In this document: positions 1 through 42,099 of the stretch, piece after piece
How the letters are laid out: the number at the start of each line of letters is the position of its first letter
Numbering within the stretch: position 1 is the first letter of the stretch
IMG/VR virus record: IMGVR_UViG_3300020020_000089
Location: 1-42,099 of that record
Direction: 5' to 3' (one strand)
DNA length: 42,099 nt
DNA from: a virus
Translations under genes and position numbers: made by a program
The notes under the pieces: generated by a model
The model's input: the letters and a program-made list of their open reading frames with translations, nothing else
Database searches by the model: none
Told to the model about the DNA's origin: nothing

Positions 1-113
1 CCTCGAGCACGACCTCGAGCGCGAGCTCGATTACTCGAAACGGCATTACTCGCCCTTCCCCTGCATGACACTCGGTGTCGGCACGGCGGGATCCGCGACA
101 ATCTGCTCGACTT
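1..113. repeat. Terminal direct repeat, left copy
   Basis: Bases 1-113 equal 41987-42099 except base 100 (A) against 42086 (C). The repeat spans the joint between the 47-residue gene and the 100-residue membrane gene, so both are cut by the contig ends and are whole only once the circle is closed. The mismatch changes Ile to Met in the membrane protein, which suggests real variation between genomes or one base error. Confidence 0.95.
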
Positions 114-348
114 CCTTTTCCGTCACGCCCGCAGCAGCGGCAGCGGTCAGCAGCTTCTGGCGACCGAGGCGCTTCGAGTAGGCCGACCAGGCGATGACCG
201 CGAGCGGCGGAACGGCGTAGGCGACGATCTGCGCGATCTGATCTTCCGAGAGCGTGATCTTGGCGTTCGCCGCGAGGTAGCCCGCGACCCACACCACGGC
301 CGCACGGACGAGGACACCGACGATCTGCGAGATAAACGGGGGAATCAT
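46..348 (-). CDS. Small two-helix membrane protein, candidate holin
   Basis: 100 residues. Two hydrophobic stretches (about residues 6-27 and 40-57) separated by a short polar turn, followed by a charged C-terminal tail; this is the layout of class II/III holins, which form the pores that release or trigger the endolysin. It lies in the lysis region, about 1.9 kb downstream of the GH108 endolysin and directly after the 466-residue protein. Its stop overlaps the start of the next gene (TAATG at 44-48). The C-terminal coding part is repeated at 42032-42099. No sequence motif proves a holin, so the role is inferred from topology and position. Confidence 0.6.
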   Translation of the reverse strand: MIPPFISQIVGVLVRAAVVWVAGYLAANAKITLSEDQIAQIVAYAVPPLAVIAWSAYSKRLGRQKLLTAAAAAGVTEKEVEQIVADPAVPTPSVMQGKGE

Positions 349-357
349 GGTTGCTCC

Positions 358-1758
358 TTACTTCACCGGCCTAAGCGTGATCGATCCGAGATACGGCAAC
401 TGGCCGCGGTAATCGGGGAACGTCACCGCGCCCGCCGCGGGAATGCGCAGCTTGTCGATCGCCTCGGCCAGCCGCAGGATTGCTCGGCCTGTCTCGATCT
501 CCGCTCGCTCCATCGCATCGAGCCGCGCGAGAATGGCCGAGAGATCGACGGCCGGCACCGAGCCCGGTATCGATCCCGCCGGCGGCGGAGTATCGATCGG
601 AACGCTCGGGCCGACCGCGAGATGGTTGACCGCCCGCACCGGCATGAACGACTGGCCGGTAATGTCCTCGCCGACCACGCCGCGATTGAGTGACGGATGC
701 CCCGTGCCGACACCGAGCAGCATGTCGTAACCCATCAGCCGCGGGCCGTTGTAGGCGATCGCGTCCTTCGACTGCGGCCGACCGCCGCCGGCATTCTTGA
801 CGCCCCACCGCGGATCAAGGCTGTCGAACTGGAGTTGCTCGGCGAGCGCCTTCGACCAGGCGCGACAGACGTTCTCGAACGCCTCATCGGACGGACCCGG
901 CCCCGCCATCTGCGGCACTGGAAAACGCGCGACGTAGCGATCGACGCTTGCAACCGCAAACGCGGGAAGAGGCTCAGACATTGGTGCAGGCTCCGGGTTG
1001 GGAGGGTTAACCACAGGCGGCGGAACAGGGACGACCACCGGCGGCGCCGGCGCTGCGCGCAGGTCGATCCGCGCGACGCCGAGCGGAAACGGCAGCTCGC
1101 TTTGCTCGCCGTGCGCGTTCGTGAAGATCACGAAGATCGCGCCGTTGCGGTAGACGGCATCGGGGTTGAACGTCTGCCCGCCGTTGTCGAAGCGGTAGCC
1201 GAGAAACTCGCCGAACGGCCGCAGGACGATCCCCGTGTGCGTGTGATTGAGCACCCACGGCCCGTCCGGCGTATCGATCGGGATCGGCCGGAACTCGGCC
1301 GGCGCTGCTTGGATCTCCCGCGCGAGGCCCGGCGAGAGCCGCCCCCACGTGCGCCCGTTCATCGTCCAGACGAGCGCCGTCCGCGACGCGCGCACGTCCG
1401 TAATCGCCCCGCTCGCGACCCGGAACCCGGCATGGATGAGCGCCTTCGTATCGCCCTGCCGATCGTCCACGTAATAGAACTCGCCATCGGGCGCCACCGT
1501 GGGACAGCCCGCCGCAGGATGCCGCTCGCCCCAACTCGTATAGACGCCGAGCCCAGGCGCCCATGCTGCCCACCGGCCGCCGCCGGCGCTCAATTCGTTC
1601 GGCGCCGGATGCTCCGTCCGCTGGCCGGCAATCACGATCCGCTCGCCGTCGTGGCCGATCTCGCGCGTATCGTCCAACCACTGCGCCTGCCAGAAATTCG
1701 ACCGCTCGAACGTGAGCCGCGAGCCGTCCGGCGAGTACCGCGGAAACCAGCCGATCAT
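358..1758 (-). CDS. Two-part phage protein: beta-propeller-like N half, Pro linker, unknown C half
   Basis: 466 residues, starting at the ATG at 1758. That ATG overlaps the stop of the upstream gene (ATGA) and follows a G-rich ribosome binding site; a longer reading from 1797 would run over that gene. The first 250 or so residues contain short Trp/Gly/Asp-rich blocks such as WFPRYSPDGSRLTF and APDGEFYYVDD, which look like TolB/WD40-type propeller blades. A proline-valine linker follows, then a second domain with a coiled-coil-like stretch near the end and a beta-rich tail. Position between the lysis genes and the candidate holin gives no clear job; receptor binding or a virion accessory role is possible. 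Function unknown. Confidence 0.7.
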   Translation of the reverse strand: MIGWFPRYSPDGSRLTFERSNFWQAQWLDDTREIGHDGERIVIAGQRTEHPAPNELSAGGGRWAAWAPGLGVYTSWGERHPAAGCPTVAPDGEFYYVDDRQGDTKALIHAGFRVASGAITDVRASRTALVWTMNGRTWGRLSPGLAREIQAAPAEFRPIPIDTPDGPWVLNHTHTGIVLRPFGEFLGYRFDNGGQTFNPDAVYRNGAIFVIFTNAHGEQSELPFPLGVARIDLRAAPAPPVVVPVPPPVVNPPNPEPAPMSEPLPAFAVASVDRYVARFPVPQMAGPGPSDEAFENVCRAWSKALAEQLQFDSLDPRWGVKNAGGGRPQSKDAIAYNGPRLMGYDMLLGVGTGHPSLNRGVVGEDITGQSFMPVRAVNHLAVGPSVPIDTPPPAGSIPGSVPAVDLSAILARLDAMERAEIETGRAILRLAEAIDKLRIPAAGAVTFPDYRGQLPYLGSITLRPVK

Positions 1759-2006
1759 GACCCACCCCCATCGAGCCGCAGATGCCTGAGGCGCCATCGC
1801 AAATCGGGCACCCCTGCGTCCATTTGGCGCGCATCGATCGCGGGATACTCCAGCGACAACAGCGGGAGCGCGTCACGGTGCGGATACCAGACGACCTCGA
1901 GCTCGACCCCGGCATCACGCACCACCGCGCGCGCCGGCGGCGCCACAATCGCGCGCTTCGGCGCCTTCCGCCGACTGAGCGCCAGGGAGCTTTGCCCGAG
2001 CCTCAC
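1755..2006 (-). CDS. Small hypothetical protein
   Basis: 83 residues. It begins at a GTG whose bases overlap the stop of the upstream gene (GTGA at 2003-2006), and its own stop overlaps the next ATG (ATGA at 1755-1758), so it is tightly coupled on both sides. The protein is basic at the N-terminus and has no membrane segment or recognisable motif. I do not recognise the family. The coupling is the main evidence that it is real. Confidence 0.6.
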   Translation of the reverse strand: MRLGQSSLALSRRKAPKRAIVAPPARAVVRDAGVELEVVWYPHRDALPLLSLEYPAIDARQMDAGVPDLRWRLRHLRLDGGGS

Positions 2007-2221
2007 CGCTGCGCCTCGTGAAACGTGTGCTCGGCCGGCACAATCGGCTCGCGATAGAACGCCCCGCGCGAAGTCATGCGATACAGGCTCGCGAACTCGA
2101 CCCGGCGCCCGAGCGCCTCGAACGGCCCCGCTGTGACCGGCAGCGCCGGCGCCGGCAAATCGCCGTCCGTGCCCATAATTTGATGCAGCCCTGACGGATG
2201 GACGAACACGATCCGCTTCAC
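2003..2221 (-). CDS. Small hypothetical protein downstream of endolysin
   Basis: 72 residues from a GTG start at 2221 that overlaps the endolysin stop (GTGA). A longer open frame extends upstream through the endolysin gene but is only an antisense-like shadow of it; the coupled GTG marks the real gene. The protein begins VKRIVFVHPSG and has a compact alpha/beta look, without cysteines or membrane segments. Small proteins of this kind often sit between lysis and tail genes. Function unknown. Confidence 0.6.
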   Translation of the reverse strand: MKRIVFVHPSGLHQIMGTDGDLPAPALPVTAGPFEALGRRVEFASLYRMTSRGAFYREPIVPAEHTFHEAQR

Positions 2222-2667
2222 AGGAACTCGCAGGCCCGATTGAGCCAGCCGTTGATATTCGCCGCCTGCGTCGGATCGTCGTGGACGATCGCGCCGTAGA
2301 ACTTGATCCGCGCGATCGTCAGCTCGAGCGTCAACGGCCGCCCCGACACCAGCGCCGCATCCATCGCTCGCGCGAGCAGCGTCTTTGCACGCCCCGGCCC
2401 GCTGTTCACGCCAATATCGACCAGATGCGCCCGCAGCGCGTCGTCCTCGACCTCGGCGAAGGGCTTGATGTAGCGATCGACGTAGATCGCGCGCGCTTCC
2501 GCTTCGCGCATGTCCTTGACATCGCCGGCGTCGCAGGGACGCCCGCGCCAGGCTGAGAGGGTTTTGATCGTGATCCCGAAGTTGGTCGGCCCGCCGCGAT
2601 CGGCCGCCCGGTTGCTGTAGCCGCCCTCTCGGCGGATCAGGTCGTCGAGGATCTGCGCGTCGGTCAT
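2218..2667 (-). CDS. GH108 family endolysin (N-acetylmuramidase)
   Basis: 149 residues, the normal length for GH108 lysins. Residues 1-85 form the glycosidase domain: the catalytic glutamate is E14 in the REGGY motif, and DRGGPTNFGIT is the family hallmark that follows it. The C-terminal part (about 90-149, ending in a GWLNRACEF block) matches the peptidoglycan-binding domain usual in this family. The enzyme cuts the glycan chain of peptidoglycan at the end of infection. There is no signal peptide, so release depends on a holin. Its ATG overlaps the stop of the upstream single-helix membrane gene (ATGA), forming a lysis cassette. Confidence 0.93.
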   Translation of the reverse strand: MTDAQILDDLIRREGGYSNRAADRGGPTNFGITIKTLSAWRGRPCDAGDVKDMREAEARAIYVDRYIKPFAEVEDDALRAHLVDIGVNSGPGRAKTLLARAMDAALVSGRPLTLELTIARIKFYGAIVHDDPTQAANINGWLNRACEFL

Positions 2668-2873
2668 CCCCGGCCAATCCCCTTGAGAAACTTGAGCTCG
2701 CCGTCGTGATCGCTCAGTTTTCCCTCGTGCTTGTCGAGCCTGTCTCCGTGACGCTCGACCTTGACCGTCAAGCGACCGATGGCAATCGCTGCGTGCCAGA
2801 TCGAGGTAACGAGCCCGGCCGCGCCAGCGACCACCGCGAGAATCTGGCCCGTGCTAATAGTCAAATCGCCCAT
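2664..2873 (-). CDS. Single-helix membrane protein with coiled coil, lysis cassette
   Basis: 69 residues from the ATG at 2873, which has a GGAG ribosome binding site about nine bases upstream; longer in-frame starts lack one. One membrane segment (about residues 10-30) is followed by a charged heptad-like stretch (VKVERHGDRLDKHEGKL). The gene lies just upstream of, and overlaps, the endolysin (ATGA). This shape fits an inner-membrane spanin, a pinholin or a holin antagonist; the sequence does not decide between them. Confidence 0.65.
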   Translation of the reverse strand: MGDLTISTGQILAVVAGAAGLVTSIWHAAIAIGRLTVKVERHGDRLDKHEGKLSDHDGELKFLKGIGRG

Positions 2874-2900
2874 GTAAAGGTACTCCGCGCACGTTGGAAC

Positions 2901-2916
2901 TTTGCGTGAAAGGCAA
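2901..2916. promoter_or_regulatory. Candidate operator dyad O1
   Basis: TTTGCG-TGAA-AGGCAA, one base away from the dyad consensus TTTGCG-N4-CGKCAA found at other gaps in this genome. It lies upstream of the lysis cassette. Confidence 0.45.
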
Positions 2917-2927
2917 TAAACTTGACG
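2914..2927. promoter_or_regulatory. CAAG-AAA-CTTGACG type regulatory repeat
   Basis: CAATAAACTTGACG; the same element occurs at 24257-24273 (perfect 7-bp inverted repeat) and 30918-30931, each time just upstream of a gene block on the minus strand. Probably a second regulator site or part of the same operator. Confidence 0.45.
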
Positions 2928-2938
2928 CGGTAAACCCA

Positions 2939-2944
2939 ACTATA
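2939..2944 (-). promoter_or_regulatory. Candidate -10 box for the lysis cassette
   Basis: TATAGT on the minus strand inside AGCGTATAGTTGG, which matches AGCGTATCGTTGG of the promoter at 24234-24262. Here the matching TTGACG lies too far away because a hairpin stands between the two boxes, so activity is uncertain. Confidence 0.4.
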
Positions 2945-2953
2945 CGCTATGGA

Positions 2954-2974
2954 AAACGCCTAAGCCCGGCGTTT
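2954..2974 (-). terminator. Rho-independent terminator-like hairpin
   Basis: A 7-bp perfect stem (AAACGCC / GGCGTTT, 7-base loop) is followed on the minus strand by a short T run. It stands after the 84-residue gene and before the lysis cassette, in one of the few gaps of the late operon, and could separate virion from lysis expression. The stem also reads with a T-rich tail on the plus strand. Confidence 0.55.
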
Positions 2975-2975
2975 C

Positions 2976-2991
2976 TTTGCGTTTACGTCAA
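2976..2991. promoter_or_regulatory. Candidate operator dyad O2
   Basis: TTTGCG-TTTA-CGTCAA (minus strand TTGACG-TAAA-CGCAAA), a full match to the dyad consensus. It lies beside the terminator hairpin between the virion and lysis genes. Confidence 0.6.
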
Positions 2992-3025
2992 ATAATTGCC
3001 CGCGTTGATGCCGTCCCGAATCCGC

Positions 3026-3280
3026 TTACTGCTTACTGACCGGCGCCCATGATCCGTCCTCCGGATTCCAGACGAATCCCGGCCGCGCCTTCTCGAGTTC
3101 GGCCTTGAGCGCCGCGACTTTCTTCTGCCAGTCGTCCACCGCGCGCCGGACGATCGCGCCTTCGAGGTTGACGTTCTGGATCTTGAGCGCCTCGATCTCG
3201 GTGTAGGGCGCCGGCTTGGCGTCTTGCGCCAGCACTGGAGCCGCGAGCAGCAGCGCAATCAGTAGAAGGATGCGGCGCAT
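3026..3280 (-). CDS. Small exported coiled-coil protein (spanin-like candidate)
   Basis: 84 residues from the ATG at 3280, chosen because it follows a GGGGGTGGG ribosome binding site and the upstream stop ends one base away. Residues 1-18 are a Sec signal peptide ending in VLAQD. The rest is a heptad-rich helix (about 28-70) with alternating Lys/Glu, then a short tail. There is no lipobox cysteine, so it is not an outer-membrane lipoprotein. A periplasmic coiled coil next to the lysis genes suggests a spanin-like role, but it could equally assist the tail-fibre-like exported protein encoded just before it. Confidence 0.6.
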   Translation of the reverse strand: MRRILLLIALLLAAPVLAQDAKPAPYTEIEALKIQNVNLEGAIVRRAVDDWQKKVAALKAELEKARPGFVWNPEDGSWAPVSKQ

Positions 3281-3281
3281 G

Positions 3282-4574
3282 TTACCCACCCCCGAGCACG
3301 AGCCACGCGGCATCAGTGGCGCTGTAATACAGCATCACGCTTTTTAGCGTGGTTAGCGAATAATCGACGCCGCCCGGAGTATAGAAACGAGCCCCCGCCG
3401 ATGAACTGCCCGAATTGTATTTCAGGGTGATAGTGTTCACGCCGCCATTGAACAGCCAGAAGTATGTGCCGCTGCCGCCGCCAAGAATGCCGGTCAAATC
3501 AATCGCGCTAGTGGCTGCTGCGCGATAGACAAATGATGGTTCGTTTGCGGATAACAGCGTCCAGTTGTTCGTGTTTGAGACAAGCGCGCCGGGGGTGACG
3601 ATGCCCGACATCACCAAATAACCAGGCATCTCCACACGCCTTCCGCCGGCGTTGGAATCGACAATTAACGCAGGCCCGTCAGTGCCTGTCGCTGTGAAAG
3701 TTTGCCAGACGCTCGCGGTGGCGTTGAACGTCTGCGCGCTGGTATACGTGTTGGCGGTGTCCTTTAGCGGTACGTTCGCCGATAGCCGCGCATCCGGTAG
3801 CGCGCCAGACGTGAGCTTCGACGCCGACAGCGCCGTAATCCAGGCCGGATCGCTGTAGGATCCGCCAGTGACAACAACCGACGCCGCATCCGACAGATCC
3901 GCGAGCGCCGGCCGTACCGGCGTAATCGCGCCACCGACCGTGTTCTGCCGCAAGAATTGCGACGTGCCGCCCGTGCCGGATAGGTTCTGCCCCGTGCCCC
4001 CGTAGGTCAGGCTGATCGCCGTGCCGTTCCACGTCCCGCTGCTAATCGTGCCGACCGTCGCCAGTGACGAGGCCGACGTGAGGCCCGCGAGCGTCGTCAC
4101 GTTCGGCTGCGAGGCCGTCGAGAGCGTGCCGGCGACGTTCGTAAAGGTGCCCGTCGTCGCCGCGATCGTGTTGGCGACCGTGATCGTGGTGCCGCTCTGC
4201 GTCATGATCGAATCGCCGACTGTGCTCGCGCCGGTAAACAGCGGGATCGTGCCCGTCGTCCCGCTCAGGCTCGCGCCCGTTGCGAGCGGAACCCCGTTCC
4301 ATGTCAGCGTGCCCGCGTTGTTATACAGGCGATAGGTCGTCACCCCCGGCACGCTGGACGCGATCCCGATGAACCCGCCCGACGTGACCGACGCGACATC
4401 GATCGGCCCGGCGACAATCCCGCCCGTGCAGACCGACGAGCCCACCGCACAGCCGACCTGAATCGACGTGGCCGCCGTGCTGGTCGTTTTCAGCGTCGAG
4501 ACGACAGTCGGCGCGACCTGCGCCGACGCGAGCGCCGGCAGCAGAGCGAAGAGACACACGAACAATGTACGCAT
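3282..4574 (-). CDS. Tail-fibre-like repeat protein with a signal peptide
   Basis: 430 residues from the ATG at 4574, which overlaps the upstream stop (TAATG). It is rich in Thr, Ser, Gly and Ala, with degenerate beta-strand repeats and a DARLSANVP block typical of phage fibre and collar repeats; the C-terminal 100 residues look like a separate beta-rich tip. Unusually, residues 1-19 (MRTLFVCLFALLPALASAQ) form a clear Sec signal peptide. Fibres normally assemble in the cytoplasm, so either the peptide is retained as a hydrophobic anchor or the protein acts outside the cytoplasm. It follows the tailspike-type gene. Confidence 0.7.
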   Translation of the reverse strand: MRTLFVCLFALLPALASAQVAPTVVSTLKTTSTAATSIQVGCAVGSSVCTGGIVAGPIDVASVTSGGFIGIASSVPGVTTYRLYNNAGTLTWNGVPLATGASLSGTTGTIPLFTGASTVGDSIMTQSGTTITVANTIAATTGTFTNVAGTLSTASQPNVTTLAGLTSASSLATVGTISSGTWNGTAISLTYGGTGQNLSGTGGTSQFLRQNTVGGAITPVRPALADLSDAASVVVTGGSYSDPAWITALSASKLTSGALPDARLSANVPLKDTANTYTSAQTFNATASVWQTFTATGTDGPALIVDSNAGGRRVEMPGYLVMSGIVTPGALVSNTNNWTLLSANEPSFVYRAAATSAIDLTGILGGGSGTYFWLFNGGVNTITLKYNSGSSSAGARFYTPGGVDYSLTTLKSVMLYYSATDAAWLVLGGG

Positions 4575-5254
4575 TAGGCAACCCTCATTAGTTTGCAGCC
4601 CCACGCAAAGCCGGTATTTGCCGACACGCGGACCTTGATCCCGTAGTGCTTCGCCGTGCCCGCCGCGGGAAAGATAATCTCGTCCGACTCGCCGAGCTCG
4701 CCCGTCAGGCTGTCGATCTCCACCGTCGCGATCGGCGTATCCGGCGCCCCGTCGTCCAGATTGACGAGCGCGACCGTCAGCGTCCCGCTCGTATCCTGCA
4801 GCCCCGTCACCTGCAGCTTGTAGGTGCCCGCGAGGTTGGCGCTGTCCTCGTAGAACACCGCCGTTCCGGGGTGCAGCTTGTCGAACGTCGCGCCCGCCTG
4901 GTAACTCGTGGCGGTAATCGGCGAGGCGCCATCGCCGCCAAAGGTGAACACTTCGCCGAGGCCCGACGATCCCGCGTTCACCGCCGCGATGTTGTCCTGC
5001 GTGTAGACCGTAACGGCTGCGCTCGTCTTGAGCACGAACTTGTACGACGTGGCCGCGAGATACACCGTCGCGCGCCCCGCCGAGTCGAGGACAACCGGGT
5101 TCGCGTTCGGGACCGTCAGATCGGCGTCGCTGTAGGTCGCCGCCGGCGTGGACGTGCCCGCGGCATAGGTGTAGAGCAGCCCGCCGGACAGCGGAACGCC
5201 CGCATCGGACAGGCCGAGGAACTTCGGCGAAGGGGAAAGCGTCCCGGTGCTCAT
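4574..5254 (-). CDS. Tailspike/tail-fibre head-binding-domain protein
   Basis: 226 residues. The first 75 residues (GLLYTYAAGTSTPAATYSD, then LDSAGRATVYLAA) match the N-terminal domain by which podoviral tailspikes attach to the tail, a very recurrent phage module. The remaining 150 residues are beta-rich and short for an enzymatic spike; no glycan-cleaving motif is visible. It may be a base on which the following exported fibre-like protein or another spike is mounted. Its stop overlaps the next start (TAATG). A 115-base gap precedes it on this strand. Confidence 0.75.
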   Translation of the reverse strand: MSTGTLSPSPKFLGLSDAGVPLSGGLLYTYAAGTSTPAATYSDADLTVPNANPVVLDSAGRATVYLAATSYKFVLKTSAAVTVYTQDNIAAVNAGSSGLGEVFTFGGDGASPITATSYQAGATFDKLHPGTAVFYEDSANLAGTYKLQVTGLQDTSGTLTVALVNLDDGAPDTPIATVEIDSLTGELGESDEIIFPAAGTAKHYGIKVRVSANTGFAWGCKLMRVA

Positions 5255-5272
5255 AGCGTATGATCTCGTTTC

Positions 5273-5437
5273 ATGGGCCTGCTGGCCGTGCTGTTCCGGT
5301 TGTGGCTATATCGCCGGCCGCGCGCCTTCGCGGCGGTAGAAACCGCGTTCTGGTTCGCCTGCGTCCTCTTCACTGGATGGATCCTGCTGGCGCTTTTGCT
5401 GTCTGCACTGCTCCCTGCGCCGCCGCGAACGCCTTGA
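5273..5437 (+). CDS. Possible small membrane protein on the opposite strand
   Basis: 54 residues, reading against the surrounding operon, in the 115-base gap before the tailspike gene and over the end of the 802-residue gene. It has one strong hydrophobic helix (about residues 24-47, Trp- and Leu-rich) after a basic stretch, and third codon positions are mostly G or C as in real genes here. No convincing ribosome binding site precedes the ATG. It could be a moron-type gene or a chance frame. Confidence 0.3.
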   Translation: MGLLAVLFRLWLYRRPRAFAAVETAFWFACVLFTGWILLALLLSALLPAPPRTP

Positions 5438-7778
5438 CGCGCGCCAACCACTGCGCCTTCGCCGCCGCGCTCGGAGGCAGCCGCAGCCCGCCCGTCAGGA
5501 TCCGCACACCCGCCGGCGAGTGCAGGAAGGCCGAGAGGCCCGCCGAGCCCGCCACCGTGCCGACCACCGTCGCTAGTTCCGCCAGGTTGCCGGTAAACAG
5601 CCCGTGCGCCGCCGCCGCGCCCGTCGCGCCGAGCGCCGCGGCATGCGCCGTGCCGGACGGATTCGCGTTCTTGGCCGTCTGCTTGGCGAGCAGGAAGAAG
5701 TTATCCAGCTCCTTGATATAGGCCGGATCCTTGTAGAGCAGCCGTTTCGTTTCCGGCCCGAGCTTCTGCCACTCGGCGAAGAGCTTGTCGGCATGCGCGA
5801 ACGCGCCGCCGTCCTTCGCCTGCGTCAGCAGGTCATCGAGATAGGCGCGGCCGATCTTCGGCAGTTCATCGGGCGCCTGCCTCGCAATGCCGCGCAGCTG
5901 CTCGATCGCCGCATCCTGCCGCGCGACCGTCTGCCCGTAGGCTTTGACCGGCTCGGCGTGCAACTTCTCGAGCACCCCGGCCGCCTCATACTTCGCCACC
6001 GTCGCGCGGCGCCCGGCGTCTAGCGCCTCTTCGGCCAGCGGGCCGGCCTGCGCCGCGCGTTCGCGCACCGCCGCGTCGAGATGCTTGATCGCCCCGGCGA
6101 CCTTGCCCTGCCCGATCGTGCGCAACTCCGGCACGTCAGACCGCGCGAATGTCTTGAGCTCGCCGAGCGCGGCATCGACCACCGACAGCGGCGCATGCTC
6201 CGGCCCGCTCATTAGGCGATCCAGCGCCGTCAGCGCCCGCGCCTTGTCGCCCATCAGCGGGACGAGCTCGGCCTCTCGCTTGAGCGCCTGATACGTGTCC
6301 GCGAACGCCGCGCGCGCCGGCCGCAGATCGACCGCCATCGGGATCGTTTGCGGCTCGGCGTCCTTCTGCCACCAGCGCGAACCAGGCTTGACGCCGGCGA
6401 CCTGCAGCGCGTCCTCGACGCCAGGCTTGACGACCTGGGACGGCCCGCCGCGCGCGACCTCGTTCAGCGCATCCAGCAGATCGTTCGTGCTCTCCGTGAT
6501 CGACGCCCACTTCGGATTCTGCGACAGCGCCTCGCGCATACCGTCGAGCGTCAGCCCGTTGTTACGAAAAATCTGCGCGCCGCCGCGCTGCGACCATCCC
6601 GAGGTATAGGAGTTGAACCCCTGCTGGATGCTCTGATACTCGCCGCGGTACGTCGTGGAACCCGCGCCGACAATGCCCTCTTTGTCGAACGGCTTGAGCC
6701 CGCCATGCTTGCGAATGTCCGCGAGCAGCGCCTCCGGCGACAACGCCGCGGCGCCGGCGTCCGCTTCATCGAGCCCGCGATACCCCACCCCGAGCTGATC
6801 ATCGAACTCGCGCCGCAGCGCGCCTTTCGTGCCCGTGTAGCCGTTCTGCTTGGCATCGGCGTAGACCGACTCGAATACCTCGTCGGGGAGCGCGGTCGGT
6901 TTGTTCGTGAACCGCACCGGCGCATCATCCGGAATGACATGCACATCCGGCGTGATCGTGTTGGCGTTCGCCGGATCGGCCTCGATCGTCCGCAGCGCCG
7001 TATACGCCTCGTCGGCGTCGCCCGCGTGCTGGCGCACCTGGCCGAGCAACGCATCGCGCGTGCCCTGCCCGGCGAGCTCGCGCGTCATCGGCACCGGATG
7101 CCCCTTCGCCGCGAGCTGCTCGCCGAGCGTGGCGAGCCCTTCGGCCTGCGCCTGCGCCTTCCGGCCCGCCACCGCGGCGCCGCCGACCGATCGATCCGCG
7201 AGATGCTGAATCCCACGCACCGCCGCGTTATCCGTGGCCGTGGCCGCATCGAGCGCGACCCCGTTCGCCTTGCCGAACTCGACCGCCTCACGGATCGCTG
7301 GATTCGCCGGCTTGAGATTCGGCCGCAGGCTCGGCGCCGCCGCGACGCCGCGCGCCGCGACTTCCGGCGCGACGAACTGTGTCGCCATGCCCGCCATCGC
7401 CCCGACGCCCTCGGCGTAGCGCCCCTCGTTCAGCAGATCGGCCTGCTTGTCGAGATCGTGCCCGAACCCCATCGAGAGATAGGACAGCACCTTGCGCCCG
7501 GCCGTCAGGTAGTCGCCCTTCGCCGCGTGCTCCTGCGCTTGCTCGAGGAACTTCGGATCGGCCTTGATGATGCCGAGCGCGGCATCGGCCGGATGCTTGG
7601 CCGCTTCGACCAGTCCCTTGACCCACTCGAGCGGATTCGCGCGCTGCCAGAACTCCCGCCCGAACCCCTCGACCCCGCCGGCCGGCTGCGGCGCCGCCTC
7701 GACAGGCTTCGCCTCCGCGAGCGAAAACGCGCCGATTGGCTTGGCGTCCGAGAGCTTATACGCGCCCTGCTGGCCCAT
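5370..7778 (-). CDS. Large internal virion / DNA-ejection protein
   Basis: 802 residues, Ala-rich and largely helical, the third of three consecutive large proteins after the gp7-like gene. In P22-like phages this position holds the ejection proteins (gp20, gp16) that leave the capsid with the DNA. No lytic transglycosylase triad or protease motif could be made out. Near the C-terminus there is a hydrophobic Gly/Ala stretch (GATGAAAAHGLFTGN region, about residues 735-775), possibly membrane-inserting. The start overlaps the upstream stop (TAATG at 7778). Assignment rests on size, composition and order. Confidence 0.65.
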   Translation of the reverse strand: MGQQGAYKLSDAKPIGAFSLAEAKPVEAAPQPAGGVEGFGREFWQRANPLEWVKGLVEAAKHPADAALGIIKADPKFLEQAQEHAAKGDYLTAGRKVLSYLSMGFGHDLDKQADLLNEGRYAEGVGAMAGMATQFVAPEVAARGVAAAPSLRPNLKPANPAIREAVEFGKANGVALDAATATDNAAVRGIQHLADRSVGGAAVAGRKAQAQAEGLATLGEQLAAKGHPVPMTRELAGQGTRDALLGQVRQHAGDADEAYTALRTIEADPANANTITPDVHVIPDDAPVRFTNKPTALPDEVFESVYADAKQNGYTGTKGALRREFDDQLGVGYRGLDEADAGAAALSPEALLADIRKHGGLKPFDKEGIVGAGSTTYRGEYQSIQQGFNSYTSGWSQRGGAQIFRNNGLTLDGMREALSQNPKWASITESTNDLLDALNEVARGGPSQVVKPGVEDALQVAGVKPGSRWWQKDAEPQTIPMAVDLRPARAAFADTYQALKREAELVPLMGDKARALTALDRLMSGPEHAPLSVVDAALGELKTFARSDVPELRTIGQGKVAGAIKHLDAAVRERAAQAGPLAEEALDAGRRATVAKYEAAGVLEKLHAEPVKAYGQTVARQDAAIEQLRGIARQAPDELPKIGRAYLDDLLTQAKDGGAFAHADKLFAEWQKLGPETKRLLYKDPAYIKELDNFFLLAKQTAKNANPSGTAHAAALGATGAAAAHGLFTGNLAELATVVGTVAGSAGLSAFLHSPAGVRILTGGLRLPPSAAAKAQWLARVKAFAAAQGAVQTAKAPAGSIQ

Positions 7779-9313
7779 TACTTGACTTCCGATCCGTCAA
7801 ACGTGCCGTCTGGATGGATGGCGCTGATCTTGATCTTCTTGCCGCCGACCTCGACCACATCGCCGACTTTCGGCCCGCCGCTCGGCTTGGCGCTGGCCTC
7901 CGGCGTGCCCGCCTTCTTGATACGTCCCTGAATCGCGCCGATCTGCTCGTCCAGTGACGTGATCCGGTTGTCCATGTCTCGTTTGAGCAGGCGCATGACC
8001 GCCACGGACTGCTTGAGCGTGGCGTTGCCGGGATTGAACGCCTCGACCTCATGCCGCGCCGAGTCCGACAACTGGCCCGCCAGCGTGGGGTTGCTCGTAA
8101 TCTTCGCGATCTCGTTGATCGCGACCTGTCGCGCCGCATCGAACGCCGCCTGATCCGGCGAGCCGAGCATTTTTCCCGAGATGAGCCGCGCCGCCGTGTT
8201 CGCCATCGGCGAGCCGGTATCAACCACCTTGCCGGCCGTCTCGAGAAACACGTCGATATTCTTTTTCGCCGTCTGCTCGAACGCCGCGATCGCGTCGCGC
8301 TGCTTCTGGATCGTCCGCAGCGAATCGCTATTCGCGTTGAAGTCTGCTTTGGCGCTCGCGATGTCCAGCCCCGGCATCAGCACCGCGGCACGGTTGATGA
8401 TGTGCTTACGGGTATCCTTGTCGCCCGCGCCGAGCGCCGGCAGTTGCCCGGTTTTCGCGAACATCATCGCCGCCGCGTCGAGCCCTTCCGGCGAAAGCGT
8501 CGTCTTGTCGGTCTTGGCATCGGCCGCGCGCTGCCGATCGAGCGCGACGCGCTGCTGCTCGAGGCTGATCCGCTGTTGCTCGCGCTTGTCCGTGAGCTGC
8601 TGCGCCGGCGTCACACCGCCGCGCGAGCCCGCGGTAATCTGCGCCTTGAGCGCCGAGTCGGCAATCACGCCCGGCCGCGCTGCGTCTGCAGTCTGGATCT
8701 GGCTCGCGACGTTCGCCGCCGTCGTCGCCGCGGTCTGCGCCTGGATCCCCGTGCCGCGTTCCTTGTCGAGCAGGCCGCGCTGCGCCGGCGACGCCTGCAT
8801 CAGCGCCTCGAGCACCTGCGGCAGCGCCGCCGGGTTCTGCTTGAGCGCATCCTCGATCTGGCTCGTATCGTGGCCGGACCGCTTCGCATGGGACAGCGCC
8901 ATGAGCGCCGCGTTCTGGACGGCTTCCGGCCCGTCTTTTTCCCACTGCTTCGCCGAGGCTGCGAGGCTACCGAAGTAATCCGCCTCCGCGATCTCGGCGT
9001 CCGCGCGTGCCTTTTTCGCCTTCTGCGCGGATTCGTCCGCTTCGGTCCACTGCTTGCGAATCGTCGGCGCCAGGTGCCCGTGCCCGGCCTGCGTCAGCCG
9101 CGCGAGGTAGTCATCGAGGCCGCTCGCGCCCCGCATGGCCTCATCTTGCGCCTTGACGATCGCGTTCGCGTTCGCGGCCTTGTCGAGCGCCTCCTGCCGG
9201 ACTTGGTTCTCGAGCCGCTGCGACCGCATCTGCTGCACGCCCATTGCCAGATCGAGCGGATTCGCCAACCGCATCGGCTGTACGCCGAGCGCAATCGAAG
9301 GATCAATCGGCAT
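7778..9313 (-). CDS. Internal virion / DNA-ejection protein
   Basis: 511 residues from the ATG at 9313 (TAATG overlap with the upstream stop); longer frames upstream are shadows of the preceding gene. It is Ala, Gln and Lys rich, with long helical and coiled-coil stretches (for example around residues 215-260, with repeated EQQR and DRQR) and no membrane segment. A small C-terminal domain after about residue 480 (GDVVEVGGKKIKISAIHPDG) resembles a short SH3-like or PDZ-like barrel seen at the ends of phage virion proteins. Position between the gln-rich protein and the 802-residue protein supports an ejection-protein role. Confidence 0.6.
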   Translation of the reverse strand: MPIDPSIALGVQPMRLANPLDLAMGVQQMRSQRLENQVRQEALDKAANANAIVKAQDEAMRGASGLDDYLARLTQAGHGHLAPTIRKQWTEADESAQKAKKARADAEIAEADYFGSLAASAKQWEKDGPEAVQNAALMALSHAKRSGHDTSQIEDALKQNPAALPQVLEALMQASPAQRGLLDKERGTGIQAQTAATTAANVASQIQTADAARPGVIADSALKAQITAGSRGGVTPAQQLTDKREQQRISLEQQRVALDRQRAADAKTDKTTLSPEGLDAAAMMFAKTGQLPALGAGDKDTRKHIINRAAVLMPGLDIASAKADFNANSDSLRTIQKQRDAIAAFEQTAKKNIDVFLETAGKVVDTGSPMANTAARLISGKMLGSPDQAAFDAARQVAINEIAKITSNPTLAGQLSDSARHEVEAFNPGNATLKQSVAVMRLLKRDMDNRITSLDEQIGAIQGRIKKAGTPEASAKPSGGPKVGDVVEVGGKKIKISAIHPDGTFDGSEVK

Positions 9314-11295
9314 TACTGCGCACCCTGCGGATTCTGCCCGCCGAGATACATTCCATAGGCGCCCAGGCCCGCATTGAACGCGCCGCCGAGCCCCTGCGTC
9401 CAGGCATTCGCGGCGCCGACCTGACCCGCCGCCGCGGCGTTGCCGGCGCCCGTAGCGTTGTTGCCGGAGTTGGCGCCGTACTGCCCGGCATAGTTGCCGT
9501 ACTGGCTCGCGGCCGTCAGGCCCATGTTGGCGAGCGAATACGCCTGATTGAAGCCTTGCCCCTGCTCGTTCAGCCCGTAGTTCGCCCACCCGAGCTGATT
9601 CGCCGCGTTGCCGAGGCTGTAGCTGTTCGCGCCGTTGAAGTAGCCGAGCGCGTTGTTCGCCATGCCGAGCGCGTACGACTGATCGGCCTGGTGATAGCCG
9701 AGCCCGACGTTCGCCATCCCGACGCCGTAGCTATTCGCCGCCTGCGTGTAGCCGAGATTGAGGTTCCCCTGCCCGAGCTGCGCGTTCGTGTTGCCCTGCC
9801 ACGCGGCCTGCGCGTTCTGGTTGTTCGCGTTCTGCGTGTTGAACTGGTTCGCCCAATTCTGCTGCGCGGCCTGATCCGTCCGGCCGGCGTTGAACTGCTG
9901 ATTCTGTTGGTTCAGCCCCTGATACGTGCCCCAGGCGCTGAGCGCGTTCCCGGCGTTCTGCGCCGAGGCCGTGTTCTGCGCCGCCGCATTGAATTGCGCG
10001 TTCTGCTGGCGCTGGCCGGAGTTAAACATGCTGGCCTGCTGGAACCGCTCGGCATTCGACATGCCCATTTGGTTCGCCTGCCCCGCGTTGAACTGCCCGG
10101 CCTGATTGACCTGTCCCGCGTTGAACTGGTTATTCTGCTGCTGCTGGCCGCTGTTGAACATGCCGGCCTGCAGATTCGCGTTCTGGTTGGCGAACTGCGC
10201 CGCCTGCTGGTACTGGTTCGTGAGCCCGTACGCCTGCGCGTTCGCGGCATTGTTCGCCATGCCGACATTGAGCCGATCCGTGAGCCCCGTCGTGTACTCG
10301 CCGAACTTCCGGCCGTAGACGTTGCCGTATTCCTGCGAGGCGAGGTTCTGGTTGTATTCCTGCAGCCCCTTGATGGCGCCGCCCGTGCGCGCGACACCGG
10401 CCGCGGCCTTGTTCGCCATGTAGGCTTTTTCGCCCTGCTCGGCCCGGAACGCGACACCGGGATCCGCCGCCATGTCGGCCGCCGTGACCCCCCCGAACTT
10501 CTCGGCGTTCGCGATCATCTGCGCCTGGAGCGCCGCCGGCGACTGCACCTGTCCGGCCGTGACGTTCGCGCCCTGCTGCGCCTGCGCCGCCTGATACTCG
10601 CGCGCCTGGATCATCTGCGCCGCGACTTCCGGCCCGTGCTCGGCCTGGATGGCCTGGATCTGCTGCGGCGTGTAGTTCTGCGGTCCCTGCGTCGCCGCGG
10701 GGTTGTAGGCTGTTGGCCCGGTAATCTGCTGCGCGACGAACTTCTCGCCGTCCCACCCGCCCGGCGCTGCGCCACCGCCGCCGCCACCGTAGTAGCCCCC
10801 GCCACCGCCGGCAAACCCGCCACCGTAGGCGCCACCTGGTGAATACGCACCACCAGGCCCGCCGCCCTGCGGCTGCGCCTCACCGCCGCCGCCACCGCCC
10901 CATGCCGTCGTCAGCGACCCGCGACCGGCCGCCGAGCCCCGCGCGTTGCCGCCCATGTCGAGCACTTCGCCGTAGGGCGTCCGCACCGTGCCGTTATCCG
11001 ACAGCCACTCGCCGCCGTTCTTGGCGATCCAATCCTTCATGCCGGCGACGGAGTTGACGCCCGAGGACATCCACGCATCCCGGTACGCTTCCCGGTTCAT
11101 GCCGTTATAGGTGCCGTCGTGGCCGACCTGCGACGGCTGCACCGCGGCGCGCTGCTCGGCGTACGCCTGCGCCTGCTGCTGCTCGCTCGGCATCTGTGCC
11201 TGGATCTGGCCGGACACGGCCGGATCGTAGGAGGCCGCGATCCCGCCACCGCCCGCCGGCTGATAGCCTTCGACGTTCTCTTCAAACCACGGCAT
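9313..11295 (-). CDS. Gln/Asn/Gly-rich repeat virion protein
   Basis: 660 residues of low complexity. Residues 110-190 are a Gly-rich segment with runs of glycine and tyrosine; residues 300-600 are Gln/Asn/Ala repeats with recurring units such as MFNSGQ and QFNAGQ, later giving way to a repeat built on SYxLGMANxxLGY. The composition is prion-like. In related P22-type contigs, Gln/Asn-rich proteins in this place are internal or needle-like virion proteins; that is an inference here. Start and stop overlap neighbours (ATG 11295, TAATG 9313). The repeats are translated in one frame with no break. Confidence 0.65.
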   Translation of the reverse strand: MPWFEENVEGYQPAGGGGIAASYDPAVSGQIQAQMPSEQQQAQAYAEQRAAVQPSQVGHDGTYNGMNREAYRDAWMSSGVNSVAGMKDWIAKNGGEWLSDNGTVRTPYGEVLDMGGNARGSAAGRGSLTTAWGGGGGGEAQPQGGGPGGAYSPGGAYGGGFAGGGGGYYGGGGGGAAPGGWDGEKFVAQQITGPTAYNPAATQGPQNYTPQQIQAIQAEHGPEVAAQMIQAREYQAAQAQQGANVTAGQVQSPAALQAQMIANAEKFGGVTAADMAADPGVAFRAEQGEKAYMANKAAAGVARTGGAIKGLQEYNQNLASQEYGNVYGRKFGEYTTGLTDRLNVGMANNAANAQAYGLTNQYQQAAQFANQNANLQAGMFNSGQQQQNNQFNAGQVNQAGQFNAGQANQMGMSNAERFQQASMFNSGQRQQNAQFNAAAQNTASAQNAGNALSAWGTYQGLNQQNQQFNAGRTDQAAQQNWANQFNTQNANNQNAQAAWQGNTNAQLGQGNLNLGYTQAANSYGVGMANVGLGYHQADQSYALGMANNALGYFNGANSYSLGNAANQLGWANYGLNEQGQGFNQAYSLANMGLTAASQYGNYAGQYGANSGNNATGAGNAAAAGQVGAANAWTQGLGGAFNAGLGAYGMYLGGQNPQGAQ

Positions 11296-11795
11296 TAGAG
11301 CCTCACCGCGCCGCGCTGGAGCGCCTGCTGCAACTGTGGCGAGCCATCCGGCAGCATCGCCTCTTCACCCGTGGGCGCCTTGACACGCACCATGCCGGGC
11401 GCCTGCGGCTGTTGTGGCGCGCCCATCGACGCCCCCGCACCCATGCCGCCCATCGCCTGTCCGAACGCGCCACCGGGCGCCTGTGCGCCCATGACCGGCG
11501 CCTGCCGCGGCTCGGCCGCCTGTCCACCACCGGGCGCGAAACGGTTCTGCAGCGGTTGCCCGCCATACCGCGCCATCAGCCCGCCGAGCGCCTGCTCGCC
11601 GGCCTGCATGTAGGGATTGAGCGCGCGCTGCTGATCGCCATAAGCGCGCTCGGTAAACGCCTGCGCCCGATCGGCGCTCTGGCCCTGAATCCGCGCCGCG
11701 TCGCGCGCCGCGTTCGCGCCCTTGTGCGCCCCGTAGACGGACGCGCCGGCGCCCGCGGCGCCGATGATGGCTGGAATAGCAATAGCTGCAGGCAT
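11295..11795 (-). CDS. gp7-like DNA-ejection protein
   Basis: 166 residues. It begins with a hydrophobic Ala/Gly/Ile helix (residues 1-27), followed by a charged helix (ARIQGQSADRAQAFTERAYG) and a Gly/Gln/Pro-rich tail. This is the layout of the small ejection protein of P22-like phages (gp7), which is the first to reach the host envelope. It lies directly after the GNAT gene, whose stop codon abuts its ATG, and before the large repeat protein. Confidence 0.6.
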   Translation of the reverse strand: MPAAIAIPAIIGAAGAGASVYGAHKGANAARDAARIQGQSADRAQAFTERAYGDQQRALNPYMQAGEQALGGLMARYGGQPLQNRFAPGGGQAAEPRQAPVMGAQAPGGAFGQAMGGMGAGASMGAPQQPQAPGMVRVKAPTGEEAMLPDGSPQLQQALQRGAVRL

Positions 11796-12170
11796 TTACG
11801 CGACCCTCAAAGAAAAGTGCTCACCCGTCAATTTGACCGCCCCGAGCTTGTGCAGCATGGCCGACACGTCCTCATCGACCGACGCCGTATTGACCGCCTG
11901 CGCGCCGCGGTTCTTGGCGATCTCGCGCATCCCCGCGAGCAGATGCCGCGCGACGCTCGACTTGCCGCGATGTGTATACGATGTCCACACACCCTCGACA
12001 TGCAGCAGCGAGAAGGCCGACCAACAGCCGACAATCGCCCCGTGCTCGTCCTCGACCACCAGCACTTGCGCGTCCTCCGGCAGATGCGGCGCGAGCGCCT
12101 CGAGCTCGGTCCCAACCAGGCGCCCGTAGTCAGCCCGCGGCAGGATCCGGTGCGTCACTTGGCGACCCAT
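11796..12170 (-). CDS. GNAT-type N-acetyltransferase
   Basis: 124 residues with the GNAT fold order: strand and helix to about residue 40, core strands around VLVVEDEHGAIVGCW, then GKSSVARHLLAGMREIAK, which holds the acetyl-CoA pyrophosphate loop (RGKSSVA in place of the usual Q/RxxGxG/A) and its helix, and finally a strand-helix end. Small GNAT proteins inside virion operons are common in P22-like phages; their substrate is unknown, perhaps a host or virion protein. The first 16 bases overlap the 86-residue gene's 3' end. Confidence 0.65.
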   Translation of the reverse strand: MGRQVTHRILPRADYGRLVGTELEALAPHLPEDAQVLVVEDEHGAIVGCWSAFSLLHVEGVWTSYTHRGKSSVARHLLAGMREIAKNRGAQAVNTASVDEDVSAMLHKLGAVKLTGEHFSLRVA

Positions 12171-12415
12171 CCCGTCAGCGTGCCGGCGCCGGATTCCTTG
12201 ACGTAGAGCGTTGTTAGCGCCCCGCCGCCAACATCCACCACCAGATCCCCCGGATAACCCGACACAAACCCATTGGGATCCCCCGCGAACTTCTGAACCT
12301 GCGGCGCCGCGTTCAGCGCCGTCACGATCTCATCCATCCATTTTTGCCACTGCGGCGACACCCGGCCGGCCCCGTCGAGAAACGGCTCGCGATACCGCGG
12401 CGCCGAGAGCTTCAA
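12155..12415 (-). CDS. Small virion-region hypothetical protein
   Basis: 86 residues, starting with an ATGA overlap on the gp10-like gene. The N-terminus (REPFLDGAGRVSPQWQKWMDEI) is a recurrent start of small proteins encoded beside tail genes in many phages, often followed, as here, by a beta-rich C-terminal half. No enzymatic motif. A minor structural or assembly role is likely but unproven. Confidence 0.6.
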   Translation of the reverse strand: MKLSAPRYREPFLDGAGRVSPQWQKWMDEIVTALNAAPQVQKFAGDPNGFVSGYPGDLVVDVGGGALTTLYVKESGAGTLTGWVAK

Positions 12416-13863
12416 TTCGAGCCGCCTGTCGCCTCAAAGGCGGCCCCGACAATCGAGAACGGCACCGGATCGGAGCAGACAATCTCGGCGACGCCGCGCG
12501 CGCCGCGGAACATCCCGAGCCGGCTCCAGCAGACGCGCGTCGCATACGCGCCGATCGCGCCGAGGCTCGTCCAGTGCTCGTTCCCCCACGTCTTGCCGCT
12601 GTCGCGCGACAGCCGCAGCATGACCTGCGGATCTGAGCCCTGACCGCTCGAGAGGCCGACGCCGACCGCCGTCAGCAGTTGGAGCTCGGACAGGAACACG
12701 CGCGAATCGTCCGTCGAGGGAAACGGCGCCCGACGCAGCCGCCGCAGCGCCGCGCCGCCGGCATCCGTGTAGACCGTGCTCGAGAGCGAGTAGATCGCGC
12801 CCGTGGCCCGATCGAGCATCCGATGCTGGCCGAACGCCATCGCATGAAAGATCGGCCGGTACGCCTTCCACTCGGCCGCGGCCACGTCCCAATAGAGCCA
12901 TTCAACCCACTGGCCCGAGGTCTGGTCGTACACCCACGTGTGATCCGCGGTCGGAAACGTCAGGATGTAGAAGCTGTGGCCCTCGTACTGCATCGAGAAC
13001 CCGATCGCGTCGCTGATCGTCTCGTAGCCCTGAATCGCCGACTCGATCGCGTGATTACTGATCCGCTGCGGCACGCCGTAGCCGTTGCCCCGCAGCACCT
13101 TGCCCTGGCCCTGCTCGCTCGCATTGAGCCAGATCGGCGTGCTATCGACGCGCGCATAGGAGAAGGCCGCGCCGACGCCCTCTTCGATGACCGCGCCCGG
13201 CACCGGCGCAAAGACGAACGGATAGGCCGGCGATTGCGTCCCGAAGTTGCGCCAGATCTCCGAAGTCTGCGAGCCGCCGAGCCACACCTCGTCATGCACA
13301 ACCTGCATGCCGACCCACTTATCGCCGGCCGACGCCCGCAGCGCGACTTGTGTCGGATCCCAGGTCAGCCCGTCGAGGTAATCGGAGATCCGCAGCGTCG
13401 AGGTTGCCGTGTCCAACGACAGGAAGTAGCCATCGAGATAGCCGCCGACGTTCGCGCCGGAGTTGAGCACCGTCGTGATCGAGTCCGTGCCGAGGTTGTA
13501 GCAATAGCCCTTGCCGCCCGACGTGATGAAGAGCTCGCCGCCGGCGTCGCCACTGCCCGAAATCGTCGCCGGCAGCCCGTCATTCTCAAGGCTCGCGCGC
13601 AGCGTCGCCGCGCCGGCGCTGTCGATCTCGTAAAACCCGTAGCCGATCACGGCGAACTCGCGCCCGTCCTGTGCGAAATGCGCGCGGCCCGGCGCCGTCG
13701 ATACCGAGCCGAGCGTCGAGACGCCAGGCGCGCTATACAGCGCCCACGGAAACCGCGAGTCCGGCGACTCGGTGCGCCGCAGGAACATATTGATCGTGCG
13801 CTCGCAATCCGCCTGCACCGAGCGATCGGTATACGACGGCCCGATCAATGTCGGCCACTTCAC
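12412..13863 (-). CDS. gp10-like packaged-DNA stabilisation / tail hub protein
   Basis: 483 residues, close to the 472 of P22 gp10. It begins MKWPTLIGPSYTDRSVQAD followed by an INMF segment, the recognisable start of the P22 gp10 family, and continues as a long beta-rich protein with repeated Gly/Trp/Asp blocks. The family forms the hexameric hub that closes the portal channel after packaging and carries the tailspikes. It directly follows the gp4-like gene (four-base overlap), the same order as in P22. Confidence 0.82.
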   Translation of the reverse strand: MKWPTLIGPSYTDRSVQADCERTINMFLRRTESPDSRFPWALYSAPGVSTLGSVSTAPGRAHFAQDGREFAVIGYGFYEIDSAGAATLRASLENDGLPATISGSGDAGGELFITSGGKGYCYNLGTDSITTVLNSGANVGGYLDGYFLSLDTATSTLRISDYLDGLTWDPTQVALRASAGDKWVGMQVVHDEVWLGGSQTSEIWRNFGTQSPAYPFVFAPVPGAVIEEGVGAAFSYARVDSTPIWLNASEQGQGKVLRGNGYGVPQRISNHAIESAIQGYETISDAIGFSMQYEGHSFYILTFPTADHTWVYDQTSGQWVEWLYWDVAAAEWKAYRPIFHAMAFGQHRMLDRATGAIYSLSSTVYTDAGGAALRRLRRAPFPSTDDSRVFLSELQLLTAVGVGLSSGQGSDPQVMLRLSRDSGKTWGNEHWTSLGAIGAYATRVCWSRLGMFRGARGVAEIVCSDPVPFSIVGAAFEATGGSN

Positions 13864-14630
13864 CAGCGATCCCCCAGGAACGCCGAGCGGCTCGAGCCGC
13901 CGTGGCCGCGCAGCGCGCGATCAATCACCAGCTCCGATTCGCGATGATTCGCGCGCTTGATGTCCGCTTTCGAGTCGATCGCCTGCTTGAGCAGCCCCGG
14001 ATCGATCGGCCGGCCGTATTCCGGCGCGAGCTCGAGCGCGAGATTCGTCCGAAAGAAGCGCCGATACCCCGGCGGGAACGTAAACGCCGTCGTCAGATCG
14101 GGAAACTCGGCCAGCGCCTCCGGCGTGTAGAGCACGAGCGTGCTCTCGCCGTCCTCCGGCACCGCATAGACCGAGAGCGTCGCGAGCCCGTTCGACCACG
14201 CGAAATCGCAGTAAACGCCCTCGACCTGTCCCGCCTGCGTCTTGTTCGCCACGGCAGCGCGCCGATCGTCGCTCAGCACCTTGATCTCGCGCTCGTAGCC
14301 GCCGACCACCAGGCCCGCGCGCTCGATCCAAATCGGCCGCGGCATGTCAATGTCGCCATCGACGCCGATCGTGTAGCTGGCCGTGCCGCTCGTGAGCGCG
14401 TGCTCGGTGCGCAGCAGGCGATACAGCGTCAGCCGCTCGATCCCGAGACTGTCGATCCAGTCGTTCAGCCGCTCGAGGCCGTCCGCGGCATCCTCGCTCG
14501 AGAGCGTTTCGCCAGCCGCGAGCACGCCAAGCTGCTTGAGCGCGCCCGAGACAATCGAGAGCCCCGTGACCGAGGCGAGGCCCGCGGGCGGTGTAACGAC
14601 AGACGATGAGGACGAGGACGCAAGAAGCAT
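13860..14630 (-). CDS. gp4-like tail accessory factor
   Basis: 256 residues. After a short Ser-rich start, residues 20-65 (ALKQLGVLAAGETLSSEDA, then LERLNDWIDSL) match the N-terminal helices of P22 gp4-type head-to-tail adaptors, and a C-terminal RRFFRTNLALELAPEYGR block is also common in the family. This protein binds the portal ring after packaging and receives the gp10 hub. It lacks the muramidase-like extension of some relatives. Its ATG abuts the stop of the 229-residue gene. Confidence 0.75.
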   Translation of the reverse strand: MLLASSSSSSVVTPPAGLASVTGLSIVSGALKQLGVLAAGETLSSEDAADGLERLNDWIDSLGIERLTLYRLLRTEHALTSGTASYTIGVDGDIDMPRPIWIERAGLVVGGYEREIKVLSDDRRAAVANKTQAGQVEGVYCDFAWSNGLATLSVYAVPEDGESTLVLYTPEALAEFPDLTTAFTFPPGYRRFFRTNLALELAPEYGRPIDPGLLKQAIDSKADIKRANHRESELVIDRALRGHGGSSRSAFLGDRW

Positions 14631-15320
14631 TTATCGACCTACCCCTAGCAGGGACTTGAAGCCGCCGATCCCGGCGCCGCCACCACCGCCGGCCGCGTCC
14701 TTGAACGTCGCGACCCCAATCGCGTTGTATTGGCCGAGGTCGTTCGTCGCCGCCACTGTCTGCGCCGACGCCGCGACCGGAGTCTTGTATTGGGCGAAGA
14801 TAAAAAGGCCCGCGCCAGAGGCAACCTGTGTCCATCCCGTGTCCGGCGACCAGGTGCCAGGCAACGAGTTACACATAGCGAAGGCGATCGCGACTTCGTT
14901 GGTCTGCGCCGGCGTAAAGGATCCGCTCGTGACCGTCGAGCTCGCGTCCGAAAAGCCGGCGAAGTTTGAGGCGTCGAGCGCGCTCGCCAGCGCCGCCCCG
15001 GAGAACTGCACCGCACGGATCGCCGGATAGGCGGCGCTGCCAATCGTCGCCGTCCATGTCGCCGCGGCGTTCGCGGTGGCGTTTTCCTTGCGCCAAATAT
15101 CTAGCGACTGTCCAGCCGAGGCGTTTGTTGCCGTGCCCACATAGACAAGGCTGTTCGAGCCGCCATCGGAAACGGCCGACACCGAGACGCCGGAATTGTG
15201 CTTGACGCCAACGACGATCAGCGCCCCGCTGGCAACGTTCATCGTGCCGGACGTAGTAGCAATCGACGTGAGATTGCTCCCGCTGATGTCCTGCCCGTGT
15301 GCGGTGTCTACGAGCGCCAT
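14631..15320 (-). CDS. Beta-rich virion-region protein, unknown
   Basis: 229 residues, rich in Ala, Ser, Thr and Gly, predicted all-beta, with a short Gly-rich C-terminal tail (GGGGGAGIGGFKSLLG). Proteins of this composition beside coat genes are often decoration or adhesion proteins with jelly-roll folds; I do not recognise the family. The gene lies downstream of the inserted plus-strand PEP-CTERM gene, 604 bases from its former neighbour on this strand. Confidence 0.55.
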   Translation of the reverse strand: MALVDTAHGQDISGSNLTSIATTSGTMNVASGALIVVGVKHNSGVSVSAVSDGGSNSLVYVGTATNASAGQSLDIWRKENATANAAATWTATIGSAAYPAIRAVQFSGAALASALDASNFAGFSDASSTVTSGSFTPAQTNEVAIAFAMCNSLPGTWSPDTGWTQVASGAGLFIFAQYKTPVAASAQTVAATNDLGQYNAIGVATFKDAAGGGGGAGIGGFKSLLGVGR

Positions 15321-15373
15321 TAGACGCCCCCCCCTGCGCTGTGGTAGCGTTCGCTCTCTAGGAGGCGGATCCC

Positions 15374-15988
15374 ATGATGAAACGTACGGCTCTCGTATTC
15401 GCGCTCGCGTGGCTGTGTGCTCAACCGGCGGCGGCGACCCCGTTTACCCTCACCCTTGACGGGGTGACATTGAGCGATGGCGGGACGTGGGCGGGATCCC
15501 TCACGTTTGATGACGCGCACAACAAGGATTGGTCGATCGTCGCCTCCGGTGGCGATACCGCCACGTTTCCAGCGTTCACCTACACGCCCCTCACCAGTCA
15601 GCTGATGGTGGCGACAGCGAACGTCATCTGGTTTCGCGCCGAGCCCGCGCCGGGGATCATCCGAACACTGCTGATCTCGATGGACCCGTCGTGGTTGGCA
15701 ACGAGCAGCCCGATCGATCCCACGTCCGGAGCACAGTTCAGCCGCGAATGCTTCGAGTGCAACCCCTTCCGAGTCGTGATTGACGGCTCGCTCGTGTTGA
15801 ATGGCGACATCGCGAATTACGGCTACCTGCGAGAACCCACGCCGCTCCCTACGCCCGTGCCGGAGCCCTCGGCACTCCTGCTGCTCGGCTCCGGACTGTT
15901 CGCGGCGTATCGTCGTCGCCGGCGTCATGCCGTTGCCAGCTCAATTTGCGCGAAGGTGGAGCGGTCTGACGGCTTGATCGCTACGTAA
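15374..15988 (+). CDS. PEP-CTERM sorted secreted protein (exosortase substrate)
   Basis: 204 residues, on the plus strand inside the minus-strand virion operon. A perfect AGGAGG ribosome binding site stands eight bases before the ATG at 15374. Residues 1-21 are a Sec signal peptide (ending AAA-TP). The body is beta-rich with a CFEC pair. At about residues 162-184 lies a full PEP-CTERM signal: VPEPSALLLLGSG, a hydrophobic helix, then RRRRR. In bacteria this signal is cut by an exosortase and the protein goes to the surface or matrix. The last 20 residues lie past the arginine cluster and are exactly the antisense of the 3' end of the neighbouring minus gene, so the original stop was probably lost on insertion. 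Confidence 0.85.
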   Translation: MMKRTALVFALAWLCAQPAAATPFTLTLDGVTLSDGGTWAGSLTFDDAHNKDWSIVASGGDTATFPAFTYTPLTSQLMVATANVIWFRAEPAPGIIRTLLISMDPSWLATSSPIDPTSGAQFSRECFECNPFRVVIDGSLVLNGDIANYGYLREPTPLPTPVPEPSALLLLGSGLFAAYRRRRRHAVASSICAKVERSDGLIAT

Positions 15989-17352
15989 ATCGGCGCGTCC
16001 CCAAACGTGTCGGCGAGCGTCTCGTAGACAGATGCGCAGGCATAGTCCACGCCCGCGATGCTCTGCCAGAGCGTCCCGGCGCCGAGCCCGTTGACGTGCA
16101 TATCCGACGTGCTCACGTAGACCTGCCACGTCTTGCCGTTGAACCAGTCGTGGTTCTTCTCCCACGAGATGAAGAGCTTTTGCAGGGCCGGATCGTAGAA
16201 GCCGCCCATATTCGAGACGGCCACGCAATCGTCATCGGTGGCCGACACCCACCGCATGTCGTCCATGTACTCCACGACAGGTTCAGTCGCGCTCGGCTGC
16301 CAGAGAGTGGCGACATAGAACCGCGTGACGCGATCCCAATAGGTGGCATTCGGATAATCGAGATGCCACTCCATGTTGTTCCCGCCCTGCATCATCCAGC
16401 GGTCATCAAAGCCGGTGAAGAAGCCGATCGGGTCGAGGCTGTTGAGGCCGTAGTTGCCTGGGACGTATTGCACCGCCGCGCTAATCGTGCGGCTGGCCCC
16501 CGAGAGCGTGCCCGTCAGTGTGTCGCCAGCCGAGGGGATGCCGTTGTAGGCCGTCCAGAATCCCCACAGTTGGTTGTTGCCAGAGACTGACCATGGCGTG
16601 GCTTCATGCGAAACCTGAATCGTCACGCCAGAGGGGCTACAGGTCACTGGCTCGTAAGCCTGGAACGCGATGCCGTTTGTCGAGGACACCGTGCAATACG
16701 CGCAGGGTGTCGGCCAGGTCGTACGCATCCCGCCGGCGCGGAACATCTTGAACTTCATCCAGCGACCGTTGGTAGCCGGCAGGGTGACAGTGTGATACCC
16801 GTGCCCGCCCCGCAACTCCTGATCGTTGTTGCCCTTTTGCGACAGGGCCATCGAATACGCGCCGAGCTGTAAGCAGCCGTGCTCTGTGGCGCGGCCACCC
16901 GCCGTCACGGGCGTGTTACTGCGCTGATCCGGGTAGAAATAGAACTCCAGCGCACGATAGACGCCCTCGGTGTAGGCGCCGCCCTGCGTAACTTCGTAGG
17001 CGAACTTCGATCCCTGGTTCCCGCCCGCGGCATTCCACGGCTGAATGTCCACGTCCGCGCCGTAATCCGGATACGGCGTGGGCGCGCCGCCCTGCTTGTC
17101 CGTCGTCGTGATCCGCAGCATCTTTGTGCCGCTGATCGGCGTGACCCCGCCAGTCGCCGTCGTGATGTCCACATCGCCGATGGAGGCGTTGACGACATCG
17201 ACGAATTGCCAGTTGGGATTGACGCCGGCGCCGTTCAGCCCGTCGAGGCCGTTCTCGAAGCCATCGAACAGCAGCGAAGAGCCAGCCCCGCCGCCACCGC
17301 CGCCAACCGTGGCCTTCGCCCGCCCAAACCGTCGATTGAGCTTGTTCGCCAC
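15925..17352 (-). CDS. Large beta-rich virion-region protein, unknown
   Basis: 475 residues from a GTG at 17352 that overlaps the upstream stop (TAGTG). A short basic start and a Gly run (residues 17-23) are followed by a long beta-rich body with many Trp, Tyr and Asp residues, which resembles lectin-like or polysaccharide-lyase-like jelly rolls (for example VYRALEFYFYPDQRS, MEWHLDYPNATYWDR). No catalytic residues could be assigned. It may be a glycan-binding virion protein. Its 3' end overlaps the PEP-CTERM gene by 64 bases tail to tail. Confidence 0.55.
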   Translation of the reverse strand: MANKLNRRFGRAKATVGGGGGGAGSSLLFDGFENGLDGLNGAGVNPNWQFVDVVNASIGDVDITTATGGVTPISGTKMLRITTTDKQGGAPTPYPDYGADVDIQPWNAAGGNQGSKFAYEVTQGGAYTEGVYRALEFYFYPDQRSNTPVTAGGRATEHGCLQLGAYSMALSQKGNNDQELRGGHGYHTVTLPATNGRWMKFKMFRAGGMRTTWPTPCAYCTVSSTNGIAFQAYEPVTCSPSGVTIQVSHEATPWSVSGNNQLWGFWTAYNGIPSAGDTLTGTLSGASRTISAAVQYVPGNYGLNSLDPIGFFTGFDDRWMMQGGNNMEWHLDYPNATYWDRVTRFYVATLWQPSATEPVVEYMDDMRWVSATDDDCVAVSNMGGFYDPALQKLFISWEKNHDWFNGKTWQVYVSTSDMHVNGLGAGTLWQSIAGVDYACASVYETLADTFGDAPIYVAIKPSDRSTFAQIELATA

Positions 17353-18458
17353 TATTCGGCCGCCGAGTAGCCCTGCAGGTTGACCAGCACGCCCGCCGCG
17401 CCTGTCGCCGTCACTTCCGCGATCTCAACCAGCGTGTTCGCCGTGCCGCGGAGAGGCGGATCGAACTTGTACGTCCCGCCGCCGCCCGTGAACTGCGCCC
17501 ACGAACGGTGCATAACCGTGCCCGAGGCGCCGTCGCGAATCAGCACTTCCGTTCCGATGGTCTGATGGGAATTGACGATCTGCGCCGATGTCACGTAATG
17601 ACGAACGCCGGCGCCTCCAGCAGCCGCCGCCGTAACGCCCGTGGTGTTGACCAGGCCGCCCGCCGCCGCCGCGTATTTCCACGTCTGCGCAGGCGTCGCG
17701 TACGGAATCACAACCTGCTTACCCGTCAGCGTCGCGACGCCGAGCACGGCATCCTGATCCGCGACCGCGGCATCGGCCGCGCTCGAGGCGCGGAACATCG
17801 CCGCCGGGCCGGCCGTGGTGCCGACCGTCAGCGGTGCATCGTGCGTATAGTCCGACGAGGGCGTAATGGTCGCACCCGCCGCGTCCACGATATGCGCGTG
17901 CAGCCCGCGCGCCGCCGTCATCTGCAGCGCGCCGGCCTTGCCAGTCGTCAGCGTATCGGGGGAAGAATTGTAGACGGCACCGATCGGCGTGATCGAGGTC
18001 GTCGCCATCGTAAAGGCCGCTTCGTCCGCGATCGACGTGCCGCCAGAGCCAGCGCCGGACGTGATCGCGACCTTGAGCGAGCCCTGCGCGTTGACCTGCA
18101 ACTGCGCGTGATCGTTGTCGGCATCAACCAGGGACGTATCGGAGTCGCGGCGCACCGCGAGGATCGCGATCCCCTTGTTGGCCGAGAGCGCCTGGGTGTC
18201 CTCGGCGTATACAACGTCATCGAGCAGTTGCAACGACGTAAGCAACGAGAGCTGCGTCGCCTCCGTGGCCGCGCCATCCGGCAGTGCGCTGCGCGTTACG
18301 TCAACATCGAGGCCGTACGTCGCATCGCCGTCGAGCCGAACGGCGCTGTCCTCGAGGCCAGCGACGAGCTTGATCAGCTGGTAGTGCTTGCCGCCTACTT
18401 CGTCCGTGGCGACATCAATATCGCCTTCGGCCGTTGTGATCGTAACGTCGTTCGCCAT
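17352..18458 (-). CDS. Virion structural protein, unknown
   Basis: 368 residues, Ala/Thr/Gly rich and beta-dominated, without cysteines. The C-terminal third (HYVTSAQIVNSHQTIGTEV to the end) resembles the 185-residue protein encoded just upstream, which has HQYILRTTTAAS and VRYGAAGGGTDGS blocks of similar style; both may be related surface or decoration proteins. Position after the coat gene supports a structural role. ATG overlaps the upstream stop region (TAATG). Confidence 0.55.
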   Translation of the reverse strand: MANDVTITTAEGDIDVATDEVGGKHYQLIKLVAGLEDSAVRLDGDATYGLDVDVTRSALPDGAATEATQLSLLTSLQLLDDVVYAEDTQALSANKGIAILAVRRDSDTSLVDADNDHAQLQVNAQGSLKVAITSGAGSGGTSIADEAAFTMATTSITPIGAVYNSSPDTLTTGKAGALQMTAARGLHAHIVDAAGATITPSSDYTHDAPLTVGTTAGPAAMFRASSAADAAVADQDAVLGVATLTGKQVVIPYATPAQTWKYAAAAGGLVNTTGVTAAAAGGAGVRHYVTSAQIVNSHQTIGTEVLIRDGASGTVMHRSWAQFTGGGGTYKFDPPLRGTANTLVEIAEVTATGAAGVLVNLQGYSAAE

Positions 18459-19016
18459 TTACTTGTTGTCCTCGGTGAACAGCACACAGGCGTAATGGTT
18501 CGCGCCGCCGGCGCCGCCCGTGGCGTTCCGGACTTCGATCCCCGTCGTACCGCCCTTGTTGATGCGCAGGGGATTGACGCCCGAGCCCGCGGCATCGAAC
18601 AGCACCAGCGCCACGGCGTTATTGATCGTGGTTGTGGTTGACACGAAGTAGGAGCCGCCGACCAGCGTTGAGCCGTCCGTGCCGCCACCGGCCGCGCCGT
18701 AGCGCACGATCCCGGTAAAGACGGAGCGCAGCGGATTGACCGGCGCCGGCACAATCAACGAGCCGCCCGTCGAGGCCGCCGTCGTGGTGCGCAAAATGTA
18801 TTGGTGATAGCCCGCGGTCGTCTGCGTGCCCGGCACGATCCAGACGCGATGGACGAGCACGCCGCGATCCGGCCCCGCCTCGAGGTGCAGCATGTCGGCC
18901 GCGGCTGTGACGGCCTGCGCCGCCGAGCAGGCGACGTACGTCGAGATGTCCTGCGCCGCCACCGGGCGCGCGAAGCACGCCACGAGAACCGCCACGAGTG
19001 AGAGTCGCTGAATCAT
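18459..19016 (-). CDS. Exported protein next to the coat gene
   Basis: 185 residues. Residues 1-21 (MIQRLSLVAVLVACFARPVAA) are a Sec signal peptide with an A-x-A cut site; the mature part is beta-rich with cysteines near both ends. A GAGG ribosome binding site precedes the ATG. It stands between the coat gene and other structural genes, an odd place for an exported protein. It could be a surface protein delivered during lysogeny or infection, or a structural protein that has kept a leader. Confidence 0.6.
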   Translation of the reverse strand: MIQRLSLVAVLVACFARPVAAQDISTYVACSAAQAVTAAADMLHLEAGPDRGVLVHRVWIVPGTQTTAGYHQYILRTTTAASTGGSLIVPAPVNPLRSVFTGIVRYGAAGGGTDGSTLVGGSYFVSTTTTINNAVALVLFDAAGSGVNPLRINKGGTTGIEVRNATGGAGGANHYACVLFTEDNK

Positions 19017-19048
19017 GGGGCTTGCCTCAGAAGAGAGAAAAGGAGAGC

Positions 19049-19081
19049 GCCCGGCGACCAGCTCGAGGCCAGCCGCCGGGC
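19049..19081 (-). terminator. Hairpin terminator after the coat gene
   Basis: Perfect 8-bp stem (GCCCGGCG / CGCCGGGC, 17-base loop) followed on the minus strand by a pyrimidine-rich tail GCTCTCCTTTTCTCTCTT. It sits between the coat gene and the next gene, where partial termination would keep coat mRNA in excess. Confidence 0.6.
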
Positions 19082-19094
19082 AGAGTCGAACGAC

Positions 19095-20324
19095 TTACGC
19101 AGCGCCGGAGGCGACGCGCACAACCCACTCGGGGCGCAGCACCTTGACGCCGTACTTCACGTCGAAACGGGCCTTGAAGCTGTCCGTGTCGCCGTCGAAC
19201 CACCGCACGAAGCGCAGCGAAATGCCGAGCTGCCGATCGGTCTTGGTCGAGGCCATGTCAACGCCTTCGGGCTTCGGCAGCGGGCAGAACGCCAGCGCGA
19301 TCGCCGACTTGTGCCAGGCCGCACCCTGCGAGCCGGCGGTCGAGGCCGCACCGAAGAACGTCAGCGCCTGCGCCGACGCAATCGCCGCCGAGATGTTCTG
19401 ACGCGCACCGCTCGAGTAGAGCGGCGGATCGACCGAGAGCGTCAGGTTGCCCGAACCGTCCGAGCTGCCATCAGCCGTCACGCGGATCTGCATCAGGACA
19501 CCCGTCGAGACTTTCGACACCGGGTTCACGCTGTAGATCCCAGGCAGGGTGAACACGTCATTGGCCTTGACGCGCGCAGCCGCCGCGGCGGTCCAGCCGT
19601 TCGTGACGATGGTCGTCGCCCCGTTCGCCGGGATGCCGTTCGTCGCCGGCGTGCCGCCGAGCGGGCCGACCGTGTGCGAGGCCAGGTTCTGACTCATGTC
19701 CCAATCGAACCCGGCGACGCGCTTCGCCACTTCGCCCGATCCGAACTGCTCACCGAGCTTGCTCTGCGAGTTGAACAGCCCCTTGAGGAAATCGATCGCA
19801 TCGGCCTGCATCTGCGGTCCGATGATCATGGCGCGCTGCCCGTCGCGGGGCGCCGCGTTCTGATCGAGCTTCACGCCGGCCGCGAGGTAGGTCGAGAGCG
19901 CGCTCGGCACCGTGCCCTGCGTGCCAACGATGTTGTGCGTCTGCTTGGCCGCGGTCAGCACAGCCTTGTCGATCTCGTTCGCCAGGAGGGCGGCCTGCGG
20001 CTTGATGATCTGATCGGAGAAGGACGACAGATCCTGCTTGAACTCGTCCGAGTAGATCTCGGTGTCCACGCCGATCTGCGTATCGACCAGCATGGTCGTG
20101 TACTGATCTTCGATGTTCTGCGCCGAGTAGGTCCGGCCAGAGCGTACCGTGTACTGGTTCGGCTTGCGAACGCGGATCGTGTCTGAGCGGTTCGATCCGC
20201 CGTGCGTGCCGAAGAGTGCTTCCTTCTTGCGGTCGGTGTGCTTCGCGGCAACGAGATTGTTCTCGAGGACGCTCAGCCCTTCCAGCGAGATAATGTCGTC
20301 AGTGAGAAAGGCGTTAGTTGCCAT
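19095..20324 (-). CDS. Major capsid protein, P22 coat-like (HK97 fold)
   Basis: 409 residues, close to the 430 of P22 gp5. It follows the scaffold gene and is followed by a terminator-like hairpin. An N-terminal helical arm (residues 1-45), central GVDTEIYSDEFKQD segment and the C-terminal run LGISLRFVRWFDGDTDSFKARFD-type block followed by YGVKVLRPEWVVRV agree with P22-type coats. It forms the icosahedral head, first as a procapsid around the scaffold. A 264-base untranslated leader precedes it. Confidence 0.85.
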   Translation of the reverse strand: MATNAFLTDDIISLEGLSVLENNLVAAKHTDRKKEALFGTHGGSNRSDTIRVRKPNQYTVRSGRTYSAQNIEDQYTTMLVDTQIGVDTEIYSDEFKQDLSSFSDQIIKPQAALLANEIDKAVLTAAKQTHNIVGTQGTVPSALSTYLAAGVKLDQNAAPRDGQRAMIIGPQMQADAIDFLKGLFNSQSKLGEQFGSGEVAKRVAGFDWDMSQNLASHTVGPLGGTPATNGIPANGATTIVTNGWTAAAAARVKANDVFTLPGIYSVNPVSKVSTGVLMQIRVTADGSSDGSGNLTLSVDPPLYSSGARQNISAAIASAQALTFFGAASTAGSQGAAWHKSAIALAFCPLPKPEGVDMASTKTDRQLGISLRFVRWFDGDTDSFKARFDVKYGVKVLRPEWVVRVASGAA

Positions 20325-20588
20325 TGGGCAACCCCCATAGAGGCCCGCGTGTGCGGGTGTTCTATGCGAGTCGCCCCGGCCGGCTTAGCAGGGGAATCGC
20401 AGTCGTTCGTCGTCGCACGGGACCGGGCCGACGTGTGCGCCCCCGTGCGTTCGTGCTGGCGGCCGTACCGCGCTCGCGCGCGCTCAGTCCTGCTCGGCCA
20501 ACACCGCGAACAGGAACGAGCACCCCTTACGAGGGTGAGGCGCGCGGCTTACGGCCGGCGAGTCGTCCCGCGCGTATACCGCGCCGGG
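20325..20588 (-). other. Long untranslated leader between scaffold and coat genes
   Basis: 264 bases without a supportable gene. On the minus strand it contains a 5-bp GC hairpin CCCGC-ACAC-GCGGG at 20344-20357, close to the coat start, and a longer-range TGCTCG/CGAGCA pair around 20490-20525. A GGGGG purine run stands before the coat ATG. Everything else nearby is tightly packed, so the gap likely has a role in coat mRNA stability or translation. Confidence 0.45.
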
Positions 20589-21485
20589 TTAGCTAGCACG
20601 CACGAACTGATTGCGGTTCTTCCGGAACTCCGCGATCGAATTGCTCTTCGACGGGTCAAACCCGCCGGCCGGCGTTTCCCCGACCACCGGCACAATCGGC
20701 GCCGGCGCCCGCGAGACTGGCGCCGCGGGCTTCTCGGCCGGCGTCGCCGCCGCCTCGAGCTTCCCAACCAGGCGCCCGATCTCCACCCAGGGATTCGGCG
20801 CCGATCCGATCCGCGCGTTCAGGCTCGGATCCTTCGCCACCGCATACGCGATCTCGTGGCCGAGCTCTTCGTGCAGCGTCGCCGCCTCGATGGTCGGATG
20901 GAATACGTGACCATCCTTAACGAACGCCGTCAGCACGTCATCGAAGTCTGGATGCGCCTCGACGCCAGTCGCTCGAACCTTGTCGATCCGCGTCACGTAG
21001 TGCTGCTGCTGCTGGCTCTGCGCCACAGCCTGTCGTTCGGCCTGTTGCGCCGCAACGTGCGCCGCGAGCTTCTGCTCGGCCTTCCAGTCGCCGATCGCCT
21101 CGACAAAATCTTCGTACGTGGCGAAATCGTCCACCTTCGGCTTGGCCGTCGCGACCGGCGCCGCGGGCTTCTCGAGCGCCGCGAGCTTGGCCTCGAGCGC
21201 CGCGACCTTCGCGCGCTCGGCCGCCACCGACTGATTCTTCTCGCGCGTCAGCTCATCGATCCGCGCCTGCAGCGAGCTCTTTTTCGCCGCGAGCGCCTTC
21301 CCTGCCTCCGATGCCGGATCGGGCTCAGCCTCGACCTTCGGCTCGACCTTCGGCGCCTCGACCGGCTCGGCCGGCGCGGTTTTGCCGGCGCGGTAGTCGG
21401 CCAGGCTGGCCGCTTCTGGATCCGACACAACCTCGACAGGCGCTATCGGTTCGACATTGGCGACCTCGGCTACAGGCTCGGACAT
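20589..21485 (-). CDS. Scaffolding protein
   Basis: 298 residues against 303 for P22 gp8, and encoded directly before the coat. The first 70 residues are acidic and Pro/Ala/Val rich; residues 70-110 form a coiled coil (SLQARIDELTREKNQSVAAE); a Gln run follows; the C-terminal end is short and basic (EFRKNRNQFVRAS), as expected for the coat-binding helix-turn-helix. It shapes the procapsid and leaves at packaging. Confidence 0.82.
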   Translation of the reverse strand: MSEPVAEVANVEPIAPVEVVSDPEAASLADYRAGKTAPAEPVEAPKVEPKVEAEPDPASEAGKALAAKKSSLQARIDELTREKNQSVAAERAKVAALEAKLAALEKPAAPVATAKPKVDDFATYEDFVEAIGDWKAEQKLAAHVAAQQAERQAVAQSQQQQHYVTRIDKVRATGVEAHPDFDDVLTAFVKDGHVFHPTIEAATLHEELGHEIAYAVAKDPSLNARIGSAPNPWVEIGRLVGKLEAAATPAEKPAAPVSRAPAPIVPVVGETPAGGFDPSKSNSIAEFRKNRNQFVRAS

Positions 21486-21512
21486 GCGTTACCCCTCAAC
21501 TATGGATGATTC

Positions 21513-21528
21513 TTTGTGTGAGCGCAAA
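21513..21528. promoter_or_regulatory. Candidate operator dyad O3 before scaffold gene
   Basis: TTTGTG-TGAG-CGCAAA, one mismatch to the consensus. On the minus strand its TTTGCG could act as a -35 box with CATAGT 18 bases downstream, giving a promoter for scaffold and coat. Confidence 0.5.
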
Positions 21529-21529
21529 T

Positions 21530-21757
21530 CTATTTGCCGCCGAGCGCCTTCGGCTTGCCGCGATCCGTCCAACCGCCGCCAGGGATCGGGACTTTGGTCT
21601 GCCAGTCGTTCCCGCGAAACTTGACCAGCGGCGCCGCTTCCGGGATCCACTCCATGCGCGCGTTTTCAAGGCATAACTGGCACACCGGCGTGGACGCGGC
21701 GGGCGCCCGCAACTCGTGCGAGCAGATCGGGCAGCGATACAGGTTCTCGATCGGCAC
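21530..21757 (-). CDS. Zinc-ribbon protein
   Basis: 75 residues with two close cysteine pairs, YRCPICSHELRAP and TPVCQLCLEN, spaced like a zinc ribbon, then a short Trp/Gly-rich tail. It begins within one base of the portal stop and ends before the scaffold. Such small zinc proteins are frequent between portal and scaffold genes in related phages, with unknown role. Confidence 0.7.
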   Translation of the reverse strand: MPIENLYRCPICSHELRAPAASTPVCQLCLENARMEWIPEAAPLVKFRGNDWQTKVPIPGGGWTDRGKPKALGGK

Positions 21758-23883
21758 TACGCCGCTTTCCCCTTTGGATCCGGCTTGCTGGCCTGCATCT
21801 GCGCTGCGTGCGCGTGCTCGATCCGCTGCGACTCGCGCGCCGTGTCCCGGCTATCGACATGCACCGCGGCTTCGTGCGCGTGATCGGCCGCCTGCGTCTC
21901 TTTGGCGACATTCGCCTGTAGCGCAGCCTTGGAGAGCTCGGCGTTGAGCTTCATCTGCGCGAGTTGCCCGTCGATGTCGGCCTTGTACTTCGCGACCTCG
22001 GCCTGCAACATCGCGATCTTCTCTTTGCTCTGAATCTCGGCGCCGGCGATCTTTTCCTTGCTCTGCGCCTCGATCTGCTTCGTCTCGATGACCTGCTGCG
22101 CCTGTTGGAACGCCTGCTGCAACATCTGGAACTGCTGCCCGAGCTGCGCGAGCTGCGCCTGCGCCTGCTCCGGCGTCGGCCCGTTCTCCTGATCCTGCAG
22201 CTGCGGCGGCAGCATCTTCTTGAGCCGCTCGGCGATCTGCTTCGCGTTCGGCAGATCCATGTTCTCGAAAAACAGGTCGCCGACCACCTGGAACAGCGCC
22301 GGATTCGCCTTGAACAGCTCGGCCATCTGCTCGACAAACTCGGCGCGCGCGCTCGCGTACGACGGCCCGGCCTGCACCGTGACATCGAACTCGCCGACCG
22401 ACAGATCGTAAATCTCCGTCACGCCTTCCGGCAGCTGCGGCTGGCCCGTCATCGGATCCGCCGCCGGCGGCTGGCCCCCATGCACCATCACCGTCTTGGG
22501 CTGATTGTCGAGCCCGAGAATCCGCACCACCCGCGGCGCATCGTAAATCTTCGGCGCCAGATCGACCAGGATCCGCCCGCCGAACCGCACGCCGCGCGCG
22601 AGCCCATCGAGATAATCGCTGTTGCCGTGCTCGCCCTGCGACTGCCGCGCGCGAATGGCGACGCCCGACATTTCGCGCGTTTCCTGCTGGTTGGTATCGA
22701 AGAATCCCGTCGCCGCGCGAATGTCGTTCTCGGCGCCCTGTGTCTCGCGCATCATCGCCTGGATCGGCGGCTCGGCCGTCTGGCGCTGCGGCGGCGGCGC
22801 CAGCGTCCCGCCCAACGTCACCGGCTTGTACTGCAGATACGGCTGATTCTTGCTGTTCGCGTTCTTCCACTGCGCGAGGTACGGCTCGATCTGCCCCTCG
22901 GCCACGAGAAACGGCGCCTTCGGGGCGAGCGCCATCGCCTCCGTTGTCGCCGACTTCCAGTAGTTGAACATGCGCTGCGGGTCTTTCGCCCCGCGCACCA
23001 TGCCACGCACATCGACCTTGCCTTCGATGTCGATCTCTTCGCCCAGGACGCAGACGTACGGAATGTATTTGCCGGCCCACTCGTACGGCTCGAGCACCTC
23101 GAGCGCCGTGATATGGTCGCAAAACACCTTGCGCGTTTCAACCTGAATCGTCTTGCCGTTCGCGAGCGTCTTGTCGGCGCGCGTCACCTCGACGCGCCAG
23201 TACTTCGCCACGAGGATCCGCTCGCCCTCGATCCACATCGGGCCTTCGTCGCCCATGCCCTCGAGCAGATCGGACGTAACGAGCTTCGCGTGCTTGTAGC
23301 GCGCCGTAAACTCTTCGCGCTCGAGCCATGTTGTCTCGAACAGGTAGCGCCGATCGCGCCGATCGCGCTTCTGCGCCGCGGGATCGTCGTAGACGCTGAA
23401 CGGGTTTCGGATCCGCTCGCAGACGATCCGCTGGTTGCCGGAGCCGTCCTCGAGATACTCGGTGCAGTACTTCCACCACCCGATACCGATCTCGGTCTGG
23501 TCCTTGCCGGCCTGGTCGTAGGCGTCATCGGCGTCCGACTGGTTTTCGATATGCCGTACGAGCCCCTGCAGCACTTCGGCCGTCTTGGGATCGGCGCTGT
23601 TATCGACCGCATTGACCTGAATCGCCGGGCGCATCTTGCGCTGCTGGTTCGTGACCTGCTTGATCTGCGGCTTGAGCCGATCGATCGTCAGGCACGGCCG
23701 CCCGTTGTCCTCCCGCTCGGACTTGATCTTCGCGTCCCACTGCTCGCCGGCCGCAAACTTCTTATCCTCGAGCTGCAGGATCCGCAGCGTGTTGACGGCA
23801 TCGCTCGCAACCTTGAACCGCTTGCGCGCGAGCTCGAGCAGCGCGTCATCCTTGCCGGCCGGCTTCTTGTCTGTCTCAGTCAT
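21757..23883 (-). CDS. Portal protein, P22 gp1-like
   Basis: 708 residues from the ATG at 23883 (MTETDKK), close to the 725 of P22 gp1; a longer frame upstream lacks support. Family blocks are clear: QLEDKKFAAGEQWD and NGRPCLTIDRLKPQIKQVTN near the start, the RNPFSVYDDPAAQKRDR segment, and GAENDIRAATGFFDTNQQE in the clip/stem region. The last 150 residues are Gln-rich coiled coil, as in the P22 portal barrel. The dodecamer forms the DNA entry channel and the terminase docking site. It overlaps a small upstream gene by eight bases. Confidence 0.92.
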   Translation of the reverse strand: MTETDKKPAGKDDALLELARKRFKVASDAVNTLRILQLEDKKFAAGEQWDAKIKSEREDNGRPCLTIDRLKPQIKQVTNQQRKMRPAIQVNAVDNSADPKTAEVLQGLVRHIENQSDADDAYDQAGKDQTEIGIGWWKYCTEYLEDGSGNQRIVCERIRNPFSVYDDPAAQKRDRRDRRYLFETTWLEREEFTARYKHAKLVTSDLLEGMGDEGPMWIEGERILVAKYWRVEVTRADKTLANGKTIQVETRKVFCDHITALEVLEPYEWAGKYIPYVCVLGEEIDIEGKVDVRGMVRGAKDPQRMFNYWKSATTEAMALAPKAPFLVAEGQIEPYLAQWKNANSKNQPYLQYKPVTLGGTLAPPPQRQTAEPPIQAMMRETQGAENDIRAATGFFDTNQQETREMSGVAIRARQSQGEHGNSDYLDGLARGVRFGGRILVDLAPKIYDAPRVVRILGLDNQPKTVMVHGGQPPAADPMTGQPQLPEGVTEIYDLSVGEFDVTVQAGPSYASARAEFVEQMAELFKANPALFQVVGDLFFENMDLPNAKQIAERLKKMLPPQLQDQENGPTPEQAQAQLAQLGQQFQMLQQAFQQAQQVIETKQIEAQSKEKIAGAEIQSKEKIAMLQAEVAKYKADIDGQLAQMKLNAELSKAALQANVAKETQAADHAHEAAVHVDSRDTARESQRIEHAHAAQMQASKPDPKGKAA

Positions 23884-24013
23884 GGAGCATCCACACTTTG
23901 GCCGAGCACACGCTGCCATGCGCCGACTTGGCCGCCTGCAGCGCCGCCGCCGGCACCGCTGATACCGGATGCGCGCAGGCGCAGCAGATCTCGCGCAGAA
24001 TCGTGAGCGGCAT
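23876..24013 (-). CDS. Small Cys-rich protein before portal
   Basis: 45 residues from an ATG that overlaps the upstream stop (TAATG at 24011-24015); the end overlaps the portal start by eight bases in another frame. It has clustered cysteines and histidines (EICCACAH near the start, C at about residue 36, H at 44), compatible with a metal-binding knuckle. Too short for firm assignment; gene packing is the main support. Confidence 0.5.
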   Translation of the reverse strand: MPLTILREICCACAHPVSAVPAAALQAAKSAHGSVCSAKVWMLHD

Positions 24014-24225
24014 TACTTGCCGGTCAGCAGGAACTTGAGCCGGCCCAGGAAATCGCGCCCGAAGAATGCGCGCCTCTGGTCGTTGACGGCATCGGTGAGC
24101 GTGTCCACCGCGCGCTGCGTGTCGCGCGCCAGGCCGTTGTGCTTCGTGATGAGGGTATCGAGCGTTTCGGCCTGCGCGCGGACGACTTGCCGTGTCTTAC
24201 GCGCCGACAACGGATGGGATGGCAT
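24013..24225 (-). CDS. Small hypothetical protein, first gene after a promoter
   Basis: 70 residues from the ATG at 24225; a longer frame to 24255 would include promoter sequence and is rejected. Helical and charged (AQAETLDTLITKHNG, then TLTDAVNDQRRAFFG), without cysteines or membrane segments. The -10 box of the promoter ends nine bases before the ATG and no ribosome binding site exists, so its mRNA is probably almost leaderless. Confidence 0.6.
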   Translation of the reverse strand: MPSHPLSARKTRQVVRAQAETLDTLITKHNGLARDTQRAVDTLTDAVNDQRRAFFGRDFLGRLKFLLTGK

Positions 24226-24233
24226 TACTACCA

Positions 24234-24262
24234 ACGATACGCTGTGTTTGCGCAAGCGTCAA
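24234..24262 (-). promoter_or_regulatory. Sigma70-like promoter for portal/virion genes
   Basis: On the minus strand TTGACG (24262-24257), 17 bases, TATCGT (24239-24234). The -35 box is one half of the operator dyad at 24247-24262, so repressor binding would block it. Confidence 0.7.
24247..24262. promoter_or_regulatory. Candidate operator dyad O4
   Basis: TTTGCG-CAAG-CGTCAA (minus strand TTGACG-CTTG-CGCAAA), full match to the consensus, overlapping the -35 box of the virion promoter. Confidence 0.65.
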
Positions 24263-24273
24263 GAAACTTGACG
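24257..24273. promoter_or_regulatory. Perfect inverted repeat CGTCAAG-AAA-CTTGACG
   Basis: Seven-base perfect arms around AAA, directly adjoining and sharing half of dyad O4. Shorter versions occur at 2914-2927 and 30918-30931. Likely a regulator site. Confidence 0.55.
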
Positions 24274-24399
24274 TTTTGTGGTATGCGGCACCGGAACCAG
24301 ACACCCGAGCGCCCCGCAATCTGAACACGCCAGCCGCTCGAGCGGCCCGCTATGGCTGCTCTGGCCCTGCGGCAGCTTCACCGGCTCGCGCTTAGCCAC
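24259..24399 (-). CDS. Small zinc-knuckle candidate after terminase
   Basis: 46 residues from a GTG at 24399 that overlaps the terminase stop. It contains ACSDCGALGC, a CxxC-type knuckle with a third cysteine, after a basic start. The gene would fill an otherwise empty 166-base stretch and ends at the virion promoter. Support is gene packing and the cysteine motif only. Confidence 0.45.
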   Translation of the reverse strand: MAKREPVKLPQGQSSHSGPLERLACSDCGALGCLVPVPHTTKRQVS

Positions 24400-25804
24400 C
24401 CATCCAGCCTTGCCCGCCGGCGTTCGCCCAACCGCGGCCGAACTCGTCCTCTTCCTTCGGCGCCACCGGCGCCCGATGCCTCACCGCCAGGCCGCGGAAC
24501 GCATCCGACCCGTGACTTGCCCAATCATGCACCGGCACGCCGGTAAACTGCCCCAACTGCTTATTAAAGGCCGATTTGTAGTTGCGCAGCGCCTCGAGCC
24601 CGCGCTCGCACTTCTCGGCATCGAACCAGCACCGCGGCAGCAGCATGCGCACCGCCTTAATGCCCTCCGACACCTCGAACCCGGCCGCGCCGTGCAGCCG
24701 CGGCGTTGTCTCAAACTTGATCCCGTGCTCGCGCGCCACCTCGAGCCGGCTCTTGCCCGTGCCGAGCTCGCGCACCGCAATATCGTGCGGCGCCCAATGC
24801 GTCCCGTAGGCGTACGGCTTCTCGCGCACCTCGGCCGCCACCTGCGGAATGCCCTTGCCGGCCGTCTCGTAGTAGTCGATGCACCGCACCTCGCCGCTGC
24901 GCAGCGATTGCGTAAACCAGATCGTCAGTAGGTCATCCATGCCGAGATCCCAATCGGTATCCACGGGCAGCATGGGATCGTACGGCACACGCGTAATCCG
25001 GCCCTCGAGCTTGGCCGCCGACATCTGCTCGGAGTAAAACGCGCCCTTAATCGCGGCTTCTGGCGACAAATACCACTCCTGATCGAACTCGGCCTGCGTC
25101 ATCACGCCCTGCGCAACGAGCTTCCGATCGTCCTCCATTGCCCGTTCCAGCGCCGTAATCGTCGGCCCCGACTCCGTTGACAGCGATACGTCGATGTCCT
25201 GCCACACGGCATACCAATCGGGCTCGTTCTTCGCGCCCTGGTAGGTCTGATACAGCTGATCCTTGCCCTTGATCGTGCCGGCAAAGATGGCGTATCCCAA
25301 GTGATCGCCGAGCGCCTTCGACAACACCTCGCCGAAGGCGTTGCTCGGGATCTGCGAATACTCATCGAGCGAGAGGCCGCTTAGCGCCGGGCCGCGGAGC
25401 GAATCCGGATCATCGGCGCCGATTAGCTGGATCTTGTGGCCGCTCGGATACCGGATCGACATCTCCGACTCGTTGGGCTTGTGCCCCGGAATCGGCCGCG
25501 CGTATTCCTTGAGCATGTCCCAGGCCACGAGCCGCGCCTGCTTCAACGTCGGCATCACATGCCAGTACACGCGCCGCTTGAGTAGTGGCCGCAGGAACGA
25601 CTCGGACGCATCCGGCAGCAGATAGCGCAGCCGCGCCATCTCCCACGCATCGTCCATCGCCGCACGCTGATGATGGTTGAGAATCGCCGTCGTCTTGCCG
25701 GCGCGCCGATGCAGCACCAGCGCCGACCAGCGCCGATAGGAACCGTGGAGCTTCCGCGCCCAGGCTCGAGGCGCGTACGGGATGACTATTCGCTGGTCAG
25801 CCAC
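24392..25804 (-). CDS. terL: Terminase large subunit
   Basis: 470 residues from a GTG at 25804, chosen because VIPYAPRAWARKLH is the usual start of this family; longer frames run over the small-subunit gene. Walker A is LHRRAGKTT (about residues 29-37), a Walker B-like LSGLSLDEYSQ follows, and the C-terminal nuclease domain has DTDWDLGMDDLLTIWF and DWASHGSDAFR, where acidic metal-binding residues lie. The enzyme pumps DNA into the procapsid through the portal and cuts it. It overlaps the small-subunit stop by 19 bases. Confidence 0.92.
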   Translation of the reverse strand: MADQRIVIPYAPRAWARKLHGSYRRWSALVLHRRAGKTTAILNHHQRAAMDDAWEMARLRYLLPDASESFLRPLLKRRVYWHVMPTLKQARLVAWDMLKEYARPIPGHKPNESEMSIRYPSGHKIQLIGADDPDSLRGPALSGLSLDEYSQIPSNAFGEVLSKALGDHLGYAIFAGTIKGKDQLYQTYQGAKNEPDWYAVWQDIDVSLSTESGPTITALERAMEDDRKLVAQGVMTQAEFDQEWYLSPEAAIKGAFYSEQMSAAKLEGRITRVPYDPMLPVDTDWDLGMDDLLTIWFTQSLRSGEVRCIDYYETAGKGIPQVAAEVREKPYAYGTHWAPHDIAVRELGTGKSRLEVAREHGIKFETTPRLHGAAGFEVSEGIKAVRMLLPRCWFDAEKCERGLEALRNYKSAFNKQLGQFTGVPVHDWASHGSDAFRGLAVRHRAPVAPKEEDEFGRGWANAGGQGWMGG

Positions 25805-26277
25805 GTAATCGACAGCCCGCCCGAGTGTTCGACCTTCTCGGTCAGGATGCCGAAATGCTTCGCCAGCATGTCGAGCGCCTTCGGCTTGTCCCACAGCTTG
25901 AACTTATGCACCATGTCGGATCGGCCGTCGCCGGCCTCGACGTTGCGCACCAGAATCTCGACATCGGCGAGCGCCGCACCCTGCGCTGCGGTCAGCTCCG
26001 ACATGGCCTTCGGCGTGCCGTCCTCCCGATAGAAACTGCGCCGATCGGCCAGCGCCAGGCGCCCAATCTCCTGCAAGATGCGCGCGGCGTCGAAGTCGAG
26101 CGTCTCGAGCTGCTTCGCCTGCCGCGCCTTGACCTCTGCCGAAATATTGGCTTTGGCTAACAGCCGCGACGCCTGCTCGTTGGCCGTCTTGGGGCTGTAG
26201 CCGGCACGAATCGCGGCTTGTGTGCCGTTCAGGTCAATCAGGTATTCGGCGACAAATCGCGCCTGCTTTGGGGTCAT
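25786..26277 (-). CDS. terS: Terminase small subunit
   Basis: 163 residues. The start MTPKQARFVAEYLIDLNGT followed by AAIRAGYSPKTA is the helix-turn-helix of the Terminase_2 family, followed by helical oligomerisation stretches. The protein recognises the packaging site and feeds DNA to the large subunit. This family differs from P22 gp3 although the rest of the head module is P22-like. A dyad operator and a weak promoter (TTTGCG, 18 bases, TAGACT) lie in the gap upstream. Confidence 0.9.
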   Translation of the reverse strand: MTPKQARFVAEYLIDLNGTQAAIRAGYSPKTANEQASRLLAKANISAEVKARQAKQLETLDFDAARILQEIGRLALADRRSFYREDGTPKAMSELTAAQGAALADVEILVRNVEAGDGRSDMVHKFKLWDKPKALDMLAKHFGILTEKVEHSGGLSITWLTSE

Positions 26278-26316
26278 TTTTCTGGCTGTTCTCGACTATT
26301 TCAGTCTACAGACGCC

Positions 26317-26332
26317 TTGACGCACGCGCAAA
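26317..26332. promoter_or_regulatory. Candidate operator dyad O5 before terminase
   Basis: TTGACG-CACG-CGCAAA, full match to the consensus, in the 59-base gap upstream of the terminase small subunit. On the minus strand TTTGCG with TAGACT 18 bases downstream could be the promoter it controls. Confidence 0.6.
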
Positions 26333-26336
26333 CGCA

Positions 26337-26828
26337 TCATCCCTGCGGCTCCTTCGCGGGCTCCGGGGCTGTCCGCGCCTCTCCTAATCCCGGCCGTGCA
26401 TACGCCACCATGCCGTAACAGCGATTACAGATGATGGCGTTCGGGCCACCGCAATGCACGCACTTCGACCGCTCGTCCTCTCTGGGGTGGGCCTCCGGCT
26501 CGTCAGGGGGTGCAGCCCGCGTTGCGAGACAGTCAGGGCACGTCACATAGGCCCATTCGTAGGCCGCTGTCCCGCGTTCCTTGGTTCGCTTGCCACACGC
26601 CCCGCCGTCGAAAGCACCAATGTAATGCTTGCGGGGCGGCTCGTCAGGGGGCGGGGAGGCGAGGGAGGCGAGTGCTGGATCGATAATCTCTTTCACACGC
26701 TTCGCCACTGATGGCACGAACAGCGGCACGCCCGCACGCTGACCGGTTGTTCGTAAGGCGTGGTCCGCATGAGCCTGAAGTTCCAATAGCGCGGTCACGA
26801 GCCTCTGGTAGACGGGATCAGACACCAC
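26337..26828 (-). CDS. Zinc-ribbon hypothetical protein
   Basis: 163 residues from a GTG at 26828 with GAGGG five bases before it; overlaps the upstream gene by 11 bases. A first cysteine set (GGACGKRT, TCPDC) and a second pair of CxxC (KCVHCGG, ICNRCYG) suggest one or two zinc ribbons. The middle is Pro/Glu rich. Last gene of the replication/modification block, just before the terminase gap. Function unknown. Confidence 0.6.
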   Translation of the reverse strand: MVSDPVYQRLVTALLELQAHADHALRTTGQRAGVPLFVPSVAKRVKEIIDPALASLASPPPDEPPRKHYIGAFDGGACGKRTKERGTAAYEWAYVTCPDCLATRAAPPDEPEAHPREDERSKCVHCGGPNAIICNRCYGMVAYARPGLGEARTAPEPAKEPQG

Positions 26829-27675
26829 AAAAACCCTCGCATTCGTTGCGGAACTTGGAGTGCATCGTTAATTGCGCCCGCTGCATGTTGACGCGCCCAG
26901 GTTTCAACTTCACGAGATGGAGAGGCTGCCGGGAGTCGTGGAAGTACGGCACACTCCGCAGTTCTGTGGTGCCGGTGTACGCGCCCTGAAGTTCCGTCTC
27001 CTTGTCGATCGCGTCCAGCATCTCGTCCGGTGTTAACGCCAGCCACGAGTCATCGTCTCGAAATGGGCAGTACGTGCAGGCCGAGCGCGGCGGATCGGGA
27101 TAGCCGTGACTGCTCAGCCACCCGTGACAGTCGCCCCGCGTCATCCCGGCATCAATCAGCGGCCATGTCGCCTCAATCCAGGGGAGCGCGGCTGGCTTCA
27201 TGCGGTCGGCCTCGTCGCTGCTAATGCCGATCCACATCTCAACCAACACGCCATGTCGCTTGGTCACGCGCTTCAGGCCGAGCAGTTCTCGGCATTTCCG
27301 CGTCACCGGCTCGACCTTGAAGGTGCGCGTGCATTGCCGCTTGCCCATGCCCTTTTGCAGCCCCTCAACGGTGTAGACCGGGATCCCGGTGGAGATGTAC
27401 GTCCGCTGCCCGTCCCGCGTGCGCCGCACCGCCGACGCAGACCGCCAGAGGTTCCCCTTCGTGACGACATGGGTCGGAAACGGCAATCCGCCGGCTTGAT
27501 ACTCCCCAGGGATGGCGCGATACGCGAGCCGGCCGCGGGGCGTCCGATACGACTCGTAGCCCGCGCCCGTGAGCCATTGGAGATGCTGGTACACGGCGAG
27601 CGGCTCCCCCTGCGTGCAGGCAAAGATGGCGGCGTCCGGTGCCGGCAGTTCGCCGTGCTTAGCCATGAGCGCCAT
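26818..27675 (-). pseudogene. PAPS-reductase-like (adenine nucleotide alpha hydrolase) protein lacking its PP-loop
   Basis: 285 residues from the ATG at 27675 (MALMAKHGELP). Downstream the phage PAPS-reductase/DndC-like family is plain: QCTRTFKVEPVTRKCRELLG, VEMWIGISSDEADRMKPA, the SACTYCPF cysteine pair and the C-terminal NECEGFCGV. In the family a PP-loop of the LSLGAGVQST kind should stand directly before MALMA; here that place holds unrelated sequence which is a 34-bp inverted copy of part of the VRR-NUC gene. No usable start codon leads in upstream. ATP-pyrophosphatase activity is therefore unlikely, and I call it a 5'-truncated gene, although the product may still be made and bind a partner. 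Confidence 0.7.
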
Positions 27676-27709
27676 GGCACGGGGATTCCGGATCTCGTAG
27701 TGGGAAAGG
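27676..27709. repeat. 34-bp inverted repeat, copy 1
   Basis: Reverse complement of 28652-28685 with two mismatches. It abuts the ATG of the truncated PAPS-reductase-like gene. Read on the plus strand it encodes GTGIPDLVVGK, the same peptide as the VRR-NUC nuclease, and the frame continues for about 30 more plausible residues to a stop near 27801. Confidence 0.85.
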
Positions 27710-27924
27710 TCCCGTGGACGGGCTTCTACGTCGACAGAGACCGAGACCGACAGAAGTTTGAGCGGGATTGGAAAGCAGGAAAGCTGGTGGCGCCCTGGTG
27801 AGAGCGTCCACCGTAAGTCCTTCCACGAACGTGGATGACAAAGCTGAGTATGGCAGAACCGAGCGTTCGGTTCAAGCACGGCGGGGCTGGTGGTCGGCGC
27901 GTAACGCGAGCGCCCGCTCCGAAA
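27678..27924. other. Gene-poor gap with promoter and palindromes
   Basis: About 247 bases between the Dam gene and the truncated PAPS-reductase-like gene. It holds a promoter-like pair with an operator-like palindrome (27847-27875), a CCACG-AA-CGTGG hairpin (27823-27834) and the inverted-repeat copy. The plus-strand frame ending near 27801 may be the 3' remnant of a nuclease gene. Confidence 0.5.
27847..27875 (-). promoter_or_regulatory. Promoter with palindromic spacer
   Basis: Minus strand TTGAAC (27875-27870), 17 bases, CATACT (27852-27847). The palindrome GAACCGA-GCGT-TCGGTTC (27856-27873) fills the spacer and overlaps the -35 box, so it may be an operator for another regulator. Confidence 0.5.
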
Positions 27925-28491
27925 TCATCGAATCACCACCTGACCAAACGCGCCGAATACCTGCACGAACTTGGACGGTTGATCGCCGAGATAGCAGACG
28001 TAGCCGCCGTGGCTTGGGCTGCTGCGCTCGAGCCGCGCCTTGAGCTTCCGGCCCTGCACTCGTCGCACGAGGTTCTCGGCGTCGATCTTGGCAAGCCGCT
28101 CGGCCTTTTTCGCTTCGTTCTCGACAAAGGCAATCCGCCGCGATGGCACGCACAGCGCAAAATCCAGCGGTGTCAGGTTGGGCGTAACGACCTGCAACGT
28201 CTGCAACTGCTCGAGCGAGTAGCCGATCCAGACCGCTTGCGTAATCGCCTGGTAGTGCCACGCGGCCATCAGCGACCGCCAGAACTCCCCGACGAGGCCG
28301 CCGGGCGGGTTCACGAACACGCGCCCATGCCACGGACGAAACGTGCCCTCGTCGTCTGCCGTGTAAAACTGCTTGGCCTTCACGATCGCGTTCGCCTCGG
28401 CATGCGACGCCGGATCCAGATCGATCCCGCCCATGACTTCGCGCGCCGCCTCGACGTAGGCCGCCGGCGTATACCACTCGGCCGAGTCCAT
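27925..28491 (-). CDS. Phage DNA N6-adenine methyltransferase (Dam-like)
   Basis: 188 residues from the ATG at 28491. EWYTPAAYVEAAREVMGGI then DLDPAS, and the catalytic VFVNPPGG motif, place it in the phage Dam_1 family, which methylates adenine, usually in GATC. It could protect phage DNA against host restriction or mark it. A CTG overlapping the upstream stop six codons earlier could also be the start. It follows the VRR-NUC gene, so nuclease and methylase are co-expressed. Confidence 0.85.
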   Translation of the reverse strand: MDSAEWYTPAAYVEAAREVMGGIDLDPASHAEANAIVKAKQFYTADDEGTFRPWHGRVFVNPPGGLVGEFWRSLMAAWHYQAITQAVWIGYSLEQLQTLQVVTPNLTPLDFALCVPSRRIAFVENEAKKAERLAKIDAENLVRRVQGRKLKARLERSSPSHGGYVCYLGDQPSKFVQVFGAFGQVVIR

Positions 28492-28505
28492 CGAATGCCG
28501 CGCCG

Positions 28506-28781
28506 TCAGGCTGCTTCCGGAAACTTGATCGCATCCTCGATCGTCCGCAGCGTGATCGGCGCCGGACCCGACCAGCTCGAGCGCCACTTCACCTGCGCCG
28601 GCTTGAATCGCCCCTTCGGCTGCTTGATCTCGACCCACCATAATTTGTCGCCCTTTCCCACCACCAGATCCGGAATCCCCGTGCCTGACACGAACGCGAC
28701 CGCAAACCCGCGAGCGCGCAAGATCTGGACGATCTCGAGCTCGTTGCCATCACGCCGCGCCGCGCGCCGATGAATGCTCAG
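28506..28781 (-). CDS. VRR-NUC nuclease
   Basis: About 91 residues. The family pattern is complete: RRAARRDGNELEIV near the start with the metal-binding Glu, GTGIPDLVVGKG with the catalytic Asp, and WWVEIKQPKG with the E-x-K pair. The only standard start in frame (TTG at 28721) would cut off the first conserved block, so a CTG at 28781, overlapping the helicase stop (CTGA), or an ATT at 28775 is probably used. VRR-NUC proteins act as structure-specific or nicking nucleases in replication and repair. Part of this gene is repeated inverted at 27676-27709. Confidence 0.75.
   Translation of the reverse strand: MSIHRRAARRDGNELEIVQILRARGFAVAFVSGTGIPDLVVGKGDKLWWVEIKQPKGRFKPAQVKWRSSWSGPAPITLRTIEDAIKFPEAA
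28652..28685. repeat. 34-bp inverted repeat, copy 2 (inside VRR-NUC gene)
   Basis: Within the VRR-NUC coding sequence; 32 of 34 bases match the reverse complement of 27676-27709. The two copies enclose about 940 bases with the 3' end of the nuclease gene and the whole Dam gene. Confidence 0.85.
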
Positions 28782-30103
28782 GACGCCACCCGTTCACTCA
28801 TCGAATCGAACCGTGTATGCTCCGCGCTCCACCGCAACGTGACGAGCCCTGTCGGTCCCTTGCGGTTCTTCGCGATAATCAACTCGGCGATCCCCGCGTT
28901 ATCCGGCGTCGCCTGGTATTCCTCCGGCCGGTGCAGCAACCAGACGGCGTTCGCGTCCTGCTCGAGCGAGCCCGACTCCCGCAGATCCGACATGCGCGGC
29001 TTGGACTCGCTCCGCGCCTCGGAGCCTCGATTAAGCTGCGACAGCGCCAGAATCGGCACATGGAGCTCGCCGGCAAGCTGCTTCAATCCGCGAGACATGG
29101 CGCCCACTTCCACGACGCGGTTATCGAAACGCCGCTCGGACGAAAGGAGCTGGATGTAATCGAGCACGATCAGCGACAGGCCGCGCGTCGCCTGAATCCG
29201 CCGCGCCTTGCTCCGGATCGAGGCCACCGTCTGCGCCGCGGTATCGTCCACCAGCAACCGCGAGCCCCCGAGATCCGCGCGCACCGTCGCGAGGCGCTGT
29301 AGCATGCCGGCATCGCTCTTCCCGCCCATCAGCCGATGCATGTCGATCCGGCCGAGCGCCCCGACCAACCGCTGTGAGAGCTCTTCCTCGGACATCTCGA
29401 GCGAGAAGAAGGCCACCGCCTCATCACGCGACCGCGCCGCGGCATCGGCGATCGTGAGCGCGAGCGCGCTTTTCCCCATGCCCGGCCGCGCCGCCAGGAT
29501 GATCAGGTTGCCGGCGTGCATGCCGTGCGTCATCCGGTCCAGATCGACCAGCCCCGTCAGGAGCCCCACCGCCGGCCGGCCCTCATCGACCGCCTGCTCG
29601 ATCGCCGGCCAGGTCGCCGCGAGCGCCGCCTCGATCGACCGCGGCTCGCCCGTCACCGTCGCCCGGCCTACGTCTAGAATGGCCGTTTCCGCGCGTTCTA
29701 CGGCCGCCTGGGCGTCGATACCCGCGTCTTGGGCCTCGGCTATGACCTGCGTCGCAATCGCGTGCAGGCGGCGCCGCAGGGCCGCGCCCTTGACCATCTG
29801 GCAATAGGCGCTCACGTTAATCGACCGCGGGATCCCGTCGCCCAGGCTCGCGAGGTAGGCCGGCCCGCCGACATCCTCGAGCACCGCCGCCGACAGCGAG
29901 CCCCGCAGCGTCACGGTATCGATCGGCTGCTTGCGCTCGGCCAGCGCCCGCATCGCCTCGAAAATGACCCGGTGCGCATGCCGGTAGAAATCGCCGCCCG
30001 TGACCGCCGCGAGGACATCATGCACGGCGTCAGGGTTGATCAGCATGACGCCGAGCACGGCGCGCTCGGCCTCGAGGTCGCAGATCGGCCCGGCCGGCGT
30101 CAT
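28778..30103 (-). CDS. dnaB: DnaB-type replicative helicase
   Basis: 441 residues from the ATG at 30103 (MTPAGPICDLEAERAVLG), which overlaps the upstream stop (ATGA). The N-terminal helical domain (about 1-110) is followed by a linker and the RecA-like motor: Walker A ARPGMGKSALAL, FSLEMSEEELSQR, Walker B LIVLDYIQLL, ALSQLNRGSEAR and the arginine-finger region LRESGSLEQDAN. It unwinds DNA at the phage fork, loaded probably by the DUF1376 protein encoded just before it. Confidence 0.93.
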   Translation of the reverse strand: MTPAGPICDLEAERAVLGVMLINPDAVHDVLAAVTGGDFYRHAHRVIFEAMRALAERKQPIDTVTLRGSLSAAVLEDVGGPAYLASLGDGIPRSINVSAYCQMVKGAALRRRLHAIATQVIAEAQDAGIDAQAAVERAETAILDVGRATVTGEPRSIEAALAATWPAIEQAVDEGRPAVGLLTGLVDLDRMTHGMHAGNLIILAARPGMGKSALALTIADAAARSRDEAVAFFSLEMSEEELSQRLVGALGRIDMHRLMGGKSDAGMLQRLATVRADLGGSRLLVDDTAAQTVASIRSKARRIQATRGLSLIVLDYIQLLSSERRFDNRVVEVGAMSRGLKQLAGELHVPILALSQLNRGSEARSESKPRMSDLRESGSLEQDANAVWLLHRPEEYQATPDNAGIAELIIAKNRKGPTGLVTLRWSAEHTRFDSMSERVAS

Positions 30104-30894
30104 CGGCTCCCCGCCATGCTCGCGCGCATCGACGCGATCGCCGCCTTCCGCTGCTCCGGCGTCGCCTGCTCGGCGTCCCACTGCTCGAGCATCGCCCGCG
30201 TCGCCTCGGCGCTCGGGATCGGATCGGTCAGCTTGTCTTTGCGCCGGAGCGCCGCGAGCCGCGCGCGCTTTTTCAGGGCCGAGAGCAGATCCTCCGGCGT
30301 CCCGTGCGTGGCGTAATCCGCCGCCGCCTCCCGATACAGCGCCGCATAGTCGAGCCCATCGGCGTACTTCCCGACCGCATCGACCGCCGCATCGCGCACG
30401 ATCGCGTGCTGCGCCGGCGATACCCGCAGCCCTGGACCGCTGAACACTAACGGCCCGCTCTTGCTCTTCTCTTTAGGAGAAGGAGAAGGAGTAGGAGACG
30501 GAGAGCTTTTTTTAGCTTCCGTTTTCAAAACCACTAGGTTTTCACTAGCTTTGCTAGTGCTAACCACTGGCCGGCCGCCCTTGCGTCCGTTTAACTGTCG
30601 GCTGCGCCTAAACTTGCGCTGCTTCTCGCGCTCGGCGTCGAGCCGCTTGTGCTGCCATAACCCCTCGGAGAGATAGAACCGCGGCCGAATTTCCGCCCAC
30701 AGCGCCTCGAACGTTGGCACGTCTTGCGCGAGCACGCGCGCGAGCATTTCCGGGTTGTCTGGAATGCCATGCTCGAGCCAGCAGAACGCCAGCAAGTCCA
30801 CATAGACGCCGCGCGCCGCGTTCGACATCGAGCGCACATGGAAGTCCGAGAGCCACGTATCAGCGTAGAACTGAAAGGCCGGCGCTTTATTCAT
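30100..30894 (-). CDS. DUF1376 replication protein, possible helicase loader or origin-binding protein
   Basis: 264 residues. Residues 1-95 are a DUF1376 domain (FQFYADTWLSDFHVRSMS, GVYVDLLAFCWLEHGIPD), typical of the first replication gene of many temperate phages. A basic linker with GRKGGR and a Ser/Pro/Lys-rich stretch follow, then a helical C-terminal domain. By position before DnaB it likely binds the origin or loads the helicase. A promoter and a regulatory repeat stand immediately upstream; the leader is only about ten bases and lacks a clear ribosome binding site. Confidence 0.75.
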   Translation of the reverse strand: MNKAPAFQFYADTWLSDFHVRSMSNAARGVYVDLLAFCWLEHGIPDNPEMLARVLAQDVPTFEALWAEIRPRFYLSEGLWQHKRLDAEREKQRKFRRSRQLNGRKGGRPVVSTSKASENLVVLKTEAKKSSPSPTPSPSPKEKSKSGPLVFSGPGLRVSPAQHAIVRDAAVDAVGKYADGLDYAALYREAAADYATHGTPEDLLSALKKRARLAALRRKDKLTDPIPSAEATRAMLEQWDAEQATPEQRKAAIASMRASMAGSR

Positions 30895-30910
30895 GGGTGG
30901 AGAGGCCGAC

Positions 30911-30938
30911 AGTATAGCAAGAAACTTGACGCGAACAA
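30911..30938 (-). promoter_or_regulatory. Promoter for the replication block, with regulatory repeat
   Basis: Minus strand -10 TATACT (30916-30911) with TTGTTC 16 bases upstream. The CAAG-AAA-CTTGACG element (30918-30931) lies in the spacer, so a regulator bound there would compete with RNA polymerase. Confidence 0.6.
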
Positions 30939-30945
30939 CAACAAT

Positions 30946-31320
30946 CTATTGACGCGCGCGCGAAATCCCGTGACGTTTGCCGACGTGCCGCGCCTGGTCC
31001 CGCGTCACCCCCGCCGCCTGCGCCACGCCGCTGTAACTCACGCCCTTACGCAGCAGCTCGAGGACCACCGCCGCGCGCTCCGGCGTCAGCGCCGGATGCT
31101 TACGGTAGGTTGTCGCCCGCACCACCGGCACGCGCTCGACCCGCGGCCGACCGCGGCGCTGCTGGATCTGCTCGACCTCGCCGCGCTGCAGCGCCTCCCA
31201 CCGCTCCAACGTCGGCGAGTGGTAGAGACTGCTGCGGCCCTGATAGCCGGACAGCCCCGGCGCCGTCCCGCTGCACTCCAATGCTCCGTTCCACACAGCC
31301 TCGAGCACTTCGATCGTCAT
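30946..31320 (-). CDS. Helix-turn-helix DNA-binding protein
   Basis: 124 residues from the ATG at 31320, overlapping the HNH gene stop (ATGA); longer frames are shadows of that gene. The C-terminal part (ALTPERAAVVLELLRKG, YSGVAQAAGVTRDQARHV) is a resolvase/Hin-like HTH. The N-terminal half has a GRPRVERVP AT-hook-like basic stretch. It could be a late or replication regulator, since it is the last gene before the replication promoter. Confidence 0.65.
   Translation of the reverse strand: MTIEVLEAVWNGALECSGTAPGLSGYQGRSSLYHSPTLERWEALQRGEVEQIQQRRGRPRVERVPVVRATTYRKHPALTPERAAVVLELLRKGVSYSGVAQAAGVTRDQARHVGKRHGISRARQ
30949..30964. promoter_or_regulatory. Weak operator dyad match
   Basis: TTGACG-CGCG-CGCGAA, one mismatch to the consensus. 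It overlaps the last codons of the HTH gene in a CG-repeat, so it may be chance. Confidence 0.25.
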
Positions 31321-31649
31321 GGTTTCATCCTTCCGATATGCGCGCCGCTCGGCCCGCCGAAGTGGCAGCCGTGGCACAGCAGGAAATTGTTGGAGACATC
31401 GAGCGGATCGCCACCGAGCGACCGCGGCAGCAGATCGTGGACTTCGCCACGCGCCGGATCTGTCGGATAGGTTTCTTTGGGCTGGACGCAGCGCCGGGCG
31501 CACCGCCGGCAGACGCCCCGATCGCGGCGCCAGACGGCCGCCACGACTTGCGCCCGCGTCAGCCGGCGCACCCGCCGCGCGTCGCGCTTCTCGACCGCGA
31601 GCCGCTTCTCCGGTTTGGGAAACGCGAGACTCACTCGCGCCCCGCCCAT
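31317..31649 (-). CDS. HNH endonuclease
   Basis: 110 residues. Zinc-binding CRRC, then EVHDLLPRSLGGDP, N and LLCHGCH give the beta-beta-alpha HNH core with its His and Asn. The first 35 residues are basic. HNH proteins near the terminase help packaging, but this one lies in the recombination block about 5 kb away, so it may act in recombination, as a homing-type nuclease or in host DNA breakdown. Confidence 0.85.
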   Translation of the reverse strand: MGGARVSLAFPKPEKRLAVEKRDARRVRRLTRAQVVAAVWRRDRGVCRRCARRCVQPKETYPTDPARGEVHDLLPRSLGGDPLDVSNNFLLCHGCHFGGPSGAHIGRMKP

Positions 31650-31807
31650 CGCCGCTCTTCGCGCTCGTCGCCAGGATGGCCGTAGGTGCGGCCGTCGTCC
31701 TCGTCCCGCTCGCGCGGATCATCGTGCGACCGCTCGCAGACCTCCGCGCCCTCGAGCTCGGCGTGCAGTTTCTCGCAGAGCATGTAGGGATACTGCTTTT
31801 TAGGCAT
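31631..31807 (-). CDS. Small acidic hypothetical protein
   Basis: 58 residues from the ATG at 31807, overlapping the upstream stop (TAATG). The C-terminal 35 residues are very rich in Asp, Glu and Arg (RSHDDPRERDEDDGR), suggesting a disordered tail. No family recognised. It overlaps the HNH gene by 19 bases. Confidence 0.5.
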   Translation of the reverse strand: MPKKQYPYMLCEKLHAELEGAEVCERSHDDPRERDEDDGRTYGHPGDEREERRWAGRE

Positions 31808-32229
31808 TACGCGGCCCTCGCAATCTGCCATTCGTCCGGCGACTGGATCGCGACGCCGAGCTCGGACGGCGCCCACACCAGCACCCAATCGATCAAGTGC
31901 CGGAACTCTTCCACCGACAGATCGGAGCTCGACGCCTTGACCGGGATCGCCTGACCCGTTGGCCCCGGCGTGTAACCGAAGCACTCGCCGAGCAGCGCAT
32001 AGTGCATCTGGTTCGGGCTGTACCCGCAGTGCTCCGCGAGCCGTGGCACGGGCTCAGCCCACCAGTACGAGTTTTGGTCTAGCGTCCGCTTGCTCTTCGG
32101 CTTCCGAAAGACCAGCTCGACGCGCTGCCCGGCGAACTGCCGGCAGACTTCGCCAAATCGTCCGTTGGCGTCATGCCGGAGCACGCCGAGCTCGTCCACG
32201 CGCGCCGGCACCACGAATTGCGCAGCCAT
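31807..32229 (-). CDS. NinB-like recombination protein (tentative)
   Basis: 140 residues from the ATG at 32229, overlapping the upstream stop (TGATG). Conserved-looking blocks are KRTLDQNSYWW, a HCGYSPNQMHYALLGECFG segment and a C-terminal SVEEFRHLIDWVLVWAPSELG. This pattern (R-S/T-L-x-Q-N-x-Y-W then E-E-F-x-x-L-I) is that of the NinB/Orf-type proteins of temperate phages, which help recombination by binding SSB-coated ssDNA. Assignment is by memory of the pattern only, but the neighbours (exonuclease, annealase, SSB-tail protein) agree. Confidence 0.6.
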   Translation of the reverse strand: MAAQFVVPARVDELGVLRHDANGRFGEVCRQFAGQRVELVFRKPKSKRTLDQNSYWWAEPVPRLAEHCGYSPNQMHYALLGECFGYTPGPTGQAIPVKASSSDLSVEEFRHLIDWVLVWAPSELGVAIQSPDEWQIARAA

Positions 32230-32381
32230 CAGCGTTTCTCCCCGTTGCAGACGTGAAACGCGCCGGCCGCGTCGCACCAGTAGACCCGCAGCCGAAAGGC
32301 CGCGCGACGAAAGGCGGCCCGCGCCGCCGCGATCGACGTGTAACACCGCTTCCCGCATGACGGACAGATCACGGGATCCAT
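32229..32381 (-). CDS. Small zinc-finger protein
   Basis: 50 residues, coupled to the next gene by TGATG. It has ICPSCGKRCY near the start and WCDAAGAFHVCNG at the end, a C-x2-C ... C-x5-H-x-C style zinc ribbon with a basic helix between. Likely DNA- or protein-binding; function unknown. Confidence 0.6.
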   Translation of the reverse strand: MDPVICPSCGKRCYTSIAAARAAFRRAAFRLRVYWCDAAGAFHVCNGEKR

Positions 32382-32386
32382 GATGG

Positions 32387-32875
32387 TTAGAACGGAATCT
32401 CGGAGTCCGGCAGATCGGTTACGTCCTCGAACCCGCTCACGTCGAATCCGCCGTTGTAGGCCGGATCGATCGGGCCAGGCTCCGGACCCGCGTCAGCCTT
32501 CCAGCCGCCGCGGATCCGCTTCGCCCATCCGCGCGCCCGTGCTGCGTCCTTGCGCTTGTAGAGCGCGACCGGCTTACCGCTGGCCGTCTCTTCGTTGTTG
32601 GCCTCGGCCTGCTTGGCGAAGTACTCGAACGTGCCCGCGAGCAGATCGAGGAACTCGGCCGGGCACTGGCTCATCGTCAGCCCCTTGCAGGAGTCGCCGC
32701 GCCAGTCGCGCGGGTTGAACTTGACCTGCGGATCCCCATACTGCGAATCCAGATCGCGATCATCGGCGACCTCGAGCCCGCCGCCGCCGCCGGCCGACTG
32801 CCGCAGCAGCGCCTTGAGCGAGGCATCGATGCTCTGCAACAGCCGGAGCGTTTCGACGCGCGGATCGGTTGCCAT
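32387..32875 (-). CDS. Phage protein with an SSB-like C-terminal tip
   Basis: 162 residues from the ATG at 32875, overlapping the annealase stop (TAATG). After a short helix and a Gly run, the core (KFNPRDWRGDSCKGLTMSQ to GWAKRIRGGWK) is a compact basic domain found in many temperate phages near recombination genes. The last residues, acidic and ending DLPDSEIPF, look like the DDDIPF tip by which bacterial SSB recruits repair proteins. It may be an SSB substitute or an SSB mimic. No OB-fold motif could be confirmed. Confidence 0.6.
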   Translation of the reverse strand: MATDPRVETLRLLQSIDASLKALLRQSAGGGGGLEVADDRDLDSQYGDPQVKFNPRDWRGDSCKGLTMSQCPAEFLDLLAGTFEYFAKQAEANNEETASGKPVALYKRKDAARARGWAKRIRGGWKADAGPEPGPIDPAYNGGFDVSGFEDVTDLPDSEIPF

Positions 32876-34464
32876 TACGCCGCCCCTTCCGTGAGCTCTT
32901 CCGGCGCATAGAGCCCGAAGAGAATATCGGCGTAGACGAGCCGCGCGAGCTTGGACGACGCCCGCGCCGCCAGCATGTCCGCGGGATGCTTGCCCCACGA
33001 GGACTTGCTCCACTTGAGATCGTCACCGACGAACGCCGCGCGACCCTCCGCGATCGTGTAGGACAGCCGCACCGGCTCCGGCTCGTCCTTGCGCCACGTC
33101 TCGAACGTCGCGATCTCGGCCGTCCGCTCGACAATGCGGAAATACTTCGCCGCGCCCGACCGCAGCACCAGGCCGCGCATCGCATCGGCCGCCAGCGCGT
33201 GCTTGCCTTCGATGACATGGAACGCGCGCAGGGAGGCGATAGCCTGCAGACCGAGCTCCCGGCCCGCGAGCACCGTCGAGAGCACCGCCTGCGCCGTGCC
33301 GTAGCCGTTGAACATGCGCGCCTGATACATCTGGTTGGCGAGCTGGAACGCCTGCCCGAGCGAGCGCGGCTCGAGCTGCCGCTCGAACTCCACCGGCGCC
33401 GGCGCGAGGCCCGTTGACTCGATCGCCTGTCCCTGCCCCTTGACCATGCCGAGTGCCTGCACGTTCGCCGCGGCAGCCTCCGTGACCGTCACCGGCGGCC
33501 CCGGCTTCATAGCCTCGAGCGCCGCCACGGCACCCGACGCCGCCGCGTGCTCGACCAGCGCACCAACCAGGGAGCGCGGCGCATCGTGGACGCCCACGAC
33601 TGCGGCAACGCTCTGCTTCGCCTCTTCCAGTGTCATCTGCCCCATGTCGCTCATTTCTTCCTCCATCGGCGCCACGTTGCGCGGCGCGCGTTCTGCTGTG
33701 ACTTCCTCAAACGGAATCGGCGCATCGGTGCGCAGCGTGATCAACTGGCAGACCGTCGCCCGGCGCGCGTCGAACTCTTTGAGCGCCGTCGCCAGCGCCG
33801 GCTTGAATGCCACAGGATGCTTAGACAGCGACTCGTAGACGGCCTCAAGATCGCCGTAGGCGCGCAGCAGTTCTTTGGCCTTGACGGGCCCGACGCCCTT
33901 CGCGCCCTTCACGTTGTCCGCGGAATCGCCGACCAGCGCCAGGTAATCGCGCATCTGCCACGGCTTGATGCCGAACTTGGCTTCTACGGCGTCAAGGTCG
34001 TAGACGTTCCCCGACGCCGGCGACAACACGCGCACCTCGCCGCCGCCGAGATGCGGCCCGACCAGATACAGCAGATCCTTGTCGGCCGAGACGATCAGCA
34101 CGTCGAGATTGCGCGGCGCACGAACCGCCGTCATGGCCGCCGTCGCGATCAGATCGTCAGCCTCGAACCCCGGCACCCACCACACCGGATAGCCGTCAGC
34201 CTCGAGCTGCTCTTTTGCCAGCGCGATCTGATGGTAGAGCGCCGCCGGCGCCGCTTCGCGCTGCGCCTTGTAGGACGGATCGATCTCGGCGCGAAACGAC
34301 TTGCCCTTGTCGCAGCAGATCGCCGCGTGCAGATGGTTCGCCGTCAGCGACCGCACGCGCTCGACCATCTTCGTGCTGGCCGCATTCGGATCGGGCTCGG
34401 CCGCCGATGTCAGAAAAATCGGATACGCGATAGAGGACAGGTCGATCAGGGCAATCTCGGTCAT
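32875..34464 (-). CDS. Fusion of 5'-3' exonuclease (FEN/PIN type) and ssDNA-annealing recombinase
   Basis: 529 residues in one uninterrupted frame. Residues 1-255 are a Pol I-type 5'-3' exonuclease: D8, EADDL at 101-105, SADKD at 126-130 and the H3TH GDSADNVKGAKGVG at 179-192. Residues 272-529 look like a RecT-type annealing protein: GRELGLQAIASLRAFHVIEGK-type block, AKYFRIVERTAE, and SSWGKHPADMLAARASSK near the end. Exonuclease plus annealase is the two-part lambda Red/RecET logic, normally in two genes. Between the domains the DNA keeps GGAGG and an ATG (33654) with ideal spacing, so the annealase may also be made alone. Confidence 0.8.
   Translation of the reverse strand: MTEIALIDLSSIAYPIFLTSAAEPDPNAASTKMVERVRSLTANHLHAAICCDKGKSFRAEIDPSYKAQREAAPAALYHQIALAKEQLEADGYPVWWVPGFEADDLIATAAMTAVRAPRNLDVLIVSADKDLLYLVGPHLGGGEVRVLSPASGNVYDLDAVEAKFGIKPWQMRDYLALVGDSADNVKGAKGVGPVKAKELLRAYGDLEAVYESLSKHPVAFKPALATALKEFDARRATVCQLITLRTDAPIPFEEVTAERAPRNVAPMEEEMSDMGQMTLEEAKQSVAAVVGVHDAPRSLVGALVEHAAASGAVAALEAMKPGPPVTVTEAAAANVQALGMVKGQGQAIESTGLAPAPVEFERQLEPRSLGQAFQLANQMYQARMFNGYGTAQAVLSTVLAGRELGLQAIASLRAFHVIEGKHALAADAMRGLVLRSGAAKYFRIVERTAEIATFETWRKDEPEPVRLSYTIAEGRAAFVGDDLKWSKSSWGKHPADMLAARASSKLARLVYADILFGLYAPEELTEGAA
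33652..33664 (-). promoter_or_regulatory. Internal ribosome binding site and ATG at the domain joint
   Basis: GGAGG (33664-33660), five bases, then ATG (33654-33652), codon 271 of the fusion, in the same frame. Starting here gives a 259-residue annealase alone. It is what remains if two coupled genes fused by loss of the first stop codon. Confidence 0.6.
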
Positions 34465-34685
34465 TAGCGCCTCGCGAAAAATTGCTGTTGGTTGCGTTCG
34501 TCGTTGTAAACCGCCCGGCAGTAGTGCGAACAGAACACGCCAGCCGGCGACGTGCAGACCCCGACCGTCGCCGTCGTCCCGCAGTGCGCGCAGACGGGAT
34601 CCGGCTCACGCCGCGGCCGGCGCTCACTCGACGCCGAGCACCGACCGCAGTAGCCGCAGCGCGGCCCGCACGCGCTTAGTCGCAT
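34464..34685 (-). CDS. Double zinc-finger small protein
   Basis: 73 residues with two cysteine groups: CGPRCGYCGRC near the start and VCAHCG ... FCSHYCRAVYN in the second half, the latter like an MYND/zinc-ribbon-type finger. It overlaps the upstream gene by ten bases and the fusion gene by one (TAATG). Likely a nucleic-acid or protein binding accessory of the recombination block. Confidence 0.65.
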   Translation of the reverse strand: MRLSACGPRCGYCGRCSASSERRPRREPDPVCAHCGTTATVGVCTSPAGVFCSHYCRAVYNDERNQQQFFARR

Positions 34686-34888
34686 GACGACACCCGCTCG
34701 AACGTCGGCCCGCCCGCAGTAGGTTGCTGCGGTGTTCCTGCGCGGGCAGAATTACCCGTCGCCGAGCTCTCCCAGGAACCCGACAAAGCCGACGATCGCG
34801 CGGGTGCCCATGCTTCGCGCTTGTGTTCTACGACCGTGAGCGGCACCGCCCACCCGACCCGCCGCAGGAGAATGTCCAGGGCGTGCAT
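34676..34888 (-). CDS. Small hypothetical protein
   Basis: 70 residues from the ATG at 34888, overlapping the stop of the small membrane gene (TAATG). The first half has a short amphipathic segment (MHALDILLRRVGWAVPLTVV); the second is Ser/Ala/Gly rich and probably disordered. No family recognised. Confidence 0.5.
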   Translation of the reverse strand: MHALDILLRRVGWAVPLTVVEHKREAWAPARSSALSGSWESSATGNSARAGTPQQPTAGGPTFERVSSCD

Positions 34889-35037
34889 TACTTCACCAAG
34901 TAGCAGAAGAACAGGCACCATTCCGGGTTGTCCGGCGTGTAGATCGCGCAGATGGCCTCCATGATCCCCCCCGTCGCCACGGCCATCGCCCACGCCATCG
35001 AAGACGCCGCCACCGCACCGATCACCCGTCGTTTCAT
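34888..35037 (-). CDS. Small exported or membrane protein
   Basis: 49 residues, ATG overlapping the upstream stop (ATGA) and stop overlapping the next ATG. A basic start (MKRR) leads into an Ala/Val/Met-rich helix (residues 5-25), then a hydrophobic Cys/Phe-rich end. Early small membrane proteins of temperate phages often block superinfection; nothing in the sequence proves that here. Confidence 0.55.
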   Translation of the reverse strand: MKRRVIGAVAASSMAWAMAVATGGIMEAICAIYTPDNPEWCLFFCYLVK

Positions 35038-35468
35038 GCCATCTTCCTTTCCTCGTTGAACGCTGTTCGCATGCTGTCCACCATCGTTTGTGAGCTCGGC
35101 ACCGCGAACCCGCGAAACACGGCGACCTGCTGCGGCCGAATCACCACGGCCCCGATCCGATCCGCAATGCGCTCGATGAACGCCAACCAGAACGCATCCG
35201 GCAGCGCCGCCAAACGCCAGAGATTCAGCGGTTCACCCTGCCGGATCGCCCGCGACAACTTCGGGGCGCTCGTGCCCATGACCGTGACCGCGAGATGCCC
35301 GTGCTTGCCGACCGCCGTCAGACTGGCGTCCACGTCAGCCGCCAGCTCGCGCGAGGCGTCCGTGTGCTCCGTCCACGCGCCGAGGATGGCCGCCACCGCG
35401 AGCCCGAACGCCACCGTGAGGCCCGAGATAAGCAGCGGCAGGCCGTAGACGACTACCAGCTCTCTCAT
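35034..35468 (-). CDS. Membrane-anchored early protein
   Basis: 144 residues from the ATG at 35468, which has AGGAG eight bases upstream. One hydrophobic helix (about residues 4-30, ELVVVYGLPLLISGLTVAFG) is followed by a soluble helical domain of about 110 residues. Second or third gene after the Cro-like regulator, so expressed very early; a role in host takeover or exclusion is possible. No family recognised. Confidence 0.55.
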   Translation of the reverse strand: MRELVVVYGLPLLISGLTVAFGLAVAAILGAWTEHTDASRELAADVDASLTAVGKHGHLAVTVMGTSAPKLSRAIRQGEPLNLWRLAALPDAFWLAFIERIADRIGAVVIRPQQVAVFRGFAVPSSQTMVDSMRTAFNEERKMA

Positions 35469-35543
35469 CGCCCACACTCCTGACAGGCAACCGAATTGCC
35501 TTTTGGGGCGCCGGCGCACAGCACAGAATGCGGAGTCATGGCG

Positions 35544-35879
35544 CTAAACCTGTCCCTTCAAAAGCAGTTGAAGAACGCGACGCTCAATCAAGAGCTGGCC
35601 GCGCGCCCGAACGACCGGCGCCGCCTTCCGCGCGAGCCACTGACGAAAGGCGCGCGCGGGTTCTTTGCAGGCATCGAATCGAGCGAACCGCGCCCCCTCG
35701 GCCATCGTGAGATAGGGACTGTCCGGCAGGCCGATCTGACCGCCGCGATCGCCGACGTGCGACAAGCGATCGCCGAACTCGCGCGCCGACGCGAGCGCCT
35801 GGCCCGATTGACGCATCTCGCGCTCGAGCCGCCGTCGAGCGTCCATGAGCCGTTCCCCCGGCAGGAGGGTTGTCGTCAC
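35544..35879 (-). CDS. Early hypothetical protein coupled to the Cro-like gene
   Basis: 111 residues from a GTG at 35879 overlapping the regulator stop (GTGA); an ATG at 35846 with a purine-rich leader is an alternative. Arg-rich and helical throughout (MDARRRLEREMRQSGQALA, then ARAFRQWLARKAAPVVRA), without cysteine clusters. Possibly DNA-binding. A plus-strand frame covers the same bases, but coupling favours this one. Confidence 0.5.
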   Translation of the reverse strand: MTTTLLPGERLMDARRRLEREMRQSGQALASAREFGDRLSHVGDRGGQIGLPDSPYLTMAEGARFARFDACKEPARAFRQWLARKAAPVVRARGQLLIERRVLQLLLKGQV

Positions 35880-36079
35880 GACTTGCCCCCGACGCGGAAC
35901 TCGGCGACGCATTCGGGATCGACACCGAGCACGCGGCAGATCTTGACGACCAGTCGATAGGAGGGATTCGGCACCGCGCCCGCCTCGAGATTCGAGATTT
36001 GCTTTTGGTTACACCGGACACGGGCCGCGAGTTGCGCCTGCGTCAACCCTGCCGTCGTCCGCGCTTTCTTGAGTCGCAC
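35876..36079 (-). CDS. Cro-like HTH regulator, leaderless mRNA
   Basis: 67 residues from a GTG at 36079 (VRLKKARTTAGLTQAQLAAR). It is little more than an XRE helix-turn-helix (about residues 3-58; recognition helix around RCNQKQISNLEAG). A longer TTG-initiated frame to 36115 would start inside the -35 box and is rejected. The promoter puts transcription start at the GTG itself, as for lambda cI from PRM. It heads the minus-strand early operon and diverges from the CI-like gene, so a Cro role is likely. Confidence 0.8.
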   Translation of the reverse strand: MRLKKARTTAGLTQAQLAARVRCNQKQISNLEAGAVPNPSYRLVVKICRVLGVDPECVAEFRVGGKS

Positions 36080-36084
36080 GCAAA
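36069..36084. promoter_or_regulatory. Candidate operator dyad O6 over the Cro-like start
   Basis: TTGAGT-CGCA-CGCAAA; the right half is perfect, the left has two mismatches. It covers the predicted transcription and translation start of the Cro-like gene. Confidence 0.45.
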
Positions 36085-36086
36085 GG

Positions 36087-36115
36087 AATATAAGCCTAAC
36101 AAGAAAACCTGTCAA
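36087..36115 (-). promoter_or_regulatory. Strong promoter of the early operon (PR-like)
   Basis: Minus strand TTGACA (36115-36110), exactly 17 bases, TATATT (36092-36087): five or six of six matches in both boxes. Start of transcription is expected at 36079-36080, the GTG of the Cro-like gene. CAAGAAAAC in the spacer resembles the regulatory repeats at 24257 and 30918. Confidence 0.85.
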
Positions 36116-36133
36116 GCGTAATCGGCAAGAATC

Positions 36134-36149
36134 TTTGCGTTGCCGGCAA
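36134..36149. promoter_or_regulatory. Candidate operator dyad O7 in the switch region
   Basis: TTTGCG-TTGC-CGGCAA (minus strand TTGCCG-GCAA-CGCAAA), between the two divergent promoters; a bound protein could affect both. Confidence 0.6.
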
Positions 36150-36152
36150 GCC

Positions 36153-36181
36153 TAGACGACTCAACTATTTAGGAGTAAGAT
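36153..36181 (+). promoter_or_regulatory. Candidate promoter for CI-like gene and integrase (PRM-like)
   Basis: TAGACG, 17 bases, TAAGAT, each four of six matches. Start near 36188 leaves a 28-base leader with AAGGG before the ATG at 36216. Weak boxes fit a promoter that needs activation. Confidence 0.45.
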
Positions 36182-36215
36182 CCTGAAGGGGTTTCAGTAG
36201 CAAGGGTGTGTTAGA

Positions 36216-36686
36216 ATGAGCGAATCCATCGGGCAACGAATCCGACGCCTGCGTCTGGCGGCAGGCATCCGTTTCCAAAAGCAGCTCGCAAACCAGATCG
36301 GGATCGACCCGGCGAGCCTCAACCAAATCGAGCAGGGCTACCGCGTGCCCCGACTCGTTACGATTGAAAAGCTCGCGCTGGCCCTGGGTGTGACCCGAGA
36401 TGTCATTCTCGACGGCGACACTGGCGCGTTACCGCAGCAGCCGAAGGCTGCACCAGAGCCACCGAGGAAACAAGCCGGAGCCGCCGACGATGCCGAATCG
36501 CCTGCCATTTCTCAAGCCACCGAGCGCGCCATCGCGGCCGTTGTTCAGACCGCGATCTTTGATGTCCTCTCCGGATTCGTGGAATCGATCAGCGACACCA
36601 TCAACGCCACGCGCGCAGCGCCTGACGCTGGCCGAAAAACTGGCGCGTCTAGCCATCGTCCGGCCCGGCGCACTCCGCGCCATTGA
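36216..36686 (+). CDS. CI-like HTH regulator
   Basis: 156 residues. Residues 5-65 are an XRE helix-turn-helix (QRIRRLRLAAGIRFQ, ANQIGIDPASLNQIEQGYR); a Pro/Ala linker and a helical stretch (SQATERAIAAVVQTAIFDVL) follow, which may be a dimer domain. It lacks an autocleavage (LexA-type) domain. Divergent from the Cro-like gene and followed by integrase, it is the likely lysogeny repressor. The last 22 residues look unlike the rest, while the +1 frame there encodes a good protein end, so a frameshift is possible. Confidence 0.75.
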   Translation: MSESIGQRIRRLRLAAGIRFQKQLANQIGIDPASLNQIEQGYRVPRLVTIEKLALALGVTRDVILDGDTGALPQQPKAAPEPPRKQAGAADDAESPAISQATERAIAAVVQTAIFDVLSGFVESISDTINATRAAPDAGRKTGASSHRPARRTPRH

Positions 36687-36741
36687 ATTGATGGCGGATC
36701 GGTATCTGCACAAGTATGCGCCCGCCGACGACGGCAGCTAA
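36562..36741 (+). CDS. Overlapping frame after the CI-like gene (frameshifted tail or small gene)
   Basis: In the +1 frame relative to the regulator, the last 39 residues (LTLAEKLARLAIVRPGALRA, then IELMADRYLHKY) have real-gene composition and strong G/C third positions. In-frame ATGs exist at 36562 and 36490 (the latter with GGAG nine bases upstream). It overlaps the integrase start by 26 bases. It may be a separate small gene or the true C-terminus of the CI-like protein reached by a +1 shift near 36610-36625. Confidence 0.45.
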   Translation: MSSPDSWNRSATPSTPRAQRLTLAEKLARLAIVRPGALRAIELMADRYLHKYAPADDGS

Positions 36742-37831
36742 GCCCCCGACCGGCGTCTATCGCACCGCCCGCGGCTGGCGGGCCGTGGTCCGCGTCGCCC
36801 CCGGCCCGCAGGGACTCCGCACGAAATGCTTTCCTGCCGGCACCGCGATCGTCACCATGCGCCGCTGGAGAGAAGAGCAGCGCGTTCGCCGGACGCTCGG
36901 CGCCGACCTGCCGGCCACCGGCGCCACCCTCCGCGAAGATGTCGCCCGGTATCTCGACCAGGTGCAGACCATGCCGACGATCCGCGATCGCCGCGATGAT
37001 CTCGCGCGCTGGCTCCGCGTCTTTGGCCCCGAGCGCGTCCGCGTCAGCATCACGCCCGGCGACATTCGCGCGCAGCTTGAGACATGGCGCCAAGAAGGCT
37101 ATGCGCCCTCGACCGTGAACCACCGCCGGACGGCCCTGATGCACTTGTGGAGCGTCCTCGACGGGAAGAGCGCCCCCAACCCCGCCCGCGACGTGCCGCG
37201 CTACCTCGAGGCGCTCGGCCCGCCGCGCGCCCTCTCGCCGACCGCCGTCGCGCTGCTGCTGCACCTGATGCCGGAGAGCCAAACGAAAGCCCGGCTCGCG
37301 CTGCTCGCGTGGACCGGCTGGCCGCCGGCGCAAATGGCGAAACTGACCCCGGCCGACATCGAATGGCAGCGCGCCGTGTTCGTCCGCGCGCGCCGCAAGG
37401 GCAAGGGCGCCGCCGGCGCCTGGCTGCCACTGCTTGCGCCGGCCTGGGAGGCGCTCGGCGACTTCAAACGGCTCGGCTGTTGGGGCGAGTTCTCGACCTC
37501 GAGCGCCCGCGCCTGCCTGCGGCGCGCCGCCACGAAAGCGAACGCGATCATGCTGCCGCTCGAGATGCACCGCGAGCTCGCCGACGTGACGCCCTACCAG
37601 TTCCGGCACTCGTTCGGCACCCTCGTTGCCGCCATCACGCAAGACGATCGCGCCGTGCAGACGCTACTCCAGCACGCCGACCTGCGGCAGACGCACCGCT
37701 ATACCGGCGCCACCGTCGATCCGCGCGTCGCCGCGGCGCTCGCGCGCGTCACCGAGGTAATCCGGCCCGCAGAAAAGGCGAAAGGTTGCACGCAGGTTAC
37801 AAACGAGGCAGATACGGCGCTAAGCCACTGA
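36716..37831 (+). CDS. int: Tyrosine recombinase integrase, variant lacking Arg I
   Basis: 371 residues. The N-terminal part has a DNA-binding AP2-like/arm domain (residues 12-50), then a SAM-like core-binding domain (65-155) and the catalytic domain. Box II is YQFRHSF (R297, H298), followed by LLQH (H320) and HRYTG with the nucleophile Y329. In box I, where T-G-x-R is expected, the sequence is T200-G-W-P-P-A-Q, so the first catalytic arginine is replaced by proline. It directs insertion at attP, which lies directly downstream; one arm-type repeat lies inside its own 3' end. Confidence 0.88.
   Translation: MRPPTTAAKPPTGVYRTARGWRAVVRVAPGPQGLRTKCFPAGTAIVTMRRWREEQRVRRTLGADLPATGATLREDVARYLDQVQTMPTIRDRRDDLARWLRVFGPERVRVSITPGDIRAQLETWRQEGYAPSTVNHRRTALMHLWSVLDGKSAPNPARDVPRYLEALGPPRALSPTAVALLLHLMPESQTKARLALLAWTGWPPAQMAKLTPADIEWQRAVFVRARRKGKGAAGAWLPLLAPAWEALGDFKRLGCWGEFSTSSARACLRRAATKANAIMLPLEMHRELADVTPYQFRHSFGTLVAAITQDDRAVQTLLQHADLRQTHRYTGATVDPRVAAALARVTEVIRPAEKAKGCTQVTNEADTALSH
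37778..37801 (+). repeat. Integrase arm-type site, left arm
   Basis: GCGAAAGGTTG, five bases, AGGTTACA; repeated with a four-base spacer at 37963-37985, on the other side of the tRNA-like core. It lies in the last codons of the integrase gene. Confidence 0.65.
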
Positions 37832-37848
37832 TTCTACAGAGGCTCGGA

Positions 37849-37898
37849 TCGGCCTCCGGAGCCGAATGTTGCAGGTTCGAGCCCTGCCGGGCGCACCA
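37849..37898 (+). other. attP: attP core: 3' part of a tRNA-Arg(CCG) gene
   Basis: From the anticodon stem to the encoded CCA the bases form a perfect tRNA 3' part: stem TCGGC/GCCGA around loop CTCCGGA (anticodon CCG), variable ATGTT, T-arm GCAGG-TTCGAGC-CCTGC, acceptor strand CGGGCGC, A, CCA. No matching 5' acceptor strand (GCGCCCG) or D-arm precedes it, so this is not a full tRNA gene. The phage copy would rebuild the 3' end of the host tRNA-Arg gene after insertion. Confidence 0.88.
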
Positions 37899-37962
37899 CT
37901 TTTCCTCAGTAATTCCGCCGCTTTCGCCTCTCAACCCGACTCACGCAGGCTCACTCTGACCC

Positions 37963-37998
37963 GCGAAAGGTTGTACTAGGTTACACGGGTTGCACAGG
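37963..37998 (+). repeat. Integrase arm-type sites, right arm
   Basis: GCGAAAGGTTG-TACT-AGGTTACA at 37963-37985 matches the left arm; a further GGTTGCACAGG at 37988-37998 matches GGTTGCACGCAGG of the left arm. Together they flank the tRNA-like core as P and P' arms. Confidence 0.6.
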
Positions 37999-37999
37999 C

Positions 38000-38005
38000 T
38001 ATAAT
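38000..38005 (+). promoter_or_regulatory. TATAAT box before the secreted-protein gene
   Basis: A perfect TATAAT directly after the right arm sites; no good -35 box is seen 16-18 bases upstream. Integrase bound at the arm could influence it. It precedes the ATG at 38014 by only eight bases, so the mRNA would be short-leadered. Confidence 0.45.
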
Positions 38006-38013
38006 CCCCGCCC

Positions 38014-38469
38014 ATGACCAAGATCCTTGCCGCAGCCATCATCGCTCTCGCCATCGCCGCGCCGGCCGCCGCGCAGCAGTACATCCCGCAGCCCGTCGTC
38101 GCCGTGCTTGACGCACCCGCCAAAGGCGCGATCGTCACGCCGGCCGTTATGTTCGGCGGTTGGTCGCTCAACTGGCGCACCTGTCGCCACGCCTCGAGCG
38201 TGCAGCTGTGGCGCGTGAACCTCTCGACCAGGGAAGTGATCCACGTGCCGGCCGTAGTCTATTGGGGTCCACGGCCCGACGTGCAGGCGTATGCGGTATG
38301 GGGAGGATGCGCCACCGCCGAGATCGCGCTCGGCTTTACCGTGATCCCGAAAGAGCCGCAGCCGTTCGGCCCGTGGCTATATTCGCTGCTCGTCACCGAC
38401 ATACAGACCGATCCCGACTCGATCAACTGGACGGCGCCGGAGATTCAGCGCAAGGTAATCGTGCAGTAG
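38014..38469 (+). CDS. Secreted protein beside attP (candidate lysogenic conversion gene)
   Basis: 151 residues with a classical signal peptide (residues 1-21, MTKILAAAIIALAIAAPAAA, cut before QQY). The mature part is beta-rich with a few Trp and two cysteines (about residues 57 and 98) that could bond in the periplasm. Its own promoter-like box and its place next to attP, on the strand opposite to the lytic genes, suit a gene expressed in the prophage. Its stop codon directly abuts the stop of the convergent protease gene. Confidence 0.65.
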   Translation: MTKILAAAIIALAIAAPAAAQQYIPQPVVAVLDAPAKGAIVTPAVMFGGWSLNWRTCRHASSVQLWRVNLSTREVIHVPAVVYWGPRPDVQAYAVWGGCATAEIALGFTVIPKEPQPFGPWLYSLLVTDIQTDPDSINWTAPEIQRKVIVQ

Positions 38470-39102
38470 CTACGGCTTGGGCTTGGCGAAGTAGCGGCCA
38501 GCCTTCGCGCGCATGACCTCGGCGCCGACGCCGATACCGACGCCATCGCCGCCGCGTTGGACAATCAAGACGACTTCGCCAGCGGCATTGATGACAGGCC
38601 CGCCCGACTGGCCGCCGACAAAATCGGCATCGATCACGATGAACGGCCCGCCGATCCCGTCCTCCGGAATGTAGGTGTCATCGTCCGAGACATGCGCCGT
38701 CCGGAACATCGGGCGCTCGAGCCCCCATCCGTAGCCGTAGCTCGCGACCGCATCGCCGATCTTTGGATTCTCTTTCGCCAGAAGCACCGCCGGCCGCCCC
38801 AAGTCCGGCACCTCGAGCACCATCAGATCTTTTTTGGTGTCTTTCCACAGGACGACCGCGACCGTCTGATCGACAAAGAGCTCGGCGCCCTCGCAGTGCG
38901 CCGCCGTCATCACGCGATCGACGCTCTGCTTGTCCTTGTTCGTGGCCTCGGCATCAATGACAAACCCCGTGCAGGATCCGCTCTTCGTTTCGATGTAGAC
39001 GACCGACTTCGCCAGCTTGTCGGCGAGCGTCGCCCAATCGGCCGCGGCAACCGTGGCCGCGGTAACTATCACGGCCGTGAGAACAGACAGCACTGCACGC
39101 AT
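38470..39102 (-). CDS. Secreted trypsin-like serine protease
   Basis: 210 residues. Residues 1-21 form a signal peptide; the chymotrypsin-fold triad is complete: H69 in MTAAHC, D92 in KKDLMVL, S166 in GGQSGGPV (Gln replacing the usual Asp before Ser). There is no PDZ or autotransporter domain. It would act in the periplasm or outside the cell, perhaps altering the surface of the lysogen. AAGGGG precedes the ATG by seven bases. Last gene of the minus operon, with a dyad operator and hairpin upstream, so it may have its own controlled promoter. Confidence 0.82.
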   Translation of the reverse strand: MRAVLSVLTAVIVTAATVAAADWATLADKLAKSVVYIETKSGSCTGFVIDAEATNKDKQSVDRVMTAAHCEGAELFVDQTVAVVLWKDTKKDLMVLEVPDLGRPAVLLAKENPKIGDAVASYGYGWGLERPMFRTAHVSDDDTYIPEDGIGGPFIVIDADFVGGQSGGPVINAAGEVVLIVQRGGDGVGIGVGAEVMRAKAGRYFAKPKP

Positions 39103-39154
39103 GGGAACGCCCCTTCTCGATAAACTGAGGACTTTCCCCCATTGTGGGGAATTA

Positions 39155-39170
39155 TTGACGTGAGCGCAAA
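39155..39170. promoter_or_regulatory. Candidate operator dyad O8 before the protease gene
   Basis: TTGACG-TGAG-CGCAAA, full match. On the minus strand TTTGCG with CACAAT 18 bases further could be a promoter; a TTCCCC/GGGGAA hairpin (about 39134-39151) lies between it and the protease gene. Confidence 0.6.
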
Positions 39171-39177
39171 GAAAAAG

Positions 39178-39423
39178 CTAGAGCGCCAGGACGGCCGCGA
39201 GCCCGTAGCCGACAACCGTCCCGCAGGCGGCACCGGCCGCATACGCGGCGCCCATGCCGCGGCCCGCCGGGCGATCCTTCGAGCTGTTGCCCCACCACAG
39301 CAGCGAGATACAGAACGCGATCGGCACCGCGCCGAGCAGATGCCCGCTCGCGAGTTGCCGCGTATTGCAGGCGACCAGCGCCACCATTAGCAGGCCGCGG
39401 AGAAAGACGCGCGCATGCGTCAC
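39178..39423 (-). CDS. Small multi-helix membrane protein
   Basis: 81 residues from a GTG at 39423 overlapping the kinase stop (GTGA); a longer frame is a shadow of the kinase gene. Three hydrophobic helices (about residues 6-20, 25-40 and 58-80, the last Gly/Ala rich) with a short charged loop SSKDRPAGR. Possibly a second holin-like or exclusion protein. Family not recognised. Confidence 0.6.
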   Translation of the reverse strand: MTHARVFLRGLLMVALVACNTRQLASGHLLGAVPIAFCISLLWWGNSSKDRPAGRGMGAAYAAGAACGTVVGYGLAAVLAL

Positions 39424-39962
39424 GCCGCCACCGGCCGGAACCCGAGCGCTAGAAGATACTCCCGTTGCACGTCCAGGCAGAACCGACCCGGATCGCCGTC
39501 CCGATTGACCAGCACCCGATCCCACGCGGCGCCATCGAGCGCCGTCTCGCTCACATGATCGGCCGGCCTAGACGGATCCACAAACGGCGCCCCGTCCCGC
39601 TCGCGCACGATCCGCCAGCAGGTGCCGCCGAGCGCCTTGACGTACGCAAACTCATTTGGGAACCGAACATCGGTAATCACCGCCACCGCCGGACGGTCGG
39701 TACGGATCTTCGAATCCACGCTGCGGATCCACACGTCCGGATCCTGCTCGCGCATCGCGACGCCGACCCGCTGCAATAGGGGCGCATCCTTGCCCTGCAT
39801 CCCGTGCAGCACGCGGCAGACCGCGTACAGATCGTCGGCGAACGAAAACCGCATCACTTCGTGCGGATAGGATCTTACCAGCGCACCGGCCGCCGTGTCC
39901 TTCCCCTGCCGCGCCTTGTGGCCGAGCCCAATTACGAGAGTACCGTCGATCGGTGCGAACAT
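39420..39962 (-). CDS. Deoxynucleoside monophosphate kinase-like P-loop protein
   Basis: 180 residues. GLGHKARQGKDTAA (residues 12-25) is the variant P-loop of phage dNMP kinases (T4 gp1 type), followed by RFSFADDLY and DVRFPNEFAYV blocks common in the family. It would phosphorylate dNMPs released from host DNA for phage synthesis. It follows the C39-like gene with a two-base gap. Confidence 0.82.
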   Translation of the reverse strand: MFAPIDGTLVIGLGHKARQGKDTAAGALVRSYPHEVMRFSFADDLYAVCRVLHGMQGKDAPLLQRVGVAMREQDPDVWIRSVDSKIRTDRPAVAVITDVRFPNEFAYVKALGGTCWRIVRERDGAPFVDPSRPADHVSETALDGAAWDRVLVNRDGDPGRFCLDVQREYLLALGFRPVAA

Positions 39963-39964
39963 GC

Positions 39965-40363
39965 TCAGCGCAACTCCATGAGCGCGACCGCCGCCGCGCG
40001 ATACCGTGTCAGATACTCAGCCGCCGGCAGGATCGATCCGTCCGTCGAATCGGCAATCACGCCGTAATCGAGCGCCACGAGATGCTGCCGGAAGGGCTTT
40101 TGATAGTGCTTCGATCCGCGCTTCCACCGGATCGCCAGCACGCCGCTATCGTCCTCGAGGCTCGGCTCAACGTTCAGCCGCGGCGCGAACCCGAGCGCCA
40201 CCGCCATACGCCCCACGTCCTGCCATGTTGCCCCGCACTTGCCGCGTCGCGCCTTGTCGATCTCGGCCGCTACGAGGTACACATCCTCATAGGCGAGCTC
40301 GGCGAACGTCGCCAGCGAGCAAATGCCGCAATCGCCGTTCGCCCGCTGCAGGACGAGCCTCAC
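39965..40363 (-). CDS. C39-like cysteine peptidase
   Basis: 132 residues from a GTG overlapping the phosphoesterase stop (GTGA). The N-terminal ANGDCGICSLATFAE has the Cys of papain-like C39 peptidases (C12), with Q6 as oxyanion partner; the His lies in RQHLVALDYG and the acidic partner in the following Asp. No signal peptide or transporter is fused, unlike bacteriocin-processing C39 domains. Free C39-like domains occur in phages with unknown substrate, perhaps host proteins. Confidence 0.65.
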   Translation of the reverse strand: MRLVLQRANGDCGICSLATFAELAYEDVYLVAAEIDKARRGKCGATWQDVGRMAVALGFAPRLNVEPSLEDDSGVLAIRWKRGSKHYQKPFRQHLVALDYGVIADSTDGSILPAAEYLTRYRAAAVALMELR

Positions 40364-41499
40364 GCCGCCTTACGCTCGGCCGCCGGCCCGTCATCGAACA
40401 GGACAGGCCAGGTGCAGGTACGGCCGCGCTTCTTGTCGATCAGAAAGAGCGCCTGCTTCGGCGGCTCGTAATCGGCTTTGATGCTCAGCGCAAACGAGCT
40501 GTAGCCGATCAGCGAGCCGTTGCAGACGAAGTTACCGCCGTCGCGCAGCTGATGAAAGTGCCCGAACACGTCGAGATCCGCCCGGCGGCCCTTGTTCCAC
40601 TGCCCGATCGCCTTGTTCACCGGGATATAGATCCCGCCGACGCCCCCGCCGTACTTGATGGCGTGCCCGTGCTGGAACCGGATCAACGAGTCGTAGACCT
40701 GCACATAGCTGTGCATCCCCTCCGGAATCAGGAACCGCACGCGCGGCTCATGCCGGAAGTAGGCCGCCAGGTGCGAATACATCAGGAACTCGAGGCTGTG
40801 CCCGTTCTCCGTGCCGAACCGCGTCGTCCGCGTCGTCCGGCCGTGGTTGCCGGAGTGGCAGGGAATCACGAAATTGAGCGTCGAATTATCCAGTAGAAAC
40901 TGGATGCCCGAGGCGAGGAACCCCTGCGCCGTCACGATGGCGTGCATCGGCGTCTGCTCGTTGACTTCGGGGAACTCTTCGTGAATGTCGTTGCTGATGA
41001 AATCCCCGAGCAGCGCGAGGACCATCGTCTCGATCCGAATGTCCTTCTGCAGCAGCGTCGTGAGCCGCAGCCCGGACTGGAAAAACTGTGTCGCGCGCCG
41101 CTTAGCGATCGCCAGGTTGTAGCGATTGAGCCCGCCGACCTCGGCGCCTACGTTTTCCTCGACGTGCCAATCGGACGCCACGAGGACCACGGTCCCTTCG
41201 GCGTTCTTGCTCGGCTGCTTGGGTTCGATAGCGAACGTATCGACCCGCTCGCCGAGCTGTCCGAGCGCCTCGAGCGCCTGCTCCTGCTGCGCAATCGTCT
41301 CGAGCGCCGCCGTGTATTTCTGCTTGAGCGCCGCGAGCGCGTCCGCGTGCCGAATCTTGTCGCGATCCGCCGCGACCAACTGCGGCGCCCGCACTGGCTC
41401 CACAGGCGCCACGTCTGCCCCGCGGGCGCGCCAGCACGCCCGGCACTTCTCGACCCCGGCCTTGCTCACCGAATGCCCGCAGGCGCCTGTGTATTCCAT
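40360..41499 (-). CDS. Calcineurin-like metallophosphoesterase with N-terminal zinc motif
   Basis: 379 residues. A short zinc motif CGHS ... CRACW (residues 7-22) is followed by a Gln/Glu coiled coil (55-85) and the phosphoesterase domain: SDWH (D110, H112), LLGDFIS, SGNHGR and the final GHFHQ. All metal ligands are present. It lies in the accessory block with the C39-like and kinase genes. Substrate may be DNA (SbcD/Mre11-like) or a phosphoprotein; the coiled coil slightly favours a DNA-related job. Confidence 0.82.
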   Translation of the reverse strand: MEYTGACGHSVSKAGVEKCRACWRARGADVAPVEPVRAPQLVAADRDKIRHADALAALKQKYTAALETIAQQEQALEALGQLGERVDTFAIEPKQPSKNAEGTVVLVASDWHVEENVGAEVGGLNRYNLAIAKRRATQFFQSGLRLTTLLQKDIRIETMVLALLGDFISNDIHEEFPEVNEQTPMHAIVTAQGFLASGIQFLLDNSTLNFVIPCHSGNHGRTTRTTRFGTENGHSLEFLMYSHLAAYFRHEPRVRFLIPEGMHSYVQVYDSLIRFQHGHAIKYGGGVGGIYIPVNKAIGQWNKGRRADLDVFGHFHQLRDGGNFVCNGSLIGYSSFALSIKADYEPPKQALFLIDKKRGRTCTWPVLFDDGPAAERKAA

Positions 41500-41885
41500 C
41501 AGCGTTTCCCCCTCCGGAATACCTTTTTGAGCCAGCCTGGGACGACCTCCCCGAAGGCATGGCCGATGCTGTTGACCAGATCGGAATACGGATTGAAGCG
41601 ATCGATGTCCGCGTAAAATCGCCCCGTCGTCTTGTCGATCACGATCTGCAGACTGCCCGGCCCGAGCTCGCCAGGATGCGCGCGAAACTCGGTCAGATGC
41701 TTACCCACGTCCTTATGCAGTTGGTAGAGCAGGCCGGAGGCGAACCGCGGATCGCCCCGCAGGACGTTGATCGCCTCGATCCGCAGGCGCCCCGACACCG
41801 CATACTCAGAGGCCGCGGTATCGACCAGGTACGGCGAGAGGCCGGCCGCGGTCAGTTGCGCGTGGATCTCAGTCGCCCGGCTCAT
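41499..41885 (-). CDS. Hypothetical accessory protein
   Basis: 128 residues, one-base overlap with the phosphoesterase start (TGATG). N-terminal helices (residues 1-60), a beta-rich part with SLQIVIDKTTGRFYADIDR, which also looks like a small alpha/beta fold, and a basic end (LKKVFRRGKR). No family recognised. Three bases separate it from the 47-residue gene. Confidence 0.55.
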   Translation of the reverse strand: MSRATEIHAQLTAAGLSPYLVDTAASEYAVSGRLRIEAINVLRGDPRFASGLLYQLHKDVGKHLTEFRAHPGELGPGSLQIVIDKTTGRFYADIDRFNPYSDLVNSIGHAFGEVVPGWLKKVFRRGKR

Positions 41886-41888
41886 GGC

Positions 41889-42032
41889 TTAGGCGTCGAG
41901 CTTGAGCAGCTTCCGCCACCGTTCGACATCGGCGATGTACCAGTCCCACATCTGGCGCTTCTGCTCCGGCGTCTGCCCGCGCATGGCCTCGAGCACGACC
42001 TCGAGCGCGAGCTCGATTACTCGAAACGGCAT
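41889..42032 (-). CDS. Small helical protein downstream of the holin candidate
   Basis: 47 residues from an ATG overlapping the holin-candidate stop (TAATG). Helical, with PEQKRQMWDWYIADVERWRK, a pattern that recurs in short proteins next to holins in many phages. Its first 46 bases also appear at the other end of the window (1-46). Role unknown; possibly an antiholin or virion accessory. Confidence 0.65.
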   Translation of the reverse strand: MPFRVIELALEVVLEAMRGQTPEQKRQMWDWYIADVERWRKLLKLDA

Positions 42033-42099
42033 TACTCGCCCTTCCCCTGCATGACACTCGGTGTCGGCACGGCGGGATCCGCGACCATCTGCTCGACTT
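41987..42099. repeat. Terminal direct repeat, right copy
   Basis: Identical to 1-113 except C at 42086. Bases 42032-42099 repeat the C-terminal coding part of the 100-residue membrane gene. Confidence 0.95.

Follow-up and report, generated by a model that had tools for sequence, protein, structure and literature searches.

Lambda Red biology has long asked how the exonuclease and the annealase of a recombination system are coupled, and the locus described here poses that question within a single gene. A frame of 529 codons, open throughout and located at positions 32875-34464 on the minus strand, encodes a protein of 529 aa in which a 5′-3′ exonuclease-type domain is followed by a RecT/Redbeta-type domain. 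Is this a true fusion, how might its two halves cooperate, and is a free annealase also translated from the same gene?

The window, the whole stretch of 42,099 nt that was analysed, is one virus record (IMGVR_UViG_3300020020_000089) and a single metagenome contig. It is probably a complete genome of ~42 kb, as a 113-nt direct repeat, 99% identical in its two copies, is present at both record ends (1-113 and 41987-42099). Genes for portal, major head and scaffold proteins, a DnaB-type helicase, NinB and an integrase, together with a repressor-like gene, identify the virus as a temperate tailed phage. The start ATG of the fused gene overlaps the stop codon of the preceding 73-aa gene in the sequence TAATG, and its stop codon overlaps the ATG of the following gene, again in TAATG, within a tight gene run that also includes the DnaB-type helicase and a primosomal protein. 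The following gene (32387-32875, minus strand) encodes a 162-aa protein that has no family match but ends in DLPDSEIPF, similar to the acidic tip of bacterial SSB. An SSB-like tip is present on the ORF downstream of the fusion at 11 of 71 fused loci, as compared with 21 of the 15,092 ORFs across all loci, and the 162-aa protein may be a phage SSB or may imitate the SSB tail. Shortly past the fusion, positions 31807-32229 (minus strand) encode a NinB/Orf-type recombination mediator (PHROG 72, 5e-14; also 1e-15). Judged from their sequences, both neighbours would fit a recombination mechanism. Elsewhere in the window, a second predicted nuclease is encoded at 40360-41499 (minus strand), with matches to PHROG 284 (exonuclease) and PHROG 704 (DNA repair exonuclease) and with calcineurin-like phosphoesterase motifs, recognized by eye, that are SbcD-like. 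Positions 26818-27879 (minus strand) hold a phosphoadenosine phosphosulfate reductase-like phage gene (PHROG 424). A promoter scan found nothing.

Two domains in one reading frame

Residues 1-259 (33688-34464, minus strand) form the nuclease half. Pfam models 5_3_exonuc_N (1e-27) and 5_3_exonuc (2e-19), both above their curated cut-offs, cover residues 4-258, and in an alignment of 50 fusions the acidic, metal-binding residues D8, D52, E101, D104, D128, D130, D180 and D183 are invariant and D103 is nearly so. Taq Pol I (1.7e-23) and Xni/ExoIX (1.5e-20) are its nearest relatives of known structure, with T5 FEN further away (7e-5). The original prediction had named this half a FEN/PIN-type 5′-3′ exonuclease, and the two Pfam matches and the conserved acidic residues bear this out; the half is assigned to the FEN/53EXO 5′ nucleases, with predicted PIN-like and H3TH domains and the acidic set present. 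At two other loci, L107 (3629-5710) and L108 (1384-3465), a 694-codon frame encodes a FEN domain and ~360 residues without a Pfam match, and is perhaps another nuclease fusion.

The two halves are joined by a poorly conserved linker (approximately residues 260-345; 33433-33687, minus strand) that varies from 33 to 193 aa among the first 65 fusions. Disorder is predicted here, with pLDDT below 50 over residues 263-365, and the model of the whole protein is of low quality (pTM 0.48) and uninformative on how the two domains face each other.

The annealing half, residues 345-529 (32878-33432, minus strand), matches PHROG 4171 (RecT-like ssDNA annealing protein) over residues 369-523, at 2e-17 to 8e-17. 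The window protein alone scores below the cut-off of the Pfam RecT model, which matches 55 of 73 relatives of the annealing domain (best 9e-10). A PDB sequence search with just six annealases had given no match, and structure prediction from six sequences a poor annealase model. With 73 annealing domains, a deep profile found lambda Redbeta in the PDB (7ujl, 1e-5) and the AF2 model of the domain reached a pLDDT of 89. With this model, Foldseek returned lambda Redbeta as the sole PDB match below 1e-3, and VIA-align placed Redbeta first (Z 8.8 over 137 residues), followed by RAD52 (6.5), RecT (6.3) and Sak (5.9), which are interspersed with dsRNA-binding domains of similar Z. The half is RecT/Redbeta-type in sequence and RAD52-superfamily annealase-like in its modelled fold, and annealing activity is predicted. 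The RecT-type identity proposed at the outset is upheld by these profile and model matches, and a check for a non-recombinase fold returned a recombinase fold instead, with lambda Redbeta the best match. Each part of the fused protein falls in a known class.

Distribution of the fusion

Searches of IMG/VR with each half identified 71 further distinct fused proteins, 72 including that of the window. All have one open frame throughout and none has a stop codon at the joint. Those that were aligned to the window protein are 24-66% identical to it, and the frame is kept through the linker. The fusion is, by this divergence and count, old and common in uncultured phages. With 71 other distinct fusions in separate metagenome assemblies, and with an over-represented Shine-Dalgarno (SD) sequence and ATG at the joint (see below), chance is excluded. 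The single-frame fusion seen originally is confirmed. It had also been suggested that the gene looks like a fusion made by loss of a stop codon, but a recent loss in a lambda Red/RecET-like pair does not agree with a fusion common to phages whose proteins are as little as 24% identical, and both this and an assembly error were rejected in view of the 71 fused relatives. In a tree of annealing domains, fused and unfused forms lie on opposite sides of a single branch, although its support is weak (62/43), so that one joining event is enough.

Annotated phages gave no example of the fusion: among 50,697 records, searched with three divergent queries, no record covered 80% of a query. Nor did the bacterial loci examined give one; a search of bacterial genomes with annealase patterns hit 30 stretches, none of them a relative, and the best 80 among the nuclease matches had no annealing domain by profile. 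UniProt holds one example, A0A6J5MUB0 (462 aa, uncultured Caudovirales phage; predicted structure in BFVD), with an annealing domain 50% identical to that of the window and evidently the same architecture. Its name, 'PIN_53EXO domain containing protein', refers to the nuclease half and leaves out the annealing half; standard annotation hides the fusion family. In the open-access literature, which leaves out most subscription papers, we found no account of a 53EXO-RecT single-chain fusion, nor of an exchange of FEN for PD-(D/E)XK nucleases, a missing tail or a nested start.

Unfused relatives of the annealing domain

None of the 25 records with an unfused annealase yielded a FEN domain and 10 yielded a PD-(D/E)XK nuclease, whereas YqaJ and PDDEXK_1 are above cut-off in none of the 37 records with the fusion. 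At one locus (L244), the unfused annealase adjoins a YqaJ nuclease. In two cultured actinophages, Thermobifida phage P1312 and Microbacterium phage Antuna, an unfused annealase gene and a neighbouring exonuclease gene, annotated in P1312 as exodeoxyribonuclease VIII, overlap by 4 nt. As unfused relatives pair their annealase with the unrelated PD-(D/E)XK class, the nuclease was also exchanged when the two halves were joined, which further opposes an origin by recent stop-codon loss in such a pair. A two-gene combination of FEN and RecT, in reverse order, is present at L285 (1971-4214), where the gene for a FEN nuclease stands on its own after a RecT-like gene with a C-terminal tail.

A point overlooked in the earlier work on this DNA is that the fusions have no C-terminal docking region. 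The annealing core is followed by only 0-12 residues in all 70 complete fusions, as compared with 86-245 in all 37 unfused relatives. The C-terminal domain of lambda Redbeta binds lambda exonuclease and SSB, and is resembled by Orf (PMC8303780); when it is removed, annealing persists but recombination fails (PMC5052646). On the simplest reading, the tether would have taken over the docking role of this absent tail. NinB is encoded in 6 of the 37 records with the fusion and in none of the 25 with an unfused annealase, too weak a difference for NinB to be a general stand-in for the absent domain, and this idea was dropped.

Translation start signals at the joint

The sequence GGAGG (33664-33660), a 5-nt spacer (AAGAA) and an in-frame ATG (33654-33652) lie together at 33652-33664 on the minus strand, about a dozen codons beyond the nuclease domain. 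The ATG is codon 271, and a product initiated there would be a free annealase of 259 aa. Sequence inspection confirms this candidate internal start as originally described. Among 60 non-redundant fusions, which have common ancestry and so are not independent trials, 27 have an in-frame ATG that is preceded by an SD and lies no more than 20 codons from where the nuclease ends; 3.9 ± 1.8 are expected by shuffling linker codons and 1.3 from windows inside folded domains. In PolA, a control in which this nuclease domain is joined to a different partner, there is 1 SD-led Met at positions 0 to +19 in 60 genes. Over the 20 positions that follow the nuclease in the 60 fusions, Met itself accounts for 0.038-0.063 of all codons, versus 0.003-0.030 in adjoining stretches. 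An SD of at least 4 bases, the criterion used, precedes 27 of the 61 Mets just after the nuclease versus 26 of 516 in folded domains, and SDs are not enriched before Mets elsewhere in the fused genes. Counted across the whole linker, the initial excess was mild (39 versus 31.2 ± 2.8) and became clear once split by position, with bins picked after a first listing had been seen.

Because acidic codons themselves produce SD-like strings, the sequences were also reshuffled with synonymous changes only. SD-led first Mets number 23 in the real genes versus 16.3 ± 2.1 after reshuffling (p 0.003), and the mRNA around the internal starts is less folded than its synonymous versions (mean z 0.67 ± 0.18). 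Much of the SD signal stems from an acidic Glu/Asp-Met stretch, possibly kept for protein reasons, and at the level of codons the excess is modest. The combination of SD and start codon within the frame is over-represented beyond chance in this family. The signal is genuine and lies in part at the nucleotide level. This speaks more for a functional internal start than for a fossil or a protein motif, and the internal start probably also supplies extra free annealase. The possibility of dual products, raised in the original prediction, gains support from this over-representation. By the criterion used, not every fusion would initiate internally, as 33 of the 60 have no ATG with an SD of at least 4 bases at the joint.

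A model for resection and annealing by one gene

We favour, with reasonable confidence, a complete SynExo recombinase, an exonuclease together with an annealase, encoded by one gene, where a covalent link stands in for docking and the internal start probably adds free annealase. At the ends or flaps of DNA, the FEN-type domain would strip the 5′ strand, and the tethered RecT/Redbeta-type domain, recognized by its fold and presumed active, would be brought to the 3′ single strand while this is being exposed and pair it with a complementary strand. The covalent link would do the job of the Redbeta C-terminal domain docking on lambda exonuclease. Initiation at the SD-led ATG just past the nuclease would also give free annealase, so that annealing subunits could outnumber nuclease subunits as the annealase polymerises. 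A point against this model is that the Redbeta C-terminal domain also binds SSB, which the fusion does not replace, and Orf/NinB accompanies the fusion in only 6 of 37 records. A more specific version, to which we give an even chance, is a two-component recombinase with built-in stoichiometry: the full-length protein would seed a polymer at the resected end, free annealase would extend it, and the tether would have replaced the docking domain across a large lineage of uncultured phages.

Several alternatives were weighed against this model. As the window is a single metagenome contig, an assembly or sequencing artefact might have deleted a stop codon between two genes, but 71 other distinct proteins from many assemblies have no stop, and their linkers keep the frame at 24-66% identity to the window protein; the probability of an artefact is negligible. 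The absence of an SD-led ATG from 33 of the 60 joints instead suits a 58-kDa fusion that acts alone, with the acidic stretch and Met serving the protein itself, as an acidic hinge or as a motif that binds, for example, SSB-like partners, and with no ribosome entry. Acidic codons by themselves do predict 16 of the 23 SD sites at first Mets, and some linkers resemble an SSB tail (DDDIAFAM in L005). Codon choice, however, favours the SD beyond what the amino acids require, and synonymous versions have stronger mRNA structure; Met is enriched at exactly this position, and PolA, with the same nuclease domain, has neither feature. We regard action by the fusion only as somewhat unlikely.

Less probable again, in our estimation, is a replication enzyme in which the FEN domain would trim RNA primers or flaps, like Pol I and T7 gp6, while the annealing domain tethers it to single strands at the fork, recombination being secondary. 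The nearest solved relatives are indeed the Pol I and Xni 5′ nucleases, and the same gene run holds the helicase and primosomal genes, but the adjacent NinB/Orf gene, and the fact that the fusion and RecE/YqaJ-type nucleases exclude each other among related phages, argue for recombination. The two roles are also compatible with each other.

As the two proteins are naturally tied here, with the docking region dropped and the nuclease class swapped, a single gene is enough to test the coupling model directly. An internal start, if functional, would be a natural dose control for a recombinase, and single-gene resect-and-anneal proteins are possible compact tools for recombineering.

Comparison with known systems

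T7 gp6, T5 D15 and the Pol I 5′ nuclease belong, like the fusion, to the FEN/53EXO class, but are not known to be joined to a RecT-type annealase. T7 gp6 acts in recombination and primer removal, and the T7 annealer, gp2.5, is an OB-fold protein. In the RecT-like/exonuclease pairs of P1312 and Antuna, the annealing domain is of the same family as in the fusion but the genes are separate. The candidate internal start of the window resembles those that give the nested products of T7 gene 4A/4B and Cas11. An internal start in T7 gene 4A/4B gives an extra C-terminal product. Cas11 likewise arises from an internal start, as an additional in-frame product that corresponds to the C-terminal part of a larger protein (PMC11899642).

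The closest parallels in mode of action are lambda Red (lambda exo and Redbeta) and Rac RecE/RecT, in which, as in the fusion, a 5′-3′ exonuclease is combined with a RecT/Redbeta-type annealase and resection followed by annealing is predicted. Lambda Red and RecET consist of two docking proteins with a PD-(D/E)XK nuclease, whereas the fusion is one chain with a nuclease of the FEN class; Redbeta has a C-terminal docking domain, and the fusion has no such domain. On present evidence, the fusion would therefore resemble lambda Red and RecET in its working but is not a member of either system, since it departs from them in three defining features: two proteins, nuclease class and C-terminal region.
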